Of a stretch of 64,000 nucleotides of DNA, positions 1 to 64,000 are shown piece by piece; position 1 is the first letter of the stretch, and the number at the start of each line of letters is the position of its first letter. The stretch is from Halobacteriovorax sp. HLS. GTDB taxonomy: Bacteria; Bdellovibrionota; Bacteriovoracia; Bacteriovoracales; Bacteriovoracaceae. Below the pieces are notes generated by a model. That model was not told where the DNA came from and did not search any database. It saw only the letters and a list, made by a program, of their open reading frames with translations. The stretch spans positions 1 through 64,000 of the forward strand of contig NZ_QOCL01000012.1 in assembly GCF_004006665.1 (NCBI RefSeq), written 5' to 3'. Made by a program: the position numbers and the translations under genes.

Positions 1-2
1 AG

Positions 3-254
3 GGAAAAAATAGGGCCTCGAGAAGCCTTAGAAAACTCACTGATGTCTTAGCTGTCTCAAAGATTAAGGAGCTACAAAGCCTACGAAGAACGCTCATGAC
101 ATGGCGTGAGGAGATCTTAAATTATTTTGAGAATCGTATTACAAATGCGAGAACTGAAGGATATAACAATGTCTGTAAACAGCTCCAGAAGAGGGCTTAC
201 GGATATAGAAACTTTAATAACTATAGATTGAAAGTATTGAATGTCTGTTGTTAA
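3..254 (+). CDS. ISL3-family transposase, C-terminal part
   Basis: The open frame runs in from the left edge and ends at TAA 252-254, giving 83 residues. It contains the block FENRITNARTEGYNN followed by KRAYGYRNFNNYRLKVLN, which matches the end of ISL3-type DDE transposases, where the Glu of the TEGxNN motif is the last catalytic acid. The rest of the gene lies outside the window, so I cannot tell whether the copy is intact. No gene follows before the tRNA. A possible right terminal inverted repeat ends near 457 (GAGCCC), but its left partner is not visible. Confidence 0.75.
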   Translation, partial: GKNRASRSLRKLTDVLAVSKIKELQSLRRTLMTWREEILNYFENRITNARTEGYNNVCKQLQKRAYGYRNFNNYRLKVLNVCC

Positions 255-480
255 GGGCTTGAGTGCAGAGCGTTCCACCATTAAGGGAGTAGAACCTAAT
301 TTAAGCTATGATTTAGCAGAGGCCTTTCATTTAGATTTCACTTTTGAAAAATTAATTCCCATTAAACCGGTTTATCTTCATTGAGGCTAAAGGATCTATT
401 TATAAAATCATATAAAGATTTGATATTAACTACTGTAGGGAATGTTGTTCTGAGCCCGTAAATAATCAAATTTTAGATAA

Positions 481-514
481 AAAAAAGCCGCTCTATAAAT
501 AAAGCGGCTTTTTT
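481..514 (-). terminator. Intrinsic terminator downstream of tRNA-Leu
   Basis: The stem GCCGCT (487-492) / AGCGGC (503-508) is flanked by six A on the left and six T on the right, so it can act on both strands. On the minus strand it follows the 3' end of tRNA-Leu by a few bases and ends in a U tract. Its most likely job is ending the tRNA transcript. Confidence 0.8.
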
Positions 515-515
515 A

Positions 516-601
516 TGGTGCCCCGGGGGGGACTTGAACCCCCACGGCCGTGAAGCCCCGGGATTTTAAATCCCGTATGTCTACCATTTCATCACCAGGG
601 C
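516..601 (-). tRNA. tRNA-Leu (anticodon UAA)
   Basis: Read on the minus strand the gene begins GCCCTGG and ends CCGGGGC-ACCA, so the acceptor stem pairs and the CCA end is encoded. The anticodon arm is CGGGA-TTTAAAA-TCCCG with anticodon TAA. A long variable arm and a T arm with GGTTCAAGTCC are present, as expected for a class II leucine tRNA. It reads UUA codons, which should be common in this AT-rich genome. A terminator lies directly downstream and an ISL3 transposase end lies nearby. Confidence 0.95.
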
Positions 602-737
602 AAAATTTGGTTTAGTCAGATTACCAGAGTATTTCAAAATGTCTAGACCTCAAAACAAAAAAATCTCTTATCATTGATTGGCTTGCCTACTGTGCTAAAA
701 TTTAAGACAATATATTCTTTACGAGGAATAAAATAAA

Positions 738-2249
738 ATGAAGTATCATTTGCTTATATTATTGGTTCTATTATTTAGTGGTTGCGCCAAGAAAACAAAA
801 GTGACCCCTCCTGTTGAAGCTAAGGCCTCATGGCTTAAGACTAATACGCTATACAATCATAAGAGTGTCCATGGTGATTATCTAATTCACCCTTTCTTTG
901 ACCTCGTTCCTTTTGCTTCAAAGGAAGACAACTCTATAAATTTTGTCATGACGATGCCGGTCGGATCTAATAATAAATACGCCATTGATCTGCGCTCAGG
1001 AATGCTCTATCGCAAGCATCACAACTGTAGTCAAACAGATGTGTGGAAGAAGTATGGGGGAGACTTGTCTCGTCCTCCATTTACAGAGGGATTTGTTCCA
1101 AGATTGCTCGATCAGTTAGGCGCTCCGCAGAAAATTATTGTCTTTGGAAAGCGTAGATATTTTAATGAATTTCAACTTACACCGACTCGTTCTCAAAGGG
1201 TTAGAGTTGTTGGTGCTGTTTTGCAGCAGTACTGCGAAGATTTCCCATGTCGAGGTCGAAATAAGTGGCTCTCTAAGCTTGTTCTCATTGCAGTTAATCA
1301 AAATGATCCAAGCTATAAGAAAATTACTCATATCAATCAACTTCGAAAAACTCTCGATTGGAATTATATAAAGGCCTATATTGAAAATAGTGATGGAAGG
1401 CAAATCTCAAAGAGCGATGAGGTTCCAAGCTATAGAGTGATAGGTAATATTGGTCCTAAAGAGGCCTTGGTTAATGGACTTTCAAGAGGTCATCTCTTTC
1501 AATATGAACAATTAAGTGGCCTTAGAAAGAACTGTCATAAGCTCTATGACTTTTTGTGGAAGAGCTCTGAGCTCATTAGAAGTTCTAAATTAGATGTAAA
1601 AAAGAACTCAAAAATTTATAGCGAGTCTGTTTACGATAAAAAAGATACATTTACTGGAAATGTTATTAGTGCTGAGATCAATAAGTCATCTAAAGATAAT
1701 GGACTCAGTGACGCAGAGAACTTCAAAGACTTTGCTATTTACTTTAAATCATTTCATGCCAATTACAAAAGTCGCTACTTAACTTGTCAAAAGTTTGTTC
1801 GAGACACTAGTATTAATGCTAACCCGAGAAGAATGTGGTTTTTTTCATATCTTAGTTCATTTCTCTATGCCGAAGATCTAGGACATGTTTATTCTTGCTC
1901 TAGACAGGCATGGATCGAAAACCCTATCCAAGTTTCAGGTAAGCGTATGTTCTCTGCTGAGAATCACCTGCGTAACTGTACCGCTCGTGAGCTAGATCGG
2001 GCCTTCGACATGAGCGTTACTCTATTTGCGGGTCTTTCTAGGTCTTCTAGGGCCCACTACCGCTATATTGAATATGATGAAGGTAATGGTGCGAGTCATC
2101 AGAAGCTTTATTCATGGGTCTTTAATAATGGAAGTGAGTACTCTTGTGATAAAGAGCGCGTAAAGAATCTCTCAATTTTTCCACGAGATATTAATTGGGA
2201 GAGTTTTGGCGCAACAGGTAAGAGAAAGAGAACTGATATTATTGAATAG
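738..2249 (+). CDS. Lipoprotein of unknown function
   Basis: 503 residues. The N-terminus MKYHLLILLVLLFSGCAKK is a lipoprotein signal with a lipobox ending at Cys16, so the protein is probably anchored in a membrane and exposed to the periplasm or surface. GAGGA lies 11 bases before the ATG. I recognise no domain. The mature part is rich in Arg/Lys, Tyr and Phe and has about ten scattered Cys residues that could form disulfides after export. It stands alone: the tRNA upstream points the other way and the Nuo-like operon starts 63 bases downstream, so co-transcription with that operon is possible but unproven. Confidence 0.75.
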   Translation: MKYHLLILLVLLFSGCAKKTKVTPPVEAKASWLKTNTLYNHKSVHGDYLIHPFFDLVPFASKEDNSINFVMTMPVGSNNKYAIDLRSGMLYRKHHNCSQTDVWKKYGGDLSRPPFTEGFVPRLLDQLGAPQKIIVFGKRRYFNEFQLTPTRSQRVRVVGAVLQQYCEDFPCRGRNKWLSKLVLIAVNQNDPSYKKITHINQLRKTLDWNYIKAYIENSDGRQISKSDEVPSYRVIGNIGPKEALVNGLSRGHLFQYEQLSGLRKNCHKLYDFLWKSSELIRSSKLDVKKNSKIYSESVYDKKDTFTGNVISAEINKSSKDNGLSDAENFKDFAIYFKSFHANYKSRYLTCQKFVRDTSINANPRRMWFFSYLSSFLYAEDLGHVYSCSRQAWIENPIQVSGKRMFSAENHLRNCTARELDRAFDMSVTLFAGLSRSSRAHYRYIEYDEGNGASHQKLYSWVFNNGSEYSCDKERVKNLSIFPRDINWESFGATGKRKRTDIIE

Positions 2250-2312
2250 ATCAGTTTACAACCTCAAAGTAACTTCCTAAAATAAAAGAAACTTTTTATG
2301 AGGAGCTCTCTA

Positions 2313-2825
2313 ATGAGAGACAATATTCCCACCTTTTTTGATACACAGCAAGGTAATGGGATTGAGAAATTATCTCTTACAACAAATGCTGCAAGCTTTC
2401 TTGAGAAGTTTAATAATTGGATAAATGTTAACTCTTCAATTCCATTTATATTTGATACTGCGTGTTGTAGCGTTGAGTACTCTTGGAGATATAAGTTTAA
2501 TTACTTCGAAGAAGATTTTGAGCCGGAGCAATTACCGGCCCAACAAAGTGATCTTCTCTTTATCGGAGGAACGATCAATAGAAAACTCTTACCTTTTCTA
2601 TTAGAAACATATGAGAAAATGCCTAAGAAGAAGTGGGTTGTTGCTATTGGAGCGTGTCCTTTATCTGGTGGACCATTTGACTCTTATAATATCGTCACTG
2701 ATATCTCTAAATATATCCCAGTAGATATTGCTATTGCTGGTTGTCCTCCAAGACCTGCAGATATAGAGGCCGCAATGACTCTTTTAAAAGAGAGAATTGC
2801 TGCTGGAGTAATGGCCAGTGAATAA
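2313..2825 (+). CDS. NuoB-like 4Fe-4S subunit (NADH-quinone oxidoreductase subunit B family)
   Basis: 170 residues from this start. In complex I, NuoB holds cluster N2, which passes electrons to quinone. The four ligand positions are present: the CC pair in DTACCSVE, the Cys of GACPLSGG and the Cys of GCPPRP. I chose ATG 2313 because AGGAG sits 7 bases before it; an in-frame ATG at 2298 lies upstream of that Shine-Dalgarno site and has none of its own. The 3' end overlaps the NuoCD-like gene by 8 bases. Family membership is clear. The physiological partner is not, because no complex I membrane subunit is encoded nearby. Confidence 0.88.
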   Translation: MRDNIPTFFDTQQGNGIEKLSLTTNAASFLEKFNNWINVNSSIPFIFDTACCSVEYSWRYKFNYFEEDFEPEQLPAQQSDLLFIGGTINRKLLPFLLETYEKMPKKKWVVAIGACPLSGGPFDSYNIVTDISKYIPVDIAIAGCPPRPADIEAAMTLLKERIAAGVMASE

Positions 2826-4461
2826 ATCTAATAATTTGAGAGACTTTTTTCAAGAAGATATTTCTTTTATTGATGATCATCAAGCGGTTCTAAATGTTAG
2901 TATTTTAGATCGTCTGTACCCATCTCTAGAGAAGTTGAGAGTTGATTTTGGCTATATTCTTTTAGTCGATATTTTTGGACAAGACTTAAGTGCTCTTAGT
3001 ACTCAGGCCAGCTCTGATAAACCATTTCAAGTAACTTATGTTCTACTCAATATGGAATATCATCATAGAATACGAGTTAATGTTTTTGTTGATCTCGATT
3101 CTGGAGATGTTCTTCCTTCTGTTACGGGACTGTGGCCTTGTGCTAAGTGGTGTGAAGTTGAAGCGTCGGAAATGTTTGGTATCGCTTTTGGAGACAGTTC
3201 AAAACTGAGACTACTTACGAAAAATGACCTCCAGGGATATCCTCTTCGTAAGTCTTTTAAGTTCTCTGATGAGCAGTGTGGGCGCTCTAGTTTAGAAAAA
3301 AACTCGCAAGAGTTATTTTCTACAGATCATATAAAAGAGAAATATAAGAAGAACTTTATCGACGAATTTTCAATCGGACCTATTCATCCTGCTATGAAAG
3401 GGGCGATGATGCTTCACCTTCAGGTAGAGGGTGATGATATTATTCAATCTAAGCTCGAAGTTGGTTTTCTACATCGAGCAATAGAGAAGTCTGTTGAGTC
3501 AAAACGATACTCACAAATTATTGGACTGACTGATAGATTGAATTACTTCTCAAGTGCATCGAATAATGTTGGTTGGACTAAGGCCGTTGAGGAGTTAGTT
3601 GGACTTGAAATTTCAGATAGAGCAAAGGCCATGCGAATGGTTGTTTGTGAGTTAGCTCGTATTACAGATCACGCCCAATGTATTGGTTCGATGGCCCAAG
3701 GTGCAAAAATCCTTGAGTCCTTTGAAATAACTCTTAAAATTAGAAAGATTATCTTCTCTCTATTTGAGCAATTGTGTGGCGCTCGTGTAACTCATGGGAT
3801 TACTCGAATTGGTGGAATGGCATATGAGTTACCAAACGGATGGTCCAATGATTGTCTGCTAGATCTTAAGCAAGTTTCCAAATATGTTGATGAAATCGAA
3901 TCTTATTTAACTAAGAATACTTTGTGGATGGATAAATTAGCAACGGCTTCTCTTAAGGCCTATGATGCAATCTCATGGGGGATTACTGGTCCAAACCTAA
4001 GAGCTTGTGGTGTAAATTACGATATTAGAAAAGTTTCTCCATACTACTTCTATGAAGATGTAGACTTTAAAATACCTTTAGGAATTAATGGAGATAGTTA
4101 CGATCGTTACTTAGTAAGGTTAGAAGAAATTCGACAATCAGTTAAAATCATTACTCAAGTCTTAGATAGCTTACCTCCAGGCAAAATGCTAAGTGATGAT
4201 CTTGTTACTGAGTTAGACTTATCTTTATTAGGCTTTAAGTCAGATGCGGGGGAAATCTATTCAATGACAGAGGCTCCAAATGGAGAGCTAGGATTCTATA
4301 TTCGATCTGACTCACAAGTGTGCCCGTACCGCGTGAAAATTAGACCACCATCTTTCTTTAGTGCTCAGGCCTTTCCTTCTTTACTAGAAGGGGTCAGAGT
4401 AGCAGATGCTATGGTTTCTCTCAGTTCAATGAATATTGTGGCAGGAGAGCTAGATAGATGA
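2818..4461 (+). CDS. NuoCD-like fused subunit (complex I 30- and 49-kDa type)
   Basis: 547 residues starting at GTG. Residues 1-150 are the NuoC part, with EASEMFGI at about 116-122 and GYPLRKSF at about 140-147. Residues 185-547 are the NuoD part, with GPIHPAMKG at 187-195, FLHRAIEKS at 217-225, TDRLNYFS and a terminal GELDR. Like NuoD, and unlike hydrogenase large subunits, it lacks both CxxC nickel motifs. Complex I normally has a His where this protein has Lys194 (GPxHPxxHG), and that His helps bind quinone, so the substrate may differ. Tyr231, in the position of the quinone-site Tyr, is kept. The gene overlaps both neighbours (8 bases upstream, ATGA downstream), so the three subunits are translationally coupled. 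Confidence 0.88.
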   Translation: MNKSNNLRDFFQEDISFIDDHQAVLNVSILDRLYPSLEKLRVDFGYILLVDIFGQDLSALSTQASSDKPFQVTYVLLNMEYHHRIRVNVFVDLDSGDVLPSVTGLWPCAKWCEVEASEMFGIAFGDSSKLRLLTKNDLQGYPLRKSFKFSDEQCGRSSLEKNSQELFSTDHIKEKYKKNFIDEFSIGPIHPAMKGAMMLHLQVEGDDIIQSKLEVGFLHRAIEKSVESKRYSQIIGLTDRLNYFSSASNNVGWTKAVEELVGLEISDRAKAMRMVVCELARITDHAQCIGSMAQGAKILESFEITLKIRKIIFSLFEQLCGARVTHGITRIGGMAYELPNGWSNDCLLDLKQVSKYVDEIESYLTKNTLWMDKLATASLKAYDAISWGITGPNLRACGVNYDIRKVSPYYFYEDVDFKIPLGINGDSYDRYLVRLEEIRQSVKIITQVLDSLPPGKMLSDDLVTELDLSLLGFKSDAGEIYSMTEAPNGELGFYIRSDSQVCPYRVKIRPPSFFSAQAFPSLLEGVRVADAMVSLSSMNIVAGELDR

Positions 4462-4853
4462 TTTTAGAAAAAGAATTATATAATTCAATAAGTGAAACCA
4501 AGTCTTTTTTTAAGTCCCTCTACACCTTCTTAATTTCAAGTTCGAGTAGTATTTTTAATAAGCCTAAGAAGACCCAGAGTGCGAAATTTCGTGGACTACC
4601 AACATTAAGCAGTGCAAAGGATTGTACTGGCTGTAGTGATTGTGTCGAAATTTGCCCAACAAACTGTCTCACCATTGAGCTTAACAATGACCGTCTTGTT
4701 AAAATGAACCTAAATGTTTTGGCCTGTACATTTTGCGGACTATGCGCGGAAGTATGTGCAGATGATCTTATTAGTCTAAGTGGAACACGTCCTCTGTCAT
4801 CGCACTTTGAGAGCAGATGGACTATTGACTTAGTTTCTGAAAATGAACAATAG
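4458..4853 (+). CDS. NuoI-like 2[4Fe-4S] ferredoxin-type subunit
   Basis: 131 residues with two classic clusters: C56xxC59xxC62xxxC66P and C90xxC93xxC96xxxC100. The second lacks the usual Pro after its last Cys. In complex I such a subunit wires electrons to NuoB. Its start overlaps the NuoCD-like stop as ATGA, so it belongs to the same operon. Residues 10-50 are an N-terminal leader rich in Ser, Lys and Phe (LYTFLISSSS), not a clear membrane segment. A stand-alone polyferredoxin role cannot be excluded. Confidence 0.85.
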   Translation: MILEKELYNSISETKSFFKSLYTFLISSSSSIFNKPKKTQSAKFRGLPTLSSAKDCTGCSDCVEICPTNCLTIELNNDRLVKMNLNVLACTFCGLCAEVCADDLISLSGTRPLSSHFESRWTIDLVSENEQ

Positions 4854-5559
4854 GGTAGAGCTATCAATCGTTATTTCTACGTTCAATGAACTTTCTCTAG
4901 GTTATCTAGAAAACTCTCTCAGCACTCTATCGAAAATAAGTAATCTCGAAATCATTTGTGTCGATGGAAAAAGTACTGATGGAACTTTAGATCTTTTGAA
5001 TAAATATAAAGTTAAATTAATTGAAACACGTAGCCACTCTAGAGCACATCGACTTAACCTTGGAATTCAAGCGTGTAGTTGTGATTTAATCCTCTTATAT
5101 CATCCTAGAAGTTTTGTTGATCCTGCAGGAATAAAATATCTTATGAAGCATTCGCAAGACCTTCTTTGGGGAGGCTTTACTCACCAATTTGATAAGAAGC
5201 ACTGGCTCTTAAAGTTTACTTCTTGGTATTCGAATGAAGTGAGGGCACGTTTGCGTGAGATCTTCTATCTCGACCATTGTATCTACTTTAAAAGGTCGCT
5301 GTTACCGGAAGATCAGCAAGTTGTTAATGAAGTCGTTATTTTTGAAGATACTTTATTTTCTCAGAAGTTGAGTCGTTTAGCTCCTGCAAAATTATTAGAG
5401 TTTTCCTCAATAACTTCTGCTATTAGATTCAATAAGAATGGAGTATTTAGGCAAGCTCTTTTGAACCAGGTTTTAAAAGTGTGCTTCTTATTAGGTTTAT
5501 CTGATGAGCAAATGAATAAGGTCTATGAAAAAGGGTTGGCCTTAAACTCTAAGTATTAA
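4843..5559 (+). CDS. Family 2 glycosyltransferase
   Basis: 238 residues. The N-terminus has the GT-A pattern: VISTFNE near residue 10, then CVDGKSTDGT near residue 40, the nucleotide-sugar binding region. These small GT2 enzymes transfer a sugar from an NDP- or polyprenyl-sugar to glycans or lipids on the cytoplasmic face. The start overlaps the ferredoxin-like gene by 11 bases, so it is probably co-transcribed although no functional link is obvious. No transmembrane segment is apparent. The acceptor and donor cannot be read from the sequence. It converges with aat. Confidence 0.8.
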   Translation: MNNRVELSIVISTFNELSLGYLENSLSTLSKISNLEIICVDGKSTDGTLDLLNKYKVKLIETRSHSRAHRLNLGIQACSCDLILLYHPRSFVDPAGIKYLMKHSQDLLWGGFTHQFDKKHWLLKFTSWYSNEVRARLREIFYLDHCIYFKRSLLPEDQQVVNEVVIFEDTLFSQKLSRLAPAKLLEFSSITSAIRFNKNGVFRQALLNQVLKVCFLLGLSDEQMNKVYEKGLALNSKY

Positions 5560-6229
5560 AAATCTTAGATGGCCTTCTCGAATGAATATCTGCTTGCTTA
5601 ATCATTTTTAAAAAATCACTACGTCTCACTTCGCTTCCTCCAAGGTCTTTAATAATAGGAGTTACCATTTGAGTATCAAGCCACTCAATTCCATTTTCAT
5701 GAAGTTTATTCATTAGGCTGTAGAGTGCAAACTTTGAAGCGTTATCCTGAGTGTAGAACATGGATTCACCAGAAAAGAAATTTCCAATACATACCCCATA
5801 AAGTCCACCAACAAGTGTTTTCTGATTATCAATCATATCGTAGGTCTCAACACTATAGGCCAGACCACAGCTATTAAAGTCGATATAACTTTGAATGATT
5901 TCATCTGTTATCCAAGTATCATCTTGGTCTTTACGTTTTGCTGTGGCACAGTTTTGTATAACCTGAGAAAAATTTTGATTATATTCGACCCAGTAGCTAG
6001 TGTTCTTGATAAATTTTTTGAAACTTTTAGAACAATGAAAGTCTGAATATTTCAAGACTCCTCGCGGATTTGGTGAAAACCATGCCAGCGGATACTCATC
6101 TGAAATTGGCCAAGGAAAGATACCATTTTCATAGGCCAGAAGAAGGGAATCAATTTCAAGATCTCCTCCAATAGCGAGAAGTCCACTTTCATCGGCCGAC
6201 TCAACTGGTGGAAACTTTAAGATACTCAT
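5549..6229 (-). CDS. aat: Leucyl/phenylalanyl-tRNA--protein transferase
   Basis: 226 residues, the normal length. Aat adds Leu or Phe from aminoacyl-tRNA to proteins with N-terminal Arg or Lys, marking them for ClpS/ClpAP degradation. Family motifs are visible: GLLAIGGDLEIDSLLLAYENGIFPW, WFSPNPRG, GGLYG-IGNFFSGESMF and LDTQMVTP, each in the expected order. The ATG overlaps the stop of the ureohydrolase gene by four bases, making it the last gene of a four-gene minus-strand operon. Confidence 0.95.
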   Translation of the reverse strand: MSILKFPPVESADESGLLAIGGDLEIDSLLLAYENGIFPWPISDEYPLAWFSPNPRGVLKYSDFHCSKSFKKFIKNTSYWVEYNQNFSQVIQNCATAKRKDQDDTWITDEIIQSYIDFNSCGLAYSVETYDMIDNQKTLVGGLYGVCIGNFFSGESMFYTQDNASKFALYSLMNKLHENGIEWLDTQMVTPIIKDLGGSEVRRSDFLKMIKQADIHSRRPSKIFNT

Positions 6230-7323
6230 CTGCTCATGAACTCAATTAGTTTTGAAGAAATGGCCGCCCCATATGTTAAAGTCGTATATGGCTCGGCATG
6301 CTCCACATGATCAGCGCACACTAGTGGCGCAATCTCAACCATATCTGCACCAGTAATTGGAAAAGATTCGGCCAGAGTCGATATTATAGTAACAGCTTGA
6401 TCAGGTGACATTCCACCCGGCTCCGGTGTTCCGGTGGCACTCGCATATATTTCATCTAGGGCATCAATATCAAAACTTACATATAGCTCATCAATTGACT
6501 CTTTTTTTAAATACTCGACAGTTTCAAGAGCTATTTGTTGAGCGCCTGTTTTAGAAATTTCATCAGACCAGAATTGTTGCACACCAAAGGTTGATTCCCA
6601 GTGACCACGATCTTTACCACTAGAGCGTATTCCATATTGCATGAGGTACTGCGGCTTTTGTAGATACTCTAAAATATGAGTACACCAACTACCAAAACAA
6701 ATATCTATACCCAATCTCTTCGTGAGTAAATCTGTGTGAGCATCAAAGTGAATAATTGCTACTTTCTTTCCTTGCTTGGCCTTTGCTTTTAGATAACTCT
6801 TTACTAGGGGATAGCTTACAGAGTGGTCTCCACCGATACTGAAAAGTTTCTTATTTGGAAAATTCTCATGTAACTCATCACAGAACAACTCCGTTAAACT
6901 AAGAGGGCTAACTGGTAGTTCTAAATTTTCGTTTGCGTATAAGGCGGATCTGCAACTATCGATTGTTTCATCATTTAAATACTTATCATGAAGCAAGTGA
7001 GGAATGACTCTAATATCTCCAAGGTCACTATATATTAAGTCCTCATGTTCTTGAAGTAATGTATTTCTTAAAAAAAGTGGACCCCAGTTTGCACCTCTTT
7101 GGATTCCACCTCCGGTATCACTACAAACACCTAGTAGGCAAACTTGATCATTATTTAAAGTTTCCTCTAACGAGTCTTGCCAAGATTTTTCAATATCTGT
7201 TGAATCTTTATAGAGTGTTTTATGGAGTACTTCTTTTCTCTCTTTTGCTGTATTAACCGTAAATACTCCATTACCAGGAGGACATAACACATTCTTTGAA
7301 AGATTTAAAAAATCATTATTCAT
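6226..7323 (-). CDS. Arginase/agmatinase-type ureohydrolase
   Basis: 365 residues. The binuclear manganese site is complete: GGDHS with His167, DAHTD with Asp194, His196 and Asp198, and SFDIDALD with Asp285 and Asp287, followed by GTGTPEPGG. The family hydrolyses a guanidino or formimino group (arginine, agmatine, guanidinobutyrate or formiminoglutamate). The usual Pro after the last metal Asp region (DxxDP) is Glu here. An N-terminal extension of about 60 residues precedes the ureohydrolase fold. The substrate cannot be fixed from sequence alone. It sits between a 2-hydroxyacid dehydrogenase and aat. Confidence 0.88.
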   Translation of the reverse strand: MNNDFLNLSKNVLCPPGNGVFTVNTAKERKEVLHKTLYKDSTDIEKSWQDSLEETLNNDQVCLLGVCSDTGGGIQRGANWGPLFLRNTLLQEHEDLIYSDLGDIRVIPHLLHDKYLNDETIDSCRSALYANENLELPVSPLSLTELFCDELHENFPNKKLFSIGGDHSVSYPLVKSYLKAKAKQGKKVAIIHFDAHTDLLTKRLGIDICFGSWCTHILEYLQKPQYLMQYGIRSSGKDRGHWESTFGVQQFWSDEISKTGAQQIALETVEYLKKESIDELYVSFDIDALDEIYASATGTPEPGGMSPDQAVTIISTLAESFPITGADMVEIAPLVCADHVEHAEPYTTLTYGAAISSKLIEFMSR

Positions 7324-7331
7324 AAATTTCC

Positions 7332-8279
7332 TTATATGAGGTAATTTTCAGTAAGTTTATTTTGTAGTAACGAGTCTTGATACTTCGTCGTAAATTTTTC
7401 AATAGTGTCGCACTTATGAATGAAGTCATTAACTATTGCCCACTCAAAATTAAGTATCGATGTATTTAAAGTATTGTGAACTCCAGCAATATGAGAAGTC
7501 AGAGTAATATTTTGAACTCCAATAAATTGCTTATTATCAAAAGGTTCTTCTTCAAAGACATCTAAATAAGCATGAGATCTTTTATTCATTAGAAGACTAT
7601 CAATCAAATCACTTTGAACAACGCACTTTCCTCTCGCCGCATTTATGAAAAGAAAGTAGGGCGCAAGCTTTGAGAGAAAGTCCTTATTTATCATTCCTTC
7701 ACTTGTAGGGTTAAGGCTACATGCCATAATGACAACTTCAACACCTGTTGGGTCTAGATTATCAAGACCTTTGAAAGGATCGTGAATAATTGGACTACAG
7801 CCAATAGTTTTTAAAAGTAGCTCAACTCTCTTTCCAATATGACCATTTCCAATGATGAGTATTTTTCTATCACTTAAAAGGTTACGAGACCACTTTCTAG
7901 AAACATCCCAAGAGGTACTGTGGTGAATAGGACTTGTATGATTAAAGAGGGCCGACATAATATAAGAGACGACAGCATTCATTCGAATTTTATTACCAAT
8001 AATAATTGGAAACTTTGCATTCTTTACAAAGTCTAGAGGATAGTTATCGTAGCCTGAATTAGGATGAATCATTAAGTCTATGTCGTCGCGCCCTTGGAGT
8101 TGCGAGATATCTGTGTTGCTTGTTGTTATGATGATCTTTCTTAGGTCTTCTTGTGGTTGTCCTCCGTAGAGGACTTCCGGTATTATTTCAAGATGTTTTC
8201 TTTCAAGTTCAGCAAATTGATGACCTTGATAAGAGGAGATATTTTGTCTAATTACCTGATACTTTTTTTCTATACCCAT
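7332..8279 (-). CDS. D-isomer-specific 2-hydroxyacid dehydrogenase family protein
   Basis: 315 residues from this ATG. The NAD-binding half has IIGNGHIGKRVE (a GxGxxG Rossmann turn) with D of HDPF downstream. Catalytic residues are in order: Arg in INAARG, Glu in FEEEPF and His in TSHIAGVH. Such enzymes reduce 2-keto acids to D-2-hydroxyacids with NAD(P)H. The substrate is unknown. A TTG start at 8327 would add 16 residues but extend the overlap with the upstream gene to 80 bases; neither start has a strong Shine-Dalgarno site. It is nine bases upstream of the ureohydrolase gene. Confidence 0.82.
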   Translation of the reverse strand: MGIEKKYQVIRQNISSYQGHQFAELERKHLEIIPEVLYGGQPQEDLRKIIITTSNTDISQLQGRDDIDLMIHPNSGYDNYPLDFVKNAKFPIIIGNKIRMNAVVSYIMSALFNHTSPIHHSTSWDVSRKWSRNLLSDRKILIIGNGHIGKRVELLLKTIGCSPIIHDPFKGLDNLDPTGVEVVIMACSLNPTSEGMINKDFLSKLAPYFLFINAARGKCVVQSDLIDSLLMNKRSHAYLDVFEEEPFDNKQFIGVQNITLTSHIAGVHNTLNTSILNFEWAIVNDFIHKCDTIEKFTTKYQDSLLQNKLTENYLI

Positions 8280-9945
8280 AAATCTTAGCTCTAAGTGTAG
8301 TAGGGCCTTGATAAACTCTTTGCTCAAATTTATCTCTACAAACCCTAATCTCTAATCTTCTGCTTCTTCGGCTTCCGACTCGAATATTATTCTTTACTAC
8401 AGTCTTACATACAACGGACTTCTTGTCATATGAAGTTAGCTGCTTAGTGCTTCTTTGTTTATTTACTGTATAACCTAGTTTAAGGGCCAATTGCTCCTTG
8501 CTGACGTATGTAATGGTACCTCTTTTTTTAGACCAAAGGTTTAGTGTAAAACTCACAGGTGTATTCTTAAAATAAATAAGCTCTGCGACATTGTCTGGTG
8601 ATATAGTAGGGCGTCCTAATATATATTCTGTTGGCCAATTAATTTTTCCAAAAGCAAAGAAGATAAGTTCAGAACATACAATTTTATCTGTTGTTTCTAC
8701 GTCAAAATTGAAGTCATAATCTTTTCCTAACTGATCGAAGGCCCGCTTATAGACTTCTAGTGACTGGGGTTTATCACTTACTTCTATATCTGAACGCATT
8801 ATGAGAATGTCGTCGATCTCCATAAAGTGATCAATAGTAGTAAGTCTTACTCCAGGTCTAACTGCCTCAATAATGACATAACCGTTTGAGATTTGCTCTT
8901 GGAATGGTTTAATAATTTCGCTATCCCAAAGACCACTTTCAACTAATTGTTGCTTCGTTCCTAAGTAAATTGCCGCATGACCGAAGTGTCCCGGAATAAA
9001 TGTGTCAGTAAGCGCAAAAGGAGTCTTTTCCAAAATAATGTCTAATGGTTTTAAGACTTGATTAATCTTTTTTATGGCAACAGGATCATTATATAGATTA
9101 CCATGCCTCCATCTGACTTTACCGATAAGGTTTCCAAAAATTCCGCTAATAGCATTCGTTACACTACCAAGTACTCGCACCATATTATCGACAAAGACAT
9201 AATTTTTTATATTTATTTTTTGAGAACTCTTAATAAATTCATAAGCAAATGAGGACTTAATCCAATTCGCAAAATGTACATTCATCCCATCTAAGTTCTC
9301 AATCTCCATACTCGTAAAACTATCGAAGTCCTTTAAGTAATCTCTAACACTTTCAAGATTAGACTTCTCAAAAGAGTGAGAGATCATAGAAATTAACTCA
9401 TGTGCATTTTCATTCTTGTCTTGAGCTGTCTTAAGAATATTTGTTAACATTCTTCTAACTTTTGTATTGTCGTAATAATATTTCTTATTCTTGTAATAAC
9501 TTTGAAATAGGGCCAAATAGCTTGTGGCCCATAGGAGATCTTTTGATAGTCTTTGAGAGTCATTAACTTTTAGATAATCATTGATTTGATTCGGTCTTGC
9601 ATAGGTATTTATCTCATTAATTTGGATTGAGATTTGATTATAGACAGTTGTAAGTCCTGAGATAATGTAGACTTCTTCACCTGTAAGAACCTTACTTTGC
9701 TGTATGTTCTCATTTATATTTATACCAAATTGAATGGAAAACTTATCAAGCTTTTCTAACTGCGAAATAAGAACGATAAGCTGTTCTCTTTTAATATCCA
9801 ACTCGCTAGATTTATCATCTTTAAAATATTTAGAATCATTTATAGCTTCAAAGACCTCATTGATGACATCACTATTAATTGCAGCACCATGAGCATTGGC
9901 CATAAATATGTAATTTAGAATTAGACTCAGAAGAAACTTCTTCAT
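8248..9945 (-). CDS. Exported YiiX/NlpC-P60-like cysteine hydrolase
   Basis: 565 residues. The N-terminus is a Sec signal peptide (MKKFLLSLILNYIFMANAHG). Residues 30-280 are helical and unassigned. Residues 315-450 carry the circularly permuted papain-like YiiX pattern: GHFGHAAIYLG with His323, VIIEAV with Glu360 and VCSELIFF with Cys424. Related enzymes cleave peptide, amide or ester bonds in the envelope. The C-terminal 70 residues are rich in Arg and Lys. It is the first gene of the minus-strand operon ending in aat; divergent from map, so a promoter should lie in 9946-10116. Confidence 0.8.
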   Translation of the reverse strand: MKKFLLSLILNYIFMANAHGAAINSDVINEVFEAINDSKYFKDDKSSELDIKREQLIVLISQLEKLDKFSIQFGININENIQQSKVLTGEEVYIISGLTTVYNQISIQINEINTYARPNQINDYLKVNDSQRLSKDLLWATSYLALFQSYYKNKKYYYDNTKVRRMLTNILKTAQDKNENAHELISMISHSFEKSNLESVRDYLKDFDSFTSMEIENLDGMNVHFANWIKSSFAYEFIKSSQKINIKNYVFVDNMVRVLGSVTNAISGIFGNLIGKVRWRHGNLYNDPVAIKKINQVLKPLDIILEKTPFALTDTFIPGHFGHAAIYLGTKQQLVESGLWDSEIIKPFQEQISNGYVIIEAVRPGVRLTTIDHFMEIDDILIMRSDIEVSDKPQSLEVYKRAFDQLGKDYDFNFDVETTDKIVCSELIFFAFGKINWPTEYILGRPTISPDNVAELIYFKNTPVSFTLNLWSKKRGTITYVSKEQLALKLGYTVNKQRSTKQLTSYDKKSVVCKTVVKNNIRVGSRRSRRLEIRVCRDKFEQRVYQGPTTLRAKIYGYRKKVSGN

Positions 9946-10046
9946 ACTCCACCCCTTGGATGGCCATTTTTCTCACTCGCGTCACGATGCGTCAACGTTC
10001 TCTGTAATCTTTACTTTAGCTAAGGGCTTGATTTTATGTTAATTTA

Positions 10047-10075
10047 TTGACTTGATTGTCTATTCAACCTAAAAA
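10047..10075 (+). promoter_or_regulatory. Candidate sigma-70 promoter for map
   Basis: TTGACT (10047-10052) and TAAAAA (10070-10075) are separated by 17 bases, 41 bases before the map ATG. The -10 overlaps a small inverted repeat AACCT-AAAA-AGGTT that could be an operator. The -35 is good and the -10 is weak. Confidence 0.3.
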
Positions 10076-10116
10076 GGTTAAATAGGTCCTATAAGAACGT
10101 AATTAAAGAGGCGAGA

Positions 10117-10893
10117 ATGATTTCGATTAAATCGAGTAGAGAAATAGAATTAATGAGAGCAACAAGTAAGTTGGCTTCCCAAACTTTAGAATATATCGAG
10201 CCCTTTGTTGTTCCAGGAGTTTCTACTGAAGAGCTAAACAAGCTTTGTCATGACTATATCATTGAAAATGGGGCCTACCCGTCGCCATTAAATTATCATG
10301 GATTCCCTAAGTCTATTTGTACTTCTAAAAATGAAGTCATCTGTCACGGTATTCCATCAAAAAGAGATGTATTAAAAGATGGTGATATTCTAAATATTGA
10401 TGTCACTACTTACTTAAATAAGTTTCACGGCGATACTAATAAGACATTTCTTGTAGGGAACGTTAGTCCTGAAGTTAAGAAACTCGTAGAAGTTACTTAT
10501 ATGTGTATGCGTGAAGGTATTAATCAAGTTCGTCCAGGTGCTCATATCGGTGATATTGGTGCAGTTATTCAGGAGCTAGCTCATGGATATGGTTACGGAG
10601 TAGTGGAAGAATATTGTGGACATGGAATTGGTAGAGAATTCCATGAAGAGCCTCAAGTTGTTCACGTTGGAAAAAAAGGAACTGGCGCGGAAATTAAGCC
10701 GGGTATGACTTTTACAATTGAGCCTATGATTAACTTGGGTGGAAGACACTGCAAAGTTTTAAAAGATAATTGGACTGTTATTACAAAAGATAGAAAGTGG
10801 TCAGCACAATTTGAACACACAATTTTAGTAACTGAACAAGGCCATGAAATTCTAACTCTACGTTCTGATGAAGAGAGTGTGTTTGAGCTTTAA
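10117..10893 (+). CDS. map: Methionine aminopeptidase, type I
   Basis: 258 residues, normal for type I. It removes the initiator Met from nascent proteins. All five metal ligands are visible: Asp95 (NIDVT), Asp106 (HGDTN), His169 (GHGIG), Glu202 (IEPM) and Glu233 (QFEHT). His77, in the CHGIP motif, is also kept. AAAGAGGCGAGA before the ATG gives a good ribosome site. The last 26 bases overlap the next gene. Confidence 0.97.
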   Translation: MISIKSSREIELMRATSKLASQTLEYIEPFVVPGVSTEELNKLCHDYIIENGAYPSPLNYHGFPKSICTSKNEVICHGIPSKRDVLKDGDILNIDVTTYLNKFHGDTNKTFLVGNVSPEVKKLVEVTYMCMREGINQVRPGAHIGDIGAVIQELAHGYGYGVVEEYCGHGIGREFHEEPQVVHVGKKGTGAEIKPGMTFTIEPMINLGGRHCKVLKDNWTVITKDRKWSAQFEHTILVTEQGHEILTLRSDEESVFEL

Positions 10894-11701
10894 TCAAAAA
10901 CCTTTTCTTATTTCAGCGCAGTCTAAGTTTCGCCTTGCTGGTGAAGACTACATTGTCTATCTTGATATTAATACGAGATCACGGCTTGAAGGGATGTACT
11001 TTGAGTGCCCCAGCGAAAGTGAATGGTTCGAATACTTTAACTCTCTCGCTCTAGAGTTAGAGAGAGTTTCTCTAAAAGATATTCCTAAAGTTGTCAGCTT
11101 TTGGAAGGCCACTACTTGTGGGCAACTTCATTCTAAATTATTTAATCTTCCTCTTTCACTACTTAACCAAGCACTTGATACCTACTATGGTAGGTCTTTA
11201 GGACATAGTGAAATAAGCTCTATGCCTTCTGAAGAGCTTCTTTGTCGCTGCTTTGGAGTTTATAAGCAACAAGTTGCAGACATTATAAAAGAAAAACCGA
11301 GTGCAAACTTAATTGATATATCAAATTCACTTAAAGCAAGTATTGGTTGTGGTAAATGCTCTGAGTCTGTTGTGAAATTTATAGACTCTTGTTGTGCAAA
11401 GTTAACTTTAGAAAAGAGTGGGGTCGCTGACTTAAGTGCTGAGTTTGATGAGTTCTCTCAGCGAATAAGACCCTTAGGTATGGCCCCTAGTGAATTTGTT
11501 TTAAAAATTGATTCTCTAATGAAGAAGTGGATTAAAGAACAAGAGCTCTCTAGAATTCACATGGAAATTGTTTCAATAAAAGGTCACTGTCTTGATTTTG
11601 AAATTCGTGGAACAGATTCTGGTAAGTATATTCTCGAAACTTTCTGTGAATATATTCAAGACAAGTTAGGCTTATCAGTTCGTTTTAATCTTCTTTTGTA
11701 A
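10868..11701 (+). CDS. BFD-type (2Fe-2S)-binding protein
   Basis: 277 residues. Residues 123-175 match the bacterioferritin-associated ferredoxin (BFD) fold seen also in NifU and nitrite reductase: LLCRCFGV with Cys126 and Cys128, then SIGCGKCSE with Cys161 and Cys164. Residues 1-110 and 185-277 match nothing I know. The C-terminal part is compact and could be a NifU-like or small-molecule domain. The ATG lies inside the end of map (26-base overlap); a downstream GTG or TTG is possible. A role in iron-sulfur storage or assembly is a reasonable guess only. It converges with the next gene, overlapping it by 27 bases. Confidence 0.7.
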   Translation: MKRVCLSFNQKPFLISAQSKFRLAGEDYIVYLDINTRSRLEGMYFECPSESEWFEYFNSLALELERVSLKDIPKVVSFWKATTCGQLHSKLFNLPLSLLNQALDTYYGRSLGHSEISSMPSEELLCRCFGVYKQQVADIIKEKPSANLIDISNSLKASIGCGKCSESVVKFIDSCCAKLTLEKSGVADLSAEFDEFSQRIRPLGMAPSEFVLKIDSLMKKWIKEQELSRIHMEIVSIKGHCLDFEIRGTDSGKYILETFCEYIQDKLGLSVRFNLLL

Positions 11702-12295
11702 TTCTTTAAACTTCGTCTCGCATCTTTCGTAGATAGCATCAAGATGTTTTAGTTTGTCGAAAATAATTCGTATTGATTTTTTGTTTTGAATTAATTGACC
11801 AGGTTCTGTGTCTTCTTCTAGATATTGATAGCTATTCATAAGCGAGTGCAACTCAGGAATATTTTCTTTAAAACAGTGAGCATATCTTGTATGAGATTGA
11901 ACGATTGAGAGAAATTGGAAGAAAATATGTGGAGCATTCTCTACTAGGGTATCGAGGCCAGAGTCGTATAGGGCCTCTAAGTGAGCGGAGCCCATCTTCA
12001 CTTTTTCAAAGATTTTCTTTTCATTAATTAGAATATTTTTCATCAGGCCAACAGAAGGTGGGAACTCTCGACGTTCACAAATTTCTTCGTAATAAGAGTT
12101 TTTAAGTTTAAAAATCCCTGTTGAAGCGGCCTCATTGATAAAGTATTGATTTAGAAAGTACTGTGGTCCTGTTCTTTTATTAACGTGTAGCTTTTGCTCT
12201 TCTTGGCCAAGACAAAATAGAAGATCTCTTCTTGGAGAATTTGCCAATGTGCTTACGCAATGTAGAGTTAATATGAACAAGAGTATTGCTTTCAA
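11675..12295 (-). CDS. Exported protein of unknown function
   Basis: 206 residues. The start MKAILLFILTLHCVSTLANS is a Sec signal peptide with a likely cut near residue 19. The mature part is helical and charged, with Cys28, Cys52 and two Cys near the C-terminus. No domain is recognised. It is transcribed divergently from tatC and converges on the BFD-type gene. Confidence 0.65.
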   Translation of the reverse strand: MKAILLFILTLHCVSTLANSPRRDLLFCLGQEEQKLHVNKRTGPQYFLNQYFINEAASTGIFKLKNSYYEEICERREFPPSVGLMKNILINEKKIFEKVKMGSAHLEALYDSGLDTLVENAPHIFFQFLSIVQSHTRYAHCFKENIPELHSLMNSYQYLEEDTEPGQLIQNKKSIRIIFDKLKHLDAIYERCETKFKELQKKIKTN

Positions 12296-12426
12296 ACGGT
12301 CTCACTTTGCCAAAAACATGTTTGTCGGTTATAAGTAAATATCGGTATTTAGCGATTTTCCTTAAGTAATTTTGGCGACTTAAGTGTAAAATATCAAGAA
12401 AATATGTACAACTATTGGAGATTACA

Positions 12427-13170
12427 TTGAAAGAGATGTCCCTAATTGAACATTTAGAAGAGCTGCGAACAGTTACAATAAGAATTGTGATAATTTTGGC
12501 CGTAAGCTTTATGGTCTGTTATTCATTTGGTGATACTATCTCAGAGCTTCTTTTAACTCCTCTGCGTAATGCCTTAAAAGGACCTAACTCTACTGGCTCG
12601 ATTGTTTATTTAGGACTACTGGATAAGGTTCTTAGTCAGTTTCAAGTCGCTTTTTGGTCGAGTTTAATCGTTTCTTCTCCTCTTTGGTTCTACCAACTTT
12701 GGAAATTTATTAAGCCTGGACTTTATGAACATGAGATTAAAGGAGTTCGCCCTTTTCTGATAGTAGGCTTCTTCCTCTTTTGGCTCGGGATTAGTTTTGG
12801 ATACTTTCTCGTTTTTCCTCTTACTTTTGAAACTTTAATGGGCTTTGGTGTAGGAGATGTAACGGCAACGATCTCCCTAAAAGAGTACTTAGTTCTGGCC
12901 TCTAAAGTCCTCGTTTTCTTAGGAATTATTTTTCAGCTACCAAATGTTTTGCTTATACTCGGTTTTATGGGAGTAGTAACAAAGTACTCTCTTAGAAATA
13001 TGAGGCGATATGTTTATGTTGGGTTTGCGGCCTTAAGTGCGATAATGACTCCTCCCGATATCATTACTATGATGGGCCTATGGGTGCCCTTAGTACTTCT
13101 GTTCGAGTTAGGGATTTTGGCCGTTGCCATGATTGTTCATCCTTACTTGGCCAAGCACCATAGTGAATAG
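12427..13170 (+). CDS. tatC: Sec-independent (Tat) translocase subunit TatC
   Basis: 247 residues, six hydrophobic segments. TatC is the receptor for twin-arginine signal peptides in the inner membrane. The N-terminal LIEHLEELR motif and the periplasmic/TM blocks LWFYQLWKFIKPGLYEHE and MTPPDIITMMGLWVPLVLLFE are diagnostic. I chose TTG 12427, which has GGAG six bases upstream; a TTG at 12415 would place that site inside the gene. No tatA or tatB is adjacent, so these must lie elsewhere. Confidence 0.95.
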   Translation: MKEMSLIEHLEELRTVTIRIVIILAVSFMVCYSFGDTISELLLTPLRNALKGPNSTGSIVYLGLLDKVLSQFQVAFWSSLIVSSPLWFYQLWKFIKPGLYEHEIKGVRPFLIVGFFLFWLGISFGYFLVFPLTFETLMGFGVGDVTATISLKEYLVLASKVLVFLGIIFQLPNVLLILGFMGVVTKYSLRNMRRYVYVGFAALSAIMTPPDIITMMGLWVPLVLLFELGILAVAMIVHPYLAKHHSE

Positions 13171-13182
13171 TAACTAAACTTT

Positions 13183-13341
13183 CTACGAAACCTTTGGTCG
13201 TGTAATACAAAGAGGTGATGAGTTAGGTGGACAGCTCAGAACATTGACCAGTGGCTTTTTCTTCGTTGTTTTGTTTAATGGTACATGCTTAGTCATCAGT
13301 ACTGATGAGCAAAGCATGGCAAGTGCTAGTAGTGACTTCAT
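13183..13341 (-). CDS. Small exported peptide, 52 residues
   Basis: An ATG at 13341-13339 preceded by GGAG (spacing about 6) opens a frame of 52 codons ending at TAG 13183. The first 16 residues, MKSLLALAMLCSSVLM, look like a signal peptide. The rest is short, basic and Pro/Cys containing (NKTTKKKP, CPPN). It fills the otherwise empty gap between tatC and the histidine kinase. The signal peptide and ribosome site are the only support; no homology is recognised. Confidence 0.5.
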   Translation of the reverse strand: MKSLLALAMLCSSVLMTKHVPLNKTTKKKPLVNVLSCPPNSSPLCITRPKVS

Positions 13342-13490
13342 ATAATTCTCCATACGTTCCGCTTAAGTCATTCTAAAGCTTATTTAATTTTAGATAAACT
13401 TTCTCATAAAAACAGTACCTTAGGATCTTAAGATTTGATCTCTTTGACAATTGTTCATGGCAGAGAACCTATTTATTGATACTTCTGTGG

Positions 13491-14843
13491 CTAGGTCGCT
13501 AGAGGTATTCTGATAATGAATTGAGTATTCTTGCAAGAGGCATTATAGGTGAGGCTACCTTTGTGATTCTTGATAATTTGAGATGCTAGAGCTAGACCGA
13601 TTCCGGTTCCTTTATTTTCCTTAGATTTCGTGGTGAAGAAGAGATCAAAGAGCTGATTTCTATTTTCTTTTGGTATTCCGTCTCCAGAGTCTGTAATTGT
13701 GAACACGACATTTTGATTTTCTGTGTATGAATTAATATTTACCCACTTTTGCGGTAATGAACTTATTGCATCAACACTATTATTTATAAGATTAACTAAG
13801 ACTTGAATAATTTGAACTTCCCTGGCCAGTATTGTTCTTTCAAAGCAGGTAGAAGTGAATTGATAATTCATCTCTAGAAGTTCTAATTTAGGTGTAAGAA
13901 TATCTTCAAGCTGAGTTTTAATATCTTGGATACTAATCTTTGAGAATTTATCTGAATCAGCATTGTAGCTAAGAGTTTTGATACCCTTGATAATATTATC
14001 AATGCGATTAGAGTTATCCTCAATGCTTTGGAGCTCTTTCAATGAGCGTTGATCTAATCCTCTCTCTTGGGCCTTGCCCCTTAATGACTTTAATCTCCAG
14101 AGGATGACTGTAAGAGGATTGTTGATTTCATGGGCAACACTTGCAGAGAATTGTCCTAGAGCAGCTAGACGGGAGTTAGAAACCATTTGAATTTTTTGAT
14201 TTTCTAATTCATTTTCTAACTTCGCTCTCTCCTGAGTTAAGTAAACGAGAATTACAACCCCTAGGGTAAAAGAACCGACCAGTATCCAGTAAATTCTTTC
14301 AAATAAGACATTTCTCCTTCTTATATTTTCAAACTCTTTGGCCCTCTTTATCCAGAAGTTTGATTCAGCATGGCCAAATATCTTATTCAATTCAGTAAGC
14401 TCGACGTTAATTTCTTCTCTGATAGCATTATCTGATGAGTTTAATTTCCTATCTAGCAATGTCTCGTACAACTCAATGAGAGCTTCAAACCTTGGTATTA
14501 ATTTATCAAGATCTGAGTTCACATTATCCATGTCTAATTCAGACTGTAGAGAATAGATAAAACCTAGAGATGTTTCTAGATGGGTGATTCCTTCGACCAG
14601 TTGTTCTTGATTTGAGTTTTTAAAACCTAGGTTTAAAAAATTCATGGCCTTGGTATTGGCCGTGATTACTTGAAAGTGTCCTCTGGAAAAGAGTCTAAAT
14701 GAGTAAACTCTTTGTAGAGATTCTTTATTGGTATTAATAGACCAATTGCCGCCAATAAAAATAAATAAAGCTGATAAGATAAAAGCAATATTTAGAAAGA
14801 AGTAATTCTTTTTTAAATGGTTTGAAGAAGACAGAGATTTCAC
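13491..14843 (-). CDS. Membrane sensor histidine kinase
   Basis: 450 residues. Hydrophobic segments at about 14-31 and 184-202 enclose a periplasmic helical sensor of about 150 residues that resembles four-helix-bundle input domains. A coiled coil leads to the HisKA domain with His238 in SASVAHEINNP. The ATPase domain has NLINNSVDA (N box), DSGDGIP (G1) and GTGIGLALA (G2). It should autophosphorylate on His238 and pass phosphate to an unlinked response regulator, since none is next to it. It overlaps by one base the end of the upstream periplasmic molybdopterin-fold gene, implying a joint sensory unit. Confidence 0.9.
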   Translation of the reverse strand: MKSLSSSNHLKKNYFFLNIAFILSALFIFIGGNWSINTNKESLQRVYSFRLFSRGHFQVITANTKAMNFLNLGFKNSNQEQLVEGITHLETSLGFIYSLQSELDMDNVNSDLDKLIPRFEALIELYETLLDRKLNSSDNAIREEINVELTELNKIFGHAESNFWIKRAKEFENIRRRNVLFERIYWILVGSFTLGVVILVYLTQERAKLENELENQKIQMVSNSRLAALGQFSASVAHEINNPLTVILWRLKSLRGKAQERGLDQRSLKELQSIEDNSNRIDNIIKGIKTLSYNADSDKFSKISIQDIKTQLEDILTPKLELLEMNYQFTSTCFERTILAREVQIIQVLVNLINNSVDAISSLPQKWVNINSYTENQNVVFTITDSGDGIPKENRNQLFDLFFTTKSKENKGTGIGLALASQIIKNHKGSLTYNASCKNTQFIIRIPLAT

Positions 14844-15337
14844 TACTTAATTATGATCCTCTTTACAAACCAAACCCAGTTGATTCCCTCTTTAGCGAGC
14901 TCTCCTTCACTTAGAAGACCCTTTCCTGGAATAACTATTCTTGCAGGCCCTCTTTGAGAAACAGTTAAGTACTGGCCATCTCCTTTGAATGCTAGAATCA
15001 TTTTCTCACTGGCCGCGAGGGACTTTGAGATCGTCACTTTATAATCATTGATAGCGATGACTTCCATACTTGTTGCGTTACTGTTTCCATGGATTTTAAA
15101 AATCTCTGATAGATAGATTCCAGTAAACTTAATTTTCTTATTACTTGTGTATGGGTCGATGATCTCTTGGTCAACAGTTGGAAGGTCTGAGAGTTCATCC
15201 ATTTTATAGACTTTCTTCTCTTTAACATTTCCTTCGATGTAGACTTTCTGTCTAGGAACTTTTCCTGTCGTGGCCATAGCACTTAAAGTCATCATAGTGA
15301 GTGTGAGTGTGAGTGTGAGTGTTAGTATTTTAAACAT
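14843..15337 (-). CDS. Exported molybdopterin-binding-fold (sulfite-oxidase-like) protein
   Basis: 164 residues. A signal peptide with a run of Leu-Thr pairs (residues 6-13) precedes a domain with VYIEGNV, KFTGIYLSEIF, INDYKVTIS, MILAFKGDGQYL and RGPARIVIPG. This pattern matches short periplasmic proteins of the oxidoreductase molybdopterin-binding family (PF00174-like). The conserved Cys that ligates molybdenum in real sulfite oxidases is absent from the mature sequence, so it probably binds something else or serves as a sensor. Its stop overlaps the histidine kinase start by one base. Confidence 0.72.
   Translation of the reverse strand: MFKILTLTLTLTLTMMTLSAMATTGKVPRQKVYIEGNVKEKKVYKMDELSDLPTVDQEIIDPYTSNKKIKFTGIYLSEIFKIHGNSNATSMEVIAINDYKVTISKSLAASEKMILAFKGDGQYLTVSQRGPARIVIPGKGLLSEGELAKEGINWVWFVKRIIIK
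15296..15323. repeat. Hexanucleotide microsatellite (GTGTGA-type, about 4.5 units)
   Basis: Tandem GTGTGA units encode alternating Leu-Thr in the signal peptide of the 164-residue protein on the minus strand. Because the unit is six bases, gain or loss of copies would change the length of the hydrophobic core without shifting the frame. Confidence 0.8.
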
Positions 15338-15480
15338 TGAAATCCTTAATATTTATTTAATTGAATGGGTATTTTTAGCAAGAATAGAGAGGGTTGTTAA
15401 GATAATTTTAGAATTGAAACATACTGCGTCACCACTATATAGGCCTTCAATTTTTAACAAATCATTTGTTGTTTAACTTT

Positions 15481-15508
15481 TTGAAGCTCTAGGTGTAAAC
15501 TGTATATA
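15481..15508 (+). promoter_or_regulatory. Candidate sigma-70 promoter for hldD
   Basis: TTGAAG (15481-15486), 16-base spacer, then TATATA (15503-15508) preceded by TG. It lies 25 bases before the hldD ATG. The match is reasonable but AT-rich background makes it uncertain. Confidence 0.4.
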
Positions 15509-15533
15509 AATATCAATTACTTAAGGAATTTCT

Positions 15534-16508
15534 ATGATTTTAGTTACTGGTGCTGCCGGATTTATTGGAAGTGTATTAGTTAAAGAGCTTAACCTGCTTG
15601 GAAGAGAAGATATTATCATCGTAGATCGACTTAGGGATACAACTAAGTGGAAGAACCTAGCAGGGCTTAAATACGCTGAGTATGTTCATGCGGATGAGTT
15701 ACTTTCTCTTATTGATGGATTTGAAGAAGAAATTAGTTTTATTTTTCACATAGGTGCTTGTTCTTCTACGACTCAGATGGATATGGACTACCTCATGAGA
15801 AATAATGTTGAGTATTCAAGATTTCTCTTTGAAGTGGCAGCAACTAATAATATCCCATTTGTATATGCCTCATCGGCAGCGACATATGGAGATGGAGAGT
15901 TAGGCTATAGTGACGATCACCAAAAAATTAAAGACTATAGACCTCTGAATCCATACGGCTACTCAAAGCAGTTATTCGATGAATGGGTTCTAAAGCAAAC
16001 ACAATTTCCTTCACACTGGTTTGGACTTAAGTACTTTAATGTTTATGGACCGAATGAGTATCACAAAGAAGATATGCGTTCTCTCGTACATAAGGCCCAT
16101 GGTCAAATTAAAGAAACTGGGAAAGTAAAATTATTCAAGTCGCATAAAGAAGGCTACGAGGATGGTAAACAACTGAGAGACTTTATTTACGTTAAAGATA
16201 TCGCTAGAGCAATGCTGGAGATGATGAATCCAAGCTCTGCTAATTTCTCAGGAATTTATAATCTAGGAACAGGTAAGGCCAGAAGCTTTCTAGACTTTAT
16301 GAAAGCAACTTTTAAAGCAATGGATAAACCTGAGAATATTGAATTCATCGATATGCCTCTTAGTATTAGAGACCAGTATCAGTATTACACTCAAGCAGAT
16401 ATGACTAAGTTTAAAGAATTTCTTCCTAACTTTAAGTTTACGACTTTAGAAGATGGCGTCGAAGACTATGTGAAGAACTATCTTGATGCGCAAAATAGTT
16501 ACTACTAA
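15534..16508 (+). CDS. hldD: ADP-L-glycero-D-manno-heptose 6-epimerase
   Basis: 324 residues. It converts ADP-D-glycero- to ADP-L-glycero-manno-heptose for the LPS inner core. TGAAGFIGS at residues 5-13 is the extended-SDR nucleotide turn. Catalytic Tyr141 and Lys145 lie in NPYGYSK, and YFNVYGPNEYHKEDMRS and QLRDFIYVKD follow as in the family. AAGGAATT precedes the ATG. The FliG-like gene starts 13 bases after the stop and is probably co-transcribed. Confidence 0.94.
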   Translation: MILVTGAAGFIGSVLVKELNLLGREDIIIVDRLRDTTKWKNLAGLKYAEYVHADELLSLIDGFEEEISFIFHIGACSSTTQMDMDYLMRNNVEYSRFLFEVAATNNIPFVYASSAATYGDGELGYSDDHQKIKDYRPLNPYGYSKQLFDEWVLKQTQFPSHWFGLKYFNVYGPNEYHKEDMRSLVHKAHGQIKETGKVKLFKSHKEGYEDGKQLRDFIYVKDIARAMLEMMNPSSANFSGIYNLGTGKARSFLDFMKATFKAMDKPENIEFIDMPLSIRDQYQYYTQADMTKFKEFLPNFKFTTLEDGVEDYVKNYLDAQNSYY

Positions 16509-16521
16509 ATAGGAGAGTTAT

Positions 16522-16947
16522 ATGCCTTTTAAAGGTGGTATTAAAGAGGCCGCAAAAATGCTTGCTTCCCTTAGCACTCAAGAGAGAACTAGAATCTTGG
16601 CAGATATTGCTAAGCGTGATCCACAAAGGGCAGAAGTCTTAAAAAAAGAAATGGTTACCCTTGAAGATCTTAAGTATATAACCGTAAAAATGTTGGTAGA
16701 GCTGTTGCGTGAAGTTAAAATTGAAGACCTTGCCCTAGCTCTAAGACTGGGTTCAGAAGATTTAAAAACTCATATTACTTCAAATGTTTCTAGCTCCATG
16801 AAAGAAGAGATTAATTCAATCCTAAACACAGGTCCTAGACCCGTGAGTGAAGTTGAAGAGAGTATCGAAAAGGTAATGCAGGTGGTAAGAAAGAAGCTTG
16901 ATAAAGGTGAGCTTATCTTGTCGCAGGACGGCGAAGAACTGGTATAA
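16522..16947 (+). CDS. FliG C-terminal domain-only protein
   Basis: 141 residues. From about residue 30 onward it aligns by eye with the C-terminal torque-generating domain of FliG: RDPQRAEVLKKEMVTLEDLKY, LLREVKIEDLALALRLGSEDLK, NVSSSMKEEI, GPRPVSEVEE and a terminal VVRKKLDKGELIL-EELV. The FliG N-terminal and middle domains (with EHPQR) are missing, so it cannot join the rotor in the normal way. GGAGAG precedes the ATG. It follows hldD by 13 bases. It may be a motor accessory or a repurposed rotor domain; no other flagellar gene is nearby. Confidence 0.75.
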   Translation: MPFKGGIKEAAKMLASLSTQERTRILADIAKRDPQRAEVLKKEMVTLEDLKYITVKMLVELLREVKIEDLALALRLGSEDLKTHITSNVSSSMKEEINSILNTGPRPVSEVEESIEKVMQVVRKKLDKGELILSQDGEELV

Positions 16948-17078
16948 TTTCTCTAGTCTATCTAATAATTAGATAGGCGGTATCCGACTAATATTGTTTA
17001 TTTCCCACACCTCTAGGACTATATTGCACTTGTAAAGAAAAGTTGGTCCAAATACAGTTCTAAAAAGTGAGGTGACCT

Positions 17079-17450
17079 ATGAAAAATCTAATTTCGTTTC
17101 TACTAATATTTTCTTTATCGGCCCCAATAATGGCAGCCGGTAATTGTGTTCAAATCCTTTCGGATAACCATTCTAATGACAGCAGATCCTATCAAGTTTA
17201 TGACATGGATCTTGAGAAAGACTTTGACGAGTCTCCTGAAGAATACTCTCTAGAGGCCCTTAACTCTCTTCTTTCAAGACTTGGATGTGATTCAATGTCT
17301 CAAAAAGATGAAGGTGAAGTTGTTTGTAAAGAGATTATGCCAGGTAATAACTTTTCAAAAGTTTGTTATCTTGAAAATGAGCTAGGGTACTTCTTTATTT
17401 CTAAAGATATGCTCGACAGCGTTAATATCATTTATAATAGATGGGATTAA
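17079..17450 (+). CDS. Small exported protein of unknown function
   Basis: 123 residues. The signal peptide MKNLISFLLIFSLSAPIMAA is clear and GAGGTGA precedes the ATG. The mature protein is acidic with five Cys, suggesting disulfides in the periplasm. No domain is recognised. It is followed two bases later by another small exported protein of similar size and acidity, and the two probably form an operon. Confidence 0.65.
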   Translation: MKNLISFLLIFSLSAPIMAAGNCVQILSDNHSNDSRSYQVYDMDLEKDFDESPEEYSLEALNSLLSRLGCDSMSQKDEGEVVCKEIMPGNNFSKVCYLENELGYFFISKDMLDSVNIIYNRWD

Positions 17451-17452
17451 TC

Positions 17453-17863
17453 ATGAAAGCTTTGATTCTAATTATTTTTCTTTTCATTGGTGCTAATGCC
17501 ATCGCTAGTGATGATGTTCCTTTGAAATCAATCCCATCTATTGAAGAAGTGTCTTGGGCACTAGAATCTTCTAGATGGGACATTGAAGAGTCAATCTACT
17601 TTTCTTTTGAAGAAGTTCAAGATCCATCAAAAATGATCTGTTCTTCAAAAGATAAGAGTGAAGTTATAAGTTTGTTTCAAATCGCCTTCGAAAGATTTAG
17701 TAATTACTATCCAGACGAAGAGCTTCCATACAAGAAGGCCTTAAAAGAGCTTAATAAGTATTTAGACGGTAAGGTTCTTGATTACTGCTATAGTGAAATT
17801 GACGGTGAAAAAATCCTTCAAGTTTACTATAACTCAAAATTCTTAGTCTCTATTGGTCAGTAG
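17453..17863 (+). CDS. Small exported protein of unknown function
   Basis: 136 residues from ATG 17453. An in-frame ATG at 17441 exists, but the signal peptide MKALILIIFLFIGANAIA fits this start, and GGGAT is about seven bases upstream of it. The mature part is acidic, with two Cys (CSS and DYCYSE). No family is recognised. It is adjacent to the 123-residue exported protein; together they open an island of secreted proteins of unknown function. Confidence 0.65.
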   Translation: MKALILIIFLFIGANAIASDDVPLKSIPSIEEVSWALESSRWDIEESIYFSFEEVQDPSKMICSSKDKSEVISLFQIAFERFSNYYPDEELPYKKALKELNKYLDGKVLDYCYSEIDGEKILQVYYNSKFLVSIGQ

Positions 17864-17977
17864 TTTCGTTTGTGTTAATTCTTAAAGATTTCTTGAAAGA
17901 TAAGAACTTATACTCTTAATTTCTTTTCTGTATTTATCTTCTCTACGTTCTACTTAAAAGAATTCAATAAAATGATT

Positions 17978-18005
17978 TTGATTACATTTAGATTCAACCT
18001 ATAAT
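17978..18005 (+). promoter_or_regulatory. Candidate sigma-70 promoter
   Basis: TTGATT (17978-17983), 16-base spacer, then a perfect TATAAT (18000-18005). The ATG of the 357-residue exported protein lies 30 bases downstream with AGGAGA in the leader. This is one of the best sigma-70 matches in the window. Confidence 0.55.
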
Positions 18006-18034
18006 TAGGGAGAGTAATTATTAGGAGAAATATT

Positions 18035-19108
18035 ATGAATTTTAAATTAGTAATACTAATATTAGTATCAAGTTTAATGACAAGCACTTTGGCTAAGTTT
18101 GAAAGATTTAATATCGATCCAAGAAAGTATAGTTTAGTTTTGGACTATCATGACGATAGAGATGCTGAAGATGAAAAAGGTCTCAAAGAGAACTACAAAT
18201 TCAAATTTCCTCTTATAGAGTTCTATACAAACAAGGAATTGAACGGTGCTCCTGTTGGAAAACTAAATGAAGAGGGTCTTTACATTGAAGGCAAGAAGGT
18301 TTGTTACACAAAAAATATTCTTGCTGATAATTATAATATTTTGCTTGAGGATGTCGTCCTTCCTGGTTATCTCGGAGATGGAGATGTATACACCGTTGGT
18401 GAATACTCGAATGGTATAAAATTTAACGCTATAAGGTGTCCATTCTTAGGATATAGACAGGAAGCCGGTTTGAAACTAATGACAGCACTAGTTTTAGAAG
18501 ATTACGATGAAAAAACTAAACTGGCTAAAATACGTCTTGGCGATGGAGTTGCCTATTTTTCAGCTAAAAAATTGAGTCTTCATTATTTACATAGACCGCC
18601 ACTACAGACAATGGATCACTATGGAGTTGATCCAATAGAGTTTGCTAAGCATATTGAGTCTAAGTTTGCTGAATATTTAAAAAAACGAAGGGATCGTTTT
18701 AAACCTAAAGTAAGTGGTGAGACTTTTGAGCAGCGATACGGACTAGAGAATTACTTTTCTCTATCTAATCTTGATTGGATGGATAGGTATGGTGCTAAGG
18801 AATATAAAGAAAGTTTAATTAAGAAATATGGAAAATTACAAATTATAAAGCATTTTGATTTTGAGAATATGTTTGTTACGGCGTCTAAATATAAAAATAG
18901 TATCAAAGGGAAGAAGGATATAGTCGAAATATATTTTATTAATAAAAATATGGATAGCTATAGCTTATTTAAGAATTTTGATAATAATCACATAAGATAC
19001 TCTGATTTCAAAATTGGATTCTTAAAGGGCTATGATCAATTTAAGAGATCTCGTGGACTACTTATTCCGACGCAGGAGTATGAAGGATATCCAATGGATG
19101 ATTTTTAA
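18035..19108 (+). CDS. Exported protein of unknown function
   Basis: 357 residues with a signal peptide (MNFKLVILILVSSLMTSTLA). The middle has two stretches that look like small beta-barrel or SH3-like units (IEFYTNKELNGAPVGKLNEE and LAKIRLGDGVAYFSAKKLSL), similar in flavour to the two paralogous proteins at 19696 and 20686. The C-terminal 150 residues are rich in Lys, Tyr and Phe. No named domain is recognised. It starts 30 bases downstream of a good promoter and AGGAG precedes the ATG. Confidence 0.65.
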   Translation: MNFKLVILILVSSLMTSTLAKFERFNIDPRKYSLVLDYHDDRDAEDEKGLKENYKFKFPLIEFYTNKELNGAPVGKLNEEGLYIEGKKVCYTKNILADNYNILLEDVVLPGYLGDGDVYTVGEYSNGIKFNAIRCPFLGYRQEAGLKLMTALVLEDYDEKTKLAKIRLGDGVAYFSAKKLSLHYLHRPPLQTMDHYGVDPIEFAKHIESKFAEYLKKRRDRFKPKVSGETFEQRYGLENYFSLSNLDWMDRYGAKEYKESLIKKYGKLQIIKHFDFENMFVTASKYKNSIKGKKDIVEIYFINKNMDSYSLFKNFDNNHIRYSDFKIGFLKGYDQFKRSRGLLIPTQEYEGYPMDDF

Positions 19109-19127
19109 TAAGTCATTCTCCAAGTCT

Positions 19128-19195
19128 TTGGAAGACTAGGAGACCTTATCAAAGCTTCTCATTGCTCTTTTTTGCCTTTGTTCGTATTGATAAAG
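19128..19195. repeat. 68-bp direct repeat, copy 1
   Basis: This 68-bp block is identical to 21461-21528. On the minus strand it reads LYQYEQRQKRAMRSFDKVS followed by TAG, so both copies look like the preserved 3' end of one gene whose upstream part has been lost. The two copies bracket the duplicated exported-protein genes. Confidence 0.9.
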
Positions 19196-19314
19196 AGCCT
19201 CGCTATTAGTTCCCGAGGAGCATTACAGGAATATTGTAAATGAATCTTTAGTTTTATCTTACAACACAATGGATAGAATTTATAAATGGACACAGATGGA
19301 GGAGAGCATAACGA

Positions 19315-19663
19315 ATGAAGTACTTTTTAGAGATCTGGAAGAAAGTCGCGACGTATGTACATATTAGTTTCATTATTGCATTCATTGCGTTTATCTACTC
19401 TAGAACATAGGACTTTGTTGGATGGAGAAGATTCCCAAATTATCGATCATTGCAAAGATGTGAATGTAGAATACTTTTATGGAGAAGGCTATACATGTGT
19501 CGATGAGGATCAAAATGCAATAGGATTTACCTCTAAGTATGGTAATGTTGATCATAGGCCTGGTTTTTATGATATGTTTCCTTTGGCGGTCTTAGACGAA
19601 GGTTGCACCACTACATACGAGCTTCCTGAGAAAGATATAGCAATAGAGTGGAGTCTTGATTAA
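19315..19663 (+). pseudogene. Frameshifted membrane-anchored protein
   Basis: ATG 19315 (GGAGGAG about 10 bases upstream) encodes MKYFLEIWKKVATYV followed by a hydrophobic segment ending IAFIAFIYSRT, then TAG 19408. The +1-shifted frame continues from about 19405 as TLLDGEDSQIIDHCKD and runs to TAA 19663, with a hydrophilic domain of about 80 residues containing three Cys. Together they make a plausible single-pass membrane protein of about 115 residues. The second frame has a weak ATG at 19355 but no ribosome site. It could be a true pseudogene, programmed frameshift or sequencing error. Confidence 0.5.
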
Positions 19664-19669
19664 TTTTGA

Positions 19670-19678
19670 TGTTATAAT
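19670..19678 (+). promoter_or_regulatory. Extended -10 element, copy 1
   Basis: TGTTATAAT matches an extended -10 (TGnTATAAT) 17 bases before the ATG of the first exported paralog. The same element, with about 20 flanking bases on each side, recurs at 20660-20668 before the second copy. The predicted start would leave a leader of only about ten bases, so the call is tentative. Confidence 0.4.
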
Positions 19679-19695
19679 ACGATGAGGTTTAATTT

Positions 19696-20424
19696 ATGAA
19701 ATTACTAAAATATTTATTCTTAATTGCTTTGTTTGCTAGTTCCACTTCTTCACTTGCTAGACCAGATAAGTCTAGTCATGAGCTTTTTGAATTGAATGTG
19801 GGAATCGGTGATTTGGATTATCTGCCAGAGGTCAAGATAACAGCGATTGACCTTTATGAGTCTCCATCCCTTAAAGCCAGGGTTATACAATCTGTTCCAC
19901 TTAAAAATCCCGACGGGAGCAATACCCCTGGTTATTATGCTATAGATTTTGATGATAAGTCAGGAGTATTTTGGCACCAAGGAATTTACAGTAAAGAAAA
20001 GAGTGGAGATTTCTATAAAGTTTTTTATAAAGGAAGCTACTACTGGGCACATAAGAAGAGTTTTATGTGGATTACTAAGATTGAAGATAAGTTTATAGGG
20101 GGGATGGTATTTCTCGCTGCTGATAAATTGACCTTTTATGAAAGTCCCGGAGGAAAAGTATTTAATAAACCAAAGTCGATGCTTGATTATATTGATAAAT
20201 CTCCTAATAAGGATAATTATTTAGAGTTTAAGGCCGTTGCTTATAAGTGGATAGACTCAAAACTTTGGATTCAGTTTGAAGAAGAAAAAGAATCTTGCGG
20301 AATAAAAAACTATACTTTTAAAAAGAAGAACGTGAAGTTTTGGGTTCACCCATATGATAAGAATGGAAAGCCTTTTGATGAAAAGGGAAAACCTTTTTAC
20401 ATATATTCTTATAAGGGGTGTTAG
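19696..20424 (+). CDS. Exported SH3-like protein, paralog A
   Basis: 242 residues with signal peptide MKLLKYLFLIALFASSTSSLA. Residues 45-140 (ITAIDLYESPSLKARVI ... FYKVFYKGSYYWAHKKS) resemble bacterial SH3b repeats that often bind wall or surface ligands; a second such unit may follow (LTFYESPGGKVF). The C-terminus has two Cys (ESCG, YKGC). It is the first of two tandem paralogs: a 48-residue central stretch is identical to paralog B while the segment just before it is strongly diverged. Function is unknown; an envelope or prey-surface binding role is speculation. Confidence 0.65.
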   Translation: MKLLKYLFLIALFASSTSSLARPDKSSHELFELNVGIGDLDYLPEVKITAIDLYESPSLKARVIQSVPLKNPDGSNTPGYYAIDFDDKSGVFWHQGIYSKEKSGDFYKVFYKGSYYWAHKKSFMWITKIEDKFIGGMVFLAADKLTFYESPGGKVFNKPKSMLDYIDKSPNKDNYLEFKAVAYKWIDSKLWIQFEEEKESCGIKNYTFKKKNVKFWVHPYDKNGKPFDEKGKPFYIYSYKGC

Positions 20425-20537
20425 GCCCTGCAATCGCTATGATGGCTTAAGAAATGCAGCGTCTAGAATTTTTATGTTTTGTCCTAATAACCAAAGGTGC
20501 CATGCTCTTTTGGTTTAAATAAGCTAAGAACTTCCAT

Positions 20538-20649
20538 TCATTCATACTTGTTGATATGTAATAACAAAGCATTTACATCTATCAAATTTTCTTTGTGCTT
20601 AAGTTGTTTAATAAAGTCATATTGTGTTGTTAAATGTATCCAGGCCTGA
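20538..20649 (-). pseudogene. Gene fragment at the duplication junction
   Basis: On the minus strand an open stretch of 36 codons without a start reads AWIHLTTQYDFIKQLKHKEN and continues to INKYE before TGA at 20538. Its composition is that of a soluble protein, unlike random AT-rich sequence. It ends exactly where the second copy of the duplicated unit begins (about 20647), as expected if the duplication cut through an older gene. No family is recognised. Confidence 0.3.
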
Positions 20650-20659
20650 TTAATTTTGA

Positions 20660-20668
20660 TGTTATAAT
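20660..20668 (+). promoter_or_regulatory. Extended -10 element, copy 2
   Basis: TGTTATAAT, identical in sequence and in distance to the ATG with the element at 19670-19678. Its conservation is explained by the duplication and is therefore weak evidence of function on its own. Confidence 0.4.
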
Positions 20669-20685
20669 ACGATGAGGTTTAATTT

Positions 20686-21393
20686 ATGAAATTACTAAAA
20701 TACTTATTCTTTATTGCTTTGTTTGCTAGTTCTACTTCTTTACTTGCTAGACCAGATAAGTCTAGTCATGAGTTGTTTGAGTTAAATGTAGGAATCGCAG
20801 AAGGGAGCTACGTTTCTAATATTAAAGTGACGGCAATCGAGCTTTATGAATCTCCATCCCTTAAGGCTAAGGTCTTGTACTCTATTCCTTTGAAGCGACC
20901 TCAGGGAGTTATCTCTGATGGGTATTATCGACTAGATTTTGATGATAAGTCAGGAGTATTTTGGCACCAAGGAATTTACAGTAAAGAAAAGAGTGGAGAT
21001 TTCTATAAAGTTTTTTATAAGGGAAGCTACTACTGGGCACATAAGAAGAGTTTTATGTGGATTACTAAGATTGAAGATTTATTTAAAAGTAATATGATTT
21101 CTATTGCTGCTGATAAATTGACATTTCATGAAAGCCCCGGAGGAAAGGTATTTAATAAACCTAAGTCAATGTTTGATTTCATTAATAAATCTCCTGATAA
21201 AGATAATTATTTAGAGTTTAAGGCCGTTGCTTTTAAGTGGATAGACTCAAAACTTTGGATTCAATTTGAAGAAAAGAAAGAATCTTGCGGAATAAAAAAC
21301 TATACTTTTAAAAAGAAGAACGTGAAATTTTGGGTTCATCCATATGATAAAAATGGCAAACCTATGTACCAATATCCTTTTAAAGGTTGTTAA
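20686..21393 (+). CDS. Exported SH3-like protein, paralog B
   Basis: 235 residues, signal peptide MKLLKYLFFIALFASSTSLLA. It is a tandem duplicate of the 242-residue protein upstream. The DNA at 20933-21078 differs from 19943-20088 at only one of 146 positions, whereas residues 38-85 (AEGSYVSNIKVTAIELYESP onward) are clearly diverged. The same SH3b-like pattern and the C-terminal Cys pair are present. The ATG has GAGG upstream in the duplicated leader. Function is unknown. Confidence 0.65.
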   Translation: MKLLKYLFFIALFASSTSLLARPDKSSHELFELNVGIAEGSYVSNIKVTAIELYESPSLKAKVLYSIPLKRPQGVISDGYYRLDFDDKSGVFWHQGIYSKEKSGDFYKVFYKGSYYWAHKKSFMWITKIEDLFKSNMISIAADKLTFHESPGGKVFNKPKSMFDFINKSPDKDNYLEFKAVAFKWIDSKLWIQFEEKKESCGIKNYTFKKKNVKFWVHPYDKNGKPMYQYPFKGC

Positions 21394-21460
21394 TATTTGT
21401 AATTGACATGAGCTATTGAAAAAATGAAGTGTCTTAATTATTATTTTCCTTAATTAGCCA

Positions 21461-21528
21461 TTGGAAGACTAGGAGACCTTATCAAAGCTTCTCATTGCTC
21501 TTTTTTGCCTTTGTTCGTATTGATAAAG
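21461..21528. repeat. 68-bp direct repeat, copy 2
   Basis: Identical to 19128-19195. On the minus strand it is preceded in frame by EYENSKA before a stop, compared with GTNSEA in copy 1, so the sequence just outside the repeat is also related but drifting. Confidence 0.9.
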
Positions 21529-21628
21529 TGCCTTACTATTTTCATACTCCTAGGGCAATTCCATCTCTTTCTTTGATTCTTTTGTCTAGTTCATGTATGT
21601 TATGAGGATAATAGACAGAGGAATTACA

Positions 21629-23461
21629 ATGGATTTTATTAAGAGTATTTTAGACGCTATGCCATCTGATTGGCTCCAACTTACTACCCATCGCTTAGAT
21701 ATTTACAATGAAGAATTGGCCAAGGTTGAGTTCTTAGAAAAGCTGCAATCTTTAAACTCTAAAAGTAGTGACTTTGAAAAAGAGCTAAAGAATCTTCCTA
21801 CTGCATTTGACTATATCCGCCTCGGTCATCCTCTGTCATGTATTTTAGAATGGACTATTGCCAAAGAAAGAAACCTAGATGAAAAGAATGTCATAAGCTT
21901 TTCTTCTCAAACAATGCCTATCTTAGCAATCCTTAGAAAGAATCTTCTCTCTAAAGTACCTACTCAAATTCTTTATAAGAATGAATTACCAAAGCACTTT
22001 GATGAGTCCATTCTAAAAGATATTTATGGTTATAACTTTGAGCTTAAAAGAACAACTGATTACTGTGAAGCTGCAGACTTCTCTGGAACAACAGTAGCTC
22101 TATCTTCTTTTGATGAACTCTTTACAAGTGAGCTAGAAGCAAGTGCAGACTTTACTGTATTTGCAGATTCCCAATTAGGTAGTGTCATTCTTGTGAATGG
22201 AAGCGAGAGTGAAGCTTATATTTCTGAAATTCAACACGTAAGAAGACGTGAATCAATTGCGATGACTCCAAACGATTGTCTAAGTGTTCTAGAGCACTTT
22301 GTTGGAGTTAAGAAATTATCACCTGATTTAGTCGGTGAGAGCAAAAATAGAACTCGTGCTCTAAGTGCCATTAAAGAAATCACGAATACATCAACTGATG
22401 CATCTTTAGGTTCTTGTGGATTATCTATTCAGTACGCCATCATGATGGGACTAATCCATCATAGCTATGAGGTTTACCCAGGTAAGAAGATTAAGTTCAT
22501 TGTTCCACCAAATTGCTATGGGGGAACCAATGACCAGGCCAGAAGAGTGGCCGCTTGTATTGATAATGTTGAGATCTTGGATCTACCAGTCGATGGTGGA
22601 AAGGATATGGTTGCTAGTGTTGAAAAAGTTTTGTCCCAAGTGGCAAGTGCCGACGCTATTCCATTTATCATAGCTGAAATTCCTACTAATCCTAGAGTTG
22701 AAGTTCCTGATCTTGATAGACTTAGGCAGGCCCTAGCAAAGAAGCGTCTCACAAGTGAAGGTGCAACTGCTGTTGCCCCGGTATTTATTCTAGATCAAAC
22801 ATTTTGTCCAAATGTCCTCTTCCTTGGTCAGGGGGATTTTCTTTCTAGTGTTAAAACAATCTCCTATGTAAGTGGTTCTAAGTTTCCTTCTGGTGGTCTG
22901 TGTACTGCTGGATACTGTGTGACAAATGAAATTGCTAATGAACTTGGAAGCTATATAGAAAAGCACTTACAGGTTTGTGATAATCAAGCAACACCTTTTC
23001 AAGTTGAGACTTTAGCAAATCAGATGCCTTCAATGGTAGAGAGAATCAGCGAGGCCTATAAGAATACTCGTGCCTTTGTAGACTTTATTGAACAAACTCT
23101 ACCTGAGGCGAAGATAAACTTCGTCTCAAAAGAGCTCGCAAGTAAAGGCTTTACTCCATCAGTTTTCTCTCTTGATCTTCCTACTAAGGGGGATAATGCA
23201 CGACAGAGAGAGGCCCATAAGAGAGAGCTAAATTTATTGCTTATTAAGATGATGATAAATGAAATTCCTGATGAGAGTAAGCATTGTGTGAGCTATGGAC
23301 AACTGAAAGGTTGTTACTGGACTATTCCTGCGACTTCAACTCAAGGAACGACTAAAGAAGGTGATAAAGACTATATTGTCAGAGTCGCAATCTCTCCTAT
23401 ATTTGATTTAGAACAGCATAAGAGTGTCTTTGCTAAGTTCTGTAATCAGCATATAAAGTAG
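21629..23461 (+). CDS. PLP-dependent enzyme of the Cys/Met metabolism (transsulfuration) type
   Basis: 610 residues from ATG 21629, chosen because AGAGGA lies seven bases upstream; a start at 21593 lacks one. The C-terminal 380 residues have the fold-type I pattern: FILDQTF with the Asp that pairs with the pyridine nitrogen, and SYVSGSKFPSGG, whose Lys418 should hold PLP. This resembles cystathionine gamma-synthase relatives, but the protein is about 200 residues longer than normal, with an unassigned N-terminal region (1-240). The reaction cannot be named. It follows the secreted island directly and is monocistronic. Confidence 0.75.
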   Translation: MDFIKSILDAMPSDWLQLTTHRLDIYNEELAKVEFLEKLQSLNSKSSDFEKELKNLPTAFDYIRLGHPLSCILEWTIAKERNLDEKNVISFSSQTMPILAILRKNLLSKVPTQILYKNELPKHFDESILKDIYGYNFELKRTTDYCEAADFSGTTVALSSFDELFTSELEASADFTVFADSQLGSVILVNGSESEAYISEIQHVRRRESIAMTPNDCLSVLEHFVGVKKLSPDLVGESKNRTRALSAIKEITNTSTDASLGSCGLSIQYAIMMGLIHHSYEVYPGKKIKFIVPPNCYGGTNDQARRVAACIDNVEILDLPVDGGKDMVASVEKVLSQVASADAIPFIIAEIPTNPRVEVPDLDRLRQALAKKRLTSEGATAVAPVFILDQTFCPNVLFLGQGDFLSSVKTISYVSGSKFPSGGLCTAGYCVTNEIANELGSYIEKHLQVCDNQATPFQVETLANQMPSMVERISEAYKNTRAFVDFIEQTLPEAKINFVSKELASKGFTPSVFSLDLPTKGDNARQREAHKRELNLLLIKMMINEIPDESKHCVSYGQLKGCYWTIPATSTQGTTKEGDKDYIVRVAISPIFDLEQHKSVFAKFCNQHIK

Positions 23462-23564
23462 TTGATAATTCTTTACGAGTATAGATAGAAAAATTTATGA
23501 TTTCTACAGCTTCGATCTCTATACATTTAGACGATTTGAGTTAACATAGTTTCACGGAGAAACT

Positions 23565-24272
23565 ATGACAGATAAAGCATTTTCAGCAAAAGCACTTTTA
23601 CATAAAATTGATACGGGAGTTCTCGCTACTCAAATGAACTATGAAGGAGAGGTCTATCCATACGGATCTATCTGTCCGTTTGTTCTAACTCCAACTGGAG
23701 AAGTCATTATTCTTATTAGTGAAATTGCAATGCATACTAAGAATATTCATATTGATCCTAATATCTCCTTTACTGTTTACGACCAAACGGCTCCCAATAA
23801 GCAAAAGGCATCGAGATGTTCTATTGTAGGTAAGGCCACGCTTCTTAAAGAAGGTGCACAAAAAGAGCTTGCCTGTGAGCTATATACAAAGTTCTATCCC
23901 GAATCTAAGCGCTACTTCGAGGCCCATGACTTTAACTTTTATAGCTTAACTGCTGCTAGAGTTAGATTTATTGAAGGATTTGGCAAAATAAGCTGGATTG
24001 AAGCAAGTGAATTCGCTAGTGAAATACCGAATTGGTGGGATGATAAGCAGGGGATAATCGATCATATGAATAATGATCATCAGTCTGCTCTAAATAAGTA
24101 TAGAGATCAGATTCTAGAGCTAAAGGGGGAAGTCTCTCTCTTTGATATTAGCGCTGAGGGCTTTCACTTAAATGTTGAAGGCAGTATTCACTTTATCAAC
24201 TTCTCTAAACCATGCCTTGAAAAGGATAGTGTTAGAGAAGAGTTCATTTGGCTTTTAAGAAGCTTGGATTAA
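23565..24272 (+). CDS. HugZ-like pyridoxamine-phosphate-oxidase-fold protein
   Basis: 235 residues. Residues 1-150 match the PNPOx-like split barrel (TGVLATQ, GSICPFVLTPTGEVIILISE, HTKNI). Residues 160-235 match DUF2470, with the IIDHMNNDH motif at His167-His172 that ligates heme in HugZ-type heme oxygenases. Such proteins degrade or bind heme. GGAGAA precedes the ATG. It converges with the LysR gene and overlaps its end by 18 bases. Confidence 0.82.
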   Translation: MTDKAFSAKALLHKIDTGVLATQMNYEGEVYPYGSICPFVLTPTGEVIILISEIAMHTKNIHIDPNISFTVYDQTAPNKQKASRCSIVGKATLLKEGAQKELACELYTKFYPESKRYFEAHDFNFYSLTAARVRFIEGFGKISWIEASEFASEIPNWWDDKQGIIDHMNNDHQSALNKYRDQILELKGEVSLFDISAEGFHLNVEGSIHFINFSKPCLEKDSVREEFIWLLRSLD

Positions 24273-25055
24273 GTTGGTAAGCTCTTTTATATGTTGTGGT
24301 AGTTGCTTATAGCTTAGAGTTGTCATGAAAATTTCTGAATTAGGAAGCTTTGGCAACTCATAGATACAAAGAGATTCATTCTTCTTTAGTACATGGTAAG
24401 GCACGACTGCTAGGCCGAGATTATTTCTTACAAGTGTGAGAATGGTATGAATTGAATCTACTGTTATAACAGACTTCGCCTGTTTCTTTGAGAGTTTAAA
24501 TAAATTATCGCCGTCACTAAAAACAATCCATCTATAATCGTGTAGCTTCTTTAAATCGACTTCACTTTTAGAGATAAGTACCAGCTTTTCACTAAAAAGT
24601 TTTAAAGAAGAGACAAGTTCAGACTGTAGATTATCCGTCGAGAAAGTTATATCAAACTTTCCTTCTTCGATTCCGGCCCTAAGTTGAGGCTGATCTTCAA
24701 TATGAATAGAGATTTGTCTTTGATACTTCTTACAGTACTTCGTCAGATAGGGCATGAACCAATTCTTTAGAAGACCATTTAGGATACCAATACGAAGTGG
24801 TCTATCATCTTCTTTTTGAAAAATATTATCACTCATCTCATCAAATTGTTTGGCAGCTAAGTAAAGTTCCTTACCTTTATTAGTTAAGAGTACTTTCTTA
24901 GATGATCTAATAATGAGTTCTTGGTCAAGACTCTCTTCGAGAAGCTTGATTTGTCGGCTTACTGCCGATTGAGCAATTTTTAATGATTCTGCAGCTTTTG
25001 AGAAACTTGAAAATTCAGCAGTTAAAAGAAATGCCTTTAAGTATCTATAGTCCAC
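24255..25055 (-). CDS. LysR-family transcriptional regulator
   Basis: 266 residues. Residues 1-60 are the LysR winged helix-turn-helix (YLKAFLLTAEFSSFSKAAESL, AQSAVSRQIKLLEESLDQEL). Residues 85-266 are a periplasmic-binding-protein-like effector domain (LRIGILNGL, IEDQPQLRAGIEEGKFDITF). The effector domain is somewhat short. LysR proteins usually control a divergent neighbour; here the divergent side is the HesB-like gene on the same strand, so no target is evident. Confidence 0.9.
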   Translation of the reverse strand: MDYRYLKAFLLTAEFSSFSKAAESLKIAQSAVSRQIKLLEESLDQELIIRSSKKVLLTNKGKELYLAAKQFDEMSDNIFQKEDDRPLRIGILNGLLKNWFMPYLTKYCKKYQRQISIHIEDQPQLRAGIEEGKFDITFSTDNLQSELVSSLKLFSEKLVLISKSEVDLKKLHDYRWIVFSDGDNLFKLSKKQAKSVITVDSIHTILTLVRNNLGLAVVPYHVLKKNESLCIYELPKLPNSEIFMTTLSYKQLPQHIKELTNLIQAS

Positions 25056-25066
25056 TTGATCCCCTT

Positions 25067-25558
25067 CTAAATCAGAGGGGGAGTGAGCTCCTGATCTTTA
25101 CGCCAAAACTTTCCTGCATATTTCTTTTGCAGGTGATTAGTGATGACAAATCCCTCTGTATCTTTTTCAAAGTCTTGAATAAAGTCTACCGAACTTTCTT
25201 GTAGATAGAAAGAAGCAAAAGGATCCATTATAACGAAAATTTCTTCGTCACAATTTTCAATTTGAATGAGAAAGTCATCTTCTTTTAGGTCTGTGAAACC
25301 TGCTGAGTAAGTGAAACCGTCACAGCCTTTGCCAGAAACTAATATTCGAAAATATTTTCCAGCTAAAGTGAAGTCGTTTTCTAAAATTAATTTCAATTGA
25401 TCAAGAGATCTCTGAGTAAAAAATACGACAGGTTTCTCTATGAGCTCTGGGTTAATTTTATTTTCTTTAAAGGCCATAAATGTTCTCTTCTTCGTGTAGT
25501 GTGCAGTGTGACAAAGCTTGTGGAAAAGTTCTTTGTCATGTAAATTTTGAAAACTCAT
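25067..25558 (-). CDS. HesB/ErpA-like protein lacking the C-terminal Cys motif
   Basis: 163 residues. Residues 45-140 match A-type Fe-S carrier proteins: FTQRSLDQLKLIL, FRILVSGKGCDGFTYSAGF (Cys79), DPFASFYLQESSVDFIQDF and GFVITN. Where ErpA/IscA have CGCGSSF, this protein has HLQKKYAGKFWRK, so two of three cluster ligands are gone. Either it binds metal differently or acts as a structural paralog. A start at Met28 (25477) with GAAGAGA upstream is a possible alternative to ATG 25558. It sits 11 bases upstream of the LysR gene. Confidence 0.72.
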   Translation of the reverse strand: MSFQNLHDKELFHKLCHTAHYTKKRTFMAFKENKINPELIEKPVVFFTQRSLDQLKLILENDFTLAGKYFRILVSGKGCDGFTYSAGFTDLKEDDFLIQIENCDEEIFVIMDPFASFYLQESSVDFIQDFEKDTEGFVITNHLQKKYAGKFWRKDQELTPPLI

Positions 25559-25631
25559 TTATCTAATGAGTAAGTTTCTAGCTTAAAGCGAACCTTAATT
25601 TCAAGGGATTTTTTAGAAAGGTTTTATTTTT

Positions 25632-27350
25632 ATGAAATTGAAGTACAAAATCAAGATTACTCAACCAGAAACTCACTACTTAAGTGTGATTATTTCTGGA
25701 GAACGCACCGCAAATGATGAACAATTATCTTTCTTTATACCTTCATGGTCACCTGGGTCATACCTTATGCGTGAGTATGGAAGAAATATCAGAAACTTTA
25801 AGGCCTTAAATTCCACTGGTGAATATTACCAATTTGAACAGGTTGATAAGGGTGTCTATCTTGTTGATTTTAAAAATTCTGATCTAAAAGGTGAGTCTTC
25901 GAAATTTGAAATATCTTATGATGTTTACTGTCACGAGCTCACTGTTAGAACTTCACATGTAGATATTAATCACGCTTTTATTCATGGGCCTAGTGTGCTG
26001 ATGGGAATCTTAAATAAGCAAATCCTTGAACCTGAATTAGAAGTTCAATTTCCGGCCCTTTGGTCGAAGCTATCTACAGGACTTAAAGATATCTCGACTA
26101 AAAGAGAGGTCTTTCTCTATGGGGCCAAGGATTATGATGAGCTTATTGATTCTCCAATAGAAATTGGTTGTCAAGAAACAGATGGCTTTAGAGTTAATGG
26201 TGTCGATCACGAACTATGCTGGTATGGACCTGTCATGAAGCATAGTCACAATTTAAAAGCAGATATTAAAACAATAGTTGAGACTGTTCTTAAAACGACT
26301 AAAGATATTCCGTATGAGAAGTATACATTTATGACTCATTTTTCACCGGGACTCTTTGGGGGACTTGAGCATAGTAACTCGACAGTTCTTCAGTATGGCT
26401 CTTTTGCGATGACAAGTCGTAAGGATTATATTGGTTGGTTAGAACTTGTTGCTCATGAGTACTTCCATACTTGGAATGTAAAAAGAATTCGTCCAGTTGA
26501 GCTTGGGCCATTTGACTACTTAAATGAAGCAAAAACAAAAATGCACTGGCTAACAGAAGGTCTTACAAGCTTTATGGACCAGCTCTTTGTATTTAGAGCG
26601 GGACTCACAACACTAAGTGAGTATTTAGAGTCAATGGTAGTAAATCTTAATAGATACTACGCAACTCCTGGAAGAAGATTTCACTCTCTTGAAGATAGTT
26701 CATTTAATGCATGGATTAAACTTTATAGACCAGATGAAAACTCTGCGAACTCTTCAATAAGCTACTACCTAAAGGGTGGACTAGTATTCTTCGCTCTTAA
26801 CGTAATGCTTGTGAAGAACAACTCTGGTATTGATGCTTTATTTGATTTACTTTGGCAAAGGTATAAGTCTAATCCTGACTTAGGTGTAAGTGCAGATGAA
26901 GTGTATGCGATGGTTGAAAAGCTCGGAGGTGCGCAAGTCAGTGACAAGTTTAAGCATATGATCGAGTCTTGTGAAGAAATCGACTTTGAGGCAATTTTAA
27001 AAGAGATGGGAATTGAAGTTGAGTATGAGCAAAGTGATAAAGTTAATCTTGGCCTAACTCCACTTTATCAGGGCGATAATATTACCATTCAAAGTGTTGT
27101 TCTTGATGGTGTGGCCTATAAGTGTGGGCTCAATGCCGGAGATGAATTGATTGCAATAGATGGAATGAGATTGAATAAGACGAATTTTCCTAAAAGTGAA
27201 AACTTCTTAGAAGTAAATAAAACATATACTTTTCTAGTTGCAAGGGTTGGTGTTCTTAATGAAGTTAGTGTGCTTTGTGAAAAAGGACCACGAAAAATTA
27301 AAGCACTAAAGAGTAGTGATGAAGCTCAAACGATTACTTTTTTAAAATAA
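25632..27350 (+). CDS. M61-family metallopeptidase with PDZ domain
   Basis: 572 residues. The zinc motif HEYFHTWN starts at His275 and is followed by KRIRP and the downstream Glu in LTEGLTSFMD, typical of M61 glycyl aminopeptidase relatives. The N-terminal 170 residues form the usual beta-rich domain (PSWSPGSYLMREYGRNI). A PDZ domain occupies about 455-555 (GLNAGDELIAIDGMRL). No signal peptide is seen, so it is probably cytoplasmic. It converges with the phosphopantetheinyl transferase, overlapping by 17 bases. Confidence 0.9.
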   Translation: MKLKYKIKITQPETHYLSVIISGERTANDEQLSFFIPSWSPGSYLMREYGRNIRNFKALNSTGEYYQFEQVDKGVYLVDFKNSDLKGESSKFEISYDVYCHELTVRTSHVDINHAFIHGPSVLMGILNKQILEPELEVQFPALWSKLSTGLKDISTKREVFLYGAKDYDELIDSPIEIGCQETDGFRVNGVDHELCWYGPVMKHSHNLKADIKTIVETVLKTTKDIPYEKYTFMTHFSPGLFGGLEHSNSTVLQYGSFAMTSRKDYIGWLELVAHEYFHTWNVKRIRPVELGPFDYLNEAKTKMHWLTEGLTSFMDQLFVFRAGLTTLSEYLESMVVNLNRYYATPGRRFHSLEDSSFNAWIKLYRPDENSANSSISYYLKGGLVFFALNVMLVKNNSGIDALFDLLWQRYKSNPDLGVSADEVYAMVEKLGGAQVSDKFKHMIESCEEIDFEAILKEMGIEVEYEQSDKVNLGLTPLYQGDNITIQSVVLDGVAYKCGLNAGDELIAIDGMRLNKTNFPKSENFLEVNKTYTFLVARVGVLNEVSVLCEKGPRKIKALKSSDEAQTITFLK

Positions 27351-27936
27351 TTGCATGAGTAAGGAGTTTGTCCTCCTTACTCTCTAATTTCCAAAATCCA
27401 CTTAGGTCTTTGCATTGGCTTAAGTGGAAAGTTCCATCTTTCAAAATATTTATATCTTTAAGCACTAGTGTTTTTTCTTCTTGATAGAGAGGGGATAGAG
27501 CTTTAAAGGCCGCTTCTTTGATACACCAAAGTTCAAGTGTGTTAGTGATTTGATCAGATTCATTGATAAAGAATTTATATATCCCTTCTTTGATTTCTCT
27601 TGTTGAGACTTCAAGATCTACTCCAATCGAGCTTAGTTGATCAGAGTCGCTGACACTGGCAACAGCAAAGTCATTGGTATGTGAAATTGAGACTAGAATT
27701 CTGCGATCTTCTTTAAGGTATTGATGATTAATAATCTCTAGCTCATCATATTCTAAGAAGTCTCTATCGCTCACCATTTTTAGCGCACCTTGTAAAGCAA
27801 GGCGTGAAGTATAGTGAAGTCTGGCCCTTTTAGGAGCTGGGTATCTGTGAGAGACTTTTTGGGGAATCTCGCCCTCATAAGTATCTAGCAATACACAATG
27901 AAGGTTGTCGAATAGATTGGAAATTTCTTGTTGCAT
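27334..27936 (-). CDS. 4'-phosphopantetheinyl transferase superfamily protein
   Basis: 200 residues. It should transfer the phosphopantetheine arm of CoA to a carrier protein. The magnesium motif IGVDLEV and the WCIKEAAFKAL motif are present with normal spacing, and VSISHTNDFAVASVS precedes them. It is longer than AcpS and fits the Sfp/EntD-like class. No carrier protein or NRPS/PKS gene is nearby, so the target is probably the fatty-acid ACP or an unlinked pathway. Confidence 0.85.
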   Translation of the reverse strand: MQQEISNLFDNLHCVLLDTYEGEIPQKVSHRYPAPKRARLHYTSRLALQGALKMVSDRDFLEYDELEIINHQYLKEDRRILVSISHTNDFAVASVSDSDQLSSIGVDLEVSTREIKEGIYKFFINESDQITNTLELWCIKEAAFKALSPLYQEEKTLVLKDINILKDGTFHLSQCKDLSGFWKLESKEDKLLTHAIILKK

Positions 27937-27984
27937 AAGCGTTATCGATTTGTCATAACTATTAACTCTAGGAGAAGATTAACT

Positions 27985-28101
27985 ATGATGCCACACGAAG
28001 TAAATGAAGCAATTGCTAAAGTTCTATTTTTTATATTTGCAACATTAATGCTTTGCATGACTCGCGTCAATGCACTTGAAGATCTTCTTAACTCTTTCTA
28101 A
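27985..28101 (+). CDS. Small membrane protein, 38 residues
   Basis: ATG 27985 with AGGAGA about ten bases upstream opens 38 codons ending at TAA 28099-28101. The protein has one hydrophobic segment, VLFFIFATLMLCM, between a charged N-terminus (MMPHEVNEAIAK) and a short acidic tail. It fills the gap between the divergent phosphopantetheinyl transferase and glutamine synthetase. Support is the ribosome site and the well-formed membrane segment only. Confidence 0.45.
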   Translation: MMPHEVNEAIAKVLFFIFATLMLCMTRVNALEDLLNSF

Positions 28102-28198
28102 TTAGAAGAAACCTAATTCCTTAAATTTTCTCTTTCACTAGCTAGCTTTAAATTGTAAACTCATATCATTGATGATTTTAATGACTTAAGGAGCGAGC

Positions 28199-30394
28199 AT
28201 GCCATCAAAGCAAAGTAGACTTAGTGCAAAAAAAGTGGCCGTAAAAAGAACAGAAAAAACTTTCAAGCGACCAGTTGATGCGAAGGGTGATTTTCTAAAG
28301 GCCAGTGAGTATTACGGACAGAATGTCTTTCATTTCTCAACTGCACCAGGAATTCCTGAGTCTGTTAAATTAGAACTTAAAGAAGTATCGACGCTTGGTT
28401 CATCTCTTAAAAAAGAGCATGCGGACCTCGTGGCCAAGGCCGTAACTGAATGGGCCGTCTCTAAAGGAGCCACGCACTTTTGTCACTGGTTTCAACCACT
28501 AACTGGATCAACTGCTGAAAAGCACGACGCATTCTTAGATTTTGAAAATGATCTACCAATTGAAAAACTCTCGGCGACACAACTTGTACAAGGTGAGCCA
28601 GATGCATCTTCATTTCCAAATGGAGGTTCTAGATCTACATTTGAAGCAAGAGGTTATACTTCTTGGGATCTAACTTCTCCAATGTTTCTTCTTGAAGGAC
28701 CAAACGGATTAACTCTTTGTATACCAACGGCATTTGTTTCTTACTATGGAGATGCCCTAGATATTAAAACACCACTACTTAGATCGATTACAAATTTAAA
28801 TGAACTCTCTACAGAGTTTATGAACTTAATTGGTTTAAAGGATGTAAAGAAAGTTACAGTAACTTGTGGTGCCGAACAAGAATACTTTCTTATCGACAAG
28901 GGCTTCTACTTCGCTAGACCTGACCTTGTAATGACTGGAAGAACTCTATTAGGTTCTCTTTCTCATAAGAATCAGCAATTAGATGATCATTATTTTGGAA
29001 GAATTCCTGGAAGAGTTCTAGCATGTATGGAAGAGATTGATTATGAGCTTCACAAGTTAGGAGTTCCTGCTAAGACAAGACATAATGAAGTTGCACCTGG
29101 ACAATTTGAGCTTGCTCAAATCTTTAGAGATGCAAACGTATCGGCCGACAATAATCAGTTAGTGATGGCGACGATTAAAGATGTGGCAGAAAAGCATGAC
29201 TTTATTGCACTTCTTCACGAGAAACCATTTGCAGGAGTTAACGGTTCTGGAAAACATCTAAACTGGTCTATGGCCACAGATACTGGTCTTAATCTTTTAG
29301 AGCCAGGTAAAGAACCTCACTCGAACCTTAGATTCCTAGCGGTAACGGCCATCGTTATTGAAGCTGTTCACAGAAGATCCAAACTACTAAGAGTTGCAAT
29401 TGCTTCTCAAGGAAATGATCACAGACTAGGAGCAAACGAGGCCCCTCCTTCAATAATGTCAGTATTTACTGGTAGTAACCTTGAAGGTATTTTTCAAGCA
29501 ATAAAAGATGGTAATACATTTAGTCCAACAGGGGATGTAACACTTGACCTTGGAGCTCATCAGTTAGCAAACTTATCAATGGATAATACTGATAGAAATA
29601 GAACTTCACCTTTTGCTTTTACAGGAAATAAATTTGAGTTCAGAGCAGTCGGTTCGACTCAATCAATTGGTTTTCCTCTGAGTATTCTAAATGCTGCCGT
29701 GGCCGAAGTATTTTCTGAAGCGGTAGAGTTTTTAAAAGAAGAGATTAAAACTGGCTCTGAAACCGAGATTAACACTGCTCTAATGAAATTAACTAAGAAG
29801 TTAATTACTAAATCGTGGAATATTATCTTTAATGGTGATGGTTACTCTCAGGAATGGTTAGAAGAAGCGCAAAAAAGAGGGCTGCCGAATTTAAAAACAA
29901 CTGCCGACGCTCTACCAACGCTTTTAGACTCTGAGCAAACAAAGTATTTAGAAGAGACAGGAATCTTTAAGAAGAATGAATTAGAGATGCGCTACAATGT
30001 TCTTTGTGAGAGATATATCACTCTAAGAGAAATTGAGTTCTCTACACTCATTGGCCTAATTGAAAAGAATGTTCTTCCAAGTTCTCTTGCATATAAGAAG
30101 AAACTTGGTGAAGTTATCAAAATTCAAAAAGATATTGGACTAGAGTCTTCTGTTGAAACTGAGATGTATAAGAAGTTTAACTTTGCTGTTGAAACTCTTT
30201 ATGCAACTCTTACGACTTTCAAGAGTATGGTGGCCAACCTTCCTCATGAAGAGGATAAGAGAGCACTAGAGATTGCCAATGTTGTTTACCCAATGTCTGA
30301 AAAAGTTGCTACAGCTAGTAATGAAATTGAAGATATGATTCCAAACACTCTTTGGGAACTTCCAACTTTCTACGAAATGTTATTTTTAAGATAA
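28199..30394 (+). CDS. Glutamine synthetase type III
   Basis: 731 residues, the length expected of the GSIII (GlnN) class rather than GSI or GSII. It makes glutamine from glutamate, ammonia and ATP. The type III N-terminal block is present (GATHFCHWFQPLTGSTAEKHD), as are the catalytic regions GAEQEYFLID, GVPAKTRHNEVAPGQFE, GSGKHLNWS and GNDHRLGANEAPP. AGGAGCGAGC precedes the ATG. It appears monocistronic and ends in a hairpin shared with the convergent methyltransferase gene. Confidence 0.93.
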   Translation: MPSKQSRLSAKKVAVKRTEKTFKRPVDAKGDFLKASEYYGQNVFHFSTAPGIPESVKLELKEVSTLGSSLKKEHADLVAKAVTEWAVSKGATHFCHWFQPLTGSTAEKHDAFLDFENDLPIEKLSATQLVQGEPDASSFPNGGSRSTFEARGYTSWDLTSPMFLLEGPNGLTLCIPTAFVSYYGDALDIKTPLLRSITNLNELSTEFMNLIGLKDVKKVTVTCGAEQEYFLIDKGFYFARPDLVMTGRTLLGSLSHKNQQLDDHYFGRIPGRVLACMEEIDYELHKLGVPAKTRHNEVAPGQFELAQIFRDANVSADNNQLVMATIKDVAEKHDFIALLHEKPFAGVNGSGKHLNWSMATDTGLNLLEPGKEPHSNLRFLAVTAIVIEAVHRRSKLLRVAIASQGNDHRLGANEAPPSIMSVFTGSNLEGIFQAIKDGNTFSPTGDVTLDLGAHQLANLSMDNTDRNRTSPFAFTGNKFEFRAVGSTQSIGFPLSILNAAVAEVFSEAVEFLKEEIKTGSETEINTALMKLTKKLITKSWNIIFNGDGYSQEWLEEAQKRGLPNLKTTADALPTLLDSEQTKYLEETGIFKKNELEMRYNVLCERYITLREIEFSTLIGLIEKNVLPSSLAYKKKLGEVIKIQKDIGLESSVETEMYKKFNFAVETLYATLTTFKSMVANLPHEEDKRALEIANVVYPMSEKVATASNEIEDMIPNTLWELPTFYEMLFLR

Positions 30395-30400
30395 TTTCTT

Positions 30401-30423
30401 ACTCGCTCTTTTAAAGGGCGAGT
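30401..30423. terminator. Hairpin between convergent genes
   Basis: ACTCGCTCTT and AAGGGCGAGT can form a ten-pair stem (one G-U) around TTA. It overlaps the stop of the minus-strand methyltransferase gene and lies seven bases after the glutamine synthetase stop. The T tract is poor on both sides, so efficiency is uncertain. Confidence 0.45.
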
Positions 30424-31649
30424 ATTCCAATATTCCTAGGGGAGAGCTTTTCATCGAAGAGCTCTTTCATTTGAACTTTATGACCTGCTTCTTCTAACCA
30501 TAGACAACGATCAGTTAAGATATAGTGCTCCAAGGCCCGACCGAATTGCCACCTAATTATATTTGCGAGATAGAGATCTTCTACTTTCTTTCTAATTTCA
30601 ATATTCTCATAGTAGTTATTGAGATCTTCTAAAGAGTAATCATGTTCAATCTTTAGAGCTGCTAGCTTCTTTTGAGCATAGCTTGCAAAGTCTCCCCAGT
30701 ACTCTCTTCGATGAGAGTCTCCAACAGTTAGAAAGGAATTCTTCTTAAGTATCTCACTTAAGAGTAGGTGAAGAGTATAGCGATAGAATTTTACTCTTTC
30801 TTTAAGCTCAAACTCTTCAAAGCTCATACTTGAGTAACCTCTAGTGGCTATAGTTAAAGACCAATTGGTGAACTTCAAATTAGTATGAGTCTGGGCATAG
30901 CTAGAAAGGTTTAGATCCTTGTTAGGGTCCTGTCTTAAGTAGCAGCAACCAAAATTTAGAAGCGACTTAGTCTTCATTTTTATATGGGTTTCTATAAGTG
31001 CATTAGCAAGAGAGCCGCAAGTGTGTAGGCCAAGAGTCATGGAGTCGTTGGAAAATATCTGGGCCATTTTCTTTGGATCTTTTTCTTTAAGAAAATCCAT
31101 GTGAATAAACTCTAAATCACTTGAACCTTCTGGTAGTGGAAATGCTTTGGCCCTTTTCATTCCAATTTCTTGAAACTTCTTATCTATATCGATTGTCTTA
31201 GTTCTAACACCGTAGTAGTGAGCAAGAATTCTCGCAAGGTGACCAACTCCTCCTCCAATATCCGTAGTGTGAGAAAATTGATACTTATGGTTTAGCTCAT
31301 TTACTAAAGAAGTAATCAAGGTGATCTCATGACGTTTCTTTTCTTTAACTTTACGAAAGGCCCAGTCTGGAAAATCTTTCTTGTCATAGTCAGCAAACTT
31401 TTCAAGCTTAGTCAGTTGTCCCAATCCATCAACCATTTCTTTTAGATCTTTGTGAGTAACGAAACTAGTATCTCCAAAGCAGTCAAAGCGCCATAGCTGC
31501 TCTTTTGTAAGACCTCTTAAATAGTCCAACCACTGCGGATCATAATCTTCCATGACCTCTGGGTAGTCCTCAAGTAGCTCTTTTGCCCAAAAATTGCGAT
31601 ATGGAGCTAAATAATGTGTGAGTCTGTCAAAGTGCTCTTTAAAGTTCAA
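30411..31649 (-). CDS. METTL25/RRNAD1-like SAM methyltransferase
   Basis: 412 residues. The SAM site is visible as TTDIGGGVGHLARIL followed by TIDIDKKFQEI, and LGLHTCGSLANALI and LNFGCCYLRQ are characteristic of the Methyltransf_32 group, which is found mainly in eukaryotes (METTL25) and scattered bacteria. The substrate is unknown. It is divergent from murD with only 60 bases between starts. The N-terminal 120 residues are basic and helical, and the C-terminal 140 residues are also family-specific. Confidence 0.78.
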   Translation of the reverse strand: MNFKEHFDRLTHYLAPYRNFWAKELLEDYPEVMEDYDPQWLDYLRGLTKEQLWRFDCFGDTSFVTHKDLKEMVDGLGQLTKLEKFADYDKKDFPDWAFRKVKEKKRHEITLITSLVNELNHKYQFSHTTDIGGGVGHLARILAHYYGVRTKTIDIDKKFQEIGMKRAKAFPLPEGSSDLEFIHMDFLKEKDPKKMAQIFSNDSMTLGLHTCGSLANALIETHIKMKTKSLLNFGCCYLRQDPNKDLNLSSYAQTHTNLKFTNWSLTIATRGYSSMSFEEFELKERVKFYRYTLHLLLSEILKKNSFLTVGDSHRREYWGDFASYAQKKLAALKIEHDYSLEDLNNYYENIEIRKKVEDLYLANIIRWQFGRALEHYILTDRCLWLEEAGHKVQMKELFDEKLSPRNIGILAL

Positions 31650-31709
31650 AGTATTTCCTATAAAATTTAAAGAAGTTATAGAGCATCGCCTCTAGTATTT
31701 AAAGTTTAA

Positions 31710-33062
31710 ATGGAGAATTGGGTGGAATTTCTAGGGCAAAATATTGCAGTCATTGGTATGGGGAAATCTGGTATCGCCAGCGTAAGACTTTTAAGAAAGC
31801 TTGGGGCCAACGTACTTGCTGTAAATAGCGGAAATGTGGAAAAATGGAAATCTTCACTAAGTGAATTTAGTGATATTAAACTCGTCTCACAAGAAGATGC
31901 CAGCTTAGGTGAGCTACTTCTAAAAATGAACCTTATCGTTCTATCTCCAGGCATTGCTCGCGAGATTGAAATCCTAGAGCAAGTTCACGCTAAAAAGATT
32001 TCAGTCATTTCTGAAATTGAGCTGGCCTACAGGGCCCTAAAAAATGACTTATCCAAAATCATCTCTGTGACTGGTACTAATGGAAAGACAACAACAGTTA
32101 CCTTAATTGATCTACTTGCTAGAGGTGCAGGTCAGGCCACCTTCTTAGGTGGGAATATTGGAACTCCATTTGCCGATTATGCTTATGAAGTTCTTTCTAA
32201 GAACAGAGCAAAAGCAGATCTTATTATCTTAGAGCTATCTAGTTTTCAGCTAGAAAGTATGGAAACATTCAAAAGCGATACTGCGGCAATTTTAAATATA
32301 ACTCCGAGTCACGGTGAGAGATATAAGAATGTTCGCGACTATGCTCACGCAAAGTTTAATATTGCAGATCGTTTAAATGAAGAAGTTAAACTCTTTGTCG
32401 GGGACTTGGGAAAATTTGAAAAAGAGCTACGTACTAATTGTTTTATAGAACGTTTGCATGCTCCTGAAAGTGTGAGTGATATCTCAGTTAACTTAATTGA
32501 TTCATTTCACTTAATTGGTTCCCATAATTTATCTAACTTACTCTTTGCCACTAAGCTCTTGAGTGAGGTCGCAGTTTCTTGGGAGCTTGGAACAGAAGCT
32601 CTTAAAAATTTCTATGGAGTAAAGTACAGACTACAAAAAAGAGATTCGAGAAAGGGCTTACTTGTTTATAACGATGCAAAGAGCACTAATTGGGAGGCCA
32701 CTTTCACTGCTCTTAAGGCCTTCGCCTTTTCTCATCCAAGAGTTGAAATTGATCTAATTTTAGGAGGTCAGTTGCGAGGAAGTGGAGATGCCATGAATGA
32801 AAAAGCAATCTTCATCAAGTCTCTTGCCAGTAAGGTGTACTTATTCGGAGAAGCGGGCAAGGCGCTCTATGCTGAAGTGGGTGGTAAACTTAATTGCGTA
32901 TATTTTGAAAAGCTAGATCAGGTGGTATTAGAAATAAAAAAAGATAAAAGAAGTAGAGGGGTTCTCTTTTCTCCTGCTTTTCCTTCCTTTGATCAATATG
33001 ATAACTACCTGAAAAGAGGAGAGCACTTTGATGCTCTGACTAGTGAGAATCTTGTCCAGTAA
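31710..33062 (+). CDS. murD: UDP-N-acetylmuramoyl-L-alanine--D-glutamate ligase
   Basis: 450 residues. It adds D-Glu to UDP-MurNAc-L-Ala in peptidoglycan synthesis. IGMGKSGIASVRLL is the N-terminal Rossmann turn, SVTGTNGKTTTVTL is the ATP loop, ILELSSFQLE and ILNITPSH follow, and the C-terminal domain has YNDAKSTNWEA and LILGGQLRGSGD. It stands apart from the dcw cluster, which is not in this window. Its last 23 bases overlap a possible small gene on the other strand. Confidence 0.94.
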   Translation: MENWVEFLGQNIAVIGMGKSGIASVRLLRKLGANVLAVNSGNVEKWKSSLSEFSDIKLVSQEDASLGELLLKMNLIVLSPGIAREIEILEQVHAKKISVISEIELAYRALKNDLSKIISVTGTNGKTTTVTLIDLLARGAGQATFLGGNIGTPFADYAYEVLSKNRAKADLIILELSSFQLESMETFKSDTAAILNITPSHGERYKNVRDYAHAKFNIADRLNEEVKLFVGDLGKFEKELRTNCFIERLHAPESVSDISVNLIDSFHLIGSHNLSNLLFATKLLSEVAVSWELGTEALKNFYGVKYRLQKRDSRKGLLVYNDAKSTNWEATFTALKAFAFSHPRVEIDLILGGQLRGSGDAMNEKAIFIKSLASKVYLFGEAGKALYAEVGGKLNCVYFEKLDQVVLEIKKDKRSRGVLFSPAFPSFDQYDNYLKRGEHFDALTSENLVQ

Positions 33063-33180
33063 TTTTTATTGCAGATTTTGGAAGTTTCGCCTGATTATCC
33101 CTAAAAGTATCGGCCACAGTGATTTTTAAGAGAAAAACACTTAGAATTACTAAAACAACCTTTGCTAAATTAACTTGCAT
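33040..33180 (-). CDS. Small exported or membrane peptide, 46 residues
   Basis: ATG at 33180-33178 opens 46 codons ending at TAG 33040. The first part, NLAKVVLVILSVFLLKIT, is a strong hydrophobic segment or signal peptide, followed by a hydrophilic tail ending GQDSH. AAGGA lies about 11 bases upstream, slightly far. The frame overlaps the murD end by 23 bases and otherwise lies in the 215-base gap before the aminopeptidase gene. No homology is recognised. Confidence 0.4.
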   Translation of the reverse strand: MQVNLAKVVLVILSVFLLKITVADTFRDNQAKLPKSAIKITGQDSH

Positions 33181-33277
33181 TTTGCTATAAATCCTTAAAA
33201 TTATTTAAATTACTAAACTTTTAATACTTTTCGGTTAAAGAAAATAAAATTAAAGGAAAAAAGTAGGAGATTTTCAC

Positions 33278-34996
33278 TTGAGACATAACTTTTCACTAGA
33301 AACACAGATTATTGAATCTAATATAGACACTTTCTCGAAGTACTTACGAGATCACTCCATTGAGGCCGCTTATATATCTAGCTTTGATATCTTTATGAAT
33401 GAGTATGTCCCTTTGCAAGAATGTCATCGCTACTACTTTAGTGGATTCTCTGGATCAGTGGCAGAAGTTCTAGTTCTAGCATCAGGTAAGAGCTTACTCT
33501 TTGTAGATGGACGCTATCATGAACAGGCAGATATTGAAATCAAGGCAAGTAATGTTGAAGTTGTGAAGTGTGCTTTTGGCTCAAGTCTGTTTGAAGAGCT
33601 TCTTAAAAAGGTCAGTGAACTTAATATCTCCTCACTGTGGATGAATGGAGATAGATCAAGCCTAGGAAGCTATGAGGCCCTAGAAAAAATCATTGATGCA
33701 ATTACCATCCAAAATGATGAAGCCATTTTTAATATTGTTAAGTTTCAAGAATTTTCAAAAGATGCAACACTCACTTGTGTTAGTAATGTTATTAGCGCGA
33801 AAGATAAGGTCGCTAAAATTTTAAATGACTCAGAGGCATTTTGGATTAGTGCCTTAGACTCTATTTCATGGATCACAAATCTTAGAGGATATGGTCTTCC
33901 ATTTCAAAGTAGTTTTATGGCGAGATGTTTAGTTAAAAGAGATGGAATTTCGCTTGCCGTTCCTACTCATTATGAAGTTAATGAGATGGAAGATTTTATC
34001 TCAATTGATAAAATGAACCTTAAAAATTTCTCTAAAGATTGTTCTTTAGAAGGAATTGAAACTATTTTCTATGATCCACAATTAATTAACCTCACTGATT
34101 ATCAGCAACTTGAAAAGAGAGTTGGTAAAGATCAACTTGTGGCAAAAGCTATGGGGATTACTAAGGCCCATGCTGTAAAAACTGCTGATGAAATAAAGTT
34201 AATGAAAGATGCTTTTAGAGCTGGAGATAAATCTATTATCGAAACTCTACGTTGGGTTAGAGATAGCTTCAATAAAGGTGAGAGTATCTCTGAAGTTGAT
34301 ATCTTTCATAAAACAACTCACTTCTATGAAGCGAACGGAAGTAAAGAGCAGAGCTTTGGAACAATCTCAGGCCTAGGGGCAAACTCTTCAATCATTCATT
34401 ACTCTAGCCCTAGCAAAGATGTTATCGCTAAAGATTCAATGATCCTTTTACTTGATTCAGGCGGATACTTTGAAGCTGGATTTGCCACAGATACTACAAG
34501 AACAATTTTTCTTGGCAATGGTGAGGCAAGCGAAAAACAAAAGCTCATCTACACTCTAGTTTTAAAAGGAATGTTACAGGCCCAGTATGCAGTATTTCCT
34601 AAAGGAACATGGGGCTCGCAGATAGATGCTCTAGCAAGAAGTCCAATTCTTAGAGCAGGGTTTAACTATGCTCACGGAACAGGGCATGGAGTAGGTATTA
34701 ATGTGCATGAAGGTGGTCTTAGGTTCTCTCCAACGTCTTCTATAGGTCTAGAACTTGGTAATGTTGGCTCCATTGAGCCAGGTATTTATTTACCTGGTTT
34801 TGGAGGAGTAAGACTTGAAAATATTGTTACTGTTGTTGAGCATCCTGAACATAAAGATTTACTTTGTTTTGAACCGCTAGTTTATATTGGATTTGATCAT
34901 AAGCTAATTAACTTCGATCTATTAGAAGAATGTGAAAAGAAGTGGCTAAAAGACTATGAAAGCGAATGTGAAAAGAGAGGAACACTCTATAGCTAA
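33278..34996 (+). CDS. Xaa-Pro aminopeptidase (aminopeptidase P, M24B)
   Basis: 572 residues starting at TTG with AGGAG eight bases upstream. It removes an N-terminal residue ahead of proline. The first 300 residues are the two creatinase-like N-terminal domains (FVDGRYHEQADIE, WISALDSISWITNLRG). The pita-bread domain carries the metal ligands: two Asp in LLDSGGYFEAGFATDTTRT, His in GTGHGVGINVHEGG, and Glu in SIEPGIY and RLENIV. The length and tandem N-terminal domains match the long-form, eukaryote-like aminopeptidase P. A terminator-like hairpin overlaps its stop. Confidence 0.92.
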   Translation: MRHNFSLETQIIESNIDTFSKYLRDHSIEAAYISSFDIFMNEYVPLQECHRYYFSGFSGSVAEVLVLASGKSLLFVDGRYHEQADIEIKASNVEVVKCAFGSSLFEELLKKVSELNISSLWMNGDRSSLGSYEALEKIIDAITIQNDEAIFNIVKFQEFSKDATLTCVSNVISAKDKVAKILNDSEAFWISALDSISWITNLRGYGLPFQSSFMARCLVKRDGISLAVPTHYEVNEMEDFISIDKMNLKNFSKDCSLEGIETIFYDPQLINLTDYQQLEKRVGKDQLVAKAMGITKAHAVKTADEIKLMKDAFRAGDKSIIETLRWVRDSFNKGESISEVDIFHKTTHFYEANGSKEQSFGTISGLGANSSIIHYSSPSKDVIAKDSMILLLDSGGYFEAGFATDTTRTIFLGNGEASEKQKLIYTLVLKGMLQAQYAVFPKGTWGSQIDALARSPILRAGFNYAHGTGHGVGINVHEGGLRFSPTSSIGLELGNVGSIEPGIYLPGFGGVRLENIVTVVEHPEHKDLLCFEPLVYIGFDHKLINFDLLEECEKKWLKDYESECEKRGTLYS

Positions 34997-35010
34997 GCAG
35001 CTAGAGTGTT
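34981..35010. terminator. Hairpin between convergent genes
   Basis: AACACTCTA (34981-34989) and TAGAGTGTT (35002-35010) pair perfectly over nine bases, and inner AGCT/AGCT can extend the stem. It spans the stop codons of the aminopeptidase P gene and the convergent protease gene. It is followed by CTGTCTTTT on the plus strand. Confidence 0.55.
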
Positions 35011-35781
35011 CTGTCTTTTAAATCTTAGTGTAAAGAACATAAGCATTGCTAAAAAAGTAAATGAGAGTAATCCCTTCATCTTATCTTCATCGATATAGGC
35101 GATTGTTCCACAGCTAACAGGTTGCTCTCTAGGATATAAATAGCTAACACCATCGTGATCGTCTTGTCCTAGTAATTGTCTATTAGATATATTCGCGTAG
35201 TACATAAGAGAGTCTCTAACAGGTGAGTGACCAAGCCCAATTGCATGACCAACTTCATGGGCCAATACTGAGACGAACTCTTCTCGACTTAGAGAGGCCA
35301 GACCTGAGCCTGTCTTATTATTTAAAAGGATAACAGAACCTTTTATTGCAGTTCCAGAAGTATGAATTGGAAGAGTAACTGCTAGGACACTATTTGATGG
35401 AAAGTTTGCTGAACCTGTTCCTGTATCCTTATTACAGCTCATCAAGATTTCCGTAACACCAGCAAGGGCAGGATTTGGAGTACACGATCCTGAATTAGAG
35501 CTGCAAATTCTTTCAGTTGAAAAGTCGTTACTGACTACGATGTGAGAACCTCTTCTAAGCTTTAGCTTACTTGTTGGAACTGTATTCCAAAATTTTTCCA
35601 TACCTTCTAATGCCATTGATAAAATTTCATCGTTTGTAAAAGGAATTTCATCACAGTCGTGAGTGGCCATATTAATGACAACTTCCTCTTTATCAAATGA
35701 AGCAGCAAAAGAGGTATTGAGCGTAAAGGCCTGCGTATTGAGAGAGATGCTTGCTAAAAGAGCAATGATTAGATTTACCAT
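34993..35781 (-). CDS. Exported matrixin-like zinc protease with C-terminal anchor
   Basis: 262 residues. A signal peptide (1-18) precedes a catalytic domain with HEVGHAIGLGH (His175, Glu176, His179, His185) and a Met-turn SLMYY, as in matrixins. It should cleave proteins outside the cytoplasm. The C-terminus is unusual: CGTI (Cys224), then about ten residues, a hydrophobic segment (LLSFTFLAMLMFFTL) and RFKR, an architecture like the MYXO-CTERM/GlyGly-CTERM class of sorting signals. It overlaps the start of the next gene by seven bases and is probably co-transcribed with it. Confidence 0.85.
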   Translation of the reverse strand: MVNLIIALLASISLNTQAFTLNTSFAASFDKEEVVINMATHDCDEIPFTNDEILSMALEGMEKFWNTVPTSKLKLRRGSHIVVSNDFSTERICSSNSGSCTPNPALAGVTEILMSCNKDTGTGSANFPSNSVLAVTLPIHTSGTAIKGSVILLNNKTGSGLASLSREEFVSVLAHEVGHAIGLGHSPVRDSLMYYANISNRQLLGQDDHDGVSYLYPREQPVSCGTIAYIDEDKMKGLLSFTFLAMLMFFTLRFKRQNTLAA

Positions 35782-36395
35782 AGTGTTGATCCGAAGTGAT
35801 AGTAGAAGCTTAGGGTGTAACTCAGAGATCTAGACTCGGAGTCTGTTACGTTTACAATCCATGCCTCAACTCTAGTTGAGACGTCTTTAGTAAACTCCCA
35901 TTGAGCAGCAGTATTTAAAGTTAAGTTTCTAGAAGTAGAACTCCCATTTGGCATTGGAAAATCACTGGAGCCAGTTCCATTATTTAAAGTCTGAGTTCCC
36001 CCGTCAGAAGAAATTTGATTCATCATTAGACCAGGACCAAATTTAAATTTGAAATCTTTATAACTATAGGCCCCAAGAGCTTGTAGCCAGTAACTCCATT
36101 TGGAGATTCTTTCATCTCTACCTGAGCAAGGAAATCCAAATGCAATTTCAGGGGTAATAGAGAAGCTTTCATATAAGTGAAACTCAGTACCGATGCTAAT
36201 ATAAGGATTGAAGTCAAATTTATCTGTAGAGCCAGACTCATCTGTCTGGGCCTTGCCTAGAAATTGGGTAAGGCTGCCGGCCCCTGCGTAGAAGTCTTTA
36301 ATGGCCAGAAATTTATCTTCTTTAATGACAGTTTCTGCCGCAAAGCTAGACATTGAATAATATGCGATTAACGCGATAAGATATAGTTTTTTCAT
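35775..36395 (-). CDS. Outer-membrane beta-barrel protein
   Basis: 206 residues from Met at 36395, where a signal peptide starts (MKKLYLIALIAYYSMSSFAA). An upstream start at 36464 would put this peptide internally. Alternating hydrophobic strands and a C-terminal YTLSFYYHFGSTLW suggest a small barrel of about eight strands. No Shine-Dalgarno site is obvious for the chosen ATG. It is upstream of and overlaps the matrixin-like protease gene, so the two may act together at the surface. Confidence 0.65.
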   Translation of the reverse strand: MKKLYLIALIAYYSMSSFAAETVIKEDKFLAIKDFYAGAGSLTQFLGKAQTDESGSTDKFDFNPYISIGTEFHLYESFSITPEIAFGFPCSGRDERISKWSYWLQALGAYSYKDFKFKFGPGLMMNQISSDGGTQTLNNGTGSSDFPMPNGSSTSRNLTLNTAAQWEFTKDVSTRVEAWIVNVTDSESRSLSYTLSFYYHFGSTLW

Positions 36396-36501
36396 TCGAA
36401 TATTGTGATAAATCTTAAAGGGTCTGACAATGAATATTTGGGTATTCAAAAGAGAAGAAAGCATTTATCATTACTAGTAAATTTTGATCAAGGAAAAGAC
36501 C

Positions 36502-37617
36502 ATGTTTGAAAACTATAAAACACCGAAAGAACTTATACCTAGTGACCCTCGATTTGGTTGTGGCCCATCTCTAATCCCAGTGGATTTCTTAGAAAAACTT
36601 GCTGCGACAGGTCCAAACTTATTGGGAACTTCTCATAGAAAACCAGCTGTTAAAAATCTCGTTAAAGAGGTTCAAGAAGGTTTAACTAAATTCTTTAATG
36701 TTCCAAGCGACTATCTTGTTGTTCTGGGTAATGGAGGAGCTACTTTCTTCTTCGATATGATTGCCCTTGGATTAGTTGACAAGAAGGCCGCTCACTTTAC
36801 TTGTGGAGAGTTTTCTTCAAAGTGGTTTAAAGCAAGTAAGGATGTTCCTTGGATTGATGCCCAGGAAATCAAGTCGGAATACGGAGACGGAGTTAGAGCT
36901 GAAAATATTGCTGACGCAGATCTTGTAGCTGTTACTTTAAACGAAACATCTACTGGTGTTCAGTTAGAAAGCTTGCCAACAGTTGATGCTGATACACTTC
37001 TATGTGTAGACGCCACAAGTGGAGCTGGACAGATTAGATGTGATATCTCTAAGACTGATGTTTTCTTCTTTTCTCCACAAAAAGTTTTTGCTTCTGAGGG
37101 GGGATTATTTGTGGCCTTTATGTCACCAAAAGCTCTTAAGAGGGCAGCTGAGATAGAGAAGAGATCAGATCGTTATATTCCTGGAATCATGAGTTTTGAT
37201 GCTGCAATTTCAAATTCTGAAAAAAATCAAACTTATAATACTCCTTCAATTTCAACTCTCTTTTTCTTAAATGAGCAAGTGAAGCTTATGAATGAATTTG
37301 GTGGTTATGAAAAAGCTTGTGAGTATGCCGATAAGAAAGCACAACTTCTCTATTCTTGGGCCGAAGAAAAACCTTACTTAAGCTGTTATGTAGCAGAGAG
37401 TAAGTACCGCTCAAGAGCTGTTGCTACTATTGATGTTGATGATAAGTACAATGCTGAAGATATTATTGCTGCCTTTACTAAAGAAGGTACAGTTAATGGT
37501 ATCGATGCTTATAGAAAACTTGGTAAGAATCAATTTAGAATTTCTATGTTTCACAATGTGAAGTTTGAAGATCTAGAAAAACTTACTAAGATGATTTCTC
37601 TAGCTATAGAATCTTAA
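36502..37617 (+). CDS. serC: Phosphoserine aminotransferase
   Basis: 371 residues from ATG 36502 (AAGGAAA upstream); a TTG at 36484 is less likely. It makes 3-phosphoserine from phosphohydroxypyruvate and glutamate. SDPRFGCGPSLIP and LLGTSHRKPAVKNLVKEVQEG are typical of the actinobacterial/archaeal-like SerC subgroup (TIGR01366-like), GNGGATFFFD binds the cofactor phosphate, and FFSPQKVFASEGG carries the PLP lysine. The start is divergent from the barrel gene. A long perfect hairpin follows the stop. Confidence 0.9.
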   Translation: MFENYKTPKELIPSDPRFGCGPSLIPVDFLEKLAATGPNLLGTSHRKPAVKNLVKEVQEGLTKFFNVPSDYLVVLGNGGATFFFDMIALGLVDKKAAHFTCGEFSSKWFKASKDVPWIDAQEIKSEYGDGVRAENIADADLVAVTLNETSTGVQLESLPTVDADTLLCVDATSGAGQIRCDISKTDVFFFSPQKVFASEGGLFVAFMSPKALKRAAEIEKRSDRYIPGIMSFDAAISNSEKNQTYNTPSISTLFFLNEQVKLMNEFGGYEKACEYADKKAQLLYSWAEEKPYLSCYVAESKYRSRAVATIDVDDKYNAEDIIAAFTKEGTVNGIDAYRKLGKNQFRISMFHNVKFEDLEKLTKMISLAIES

Positions 37618-37625
37618 AACTTCTT

Positions 37626-37656
37626 ACTCTTTCCTAGATTACCTCTAGGAAAGAGT
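37626..37656 (+). terminator. Long hairpin after serC
   Basis: ACTCTTTCCTAGA (37626-37638) and TCTAGGAAAGAGT (37644-37656) form a perfect 13-pair stem with a five-base loop, nine bases after the stop. No T tract follows immediately, so it may stabilise the mRNA end or act as a weak terminator. Confidence 0.5.
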
Positions 37657-37729
37657 TCATAGACCCTTTTCCCTTGTCATTAAATACCTTTTTTGAAATA
37701 ATTTTTTTTTATATTTTAAGGAGAGAATT

Positions 37730-38143
37730 ATGAAAGGTTTACTAATTAGCGTAGCTCTATTATTTGGTTTTAACACTTTTGCAACCTGTAGTAATGAAGC
37801 GTTAAGTGAGATCGGATTTAAGATTGAATCTACTAAGTTTCATAGCAATACAAAGAAAGTATTAAATTGGCTATCTCATGATGAAGACTTTTTTGTAGAT
37901 GATATTGAGACGAAGTTCTTTTCAACTCAATACGGTGGATATGTTCAGTTTAATTCTTACGATCATTTATCAACACCTCAAATGGAAATGTATGGTGATA
38001 TCGTAGTCATTAGGGCGCTATCTTCTGATGAAGTTCTAGAAGTACGTTGGTATAAGAATGGAATTAAGCATATCTCTTACAATGCTAAGAAGCAGGGATG
38101 TGCAAGCGACTTAGTTCCTTACGCAGACAACGCTCTTTTTTAA
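37730..38143 (+). CDS. Small exported protein of unknown function
   Basis: 137 residues with signal peptide MKGLLISVALLFGFNTFAT. AAGGAGAGA precedes the ATG. Two Cys in the mature protein (near residues 20 and 124) could pair. No domain is recognised. The protein has an Asp/Glu/Tyr-rich composition similar to the other small exported proteins of this window. It is probably monocistronic. Confidence 0.65.
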   Translation: MKGLLISVALLFGFNTFATCSNEALSEIGFKIESTKFHSNTKKVLNWLSHDEDFFVDDIETKFFSTQYGGYVQFNSYDHLSTPQMEMYGDIVVIRALSSDEVLEVRWYKNGIKHISYNAKKQGCASDLVPYADNALF

Positions 38144-38335
38144 TTTCTATTTAAGCTGGTCATTATCTTAGGCCAGCTCCATTCTCTAGTAGTTGACTAA
38201 ATTTATAGGCATCACTATTTGTATCTCTAATTGTGTAACTATCTAAATTTAGGAAACTAAGTTAGGAAAAATTATTTAGGCTTCATTCTCGTACTAAAAC
38301 TATATACAATATTAAAGAAAGTTTAGAGGAGCCTA

Positions 38336-39139
38336 ATGAAAAAATTATTTTTTATACTATGTCTTTTATTTCAGAGTTCAATTTTTTCAAAAGATGCTGA
38401 TCTTACGATAGAACAGATAGAGCAGATCTTCACGACTGAGCTAAAAAACGCAAAGAAATCAAAAACTGAAACTTTTCAAATTTATAACCTTGTTGCAAGA
38501 GAACTTTATAACTATAACTACTTCGAAAAATCTAAAGAGTATTACGAAAAAGCTATTAAGTTAAATGTATCGAATGCTGATCTAACTGAAGCTTATATTA
38601 ATTTAATGGCAATTGATCATGCCCTAGATAAGAAAGTTTCAAAGAGTAGTTATGATAAGACTATGGCCTATTTTAAAAAATCCGGAAAAATAAAGGATGC
38701 AGGTATTGAGAGATATATGAAATTCATAGAAAGCAATTTTATAAATAAGACTAGTAGTATGAATTACGAAGGCTTCTATGGTCAGTACTCGAAAGATACA
38801 TCTATTAAGAGTTTAGTTGAAAAGAAAAGTTATAAAGAAGCACTATCTTTAATCAATGGGTCCAATATTGAGACTCGTGATATTAATACTAAGATTAAAT
38901 ATGACATTCTTAGAGGACTGGTCATTGGAAAGAAGAAGTTTCCACTGGCCTGTGAGGAAGTCTTAAATAAGTATCCTAATTCATTTTCTTGGAGAATGAA
39001 AACTTGCAAGGTTCTGATTCAGTATCAAAATAAAAAAGTTCCGAGTAAAGATGATATTGCAGGTATTCTAAGTTCTTTGAAAAAAGATAGAAGTGAGTCA
39101 ATGGTCTACCTCGTTAATGCGTTGGAGGATTTAAAATGA
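38336..39139 (+). CDS. Exported TPR-like protein
   Basis: 267 residues. A signal peptide (MKKLFFILCLLFQSSIFS) is followed by helical sequence with TPR-like pairs (LYNYNYFEKSKEYYEKAIKL). It ends in ATGA overlap with the next lipoprotein gene, so the two are translationally coupled. AGAGGAG precedes the ATG. TPR proteins usually scaffold partners, and the likely partner is the papain-like lipoprotein encoded next. Confidence 0.65.
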   Translation: MKKLFFILCLLFQSSIFSKDADLTIEQIEQIFTTELKNAKKSKTETFQIYNLVARELYNYNYFEKSKEYYEKAIKLNVSNADLTEAYINLMAIDHALDKKVSKSSYDKTMAYFKKSGKIKDAGIERYMKFIESNFINKTSSMNYEGFYGQYSKDTSIKSLVEKKSYKEALSLINGSNIETRDINTKIKYDILRGLVIGKKKFPLACEEVLNKYPNSFSWRMKTCKVLIQYQNKKVPSKDDIAGILSSLKKDRSESMVYLVNALEDLK

Positions 39140-40305
39140 AAAAGAACTTCATTTTCCTCCTATTCGTCATGCTTTTCTCTTCTGGTTGTGATCAAACAGG
39201 TCTAGGAGTAGGGAGCGCCATTAAAAACCTTTTTTCACTTCCAGTAGATAAGATTAGCGAGGGAGTAAGTCAGTACCAATATGCTTCAATCGAAAAAAGA
39301 GATAACGCGAAGTCTGAGATACCTGCTGAATGTTGGGTAAAGAGAAAGAGTGTTAGTGAAGGTCTAGGAGATATCCAAAAGATTCACGACAAAATTAGAG
39401 GTAGTGTCTGTTCATGTGTTCCTTGGGGAACTTGTTCAAAGGATGAATGTCCATGCTCTAGGTTGTGTCCAGATAACTTTGATATTTTTAAAAGACCAGA
39501 AGTTAAGGATATCTCTGACTACTCTGCAAAGGAAAATTCCTTAGCATTTAGAAATGGAGGCGGAGGTTCACAACATGAGGCCACACAAGGTTACTGTTGG
39601 GGACATGCATCTGTATCTTCTAAATTTAATCGATTAGGTTTCTTTGATAAAGAATCTAAACCACCTTTTTCTTTAGATAGTACAAATGAGCAAGAGCAAG
39701 ATAAGGCCGTAGAGTACTATAAAGATATTATTGATAAAATCGTTGATAATCAGACGGTAGATATTCCAGGGTTTGAAAATTTGTATGAACTATCATCTCA
39801 TGAACGTCTTCAGTCTTATATTGCTGATCATGTGGCAACATCTTGGTCTAAAAGAGCAATGTCTACTCAAGGTCTAGATATAGCCTTGAGCTCAAAACCA
39901 ATGAAAAAGAATAAAACGGATAAATTAATAAAAGACATTGTTAAGAAAATTGATCAAAACCAACAGCCTCAAATTGTTTTTACAAAAAAAGGAAGTATGT
40001 TCTTAACTCATGCTGTTCTCGTGTCTCATTATGAAAAAGGTGGCGATGGATCGACAAGATTATGTCTAAGAGATAATAATAATGATCGCGTTTCAATTAC
40101 AAGAAGATCAGAGACCTCTAAAAGTAAACCTTTTGGAGGAAGCTGTAGAGACTATATTCGTGTCTTAGATGATGGTTCTCTCTATTATAATCGTTGGGGA
40201 GATTTAGGCGGTGTGACTATGGCCTATAATGAGACGCCAGATTCTCTTAAGCAGTTTAAGAGTTTAAAGCAAAGATGTGCTGACAAAAAAGGCTGTCAAG
40301 ACTAG
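39136..40305 (+). CDS. Papain-like lipoprotein
   Basis: 389 residues. MKKNFIFLLFVMLFSSGCDQ is a lipoprotein signal with lipobox Cys18. Residues 150-330 carry a papain-like pattern: GYCWGHAS (Cys154), FLTHAVLVSHYE (His292) and CLRDNNND (candidate Asn). The motif around Cys154 differs from the usual GSCWAFS, so activity is not certain. A Cys-rich segment lies at about 90-115 (CSCVPWGTCSKDECPCSRLC). The gene overlaps the TPR-like gene upstream and converges on an M48-like gene two bases away. Confidence 0.7.
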   Translation: MKKNFIFLLFVMLFSSGCDQTGLGVGSAIKNLFSLPVDKISEGVSQYQYASIEKRDNAKSEIPAECWVKRKSVSEGLGDIQKIHDKIRGSVCSCVPWGTCSKDECPCSRLCPDNFDIFKRPEVKDISDYSAKENSLAFRNGGGGSQHEATQGYCWGHASVSSKFNRLGFFDKESKPPFSLDSTNEQEQDKAVEYYKDIIDKIVDNQTVDIPGFENLYELSSHERLQSYIADHVATSWSKRAMSTQGLDIALSSKPMKKNKTDKLIKDIVKKIDQNQQPQIVFTKKGSMFLTHAVLVSHYEKGGDGSTRLCLRDNNNDRVSITRRSETSKSKPFGGSCRDYIRVLDDGSLYYNRWGDLGGVTMAYNETPDSLKQFKSLKQRCADKKGCQD

Positions 40306-40307
40306 AG

Positions 40308-41279
40308 CTACTTATCTGTACTATTTAAATTAAAGTAGAGCTTTCCAAGATAATCAGTTAATGTTCCAGAAATAGGGTCTCCGTTTGAGACCTTACATTT
40401 TTCAAACGTAAAGATTTCAGTATCAAGAGCATCATCTTCGTAAATAGAAGCGAATAGTCCTTCTCTAAAATAATCAATATTTCTAATCTTAAAAGTACAT
40501 CCTAATGGTTTAAGTTCCACATCATAGGCAGTCGCAATGAACATTGATTCTGCATATTCATATCCTTCACGATAGGAAACATCTTCTAATGAACTAACTT
40601 CATTAAACCAGCAAGTAGGTCTTTCGAAATCTAGGGCTCCATAAATATAGGTCGTGTATCTACATGAAACTGGTGGATAATCGTTATATTGAGTAAGCGC
40701 TATTTTAGATGAATCTAAACTTAGTGGATCATTATGTGACTGCTTAGGCTTTAAATAATTGTCCACAGCGAGTTGATCTATAGATATCTTCATTAGATTA
40801 TAACAAAGGACTAGCTCTTCAGTTGAGTTGTACTTTTGTTGGCAAAGATCACGATGAAATTTAGGAATCTCTACTTCTTTAACCCTTCCTTTTAAAAATT
40901 TCTTTAGACAGTAGTTTGTTGCAAAGTAATCAGATTGGGCCTCTGTACTATATTTATGAGTAGGCATTACTTTAGGCATTCCTCCAATAAGGTGGCCTAA
41001 TTCATGACAGACAGTTAGGGCGAAAGTCTCTACTGTCATGGGAGAGATTTTCGCGTATCCACCGTGAAGATTAATGACGCCTTTTCCATTCTTACGACTC
41101 GCCCCTGCATTCACAGTAGGAGACTCAAAGTCTAGGTTTAGAGAAATTTCTAAACCAGATGATTCAATCTCTTGTTGCATTTGCTCTAAGACTACTTTTG
41201 GAACAGCGTTGAACTGATCTTGAGTAATTGAACCCATTGCTGAAAAGGTAAGAATGTAGATAAGGAGTAGTCTTAGCAT
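40308..41279 (-). CDS. Exported metallopeptidase-like protein
   Basis: 323 residues with a short signal peptide. CHELGHLIGG (His92, Glu93, His96) and EAQSD (Glu113, Asp117) form a gluzincin-type zinc site, reminiscent of M48. Only the first 130 residues look catalytic; the rest is unassigned and has paired Cys (CYNL, CRYTTYIYG, PTCWF, GCTF, KCK) suited to the periplasm. It shares one base with the upstream tgt gene and is probably expressed from the tgt promoter. Confidence 0.7.
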   Translation of the reverse strand: MLRLLLIYILTFSAMGSITQDQFNAVPKVVLEQMQQEIESSGLEISLNLDFESPTVNAGASRKNGKGVINLHGGYAKISPMTVETFALTVCHELGHLIGGMPKVMPTHKYSTEAQSDYFATNYCLKKFLKGRVKEVEIPKFHRDLCQQKYNSTEELVLCYNLMKISIDQLAVDNYLKPKQSHNDPLSLDSSKIALTQYNDYPPVSCRYTTYIYGALDFERPTCWFNEVSSLEDVSYREGYEYAESMFIATAYDVELKPLGCTFKIRNIDYFREGLFASIYEDDALDTEIFTFEKCKVSNGDPISGTLTDYLGKLYFNLNSTDK

Positions 41280-42412
41280 TAGCTCTTATTGTACTTCTCT
41301 AAGAAGTCCTTTTTAAATTCAGTAAATCTATCTTCTAATATTGCTTCTCTTGCTCTTTCAGCAAGGGATTTGTAGAAAGCTATATTATGAGCAGTCGCAA
41401 GGATTGCACCTAAGATCTCATTAGAGTCAAATAAGTGTTTAACATAAGAGCGAGTAAAGTTCTTACAAGCGTAACATTCACAATTTGGCTCTATTGGAAA
41501 AAAGTCTCTTCTATAGTTCTTATGCTTAATTCTAATCTTACCTCTGTTTGTAAATAGAGTTCCACCACGTGCAAATTTAGTAGGAATAATACAATCACTC
41601 ATATCAATTCCATTTTCCCAAATCATAAGAAGGTCTTCTGGATTACCAACTCCCATAACATATCGAGGTTTATCAACTGGCATTAGTGGAGCAGTATAAG
41701 TAACAATTTTCTCCATTAGCTCTGGGCCTTCTCCAACTGATACTCCACCAATTGCGTATCCAGGTAGATCTCTTTTAACAAGTTCATCAACACATTCAGA
41801 TCTATAATCATCATATGTTGAACCTTGAATGATTCCAAATAGGGCCTGCTTTGGATTAGTCCAAGTTGTGATACATCTATCAAGCCATCTGTGAGTTCTA
41901 TCGATAGAAGTCTTAGTGTACTCTCTAGTAGCTGGGTAAGGGATACATTCATCAAAGGCCATCATAATATCTGAGCCAAGATTTTGCTGTATTTCAATAC
42001 TTGTTTCTGGTGAAAGGAGAACTGACTTTCCTTTATGGTCTTTAAACTCAGCTCCTTCTTCTCTAATTCCCTTCTTTTGCAAAGAGAATACTTGGAATCC
42101 TCCAGAGTCTGTTAGAATAGGTCTAGGCCATCCCATCCACTTATGTAGTCCTCCGGCCTTCTTAATAAGATCAGACCCTGGGCTTAGATGTAAGTGATAA
42201 GTATTTGAGAGGATTATTTTTGTATCCATATCTTCTAGAACACTTGGTTGAAGTGCTTTTACAGCACCATGTGTTCCAACTGGCATAAAAACTGGAGTAG
42301 GTATATCGCCGTTTGGTGTTCGGATTACACCTGCACGTGCTTTTGAATTCTTGTCTTGATGTACTAATTTAAAGTCAAAGTGTTCTTTAACTTGGTCCTG
42401 GATTCTGGACAT
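41279..42412 (-). CDS. tgt: tRNA-guanine transglycosylase
   Basis: 377 residues. It exchanges guanine 34 for preQ1 in tRNAs with GUN anticodons. DSGGFQVFSL, FGIIQGSTY, AIGGVSVGE, MGVGNPEDLL and SDCIIPTKFARGG (with the nucleophile Asp) are all in order. Zinc is held by CECYAC and a downstream His. GGAGAA precedes the ATG. QueE, an earlier enzyme of the same pathway, is encoded 11 kb away on the other strand. Confidence 0.96.
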   Translation of the reverse strand: MSRIQDQVKEHFDFKLVHQDKNSKARAGVIRTPNGDIPTPVFMPVGTHGAVKALQPSVLEDMDTKIILSNTYHLHLSPGSDLIKKAGGLHKWMGWPRPILTDSGGFQVFSLQKKGIREEGAEFKDHKGKSVLLSPETSIEIQQNLGSDIMMAFDECIPYPATREYTKTSIDRTHRWLDRCITTWTNPKQALFGIIQGSTYDDYRSECVDELVKRDLPGYAIGGVSVGEGPELMEKIVTYTAPLMPVDKPRYVMGVGNPEDLLMIWENGIDMSDCIIPTKFARGGTLFTNRGKIRIKHKNYRRDFFPIEPNCECYACKNFTRSYVKHLFDSNEILGAILATAHNIAFYKSLAERAREAILEDRFTEFKKDFLEKYNKS

Positions 42413-42504
42413 ATTCTATTCTCCTATAAATGATATTGGAGAGTTATGACAGAAAAACCAGCAAATATCCACTGCTTTGCAAAATTGATAGACTAAAATC
42501 GCAC

Positions 42505-44718
42505 TTAAAGACTAAAAAATGATAAATTCTTCTCATTAAGAGCAAAAGAGAGCTTCTTTAGGGAAGAATGAAGTTCTTCAACTCCTCTAAGTTGCTTGAA
42601 TTCAATTAGCTCTTCTAAGAATATATTTGTACTTTGAATTTGTTTAGTTAAAAAATCAATATGGGCCGCGTAGCTATCGCTCTTTGTACTAAGCTGTACT
42701 AACTTCCTTGCTAGCTCAAAGTAGTATTCGTAACTTGAGGCTATTTCAATATCTTTTAAATCTCTTTTGGAGCTATGTAAGTCACTATATAACTCAAGCA
42801 TCTTCGCACTATCCCAAGAGCTGGCCGTGTCGCTATCTTTAACTATGAGAGCATTTTGAAATAAAAGCTTAGTGACTGACAGATGATCTGAAGCATGAAC
42901 CTTGTTGGATATAGATTTGTAGACATTCATCTCGCCTAATTGGTTTACCATTAAAATATTGATGACTTGTTTCTTTCTCGTAGAATTGGTTACAAATAAT
43001 AAGAATTTCTTATCACTCGTGTAGAATTCAATACTAGACTTGCTCGTTAGGGACACTTTATCTTTTAGAAATGAGTTGACGAAAATGAGATCTTTTACAA
43101 AAGGTCCATGCTCTATAAGTAGGGCAGGAGCTTTTTCTAAGTTCATCGATAGAGAGTTAAGCACTAGGCTTTGAATATCTGCAATAGACTCTTTACTTAG
43201 GTTTAAATCTTTTTTACTCGTAAGGGTCTTGTACAAGTGTTGATACTGGTACTTAAATACTGGGTTAATTGTAGCTAACTTAGGGAAAATCTTACTTAGT
43301 GATTGCGTCTGCTGAAGCTTAATACTAGTTGAGACAAGTTTTTCATTTAAGCTTATTATTTCTAAAGAACTTTGGTTTTCTTTTACTGAGGGTGAAGGAA
43401 TCACTCTAAAGTTTTCATTCCACTTGCCTGAAAACTTTAACTTCATAGGCTTTAGGGGCCATACTTTAGTAGCACGAAACTCCTTTGGAACTTTTACATT
43501 TAGGGACTCATTTACAGTGTAGTTATCAAACTCACTAAGGTTCAAAATCACAGGACTGACAAAAGGAAGTAAAATAAATATAGGAAGAATTAGAATAAAA
43601 GAAATTATAGAAAAAATCTTCGATCTACTCGTTAGAGCAGATCCTGTTATAAATTCTTTTAAAGTTCTTTTCCCAATAACACAAGGTGCATCGAAGATTA
43701 ATAGTGGCGTTGTCACAACCGAGATAAGACTTCTAAGGATTGCTTGAATCCTAGAGATAAGTACTCCACGGCTAGACTTAATTCCTACTAGAAGTTGTCC
43801 AATATTTACTCCAAAAATGAGAGAGCTTATAAGATCCAGAGCAATAAAAGTAAGAATTATAGAAAATAAACTCTCAGTAATATGATGAGAGTATGGGACT
43901 TCTTTAATTAGGGGTAAGAGCTTATTGTAAGCAGCACTAAAATGAGTTGCGACAGAGGAGTCTTTTAAAAATTCAAAGACAAGTGTGTATGTAATTGAAG
44001 CGTTAATAACGAGAGCGAAAAGCCTTAAGAAAGGACCTGGTGGAGAAACTTTTACAATTGTCGCAGCTGATTTCTTTATTTCAATTTTTCTTGGATCTTC
44101 AGAGAAGTCTCTCTTTAAAAAACGAGTTTTTAATCTCTCTATTAAAGTCGAACCCTTAACTCCTTCAAGGAATGAATGATCTTCATCATCATCTTCTTCA
44201 GATTCTTGTATTTGCTCCTCAGTCATAGAATCAAATTGAAAACTTGGATCAGTCTCGTCTTCAAAGATTGTGTCGCTTAGTTCATCTGGCGTTGGAGCCT
44301 CATCTATTGGAGCTTGCTGCTCTTCAGTGACTTTCATCTCTTCAAAAGTATCATCTATATTTTCTGGTTCAGTTTGCTCTGTTGCCGGGGCAGGTGGAGT
44401 CTGTTCTATAGAACCTTCTAAGATCTTTATCTGAACTTCACCACACTTTATAATATCTCCTATATTAAGAAGATACATCTTTCCATGATTGAGCTTTTGC
44501 TCTCCAAGATGAGTAGGGTAAGTTCCGCCTAAGTTATGCAAAGAGAGGATACCGTTGTGAACTCTAAAACTTAGATGCATTGGAGCAAGTCCATAATCTT
44601 CTATGCATAATTCACTTACATCCGTTGAGCCTAGAGAAAGCTTGTTTTCAAGTGGAATATTATGCGGAGATTGATCTGGAAAGTTAATCTCTAATTCAAA
44701 ACTAAGTGGCCGAGTCAA
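42505..44718 (-). CDS. FHA-RDD domain membrane protein
   Basis: 737 residues. Residues 15-105 are an FHA-type phosphothreonine-binding domain (LSLGSTDVSELCIEDYGLA, HLSFRVHNGILSLHNLGGT). Residues 105-185 are an acidic, Glu/Asp/Pro-rich linker. Residues 225-390 form an RDD-like membrane region with four to five hydrophobic segments, and the remaining 340 residues are probably extracytoplasmic. FHA on the cytoplasmic side with a large outer domain suggests a phospho-dependent envelope or transport protein. No kinase gene is adjacent. Confidence 0.72.
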   Translation of the reverse strand: MTRPLSFELEINFPDQSPHNIPLENKLSLGSTDVSELCIEDYGLAPMHLSFRVHNGILSLHNLGGTYPTHLGEQKLNHGKMYLLNIGDIIKCGEVQIKILEGSIEQTPPAPATEQTEPENIDDTFEEMKVTEEQQAPIDEAPTPDELSDTIFEDETDPSFQFDSMTEEQIQESEEDDDEDHSFLEGVKGSTLIERLKTRFLKRDFSEDPRKIEIKKSAATIVKVSPPGPFLRLFALVINASITYTLVFEFLKDSSVATHFSAAYNKLLPLIKEVPYSHHITESLFSIILTFIALDLISSLIFGVNIGQLLVGIKSSRGVLISRIQAILRSLISVVTTPLLIFDAPCVIGKRTLKEFITGSALTSRSKIFSIISFILILPIFILLPFVSPVILNLSEFDNYTVNESLNVKVPKEFRATKVWPLKPMKLKFSGKWNENFRVIPSPSVKENQSSLEIISLNEKLVSTSIKLQQTQSLSKIFPKLATINPVFKYQYQHLYKTLTSKKDLNLSKESIADIQSLVLNSLSMNLEKAPALLIEHGPFVKDLIFVNSFLKDKVSLTSKSSIEFYTSDKKFLLFVTNSTRKKQVINILMVNQLGEMNVYKSISNKVHASDHLSVTKLLFQNALIVKDSDTASSWDSAKMLELYSDLHSSKRDLKDIEIASSYEYYFELARKLVQLSTKSDSYAAHIDFLTKQIQSTNIFLEELIEFKQLRGVEELHSSLKKLSFALNEKNLSFFSL

Positions 44719-44918
44719 ATACTATCCTTTTTTATATTCTGTAGCTTTATTGTCTCTATTGATTGGTTTTTATGCAAGCCTAACGACCTTGATAGGAGTA
44801 AAAAACTTGGTCTTACGCGTTGCGTGGAAGTTTCTCCCATGTATTTACAATTATTCGTATTTTATTATCATATTAGTAAATAAATTTTTAATAATCACCA
44901 CATTTCAAGGACGAAACC

Positions 44919-46193
44919 ATGCTCTCAAAAAGCTTGAAAACAATAAAGTTGTTTTCTATTTTCACAGTTCTCATCATGGGAATTGCAAACACTCTTGCGA
45001 CAGAGAATTATGACGTTGTTAAGCGTTTTAAACTCTTAGAAGACAAATTTAAAACAATGGATATGTTAAATGCTCCAGGGCATGATTTCTATTTAGATAT
45101 TGGCGCATTAGTAAATAAAAACCTGACTGGATTTATTGATGAAGCAAAAGAAGTTGATAAGGCATCTAATGCACTTACAGCTGCTCAAGACTTTCTTAGA
45201 AAGTATGATAAGACTGAACAAAATGCGCGTCTGCGTTTCGGTTTAGGATTTCCACTTCCTTCATTTACTATTATGGGGGCTAAAATAAGACCTAGTGTAA
45301 GAACTAGAGTAGGAGTTGGTGTACTAATGGGGATTCGTTCAAAGAACTTTACTCCTGCGGACGCTCTAGAATTTCTTCCTTCTGATTTAGACCCGTCAAT
45401 TAAAGCAGTCCTCGATAGCTGTAATTACTCATCAATAACTGGTGGGCAAGATTTAGTTCAATACGCAGTCACTAATTGTGGACTTGATTCTACTTTAGCT
45501 GCTCCTTACTTGAATAAGTATTACTATCCAAACGATACAACTGTTCCAGTTATCTATAATTATGTACAAGGTGAAGGTCGTGCTGGTCTTTACTTCGATT
45601 ACAACTACGAAGAGAATTGGTTTGGATCTTTCAACCTTTATGGTCTAGGTAGAGCGGATTTAAAGATGATTGTATCGGATCAGACTCTTGCTGGAAAAGA
45701 AGAAATTGCTGACTTTGGTGATGATCTAAATACAACAGTTAATTTAACTACGGACTTAAAATTTGGTTATAAGAATAAGTCTCTTAGAACATTTGCTGCT
45801 ATTGAGGAAATTCAACTTGCAACAATGACAGATAATGAACAAAAAGCAGGAAAAGTTCTTTACGGAGAAAGTGTTCTATTTAGACTACATGGTGAGTATA
45901 TTTACACTCTTTCTAACTTTGACGTAAAAGCTTTTGGTGGTGCTCACCATAGATCAGGGTATGGACTAGGTGATGGTTACTATCTAGGAGCAGATCTAAG
46001 ATTACATGTGTGGGAAGAAAGAATGAAATTAAGATTTAGAGGAATGATCGATGGAGAGCATTTTACTTTTGCTCCTATGCTTGATCTTTGGCTACTACGT
46101 CTTGAGTATGTTCTTAAGCAACCACTTTCTTCTGAGTACCAAGGTGTGAAGCCTTCTAGACTTCATGCTTTAAACTTTAGACTTGAATTTTAA
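44919..46193 (+). CDS. Exported outer-membrane barrel-like protein
   Basis: 424 residues. The start MLSKSLKTIKLFSIFTVLIMG is a signal peptide (cut near residue 27) and AAGGACGAAACC precedes the ATG. The mature protein has many alternating strands (RLRFGLGFPLPSFTI, GLYFDYNYEENWFGSFNLYGLG, LRLHVWEERMKLRFRGM) and ends in aromatic Phe (ALNFRLEF), as outer-membrane barrels do. No specific porin or transporter family is recognised. A strong terminator hairpin follows. Confidence 0.68.
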   Translation: MLSKSLKTIKLFSIFTVLIMGIANTLATENYDVVKRFKLLEDKFKTMDMLNAPGHDFYLDIGALVNKNLTGFIDEAKEVDKASNALTAAQDFLRKYDKTEQNARLRFGLGFPLPSFTIMGAKIRPSVRTRVGVGVLMGIRSKNFTPADALEFLPSDLDPSIKAVLDSCNYSSITGGQDLVQYAVTNCGLDSTLAAPYLNKYYYPNDTTVPVIYNYVQGEGRAGLYFDYNYEENWFGSFNLYGLGRADLKMIVSDQTLAGKEEIADFGDDLNTTVNLTTDLKFGYKNKSLRTFAAIEEIQLATMTDNEQKAGKVLYGESVLFRLHGEYIYTLSNFDVKAFGGAHHRSGYGLGDGYYLGADLRLHVWEERMKLRFRGMIDGEHFTFAPMLDLWLLRLEYVLKQPLSSEYQGVKPSRLHALNFRLEF

Positions 46194-46205
46194 TTAGACT
46201 TTGTT

Positions 46206-46233
46206 GGGCCTAGAGACTCTAGGCCCTTCTCTT
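46206..46233 (+). terminator. Intrinsic terminator
   Basis: GGGCCTAGA (46206-46214) and TCTAGGCCC (46218-46226) form a perfect nine-pair GC-rich stem with a three-base loop, followed by TTCTCTTT. It lies 12 bases after the barrel protein stop. Confidence 0.75.
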
Positions 46234-46370
46234 TCCTCTAGTATTTCTTTAAAAACAATAGTTTAGAATCATTTTGAAACCTTGTAATTTCTTTAATCCT
46301 TAGTGACTTTGAGTTCTAACTCTGTTAAAAATCACAGACTTAGAAATGAATTAATATTGCAAGGACAGTT

Positions 46371-47648
46371 ATGGCCAACTTTAATGACCTATTACAACAC
46401 GATGAACTTAAAGCTTATATCAAAGAACAAGGCTTTCAGTATCCTACTCCTGTTCAATTAAAGGGAATACCACTTCTTAGTGATAAGAAATCAATTTCAT
46501 TACTAGGTAAAACAGGAACTGGTAAAACATTAGCCTACGCACTTCCTATTGTTCAAAATGTTAAGAATGACGAACAAAGTGGAGTTGAAACTAAGGCCGG
46601 GCACCCTAAAGCTGTTATCGTTCTTCCAACGAAAGAATTAACTTCTCAAGTGTTTCAAGTTTTTAAAGATATATCTCACTTTTCTAAACTAAGAGTTAGA
46701 AAACTCTTAGGTGGAGAGAAAGGACAAAAGAGTAAAGACCTTGGTTCTCAAAGCTTTGAAATTTTAATTACTGGTCCTGGTAGACTTGCGGCCATGCTTG
46801 AGAAAAAGGAATTATCACTTACTGATACTAAGTATCTCATCCTAGATGAAGCAGATACACTTTTAGATATGGGATTCTTTAAAGAGATCAAGAAACTGTG
46901 GAGCTTTTGTGAATGGGAAGGAACAACTGTAGGGCTTATCTCTGCTACAATGCCAAATGATTTTGATAAATTTAAAGATGAAGTTTTCGAGAAAGTAGAT
47001 TTCGAAATGTTAGAAGTAGGTGGTCATGGAATTAAGCAAGATATTGAAACTTTCAATATCGATCTTAGCTTTAAAGAAAAAGAAAAAATGACTAAACTCT
47101 TCTTAGAAAAACAACCTTCAGGTAGCGGAATGATTTTCTGTAATCGAAAGGAAACTTCCGAAGAGCTACATAAGTTTTTAAAAGAGCAATTTCCAAGTAA
47201 GAGATTCTATATTTTACACGGGGAGATGGAAGCAAAAGAGCGAACAAGCTCGTTTAATAAGTTCAAAGAAAAAGGCGGTATAATGGTTTGTACCGACATC
47301 GCTGCTCGAGGTATTGATATACCAGCTCTTGGTTGGGTTCTAAACTACGATCTTCCTTTTGAGGCCGTATTCTATATTCATAGATCAGGTAGAGTAGGAA
47401 GAGGTGGTAGAAAAGGATCTGTTTATAACTTCGTAACGAGTAAGGACTTTAACCTTATTGGTCGTATTAATACATCTATTAAAGAGCAATCTCTAATAAA
47501 GCTAACGACAATCAATACTAAGCTTCAAAGAGATATGGCGAAGAAGAAAGAACAGAAAAAGCTTCCTAGTGAACCAGTCAAGAAAGTGAGAAAGAAAAGA
47601 CCTCAAGTAGGTGGAAACAAGTCCCCAAGATATAAAAAGGGTAAATGA
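46371..47648 (+). CDS. DEAD-box RNA helicase
   Basis: 425 residues, a compact two-domain helicase. GKTGTGKT (motif I), LPTKEL (Ia), TGPGRLA (Ib), LDEADTLLD (II), LISATMP (III), MIFCNRKET (IV), VCTDIAARGIDIP (V) and HRSGRVGRGG (VI) are all present. The Q motif is FQYPTPVQLKGI. The C-terminal 60 residues are Lys-rich (KVRKKRPQVGG), as in RhlE-like enzymes that act in ribosome assembly or mRNA decay. It is monocistronic; AAGGACAG precedes the ATG. Confidence 0.93.
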   Translation: MANFNDLLQHDELKAYIKEQGFQYPTPVQLKGIPLLSDKKSISLLGKTGTGKTLAYALPIVQNVKNDEQSGVETKAGHPKAVIVLPTKELTSQVFQVFKDISHFSKLRVRKLLGGEKGQKSKDLGSQSFEILITGPGRLAAMLEKKELSLTDTKYLILDEADTLLDMGFFKEIKKLWSFCEWEGTTVGLISATMPNDFDKFKDEVFEKVDFEMLEVGGHGIKQDIETFNIDLSFKEKEKMTKLFLEKQPSGSGMIFCNRKETSEELHKFLKEQFPSKRFYILHGEMEAKERTSSFNKFKEKGGIMVCTDIAARGIDIPALGWVLNYDLPFEAVFYIHRSGRVGRGGRKGSVYNFVTSKDFNLIGRINTSIKEQSLIKLTTINTKLQRDMAKKKEQKKLPSEPVKKVRKKRPQVGGNKSPRYKKGK

Positions 47649-47652
47649 TCGT

Positions 47653-47680
47653 TTGTTAAAAATTTAGTTTGCGATATAAT
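47653..47680 (+). promoter_or_regulatory. Sigma-70 promoter placed for a leaderless transcript
   Basis: TTGTTA (47653-47658), 16-base spacer and a perfect TATAAT (47675-47680). The lipoprotein ATG is at 47687, six bases after the -10, so a start at the usual distance would fall on or next to that ATG. No Shine-Dalgarno sequence is seen. Confidence 0.5.
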
Positions 47681-47686
47681 GAGAGC

Positions 47687-48064
47687 ATGAAAATTGCTCT
47701 CTTTTTTTTACTTTTAATTTTCTCATCTTGCTCCAAAGACTTGAAGTATCCAGCATCAGAAATGTGGTCCCTGGCCTATAAGAAAGATCCTTCGATTGAA
47801 CTCATTTTAGTTACTGATCCTGCACGAAGAATTCTTTGTGAAAATTATAAAGTTAAAGGCTGTATCGTTGGTTCAGGAAAGAGAATTAAAGTTCGTCTCG
47901 TTGAACTTATTGCAATTGAATTTGAAAGTGAAAAAGATGCAAAAGCAGCAGCTAAAGCGTACGATCAATACTATGCAAGAAATTGGTTCTTTGATGATGT
48001 GAAGGGGGAGCCAGTACTAGAAGACTTTGTTAAATCTGTCTACGATGCTAAGAACCCTAATTAA
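47687..48064 (+). CDS. Small lipoprotein of unknown function
   Basis: 125 residues from ATG 47687. MKIALFFLLLIFSSCSKD is a lipoprotein signal with Cys15. A TTG at 47669 would put six residues before the signal peptide and overlap the promoter -10, so the ATG is preferred. The mature part has two Cys in CENYKVKGC and a short helix rich in Ala-Lys (KDAKAAAKAYDQYY). No domain is recognised. It converges with the next gene, overlapping by eight bases. Confidence 0.65.
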   Translation: MKIALFFLLLIFSSCSKDLKYPASEMWSLAYKKDPSIELILVTDPARRILCENYKVKGCIVGSGKRIKVRLVELIAIEFESEKDAKAAAKAYDQYYARNWFFDDVKGEPVLEDFVKSVYDAKNPN

Positions 48065-48461
48065 AAAGAAATCTTTTAAATCTTTTTTCAAAGTCATTAA
48101 TCTTCTCTTCCCACTCTTTATATAGATCCTCATTGTCAGAGCAGATATTATTAGCGAGAACACCTTTAAATAGCTTTATCCATCTATCAAGTTCACCAGG
48201 ATTGATATTTAATTTTCTATGTAATTCAATTAAATCAAAAGGAGATTCAGTTAAGAGCTTTTCTCTTAGTAGAATCATTCTCCAGAATTTTTCTATTCTT
48301 GGTAGGTGATCTTTAAATGCTTCAATTGGTGGAGTCAGTGGATCGGCCGATTTCAACTTTTGAATTTTTCTAAATTGATATCCTATCAGCATATCTGTTG
48401 TGGCCAATTTGTAGAATTCCAATACAATTTTAGTTATTTCTTGAGTGTTTCTGTCAGGCAT
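48057..48461 (-). CDS. Cytoplasmic protein of unknown function
   Basis: 134 residues, no signal peptide, mostly helical and basic (PDRNTQEITKIVLEFYKLA, RIEKFWRMILLREKLL). The pattern of a short helical protein with IGYQFRKIQKL resembles hemoglobin-like or group III truncated globins (which have a conserved F8 His), but I see no convincing proximal His, so I leave it unnamed. It is divergent from the 215-residue exported protein and convergent with the small lipoprotein. Confidence 0.5.
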   Translation of the reverse strand: MPDRNTQEITKIVLEFYKLATTDMLIGYQFRKIQKLKSADPLTPPIEAFKDHLPRIEKFWRMILLREKLLTESPFDLIELHRKLNINPGELDRWIKLFKGVLANNICSDNEDLYKEWEEKINDFEKRFKRFLFN

Positions 48462-48573
48462 TTCGCGACTCTATCCTATTAAATTCGGGAGCTTAAAATA
48501 AAATAAAACTAGTGTAAAGTACTCGGTTTTATTTCCGATACATATAGTACAGCATTTATCGGAGCAAAACACT

Positions 48574-49221
48574 ATGAAAAAAACTATTCAATCTTTGGCA
48601 TTACTTGGACTCATTATTTCGAACTCAAATGCTTATAGTGAAGAAGTAGTTTCTCTTAATCAAGGTAGCTGTTGGTACCAAGAAAGAGATTCAAAAGTAA
48701 AGGTCGCATCCTTTAACTCTGGAATTAGTGTCGAGTTAAATGATGAATACTTATCAAGTTTGAATAATTTAAATTTGCCGGTAAACTTTGATGAAAAATA
48801 TTCGTCTCAACTTCACTGTAGTGGTCATGGTGTAAGCCTTGTTATGCATGTGCAAGAAAAAGAGAAGAAGTACTGCTTGTGGTTTAAAATAGAAAAGAAT
48901 GCATTATCTATTCAATCAATTGGTTTAACGGACTATGATTCGAATTGTGATGGTTATAAAGAAGCTGAATTGCTAGTTACTTTGAGTTCTGAAGCAGAAC
49001 TTGAAGATGTAGAGAAACAAATTTCACAAAACCCTGCAGTTCAATCAATAACTAAAGCTTCTAGTAATGTACTACATGTAAAACTAACTGATGAAAGTGG
49101 TGGAAGTGAAGACGTAATTGCGCAACAACTAAAAACTCACAGAGCTATAAAGTATGTAGAGAAATCTTACTTCTATCATCCAGTAGGGGAATGGGGTGAG
49201 CTAACTTCTCTTAAGAAATAA
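48574..49221 (+). CDS. Exported protein of unknown function
   Basis: 215 residues with signal peptide MKKTIQSLALLGLIISNSNA. The C-terminal 75 residues (LEDVEKQISQNPAVQSITKA, LKTHRAIKYVEKSYFYHPVG) have the look of a subtilisin-propeptide (I9-like) fold, which would make it a possible protease inhibitor or chaperone, but this is a pattern impression. Three or four Cys lie in the N-terminal half. TCGGAGC precedes the ATG. The stop is followed by a terminator shared with the convergent dksA-like gene. Confidence 0.6.
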   Translation: MKKTIQSLALLGLIISNSNAYSEEVVSLNQGSCWYQERDSKVKVASFNSGISVELNDEYLSSLNNLNLPVNFDEKYSSQLHCSGHGVSLVMHVQEKEKKYCLWFKIEKNALSIQSIGLTDYDSNCDGYKEAELLVTLSSEAELEDVEKQISQNPAVQSITKASSNVLHVKLTDESGGSEDVIAQQLKTHRAIKYVEKSYFYHPVGEWGELTSLKK

Positions 49222-49242
49222 AAAAGCCTCACAGAGTGAGGC
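49220..49242 (-). terminator. Intrinsic terminator for the DksA-like gene
   Basis: GCCTCAC (49226-49232), loop AGA and GTGAGGC (49236-49242) form a perfect seven-pair stem. On the minus strand it is followed by a run of T, as required for termination just after the DksA-like stop. On the plus strand it follows the exported-protein stop but has a poor tail. Confidence 0.75.
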
Positions 49243-49248
49243 CATAAA

Positions 49249-49683
49249 TTATTTTCTTGAAGAAAGTTCAGACATCGTCTTTCCTAACGATTTAGACTTT
49301 CTTTGAATGAAGTTATTTTTTTCAGAAAACTCAGCTTCTTCTTTACAACCAATGCAAAGCTCAGCAGTCATTCTTGCCATTAATCTTTCAAAATTAATTT
49401 CAGCATCACAGTCTTCACAAAGACCATATGTACCTTCATTAACTTTTCCTAAGGCCTTATTAATCTTCTTTAGATAAAAGATGTCTCTATTTCTGAAACG
49501 AATTTCCTGAGAAGTTTGAACATTTACTGAAGCTTCATCAACTGGATCACTTAGTTCGTTTTTATCAAGACAGTAACTTTCGTTATTTTGAGTCTTGTTG
49601 AAAATACGTTCTTTCTCAGCTAGCAGCGCATCTTTAAGTTGCGTAATCTGTTTGTCGCTGAGGTAACTGTTTTCTCTTGTCAT
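49249..49683 (-). CDS. DksA/TraR-type zinc-finger protein
   Basis: 144 residues from ATG 49683, which has GAGGAGAGG upstream; an in-frame start at 49776 lacks one. Cys89, Cys92, Cys110 and Cys113 form the zinc finger (CEDC, CIGC). The coil-tip motif SDPVDEAS holds Asp46, Asp49 and Ala51, matching the DxxDxA of DksA that enters the RNA polymerase secondary channel. It should modulate transcription, possibly with ppGpp. A terminator follows. It is monocistronic. Confidence 0.85.
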   Translation of the reverse strand: MTRENSYLSDKQITQLKDALLAEKERIFNKTQNNESYCLDKNELSDPVDEASVNVQTSQEIRFRNRDIFYLKKINKALGKVNEGTYGLCEDCDAEINFERLMARMTAELCIGCKEEAEFSEKNNFIQRKSKSLGKTMSELSSRK

Positions 49684-49895
49684 GAGTTTCCTCTCCTCGT
49701 TTTTTTGATCTGTAGTGTGTGTGTTATAAGTGTAGGTTAGTTTTATCTCATCAAAATCTTGAATAAAAGAATTCAAATATTTTAATTTCTTACATCTGCT
49801 AATCTACGTTTATTTAGAAGCTAATGTACTTATGACTAGGAGCACTCGTAAAACTTATTAATCTTACAATTGTTGACATGTTTACACGGTTATAG

Positions 49896-50249
49896 TTACT
49901 TGACGCAGTCTGTTCTAAATTCTGCTTCGCAATAAGGGCAGAAATGCCAGAATTGAAGGTCTATTTCGCTCTTGCAACTATCGCATTGAATAAGAGTTTC
50001 AAGATCGCTAAATAGTTCAGTAGAGCCTACGAAAATATCTTTTCGCATTGCTCTTATGGTGACAGGATGGGCCTTAAAGCCACCTGGAATAATAGGATCA
50101 GAAAGAAATTTTCCTGGGCTTACATTCTTATCCGGCCTTATCTGAACTTTAACTTCCTCGTGATCATCAATAAAGTGTTTTTGGTTGGCAGCATTCGTAG
50201 CTCGCATAAGTTTTTCATATGATTTTTGAGGATCAAATCTATTACTCAC
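49896..50249 (-). CDS. Zinc-ribbon protein of unknown function
   Basis: 117 residues. The C-terminus has CDSC and CPYC pairs about 17 residues apart (ESCKSEI-like spacing: LIQCDSCKSEID, HFCPYCEAEF), a zinc ribbon. The N-terminal 70 residues are charged and unassigned. The start overlaps the stop of the next gene upstream by eight bases, so the two form an operon. A role in nucleic-acid or protein binding is likely but unproven. Confidence 0.65.
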   Translation of the reverse strand: MSNRFDPQKSYEKLMRATNAANQKHFIDDHEEVKVQIRPDKNVSPGKFLSDPIIPGGFKAHPVTIRAMRKDIFVGSTELFSDLETLIQCDSCKSEIDLQFWHFCPYCEAEFRTDCVK

Positions 50250-50778
50250 GTGGACTCCATCTCTTTTCTAGCATTTCTATAATTTGTTTTGATGCCTTCT
50301 TATGCTTATCAAATATTGCAAGCATTCCAGGCCTTGCATTTATTATATCATCTTTTAAAAAAATTGCTTGGCTACCGAGTTGTTCAATTGTTCTTAACGT
50401 CCACTCTAAAACCTCTGGATCTTTATGAGTGAGTAGCTCTTTTAACTTGGTGATTAAATCAAATGGAACTCGCTGTCCCAGTTTATGATTATACGAAATG
50501 ATATGTTTTGAAGCAGCACTTAAATTATAGATAATAGTCTGAGGCTCATTCACTTCTAGGAAAGTTTTATAAATATTTTCAGAAAATAAGTCACTGTAGT
50601 TTTGAGTATTATCTAAAATACAAAAAACTTTATAAAGTTCTGAATAAGAGCGCTTCTCTAAAAGAGAAGTCCAATGATCGTTGATCTTTGCAAACTCTTC
50701 GGGAGAGTACTTTATTAAAGGTCGCTGTTCATTTTTAAGCTTTAAAATAATTTTTTCGAATTCTTGATCTACATACAT
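50242..50778 (-). CDS. HEAT-repeat-like protein of unknown function
   Basis: 178 residues, all helical, no signal peptide. Helix pairs such as LLTHKDPEVLEWTLRTIEQL followed by QAIFLKDDIINARPGMLAIF are HEAT/armadillo-like. It precedes and overlaps the zinc-ribbon gene, so the pair may work together as a small complex. No family name is recognised. Confidence 0.6.
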   Translation of the reverse strand: MYVDQEFEKIILKLKNEQRPLIKYSPEEFAKINDHWTSLLEKRSYSELYKVFCILDNTQNYSDLFSENIYKTFLEVNEPQTIIYNLSAASKHIISYNHKLGQRVPFDLITKLKELLTHKDPEVLEWTLRTIEQLGSQAIFLKDDIINARPGMLAIFDKHKKASKQIIEMLEKRWSPRE

Positions 50779-50930
50779 AACTTAAAAATAGCATATGCAA
50801 GTAATTATAGTCACACCATTTTAAGTTTCAATGCCTTATCCTACGTAATTACAGATTGTTAGAAAGGGTTAATTTTTCTTTATAGCTTCTATTTTAACTT
50901 TAAGGCTACAATAAATTCTAGGGAGATTAT

Positions 50931-52316
50931 TTGAAAAAACTTATTCTTATATTTATTTTATCCACAGCTTCCCACGCCAGTTGGGTTGGTTCTTGCTCAG
51001 TTAACAAGAAGTACATTGAACAGAAGCTAGAAGAGATTGAAGATAATTCAGGGCATAGAGATGTTTCTGCAGATGTTGATTCTCTTTATCAAACTGTGAG
51101 TTACTCCTGTAAAAAATTACCCAAGAATGTAGACTTAGTAAGTTACTTCGATGAGATAAAAAAAGATGGTTTAAAAAATCACCTTGAAACTATGATCAGT
51201 GAGGCCAAGAGAGTTAGTGACTATAGAGCTCCCACATGGGAGTTTGAAGAGCTAGAAAGAGTTTCAAAGATATTGAATATTTCTAACCCTATGACTAAGA
51301 CTCAATTCAATTCCCTTGCAAGAGTGGGAAAGTCTAACTCTCTAAAGAAAAAGAAGAGTTGCACTAATATTGATAATCGAAAAGAGCCTCTTATTAAAAT
51401 TGTAAATGGTAAGAAAGTTGATATACCGAGAAATCAGGACTCAATTGGTTGGTGCTATGCTTTTGCTGCGGCAGATTTAATGAGTCATAAATTAGGAAAA
51501 AAGATTTCAGCAACTGACGTTGCTAACGCATATAATGATGGGAGTCTAAGTGAGTTCTTTGGGTCCAAAGAATCAGATATGGAAGGGGGCTTTACAGCTT
51601 CGGCGGCCAATAGCGCACTAAGTAGGGGGCTTTGTTTAGAAAAAAGTCTACCAAGTGACGACTACCAGTATTCTACAAACTTTAATCTTCTAAGTGCTTA
51701 TGAAAGTGTTGAGCGTCTTTATGAAACATATAAGAATCGCACTACGAAGAGAACTTCAAGAGGAATTAGGTCTCTATATGGTAGTGATTTAACTCAGGCC
51801 CAAAATCAATTTAAAGGTGATCTTGCTTGCAATAAAATATCTCACGAGGCAGGAGCTATTTTTCCAAATGTATCAGTTCAAGATATTTATAAAATTGTAA
51901 AATCATCTCGTAGTAGTAATGATTTCATTGATAAATTAGTGAAAAAAAGCTGTGAACCTAGAGTTAAGCCTGCAGTTAAACTCTCTTTTGAAGCTGATGG
52001 TGAATTTACTTTTAATAGTACTATGATTAAGACAATAGATAAGAAACTTGAAGATGGAGACATCCTAGGGCTACATTACAAAGCTGGAACACTTCGTAAT
52101 CTATTAGATACGCCAAGTAATAGTAGGCATGCATCAGTCATTGTTGCAAGACGCTTTAATGAGGCTTCTGGTTCTTGTGATTACTTAATTAGAAATAGTT
52201 GGGGTAATACTAGAGGCTCAAATTATGATGAAAGAACAGATAGCAATAATGGTAATCACTGGATGCCAGAGGAGTATCTAATAAAAACCATGCACGGGAT
52301 TACTTATGCAGATTAA
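50931..52316 (+). CDS. Exported papain-family (C1-like) protease
   Basis: 461 residues from TTG, with GGGAG just upstream. A signal peptide (1-17) is followed by an N-terminal region (20-160) that could be a propeptide. The catalytic triad fits C1 peptidases: Gln169 and Cys175 in NQDSIGWCYAFA, His400 in SRHASVIV and Asn422 in IRNSWGN. The domain is interrupted by a long insertion between Cys and His. The next gene overlaps the end by 11 bases and encodes a small exported partner. It is a second papain-like protein in the window, only distantly similar to the one at 39136. Confidence 0.85.
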   Translation: MKKLILIFILSTASHASWVGSCSVNKKYIEQKLEEIEDNSGHRDVSADVDSLYQTVSYSCKKLPKNVDLVSYFDEIKKDGLKNHLETMISEAKRVSDYRAPTWEFEELERVSKILNISNPMTKTQFNSLARVGKSNSLKKKKSCTNIDNRKEPLIKIVNGKKVDIPRNQDSIGWCYAFAAADLMSHKLGKKISATDVANAYNDGSLSEFFGSKESDMEGGFTASAANSALSRGLCLEKSLPSDDYQYSTNFNLLSAYESVERLYETYKNRTTKRTSRGIRSLYGSDLTQAQNQFKGDLACNKISHEAGAIFPNVSVQDIYKIVKSSRSSNDFIDKLVKKSCEPRVKPAVKLSFEADGEFTFNSTMIKTIDKKLEDGDILGLHYKAGTLRNLLDTPSNSRHASVIVARRFNEASGSCDYLIRNSWGNTRGSNYDERTDSNNGNHWMPEEYLIKTMHGITYAD

Positions 52317-52725
52317 ATTCGGACTTATCGTAGCTATTCTCATTTCATCTTCTCAAGCAAAAGAGACTTGCTCAGCAGGGAAGATCAAGTTTATCAATAA
52401 TCAAAAAGAAAAAATAGAAAAGCTTACTTTCTGTACTGACTCAGATAAGTATGGAGAGTTTATCTACTCGAAAGACTGTCAGGGTTTATCTTGTAACTTT
52501 TTAAAAGACCCTTATAAAAGACCTGCTAATTTAAGTAAGTATGCTAAAAGCGTAGGTTCGCCTGGTTTTAAATTATGTCGGGAGTTGAAAGGTTCTCCAC
52601 AGATTATTCAATATCAAGTTAATTCTGATGAGTGGAAGCAGGACTCAAGATGCTTTTTTGGAAAGTCTAGTTTTGTTTCAATCAATGTTTTAATGACAAT
52701 TTGGAAAGACTTTATTGTCTATTAA
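52306..52725 (+). CDS. Small exported protein coupled to the papain-like protease
   Basis: 139 residues with a signal peptide (MQIKFGLIVAILISSSQA). It has about six Cys in the mature part (CSAG, CTDS, CQGLSCN, CREL, CFG), suggesting disulfides. The ATG lies inside the end of the protease gene, so translation is coupled. An inhibitor or partner of the protease is a reasonable idea, with only the gene order behind it. It converges with the DUF2452-like gene, overlapping by four bases. Confidence 0.65.
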   Translation: MQIKFGLIVAILISSSQAKETCSAGKIKFINNQKEKIEKLTFCTDSDKYGEFIYSKDCQGLSCNFLKDPYKRPANLSKYAKSVGSPGFKLCRELKGSPQIIQYQVNSDEWKQDSRCFFGKSSFVSINVLMTIWKDFIVY

Positions 52726-53276
52726 ATCACATCCCAAGTATGGTCAGCGTTAAGCACCACCATGGCCTCAAACTCCTTGTATGGACTTGTTTGTCCCCAC
52801 TCACTGGGTGAGATAATTGAAAGGATATAGGTGTCGTCCTTTTGCAAATAGAGATAATAAGTTTTACCAATTATTGGATCAACACTCATTTTGGCGGTAT
52901 AGATCTTCTCACTGATTTCAACTCTCTTTTTTAATTTAGCTGCTTGTTCGATAAGTGGCCTCATTTGTTCCATGAGTTGGTCCATTTGATTGGCCGTTTG
53001 TTGGTGCATGGCCCTTAAGGCCCTGCTCTTAATCTTTCCTTCGTCTTCAGGACGAATAAGAGCACTACTTGCTGAAGTGGCAAATTCAACCAGACCTGGA
53101 AGGTCTGCAGAGTTGAGCTTTAACCTCTCTCTATCAACATTTCTTATATCAATTTCTTGCCCTAGGCGGTCTTTCTTATCGCTCATAAGACTAATATATA
53201 ACGATTTGTCACAATTTGGAGGCCAAAAGCTTGAAAGTCGAGGATTTTCTATGTAAAGACTACATTGTTTGGCCAT
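52722..53276 (-). CDS. DUF2452-like protein
   Basis: 184 residues from ATG 53276 (MAKQCSLYIENPRL). Blocks such as LPGLVEFATSASSALIRPEDEGKI, MDQLMEQMRPLIEQAAKL and YYLYLQKDDTYILSIISPSEWG match what I remember of DUF2452 proteins in bacteria and animals, whose function is unknown. The frame is open further upstream to 53429, but that would overlap the start of queE by 100 bases; a start at 53288 is also possible. It is divergent from queE. Confidence 0.65.
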   Translation of the reverse strand: MAKQCSLYIENPRLSSFWPPNCDKSLYISLMSDKKDRLGQEIDIRNVDRERLKLNSADLPGLVEFATSASSALIRPEDEGKIKSRALRAMHQQTANQMDQLMEQMRPLIEQAAKLKKRVEISEKIYTAKMSVDPIIGKTYYLYLQKDDTYILSIISPSEWGQTSPYKEFEAMVVLNADHTWDVI

Positions 53277-53329
53277 GAGAGCTCTCATTTCGTGATATAA
53301 AGGGCCAAATCCATAAAAGGTTAGGAATT

Positions 53330-54031
53330 TTGAGTAAGTATTTAATGAACTCCATTTATAGCGCAACAGAGGGTGAGGGGATCCATATTGGAACACCTCA
53401 AGTTTTCGTGCGCTTTCAAGGCTGCTCAATTGGGTGCTTAAATTGCGATTCTAAAGATACCTGGGAGTTTACTGGACAAGAACTTACAAAAGATCAGGTT
53501 CTAAGTGCAATTGAAGATGCAGGTGGTAAGAGATTTAAGCGTGTCTCTATTACAGGTGGTGATCCACTACACCCTACGCATGTTCCTAATGTTTTAGAAT
53601 TAGTTAAAGAACTAAAGTCTCGTGATTACTATGTAAATATCGAGGCAGCTGGAACAAGAATTGTGACAGAGATTTTTGATGAATTAGACTTCATCAGCTT
53701 TGACTATAAAACACCATCAACCGGTGTGAAGACTAGGGCATCTCATATTTCGAAACTAAATGAGCTATATTCAGGCAAATTTCAAGTAAAGGCCGTTATT
53801 GAAAGTAGTGAAGATTTTCAAGCAACTCTAGATGCATATAATATCGTCCTTTCTACCAATGAATCGTTAAACTTCGTTTGGTGTTTAACACCATCTTATA
53901 ATCTTAATGAAGAATTTCCATTAGAGAGATTTAGAAATGTGATTAAGTGGAATGAAGAAAACGGTGCTCTTTTTAGAGTCATTGGTCAGCAACATAAGTG
54001 GCTTTTTGGGCCAGATGAAAAACAAGTTTAA
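53330..54031 (+). CDS. queE: 7-carboxy-7-deazaguanine synthase
   Basis: 233 residues starting at TTG with AGGA five bases upstream. QueE is a radical SAM enzyme that makes CDG from CPH4 in queuosine and preQ0 synthesis. IYSATEGEGIHIGTPQVFVRF is the family opening, GCSIGCLNC holds the cluster (Cys32, Cys36, Cys39; CX3CX2C) and TGGDPLHP follows. QueC, QueD and QueF are not in the window. It converges with and overlaps the next gene by four bases. Confidence 0.93.
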   Translation: MSKYLMNSIYSATEGEGIHIGTPQVFVRFQGCSIGCLNCDSKDTWEFTGQELTKDQVLSAIEDAGGKRFKRVSITGGDPLHPTHVPNVLELVKELKSRDYYVNIEAAGTRIVTEIFDELDFISFDYKTPSTGVKTRASHISKLNELYSGKFQVKAVIESSEDFQATLDAYNIVLSTNESLNFVWCLTPSYNLNEEFPLERFRNVIKWNEENGALFRVIGQQHKWLFGPDEKQV

Positions 54032-54402
54032 GCAGCTAAAGTAGGGGTATCTGTACTTACAGATTTTGCCTCTAGCATTTCCGTACCATATTTTTGAAGA
54101 GTGTGAATATCTAGTAGAGCGTAATCTAAATCATTAGCATTTTGCTCTTCTTCAGAAGTATATGTATTGCATATAACAACTAGTCTAGATCCTTGCGGAA
54201 CTTTCTTTAATGCGATTTTAATAATGGACTTTACTTTTGAGAGTTGAGGCGCACAGTATACGAGATACTTCTTATCCTCTCTTTTGGCAGTAAAGTGCCA
54301 GAGGTTTGCTTTATTCTTTGAGATAATTACTTCGTGATCAAACATCTTAAATGTAGTCGTACATGTGGTAATGTATTTTTCAATTTGTTTCTTTGAAGTC
54401 AC
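54028..54402 (-). CDS. Cytoplasmic protein of unknown function
   Basis: 124 residues, no signal peptide. Residues 25-100 alternate strand and helix (HEVIISKNKANLWHFTAKRE, KKYLVYCAPQLSK, GSRLVVICNTYTSEEEQ), which suggests a small alpha/beta fold such as a nuclease-like or PIN-like core, without clear catalytic motifs. It converges on queE. No family is recognised. Confidence 0.55.
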   Translation of the reverse strand: MTSKKQIEKYITTCTTTFKMFDHEVIISKNKANLWHFTAKREDKKYLVYCAPQLSKVKSIIKIALKKVPQGSRLVVICNTYTSEEEQNANDLDYALLDIHTLQKYGTEMLEAKSVSTDTPTLAA

Positions 54403-54528
54403 TTTGTCCTCTCAATTTTGTCGTGAGAGCATATTATATCTCACACACCTAAATATCGGATATGGACAAGATATCTTTAGTAAGATTTATTACAAAACCT
54501 CTAAGTTATTGATTTTCAGAGTTCAAAT

Positions 54529-54906
54529 TTAGAGTGATTTTCTAAATTTGAAAGCTAGTAGTAGCCAGCCAACAATAAATGCCACTCCTCCGACTGGGAC
54601 TACCATTGCAAAGGTCTTAATACCTGTAACTGCGTAGAGGTAGCAGCAACAGCTAAATAGTATAATTCCACTAAGGAAGAAGAAGAATTCTCTCGTAAGC
54701 TTGATAGAAAAGCTCTTTTCAAGAAGTGCGAGAAATACAATCCCAAGGCCATGGATGAAGTGATAATTAACTCCAGTTTTAAAAGTCGCTAATTGTTTTA
54801 TACTAAGAGACTTTTCAAGAGCATGGGCCCCCATGGCGCCAAGAGATACGGCCAGAGCAAGAATAAATGCGCCAATAAATACTTTCTTTGATGAAGTTAG
54901 CTCCAT
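54529..54906 (-). CDS. DUF423 family membrane protein
   Basis: 125 residues with four hydrophobic segments. GAFILALAVSLGAMGAHAL, TFKTGVNYHFIHGLGIVFLAL and PVGGVAFIVGWLLLAF match the DUF423 (YgdD) family of small inner-membrane proteins of unknown function. The start overlaps the thioesterase stop by ten bases, making it the last gene of a three-gene operon. Confidence 0.88.
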   Translation of the reverse strand: MELTSSKKVFIGAFILALAVSLGAMGAHALEKSLSIKQLATFKTGVNYHFIHGLGIVFLALLEKSFSIKLTREFFFFLSGIILFSCCCYLYAVTGIKTFAMVVPVGGVAFIVGWLLLAFKFRKSL

Positions 54907-55337
54907 TTGTGTAAATCCTTTTTTGATAGTGGATAGAGATTAAAGGTTCCCATTGCCTTAGCTATTACCCTCTTGTCATTTTCTGCAATAATTTCACCAT
55001 TACAGACAACTAAAGAGTTTCCTACATAATCCAATTTTGCTGTCCCTATAAGTTTATCTCCAATAAGGGCAGGGGCTATGAAGTTAGTTTTAAACTCTAC
55101 TGTTGAACAGAGTTTATCAAGAGTCACTGAGTAGCTCAACACTGTCAAACCTAAAACACTATCCATCATACCTGCAATAACAGCACCGTGACATGTTTGT
55201 GGACTACTTAGATGTCGCTCATCCACAGTCAGAGTGTAGGTCACTTCAGCTGGGCCTGTCATCGTGTATTCTAGACCCAGAGTCTTATCAAATGTAGAAA
55301 TTTTTCTAAAAATAGTGTCTAGTTCTTGTGGAGTCAT
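54897..55337 (-). CDS. PaaI-type hotdog thioesterase
   Basis: 146 residues. CHGAVIAGMMDSVLGLTVLSY is the typical PaaI active-site helix region (usual form HGG..A.lAD), here with Gly-Ala in the HGG position. The hot-dog fold hydrolyses acyl-CoA thioesters. The N- and C-terminal strands fit (VTYTLTVDERHLSS, GKLIG-like KLIGTAKLDYVGNSLVVCNGEI). The substrate is unknown. It lies two bases after the SprT-like gene and overlaps the DUF423 gene. Confidence 0.82.
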   Translation of the reverse strand: MTPQELDTIFRKISTFDKTLGLEYTMTGPAEVTYTLTVDERHLSSPQTCHGAVIAGMMDSVLGLTVLSYSVTLDKLCSTVEFKTNFIAPALIGDKLIGTAKLDYVGNSLVVCNGEIIAENDKRVIAKAMGTFNLYPLSKKDLHKWS

Positions 55338-55339
55338 AA

Positions 55340-56434
55340 CTACCTTAAAAGCTTGATAGGATTAATATTACTAAGGGCCTTTTTAATTTTTAAGTTCTTT
55401 CCATCTTTCTTTCCAAGAGCTTTAGAAAGTCCATTCTCCTTAACTCTAGACGAGCTAGAGTAGGAGAGTTTTCCATAGACCTGCTTAACTTTCGTTTCCA
55501 GGTCTTTTTGAAGGGAGATAAGTTCTTTTTTAGTGAAAGACTCCGCCTGAGTTTTTACAATACTTTCTTTATAGCCTGATGCTAGTCCACGAAAGTAGGA
55601 GTTCTTAGCGGTTTGCCCTTTTAGAGATGGATTTTTACTCTTTGTGAGTAACCATAGTCGCTCTAACTCTTTATCTAAGTATGAGCAAATATAATCTGCA
55701 AGTTCAACACTGGCCCTTGTTCCAATAACTTCAAGATAGAAGTAGCCTTTTGCGTGATTGAATACGGGCTGTACGTTGAATGTTGTGAGAATTTCATAGA
55801 TGGCCTTGACTTTGGAATTAACTCTAGGGCCACTCATTATTTTTAGTAGAAATGTTTCCTCTTCAAAGGCATGTTCTAGATCTTTATGAGAAAGGTTGAA
55901 CTTCAATAAGAGCTTATTGGCCATCGCAGTGGCAGCTTGAGATTCATTCTCATTTTCAGATTGTGCTAGATTAAAGAGCTTGTTTATTTTCTCTTTAAGT
56001 TTTATATTTTGATCAACTACATTTTCAAATTGTGGGAGTTTCTTCTCCAACACGATTTTAGCTGAGTAGACTTCTTCACTCCAATTAAAGCTCTTACAAA
56101 CTTCACGATACTCCTTTCCATGGTCATCAACAGACCTTCCATAAATAAGAAATGTGATTAGGTGAGCGAGTTCGTGTCTAAGAACATCATCGATAAGCTT
56201 CGGGTCATTTATAAGGAGTAATCTCTTATTGAGACCAACTTGGTATAGCTTTTCGTTAAAGTATCCCAGTTGATTGTCGTGTTCGAAAACAACAAAGTTC
56301 AGAGGAACATTATAATTTTTCCACTTTAGTCTTGATCTTGAAAAAGTAAGTCTCATTTCATCTTTTAGAATTTTCTTAACTCGACTTTTACAGATGAGAA
56401 GAAATTTATGAATTGAGTCTGAGTAGATTTGCAT
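55340..56434 (-). CDS. SprT-like protease-fold protein with DUF2786 domain
   Basis: 364 residues from ATG 56434. Residues 40-125 match the SprT-like zinc domain, with HELAHLITFLIYG and a downstream His (DDHGKEY). Residues 160-205 match DUF2786 (KEKINKLFNLAQSENENESQAATAMANKLL). The C-terminal third is basic and may bind DNA. SprT-like proteins cut DNA-protein crosslinks in eukaryotes; the bacterial role is unclear. A TTG start at 56467 lies within a hairpin and is less likely. The AGAGGA sequence nearest the ATG is in the 3' arm of that hairpin. Confidence 0.8.
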   Translation of the reverse strand: MQIYSDSIHKFLLICKSRVKKILKDEMRLTFSRSRLKWKNYNVPLNFVVFEHDNQLGYFNEKLYQVGLNKRLLLINDPKLIDDVLRHELAHLITFLIYGRSVDDHGKEYREVCKSFNWSEEVYSAKIVLEKKLPQFENVVDQNIKLKEKINKLFNLAQSENENESQAATAMANKLLLKFNLSHKDLEHAFEEETFLLKIMSGPRVNSKVKAIYEILTTFNVQPVFNHAKGYFYLEVIGTRASVELADYICSYLDKELERLWLLTKSKNPSLKGQTAKNSYFRGLASGYKESIVKTQAESFTKKELISLQKDLETKVKQVYGKLSYSSSSRVKENGLSKALGKKDGKNLKIKKALSNINPIKLLR

Positions 56435-56443
56435 GATAAAGAA

Positions 56444-56465
56444 GGTCCTCTCTAAAGAGAGGACC
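56444..56465 (-). promoter_or_regulatory. Hairpin between frdB and the SprT-like gene
   Basis: GGTCCTCTC and GAGAGGACC form a perfect nine-pair stem with a four-base loop. On the minus strand it lies eight bases after the frdB stop and ten bases before the SprT-like ATG. The only Shine-Dalgarno-like sequence for that gene is in its 3' arm, so it could terminate the frd transcript, hide the ribosome site, or both. The tail (TTCTTTAT) is a weak U tract. Confidence 0.6.
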
Positions 56466-56472
56466 AATAAAA

Positions 56473-57240
56473 CTAGTCTTTAGATTTCACTGCAGCAGAA
56501 AGAAAGTCTCTGTTCATTCTGGCAATATTACTGATTGAGATACCTTTAGGACAAGAAGCTTCACACTCTGCTTCGTTAGTGCAGTTTCCGAAACCAAGCT
56601 CATCCATCTTCGCTACCATATTTTTCACTCTTTCATCAGCTTCAAGCTTTCCTTGTGGAAGAAGTGATAATTGAGAAACTTTAGCAGAAACGAACAGCAT
56701 TGCAGAAGCATTCTTACATGAAGCTACACAGGCACCACATCCAACACAAGAAGCTGCGTCCATTGCAAGCTCTGCATTTTCTTGTGGAACTAAGATAGCA
56801 TTTGCATCTTGTGCGTTTCCTGTATTTACGCTTACAAAACCACCTGCTGCGATAATGTCATCAAATGCCTGACGATCTACCATAAGGTCTTTTAGAACAG
56901 GAAAAGCTCTTGCTCTAAAAGGCTCAATTACGATTGTGTCTCCATCTTTGTACTTTCTCATGTGAAGCTGACAAGTTGTCGTCTCAGCTTCTGGACCGTG
57001 TGCTTGACCATTAATCATTAGTGAACACATTCCACAAATACCCTCTCTACAGTCATGATCATATGCAACAGGATCATCACCTTGAGAGATAAGTTTTTCA
57101 TTTAGTAAGTCAAGCATCTCTAAGAAAGAGGCGTCAGGAGAAATTCCTTCAATAGTATAATCCACCATTGTTCCTGATGACTTTGTATTTGATTGACGCC
57201 AAATTTTTAAATTTAATGTCATTAAGTTTTCTGAACTCAT
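56473..57240 (-). CDS. frdB: Fumarate reductase/succinate dehydrogenase iron-sulfur subunit
   Basis: 255 residues. It passes electrons between the flavin subunit and the quinone. CREGICGMC binds the 2Fe-2S cluster. [11 protein letters not shown] and [14 protein letters not shown] bind the 4Fe-4S and 3Fe-4S clusters. The layout is typical of the type B complexes of Bacteroidetes, epsilonproteobacteria and Bdellovibrio, with a short linker. The gene follows frdA by 14 bases and ends before a hairpin. Direction (fumarate reduction or succinate oxidation) cannot be told from sequence. Confidence 0.94.
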
Positions 57241-57254
57241 TATTTACCCCTAAC

Positions 57255-59186
57255 TTATTTATAAGATCTTTGAGTTAAAGCAACATTTTCAAATGTCAGC
57301 TCTTCAATATTTCTAACAGGTACTTGATTATCTCCAGTGTACTCCCAAGCAGCTACGTGACAGAATTTGTCGTCAACTCTTCTTGCTTCGTTTTCTTCTG
57401 TTTGATACTCATCTCTGAAGTGACCTCCACAAGATTCATTTCTCTCGAGTGCATCTCTGGCCATTAGTTCACCTAACTCTAGGAAGTCGGCGACTCTATT
57501 AGCTTTTTCAAGCTCAATATTTACTCCATCTGCAGTACCTGTAACTTTAACGTCTTTCCAGAACTCAGCTCTTAGGGCCTGGATCTTTGTGATTGCAGTT
57601 TTTAGACCTTCTTCAGTTCTGGCCATTCCTACATTATCCCACATGATTGCACCAAGCTCTCTGTGGAATGAATCAACAGACTTAGTTCCATTAATATTAA
57701 GAAGTTTATCAAATCTCTCTTTAGAAATTTTCATTGCTTCATCAAACTCTGGAGCAGTATCTTCAACTTTTTCATTGATAAGACCTTCTCCTGCTAAGTA
57801 GTGACCTAGAGTGTAAGGGATAACAAAGTAACCATCAGCTAAGCCTTGCATAAGGGCAGAGGCCCCTAGTCTGTTAGCACCGTGATCAGAGAAGTTAGCT
57901 TCTCCTAGCGCGAAACAACCAGGAACAGTAGTCATAAGATTGTAATCTACCCATAGACCACCCATTGTGTAGTGAACTGCTGGGAAGATTCTCATAGGCA
58001 CTTCATATGGATCTTCATCAGTAATTCTTTGATACATATCAAATAGGTTACCGTAACGGGCCTTAATTGTTTCTTTACCTTGTCTCTTAATCGCATCAGC
58101 AAAATCAAGGAATACTGCAACTCCTGTTGAACCAACACCTTTACCAAGGTCAGTCTGTTGTTTAGCATTTCTTGCTGCAACATCTCTAGGAACTAGGTTA
58201 CCAAAAGAAGGATATTTTTCTTCTAAGTAGTAATCTCTTTCATCTTCAGGAATATCTTTTGCTTTTCTTTTATCATTTGGTTTCTTAGGTACCCAAACTC
58301 GACCATCATTTCTAAGAGACTCTGACATAAGAGTTAGTTTAGATTGAAAGTCTCCGTGCTGAGGAATACAAGTAGGGTGAATTTGCGTGTAACAAGGGTT
58401 CGCAAACATTGCACCTTTTTTATATGCTTTCCAAGCCGCTGACCCATTAGAAGCCATAGCGTTTGAAGATAGAAAGTAAGTATTTCCATATCCACCAGTA
58501 CATAGAAGAACCGCATCAGCAGAGAATTTTTCATATTCACCTGTGATAACATTTCTAGTAATAATTCCTCTGGCCTTTCCGTTAACAACTACAAGCTCAA
58601 CCATCTCTCTTCTTGTGTAAGATTTGATCGTTCCTTTTCCAACTTCTTTTTGCATTGCTGAGTAAGCACCAAGTAGAAGCTGTTGACCCGTTTGTCCTCT
58701 GGCATAGAATGTTCTAGAGACCTGTGCTCCACCAAATGATCTATTTGAAAGTGTTCCGCCGTATTCTCTAGCAAAAGGAACACCTTGAGCAGCACACTGA
58801 TCAATAATATTGTTTGAAACTTGAGCTAGTCTGTATACGTTAGCTTCACGCGCTCTATAATCTCCACCTTTAACAGTGTCGTAGAAAAGTCTCCATACTG
58901 AGTCTCCATCATTTGGATAGTTCTTAGCAGCGTTTACACCACCTTGGGCAGCAATTGAGTGAGCTCTTCTTGGAGAATCTTGAATACAGAAAGTGCTTAC
59001 TTGGTAACCTAGTTCGGCTAGAGTTGCAGCAGCAGAAGCTCCAGCAAGTCCTGTTCCAACAACGATTACACTATACTTTCTTTTATTTGAAGGGTTAACA
59101 AGTTTCATATTAAAACGGTGTTTGTCCCAGATCTCACGAATGTCACCTTGAGGTACTTTACCGTCTAGTTTCTTTATTTCAGTCAT
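57255..59186 (-). CDS. frdA: Fumarate reductase/succinate dehydrogenase flavoprotein subunit
   Basis: 643 residues from ATG 59186 with AAGGAGG upstream; an in-frame start at 59237 would run into frdC. It binds FAD covalently through His76 in [11 protein letters not shown]; the Rossmann turn [12 protein letters not shown] precedes it. Active-site stretches HPTCI, RDVAARN and the C-terminal [16 protein letters not shown] are present. Genes are ordered frdC, frdA, frdB. The long form matches type B enzymes. Confidence 0.95.
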
Positions 59187-59187
59187 C

Positions 59188-59862
59188 TTAGTTTCCTCCT
59201 TGAAGGTAGCAGTAGATTGGAAGTGCAGAGTAACCAACAGTTACAATTACTGCGAAAATTTTAGATACGCATCTTAGTAGGCAAGTGTACTTTGGGTGCC
59301 AAAATCCAAAAGATTGGAATGCAGACCAAAACCCGTGACTAACATGAATGCCTAAAGCAACCATGCAGAAGACATACCAAATAACAGAAACAGGGCTTGC
59401 GAAGTAATCTACAACTGTCTTGTAGATATCTCTCATCTCAACTCCACCGTAAGTAACTACGTGAAGAGGACCAAACTTAAAGTCTATTAAATGTTTAATA
59501 AGAAAAATGAGAATAATTAAACCAGTGTATGGCATAGTTGAAGAAGCAAATGTAGCTCCTCTTCCTGTATTTTGCTTAACGAAGTACTTTTGTGGCCTAG
59601 CATTTCTATTTTCAATCGTTAGCTTAGCAGCTAGGCCAATATGAGTTAGAAAGATTGCCGCTAAAATTGCTTCTGCAAGATAAATGGCCGGATTAGTAAT
59701 AAGTGCGTGCGCATACCTGTTAAATGCTTCTGGACCTACATACATTAAGCAGTTTCCGGCCAAATGTGTGAGTAGAAATCCGCATAGTAAAAGTCCTGTA
59801 AGCGCCATTACTTGTTTTTTTACGACAGAAGACGTCGCATACTTAAGCATTGATGAAGCCAT
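59188..59862 (-). CDS. frdC: Fumarate reductase/succinate dehydrogenase cytochrome b subunit (type B)
   Basis: 224 residues with five hydrophobic segments. [45 protein letters not shown] and [17 protein letters not shown] are typical of the diheme cytochrome of type B complexes; the His residues in the helices should bind two hemes. It is the first gene of the frdCAB operon, which lacks a separate FrdD. A promoter candidate is found about 60 bases upstream. Confidence 0.92.
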
Positions 59863-60244
59863 AAGTTGGTTTCCCCTTTGATGAGTTGTTATCTTTATAT
59901 ATCAGTTTTAAAGTAACGAAATTATATACCTGTAATTACGATAAATTAAGCTCTTTTTTATAAGATGAATTCTAAGAAATGAATAGATTTAATGGGAGTT
60001 TGCAAGTTCCTCACACCCTCAAAAAATAAGGCAAAAAAGAGCCTATTATAATCGCCTTTATTAATGGGCACTTTTAACTTTTGACCATTGAAAATAGAAA
60101 GTCTTTAAGTCTTGAATAATACTGGTGCACAGTGTCCTAAGTCTAAATATTTATAATAAATTACCATTGTTAATAGTTTATAGGGAGTCCTGCGTTATTA
60201 TTAGAAGGTAAAGAAAAATTATAAACCGACCGAATAGGTAGACT
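59863..60244. other. Divergent intergenic region
   Basis: The 382 bases between frdC (minus) and the 1053-residue exported protein (plus) contain no ORF that I can support. They hold the frd promoter candidate on the minus strand, a GGC-AAAAAAGA-GCC short inverted repeat near 60031, and an AT-rich leader with AGGTAGACT just before the plus-strand ATG. Nothing else stands out. Confidence 0.5.
59921..59926 (-). promoter_or_regulatory. Candidate -10 of the frdCAB promoter
   Basis: On the minus strand TATAAT lies about 60 bases before the frdC ATG. The -35 candidate 17 bases upstream (TTAATT) is weak. It is the best match in the region. Confidence 0.35.
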
Positions 60245-63200
60245 ATGAATAAACTGAAATGCTTATATTTACTATTTCTTCTTAGCACCACTAGTAGTTT
60301 TGCTCTTTATCAAGACACTAAAGAGCTATCAGATGAAGCTCAGGCACAGCTAAGGGAGTTTAGTAAAGACAATAAGCAATTGAGTAGTGAGCAAAAAATT
60401 TCAAGGTCTGCTCAAGTCGCTAGAGAAGCACATTTATTTTGTGCTGGAAAAATAAATGGTCCAGTTGGTGAGACTATTTCAAGCCTTATGAAAGTAGGGT
60501 TACATAACTACTGTGATCAATATGAAGATGATGAGAGCTTTTGTAATTGCATTGGAGAAGTGACTTACGAAAATAAATTAAAGAAAGAGGATCTTGAAGA
60601 CTTTCAAGAAAAAATTAAAAAAGAAAATTTAAAAAACCTAGGCTATACAAGTATGAAGGCCTTGGTAAATGATAGATCTCTAAGTATAAAGTACGATATT
60701 ACTGTAGGACGCACGGATAACTTCGAACCTATGAAAGAAGGAATTGCTTGTTCACATCCGAAAGACTTTTATGAAAGTATCAAAGAGGATTGTAGTGAAG
60801 AGGAAATTACTCAACTAGAAAATGGTTACAATTTATATACGTCGGAATGTAAAAATTGTACTTCTTCACAATTGTTACAAAACTTACCAAATGACATGAG
60901 ATCGAGCTCTTTCAACTCTGCTGAGAGATTTATTTCTCTTGGTGGACATATGGCCTCTCAACAAGCAAGTGAACTAATTGATAAAGAGTTTTTTAAAACT
61001 TCTAAACTTAAAGATCTTAGTGGAATGGTAGGAAATGGTAAGTTTTCTACTATTAATGAAGTTCAACTCAATGCGATTATAGATACCCTTGCGAAGAGGA
61101 TCTTTGTTAAAAATGAAGGATATTTAAATCCTGGTTACCCTGCAAAGGTAATGAAGGAAACATTCACAAAATATGAAGAGGTTGGACTAATTGAAACATT
61201 AGATAAGTTGCACTTATTTCAAAGTGATATCTTCTACATTAATGGAAAACAGGGAAGTCTTGATGTAAGAGAAGATGTTGAAAACAGAGTTGCTGATTAT
61301 ATTTCATATTTTGAAAAAAAAATAAATCCTTCTCTTATATTTACTCCAAAGAAATTTAAAAGTATTGCAGATGTTAAGGCTAGCCTTAATAAAATTTTTG
61401 AAAAGCAAATGATTATTAACTTGAAAAATAGTTGTACAAGAACACAAGATACTTTCAAAAAATCTTGTAAGGCCTTGAGAGATAATGTTACCGCATTTGA
61501 TTTTGGTAAGTATGCAAAGAGTGTTAGAGATAATAATTTTGGAGAAGATAAGTTTAAATTTGATCAATTATATTGTGTTGCTCAGAATAAAAACTCATCA
61601 TTAATTAGTGAAAAAGTTATGGTAAAAGAGGAGGGCTGGTTTGGAAAAAAGTATGAAAAAGTTTATGCCCTCCAAAAATCTTCTAACCCTATCGATTATA
61701 GCTTCTCCGAATATTTAGATGGAAAGGATGGAAAACTCCATTCATTTGATTGGGGAATTGGCGTTGAGTCGGACTCTATTTTAGCAGCAAGCGGTGGACG
61801 TGTATCAATTGAATTGTTGCATAAAGTTTCTAGAATAAGTGGATATGATTTTGCTCAAAGCAAAGGTAAAGAGAGTAATGAAAAGTCACTTTTTAAACCT
61901 CTTTGGGATCCTCGTGCGGAAAACTTTTCTCCAGATTATTATAGTAATAATTTACGTCTTCAACCTAGCTTCAGACCAACGTCATCAGTGTATTCTCTTA
62001 CACCTTCTCGCGGTCCAAAGACTAGGCCAACTAAGAATGCTCTTAGTGCAGATGATTCTCTAATCGCTGTAACTAAAACTGAAGTAGAACAAGACTTAGG
62101 CCAGCAATTTAAAGCCGAGGCCAATAAAGGCTTGTCTGACATGAAAAGTCAGGTGTCTGCTGATATCGCTAATAATACTGCGCAACTAATTGCTGTTGAA
62201 ACAGAAAAATTAGAAAGTGAACATGTTGCTCCAAAAGCAATCATTGTAGAAGAGGATTCTGCTATTTCATCTCAGTTAACAAAGACTGTTATCACTCCTG
62301 AAGAAAAGGCCGAGTCAAATGTTAGTAGTAAAAGAGAGAGAGTCGAGACTAATAATATTGTTGAAAGTGAAAATTTGATTAAAACAGATGAAACAGCACC
62401 TAGTTTCTTTAATACTTTCACCGGTGGAAAAGATACAAGTCTAGAAAAGAGGTTTGAAAACTTAAAGTCTTCTCTTTCTTCTACTTTTGGAAAAAAGCCT
62501 GACGAGAAAAAAGACGATGATAAAGAAGAAAGCAAGCAAAGAGTTGTTGATGTCAATAACCCTATAGAGAATTCATTTAAACCAGAATCAAAGGGAAGTA
62601 CTTCTAGTGAAGGCTCAAGTTTAGAAATAGAGAAAATGAAATTAGAGCTTGAAAAAATGAAGCTTGAACTCGCCAAGTCTGAGCAGGAAATTGAACTTAA
62701 AAAGCTTGAAGATAGTAAAGAAAAAGCGGCGCTTGCTAAGAAGGCCAATATTGAAGAATTAGTGAATAATCAGTTAAGTAAGCCTTCGACTAAGGCATCC
62801 GAAGTAACTAGGGTGGCCTCAAAATCGGGAGCAACTAATAGTGCCAACGCTAAGAAGTTAGCTACTGCTTCAAGAGCATCAACTGATCTTCCCCGATCAA
62901 ATGTGGCCTCTAGTAATAGCGCTCCAAGACAAGCTTCTCAGGGGCCTAGTCAGTCATCAATATCAACTAAGGCCTCTAAAATTTCGGGAGCGAGTAAGTC
63001 CTCTATTTCACAAACTTCGGCCTCAGAAGGAAGCGGTACTTTATTGACGGCCGTCAGCGCCACTAATGAGCAGATTAGCAAAGTTATAGACTCACCAGCA
63101 TCAAACTTAAAGTCAGTGAAGTCGGTGGCAGAGTTAGAGACTTATGATCAAGAAGTTTTGGCCAAGTATTATGAAAATGGAACTCAAATTGTTCTTGAGT

Positions 63201-63406
63201 CACAAGAGGCTAATGAAGAAGGTCTAGATACTTTAAAACTTGAAAAAGATGAGCAGACTGGGCTGATTTCTGTGGTAAAACTTGAACCGGCCAAGGTCAA
63301 AAGAGCACCTGCTTCAAAAATAGATAAACCTATTGAAAGAAAACCTAGAAAAGTGTTCTCTTATGATGAATTTAAAACAATATTAGACTCTAGTAGAGAA
63401 GAGTAG
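60245..63406 (+). CDS. Large exported protein with coiled-coil/low-complexity C-terminus
   Basis: 1053 residues. MNKLKCLYLLFLLSTTSSFA is a signal peptide. Residues 55-110 and 160-215 contain Cys clusters (CDQYEDDESFCNC, CSEEE, CKNC). Residues 590-800 are low-complexity with many Glu, Lys and Ser, including an amphipathic repeat LELEKMKLELEKMKLELAKS near 797-816 that should form a coiled coil; residues 830-930 are Ser/Ala/Thr-rich. The C-terminus has KRAPASKIDKPIERKPRKVF. No domain is recognised. The design, with a folded N-terminus and a long flexible tail, suggests a periplasm- or surface-spanning structural protein. AATAGGTAG is the nearest ribosome-site-like sequence. Confidence 0.7.
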   Translation: MNKLKCLYLLFLLSTTSSFALYQDTKELSDEAQAQLREFSKDNKQLSSEQKISRSAQVAREAHLFCAGKINGPVGETISSLMKVGLHNYCDQYEDDESFCNCIGEVTYENKLKKEDLEDFQEKIKKENLKNLGYTSMKALVNDRSLSIKYDITVGRTDNFEPMKEGIACSHPKDFYESIKEDCSEEEITQLENGYNLYTSECKNCTSSQLLQNLPNDMRSSSFNSAERFISLGGHMASQQASELIDKEFFKTSKLKDLSGMVGNGKFSTINEVQLNAIIDTLAKRIFVKNEGYLNPGYPAKVMKETFTKYEEVGLIETLDKLHLFQSDIFYINGKQGSLDVREDVENRVADYISYFEKKINPSLIFTPKKFKSIADVKASLNKIFEKQMIINLKNSCTRTQDTFKKSCKALRDNVTAFDFGKYAKSVRDNNFGEDKFKFDQLYCVAQNKNSSLISEKVMVKEEGWFGKKYEKVYALQKSSNPIDYSFSEYLDGKDGKLHSFDWGIGVESDSILAASGGRVSIELLHKVSRISGYDFAQSKGKESNEKSLFKPLWDPRAENFSPDYYSNNLRLQPSFRPTSSVYSLTPSRGPKTRPTKNALSADDSLIAVTKTEVEQDLGQQFKAEANKGLSDMKSQVSADIANNTAQLIAVETEKLESEHVAPKAIIVEEDSAISSQLTKTVITPEEKAESNVSSKRERVETNNIVESENLIKTDETAPSFFNTFTGGKDTSLEKRFENLKSSLSSTFGKKPDEKKDDDKEESKQRVVDVNNPIENSFKPESKGSTSSEGSSLEIEKMKLELEKMKLELAKSEQEIELKKLEDSKEKAALAKKANIEELVNNQLSKPSTKASEVTRVASKSGATNSANAKKLATASRASTDLPRSNVASSNSAPRQASQGPSQSSISTKASKISGASKSSISQTSASEGSGTLLTAVSATNEQISKVIDSPASNLKSVKSVAELETYDQEVLAKYYENGTQIVLESQEANEEGLDTLKLEKDEQTGLISVVKLEPAKVKRAPASKIDKPIERKPRKVFSYDEFKTILDSSREE

Positions 63407-63434
63407 TACTATTCGAGAAATTTTTCGTGAATTT

Positions 63435-63701
63435 ATGTCGCGGGGTTTAATTTCTATGAATACTAGTAATGATTTTCCAAAAGACTTCTTTGTTCTAATC
63501 GAAGGTGATGAGTTTCGCGAAGGCAGAATTTCTGTAAACAAACTACATGATCAGTACATGGCCGAAATTGATATTGTCCAAAAAGACACACGTAAAATTT
63601 GGCGCCATGTTAAGAGTATATACTCTTGCGTCACTGAGCGAGACGCTTTGCAGGATGCCAGTTACTTACTTGGAAAATATCTAAGGGGTGAGTCAATTTA
63701 A
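63435..63701 (+). CDS. Small cytoplasmic protein of unknown function
   Basis: 88 residues. It starts 28 bases after the large exported protein; a start at Met8 (63456) is equally possible since neither has a good Shine-Dalgarno site. The sequence (DFFVLIEGDEFREGRISVNKLHDQY) looks like a compact alpha/beta protein. No family is recognised. It could be a regulator or be co-transcribed with the preceding gene. The stop is followed by the sigma-54 promoter region. Confidence 0.5.
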   Translation: MSRGLISMNTSNDFPKDFFVLIEGDEFREGRISVNKLHDQYMAEIDIVQKDTRKIWRHVKSIYSCVTERDALQDASYLLGKYLRGESI

Positions 63702-63801
63702 TGACTGCAATTCTAGTGTGTTGTCATCTTTTTGGCTGACACGCTGTTTAAATAATCTTGTGAAATCAGATAGTTATAATGTGGGGCCAGATTTAAAAAG
63801 T

Positions 63802-63817
63802 TGGCACGTGACTTGCT
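63802..63817 (+). promoter_or_regulatory. Sigma-54 (RpoN) promoter
   Basis: TGGCACG-TGAC-TTGCT matches the RpoN consensus TGGCACG-N4-TTGCW exactly, with ten bases between the GG and GC doublets. Transcription should start near 63828. No gene start with a convincing ribosome site lies between it and the terminator at 63893-63920. Activation would need an enhancer-binding protein; upstream sequence 63702-63800 could hold its sites. Confidence 0.85.
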
Positions 63818-63827
63818 ATATATTAAG

Positions 63828-63920
63828 TGTGTGTGTGTAGGAGCTACGAAGAAAGGATTTTTTCTAACTCCAAAAATGTCTCTCAAAAAAAGCCCATGAT
63901 TCTATCATGGGTTTTTTTTT
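63828..63920 (+). ncRNA. Putative sigma-54-dependent small RNA
   Basis: About 93 bases from the predicted start to the end of the terminator T tract. The body contains GTGTGTGTAGGAGCTACGAAGAAAGG, then a U-rich single-stranded region and the terminator hairpin. The only ATG-led frame is seven codons long and has no ribosome site. Size, terminator and U tail fit an Hfq-type sRNA; an unusually short mRNA is the alternative. Targets cannot be read from the sequence. Confidence 0.55.
63893..63920 (+). terminator. Intrinsic terminator
   Basis: CCCATGAT (63893-63900), loop TCT and ATCATGGG (63904-63911) form a perfect eight-pair stem followed by nine T (63912-63920). An A run precedes it, so it may work on both strands. 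It is the strongest terminator in the window. Confidence 0.92.
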
Positions 63921-64000
63921 GTCAAAAATCTAAAAGTAATTTTCCATTAGTGACGAGACTGCTCTTGCTCCTTTTGAGGAGAGATTGTCAAAAAGAGGAT

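Follow-up and report, generated by a model that had tools for sequence, protein, structure and literature searches.

Three overlapping genes of a complex I quinone module, denoted here nuoB', nuoCD' and nuoI', were found close to the end of contig C12, where the window (the whole stretch of 64,000 nucleotides analysed, from the 3.84-Mb genome of the marine predatory bacterium Halobacteriovorax sp. HLS) begins. The three genes and the gene of an exported lipoprotein before them were arranged on one strand, overlapping or nearly so, and were followed by a glycosyltransferase gene (Table 1). The product of nuoCD', a fusion, scored 362.7 bits against the NCBIfam NuoD family (cut-off 360), and that of nuoB' scored 121.7 bits against NuoB (cut-off 116). 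NuoI was the best NCBIfam family for nuoI', with a score under the subfamily cut-off. The nuoB' start at 2313 fitted best, the Shine-Dalgarno sequence being just 5' of it, and an ATG at 2298 was also open. These coordinates and scores bear out the three overlapping genes of the preliminary description and the glycosyltransferase that it had placed after nuoI'. The glycosyltransferase was TIGR04283-like (126 bits, cut-off 182), lay between nuoI' and aat, and was present only in Halobacteriovorax and G013; it was rejected as a partner of the primed genes because of this confinement. The nuoE-F-G genes, which relatives carry between nuoCD' and nuoI', were absent from that position in the window genome, and the earlier observation that no NuoE/F/G or membrane nuo genes lie near the locus held within the window.

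Table 1. Coordinates of the locus, the canonical complex I genes and the neighbouring membrane block (plain numbers are window positions; C and L denote contigs and loci)
Feature	Position	Strand	Remarks
Exported lipoprotein	738..2249	+	lipobox LFSGC; 503 aa; 8 further invariant Cys
nuoB' (N2 subunit)	2313..2825	+	four cluster Cys all kept; Shine-Dalgarno GAGGAG upstream
nuoCD' fusion	2818..4461	+	GTG start; quinone-site His replaced by Lys194; Tyr of DRLNY kept
nuoI' (2[4Fe-4S])	4458..4853	+	eight ligand Cys all kept
Glycosyltransferase, family-2	4843..5559		after nuoI'
Canonical complex I genes	L010:5243-12991 and L008:17333-19976	-	
Seven intact membrane ORFs, candidate A'H'J'K'L'M'N'	C2:185932-191242		directly after canonical nuoN
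Protein X (GYF/TM/TPR)	C2: about 182,635-185,835 (L116:10636-13836)	-	~1050 aa
MglA-like GTPase and neighbouring roadblock-like protein	L116:1201-2312	-	~9 kb from the protein X gene

The quinone motif of NuoCD' was GPIHPAMKG, with lysine at the second histidine of GPxHPxxHG, in agreement with the residue reported previously. Lysine occupied this position in all five Halobacteriovorax species, and an altered quinone site, already suspected from the window copy, was found in every lineage without NuoE/F/G. The quinone-site tyrosine (DRxxY; Tyr243) was kept in the window species and was replaced by Phe in its four congeners. All 12 Fe-S cysteines were kept in the window species, and the four of NuoB' and the eight of NuoI' were invariant across the five species. 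Because these 12 ligands and the tyrosine are kept, the assembly of the window species may be redox-active.

A second nuo set was present elsewhere in the genome. Contig C1 carried a canonical, split nuoB-C-D-I with HPATHG, and contig C2 carried canonical nuoA-H-J-K-L-M-N in single copy, its NuoH being the sole PF00146 match in the genome. The window genes therefore constitute a separate assembly, one of the two options offered in the preliminary description. Its wording "without any membrane subunit" was not upheld at the genome level, where canonical nuoAHJKLMN is followed directly by an eroded block of seven ORFs. A scattered but ordinary complex I, the outcome named in the preliminary description as its refutation, would agree with the presence of nuo genes at several places of the genome, but a complete canonical nuoBCDI with HPATHG exists besides, and the quinone site differs in the window copy; this explanation is ruled out by the canonical set, and its probability is negligible. 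NuoF was found neither in the window genome nor in the genus, and neither PF01512 nor PF10589 had a match in the genome. The canonical complex I of the window genome was likewise without NuoE/F/G. NqrA was present in this genome, and Na+-NQR has been published for Bacteriovorax marinus (PMC4014512). NADH:quinone oxidation in the window genome is presumably performed by Na+-NQR.

The origin of the primed genes was traced through their relatives. The same syntenic locus in G017 and G034 had the order lipoprotein - B - CD - E - F - G - I - (other genes) - aat - arginase, and homologous B-CD-E-F-G-I clusters were found in other families (G041, G055 and G049). A phylogeny of the NuoD part against complex I, suggested earlier, was calculated with 15 primed sequences and no hydrogenase rows; the primed sequences grouped with the NADH-type NuoCD of Bdellovibrionales, away from canonical NuoD. 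The reduced primed sequences joined via G023 and G034/G017, their inner order being unsure owing to long branches.

In these relatives, an A'H'J'K'L'M'N' block was located directly after canonical nuoN. The second NuoH, which belongs to this block, lay approximately 7.6 kb downstream of the canonical NuoH in G017, G034, G031, G023 and G036. A recognisable second A'H'J'K' was found in G017, G034 and G031 at the place of the seven ORFs of the window genome; L'M'N' was complete in G017, and the contigs of G034 and G031 ended within L'. The seven ORFs encoded 106, 300, 162, 93, 510, 269 and 337 aa in A-H-J-K-L-M-N order. None was recognised by Pfam except K', below the cut-off (NuoK, E 0.006). Iterated HMM searches with shuffled decoys connected the blocks of more conserved relatives with NuoA, H, J, K, L, M and N, and K' of the genus with NuoK (E 7e-9 for the window genome; best shuffled decoy 0.3). 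Comparison of the membrane ORFs of the genus with the intact ones by hhalign gave no clear match, H' being the best with a weak 70%. Hence, we infer the identity of A', J', L', M' and N' in the genus from order, size, hydrophobicity and position. Both NuoH loops, GPNRVGP and PFDLAEGESE, were missing from the positional H', and both aligned membrane glutamates of NuoK were replaced in all five Halobacteriovorax species. Among 14 examined genomes with EFG lost or decaying, 13 had no NuoH quinone loops, the exception being G023. The seven-ORF block would be the membrane arm of the window set, in a non-pumping form, and the locus is probably not truly without membrane subunits. A truly orphan Q-module is unlikely because this block is present. 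Since the genome retains a strongly diverged membrane arm of the window set's own, and this arm co-occurs with the locus, another reading is preferable to the soluble or differently anchored enzyme considered at first.

In most of the genomes examined, also those without primed genes, the end of nuoN/N' was followed by the gene of protein X, which has a GYF-like N-terminus, one TM segment and many TPRs. As a partner of the primed genes, protein X was rejected as not specific, because it also follows nuoN in G006, G009 and G035, where these genes are absent. The MglA-like GTPase and its roadblock-like neighbour in the same region were assigned from sequence only.

The primed nuoCD' and the seven-ORF block, which lie at different genome places, occurred together in 28 genomes and singly in 3, and 4 genomes had neither. 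CD' occurred with no membrane block beside canonical nuoN in G005 and G027, and the block occurred without primed CD' in G016. According to Fisher tests, which ignore shared ancestry and use locus classes assigned by eye from gene tables, the p value was 0.001 for this co-occurrence and 0.002 with the genus counted once, and NqrA was associated with reduction of the set (21 of 23 reduced genomes versus 0 of 5 intact ones, p = 0.0002). The window genes could alternatively encode a second hydrophilic module docked to the canonical AHJKLMN arm and not to an arm of its own, a proposal compatible with the single recognisable NuoH of the window genome and with the high divergence of the primed membrane block. 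However, G012, G014, G020 and G025 keep the primed locus and the seven-ORF block with no canonical membrane arm there, the canonical arm owns its BCDI, and the primed locus and block co-occur, so that such docking is improbable.

The erosion of the primed set was graded across approximately 30 genomes. The first losses were the NADH module and the quinone histidine; loss of the quinone loops and of carboxylates in the membrane subunits followed, and some genera lost the Fe-S cysteines as well. The intact end of the series was formed by G017, G034, G041 and G055, with EFG, HPATHG and all cysteines. E, F and G were decaying in G008. G023 and G011 were without EFG, with the quinone His changed to Gln or Lys and the cysteines kept; the window genus resembled this stage, with the NuoH loops and NuoK glutamates gone in addition. 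The N2 ligands were lost and the NuoI ligands kept in G036 and G013, both sets of ligands were lost in G024 and G030, part of B' was kept in G019, and CD' and the lipoprotein alone remained at the locus in G015 and G018.

This series bears on a redox relay confined to the genus, in which electrons would pass from a ferredoxin-like donor to the two [4Fe-4S] clusters of NuoI', to N2 and then to a new, non-quinone acceptor. The invariant cluster cysteines of the five species, the retained Tyr243 of the window species and the position of B' and CD' as the slowest-evolving primed genes are consistent with such a relay. However, the orthologues of G024, G036, G013, G019, G030 and G012 have lost N2 and/or NuoI ligands with the genes kept, and the locus contains no donor or acceptor gene. 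The relay is hence unlikely, although clearly less so than docking on the canonical arm. Since sister genera lost the ligands but kept the genes, the family-wide function is not electron transfer. The ferredoxin-linked oxidoreductase of the preliminary description therefore fails for the family, and for the genus, with its intact Fe-S ligands, it is tenable. A redox-sensing or electron-relay role in the window genus is possible because the N2/NuoI Fe-S wire is intact.

Selection on the primed genes was evaluated from codon positions. Differences between congeners followed the order p2 < p1 < p3 in all primed genes with almost no gaps, except that p1 and p3 were nearly equal for M' of G000-G002. 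For G003 and G004, the differences at positions 1/2/3 were 0.22/0.11/0.45 for CD', 0.29/0.16/0.52 for H' and 0.51/0.32/0.63 for L'; canonical genes were slower still (0.06/0.02/0.35 for canonical cL). Identity in this pair was 88-99% for the canonical membrane subunits and 39-74% for the primed membrane genes. B', CD' and I' were 65-81% identical between the closer congeners G001, G003 and G004. Moreover, the ORFs were open over whole genera, with a chance of approximately 1e-57 for 1777 codons. The primed genes thus behave like functional, fast-evolving genes, and they are under purifying selection. Plain decay, that is, functionless genes heading for loss, would account for the very fast evolution, for the progressive shortening (M' from 493 to 265-269 aa) and for the repeated loss of catalytic residues and whole subunits. 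However, the second codon positions were far less changed than the third in every primed gene, and neither the scarcity of gaps, nor the ORFs open across genera, nor the identity of B', CD' and I' is expected of such genes. The codon positions indicate ongoing purifying selection and therefore not simple decay, which has little probability.

The lipoprotein was the constant upstream neighbour of B'/CD' and was found only in Bacteriovoracaceae among the genomes searched. It was weakly similar to family-I inorganic pyrophosphatase: the best PDB matches were all pyrophosphatases (E 0.013 upward), and 5 of 20 lipoprotein members had a pyrophosphatase Pfam match. The catalytic motif DGDP..D was missing from the pyrophosphatase-like stretch. 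The copy in G009 carried a stop codon. AlphaFold predictions for the lipoprotein and CD' (pLDDT 32 and 55, respectively) were not good enough for fold searches.

On the observed gene content, residue losses, selection, co-occurrence and link with NqrA, the locus is best read, with a probability of roughly 0.75, as the Q-module left over from the NADH:quinone oxidoreductase (complex I) that was ancestral in Bdellovibrionota, redundant beside Na+-NQR and kept as a non-pumping membrane assembly whose function we infer. In the Bacteriovoracaceae, the ancestral complex I would have become redundant after Na+-NQR was present, beside the EFG-less canonical complex I. It would have lost the EFG NADH module, the quinone-site histidine, the quinone loops of NuoH and the carboxylates of NuoK. 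NuoB'CD'I' and A'H'J'K'L'M'N' most likely form one membrane-anchored assembly, which would neither oxidise NADH, nor reduce quinone at the usual site, nor pump. Its role is probably that of a scaffold or sensor, in a functional link with the exported lipoprotein. Another enzyme seems to have taken over NADH oxidation from the ancestral complex I, which was nevertheless kept, and what is left of it probably has a new task. A more specific version, in which a whole complex I was exapted in predatory bacteria, with repeated loss of the NADH module, the quinone site and the proton channels and, last, of the Fe-S clusters, to become a non-redox membrane assembly that works with the lipoprotein, is tentative, with chances a little below even.

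Complex I is usually kept as an enzyme or lost. One family presents here successive steps between the intact enzyme and an assembly that has no catalytic residues left, with selection still at work. If the proposed reading is true, complex I is of value beyond redox chemistry and pumping, and these natural mutants reveal which parts hold the assembly together. HMM surveys may put genomes of this kind in an "incomplete complex I" class and overlook the eroded membrane arm. The literature search found no open-access paper describing the locus. One survey (PMC12361115) defines a class of "incomplete complex I", some cases of which, according to its authors, may represent fragmentation or assembly artefacts; a term search of the survey gave no mention of Bdellovibrio or degenerate sets.

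Among the known systems, the complex I of Bdellovibrionales (nuoB-CD-E-F-G-I) is the closest, being orthologous by the tree and sharing the fused NuoCD and the Fe-S ligands of NuoB and NuoI. The window set differs from it in the loss of E, F and G, the change of the quinone His to Lys, the loss of the NuoH loops and NuoK Glu, and a membrane block missed by Pfam. The EFG-less (11-subunit) complex I, exemplified by the canonical genes elsewhere in this genome, likewise has the core BCDI without the NADH module, but these canonical genes keep HPATHG, the NuoH loops and the NuoK Glu, with slow evolution of the membrane subunits. The NuoB/C/D/I core is also common to group 4 [NiFe] hydrogenases and Ehr-type complexes; in contrast to these hydrogenases, CD' scores as NuoD and ends in GELDR like NuoD, its best families are NuoD, and its sequence has no [NiFe]-ligand CxxC pair flanking the domain. 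Na+-NQR is likewise an NADH:quinone oxidoreductase but consists of unrelated proteins, and it is the probable functional replacement of the ancestral complex I.
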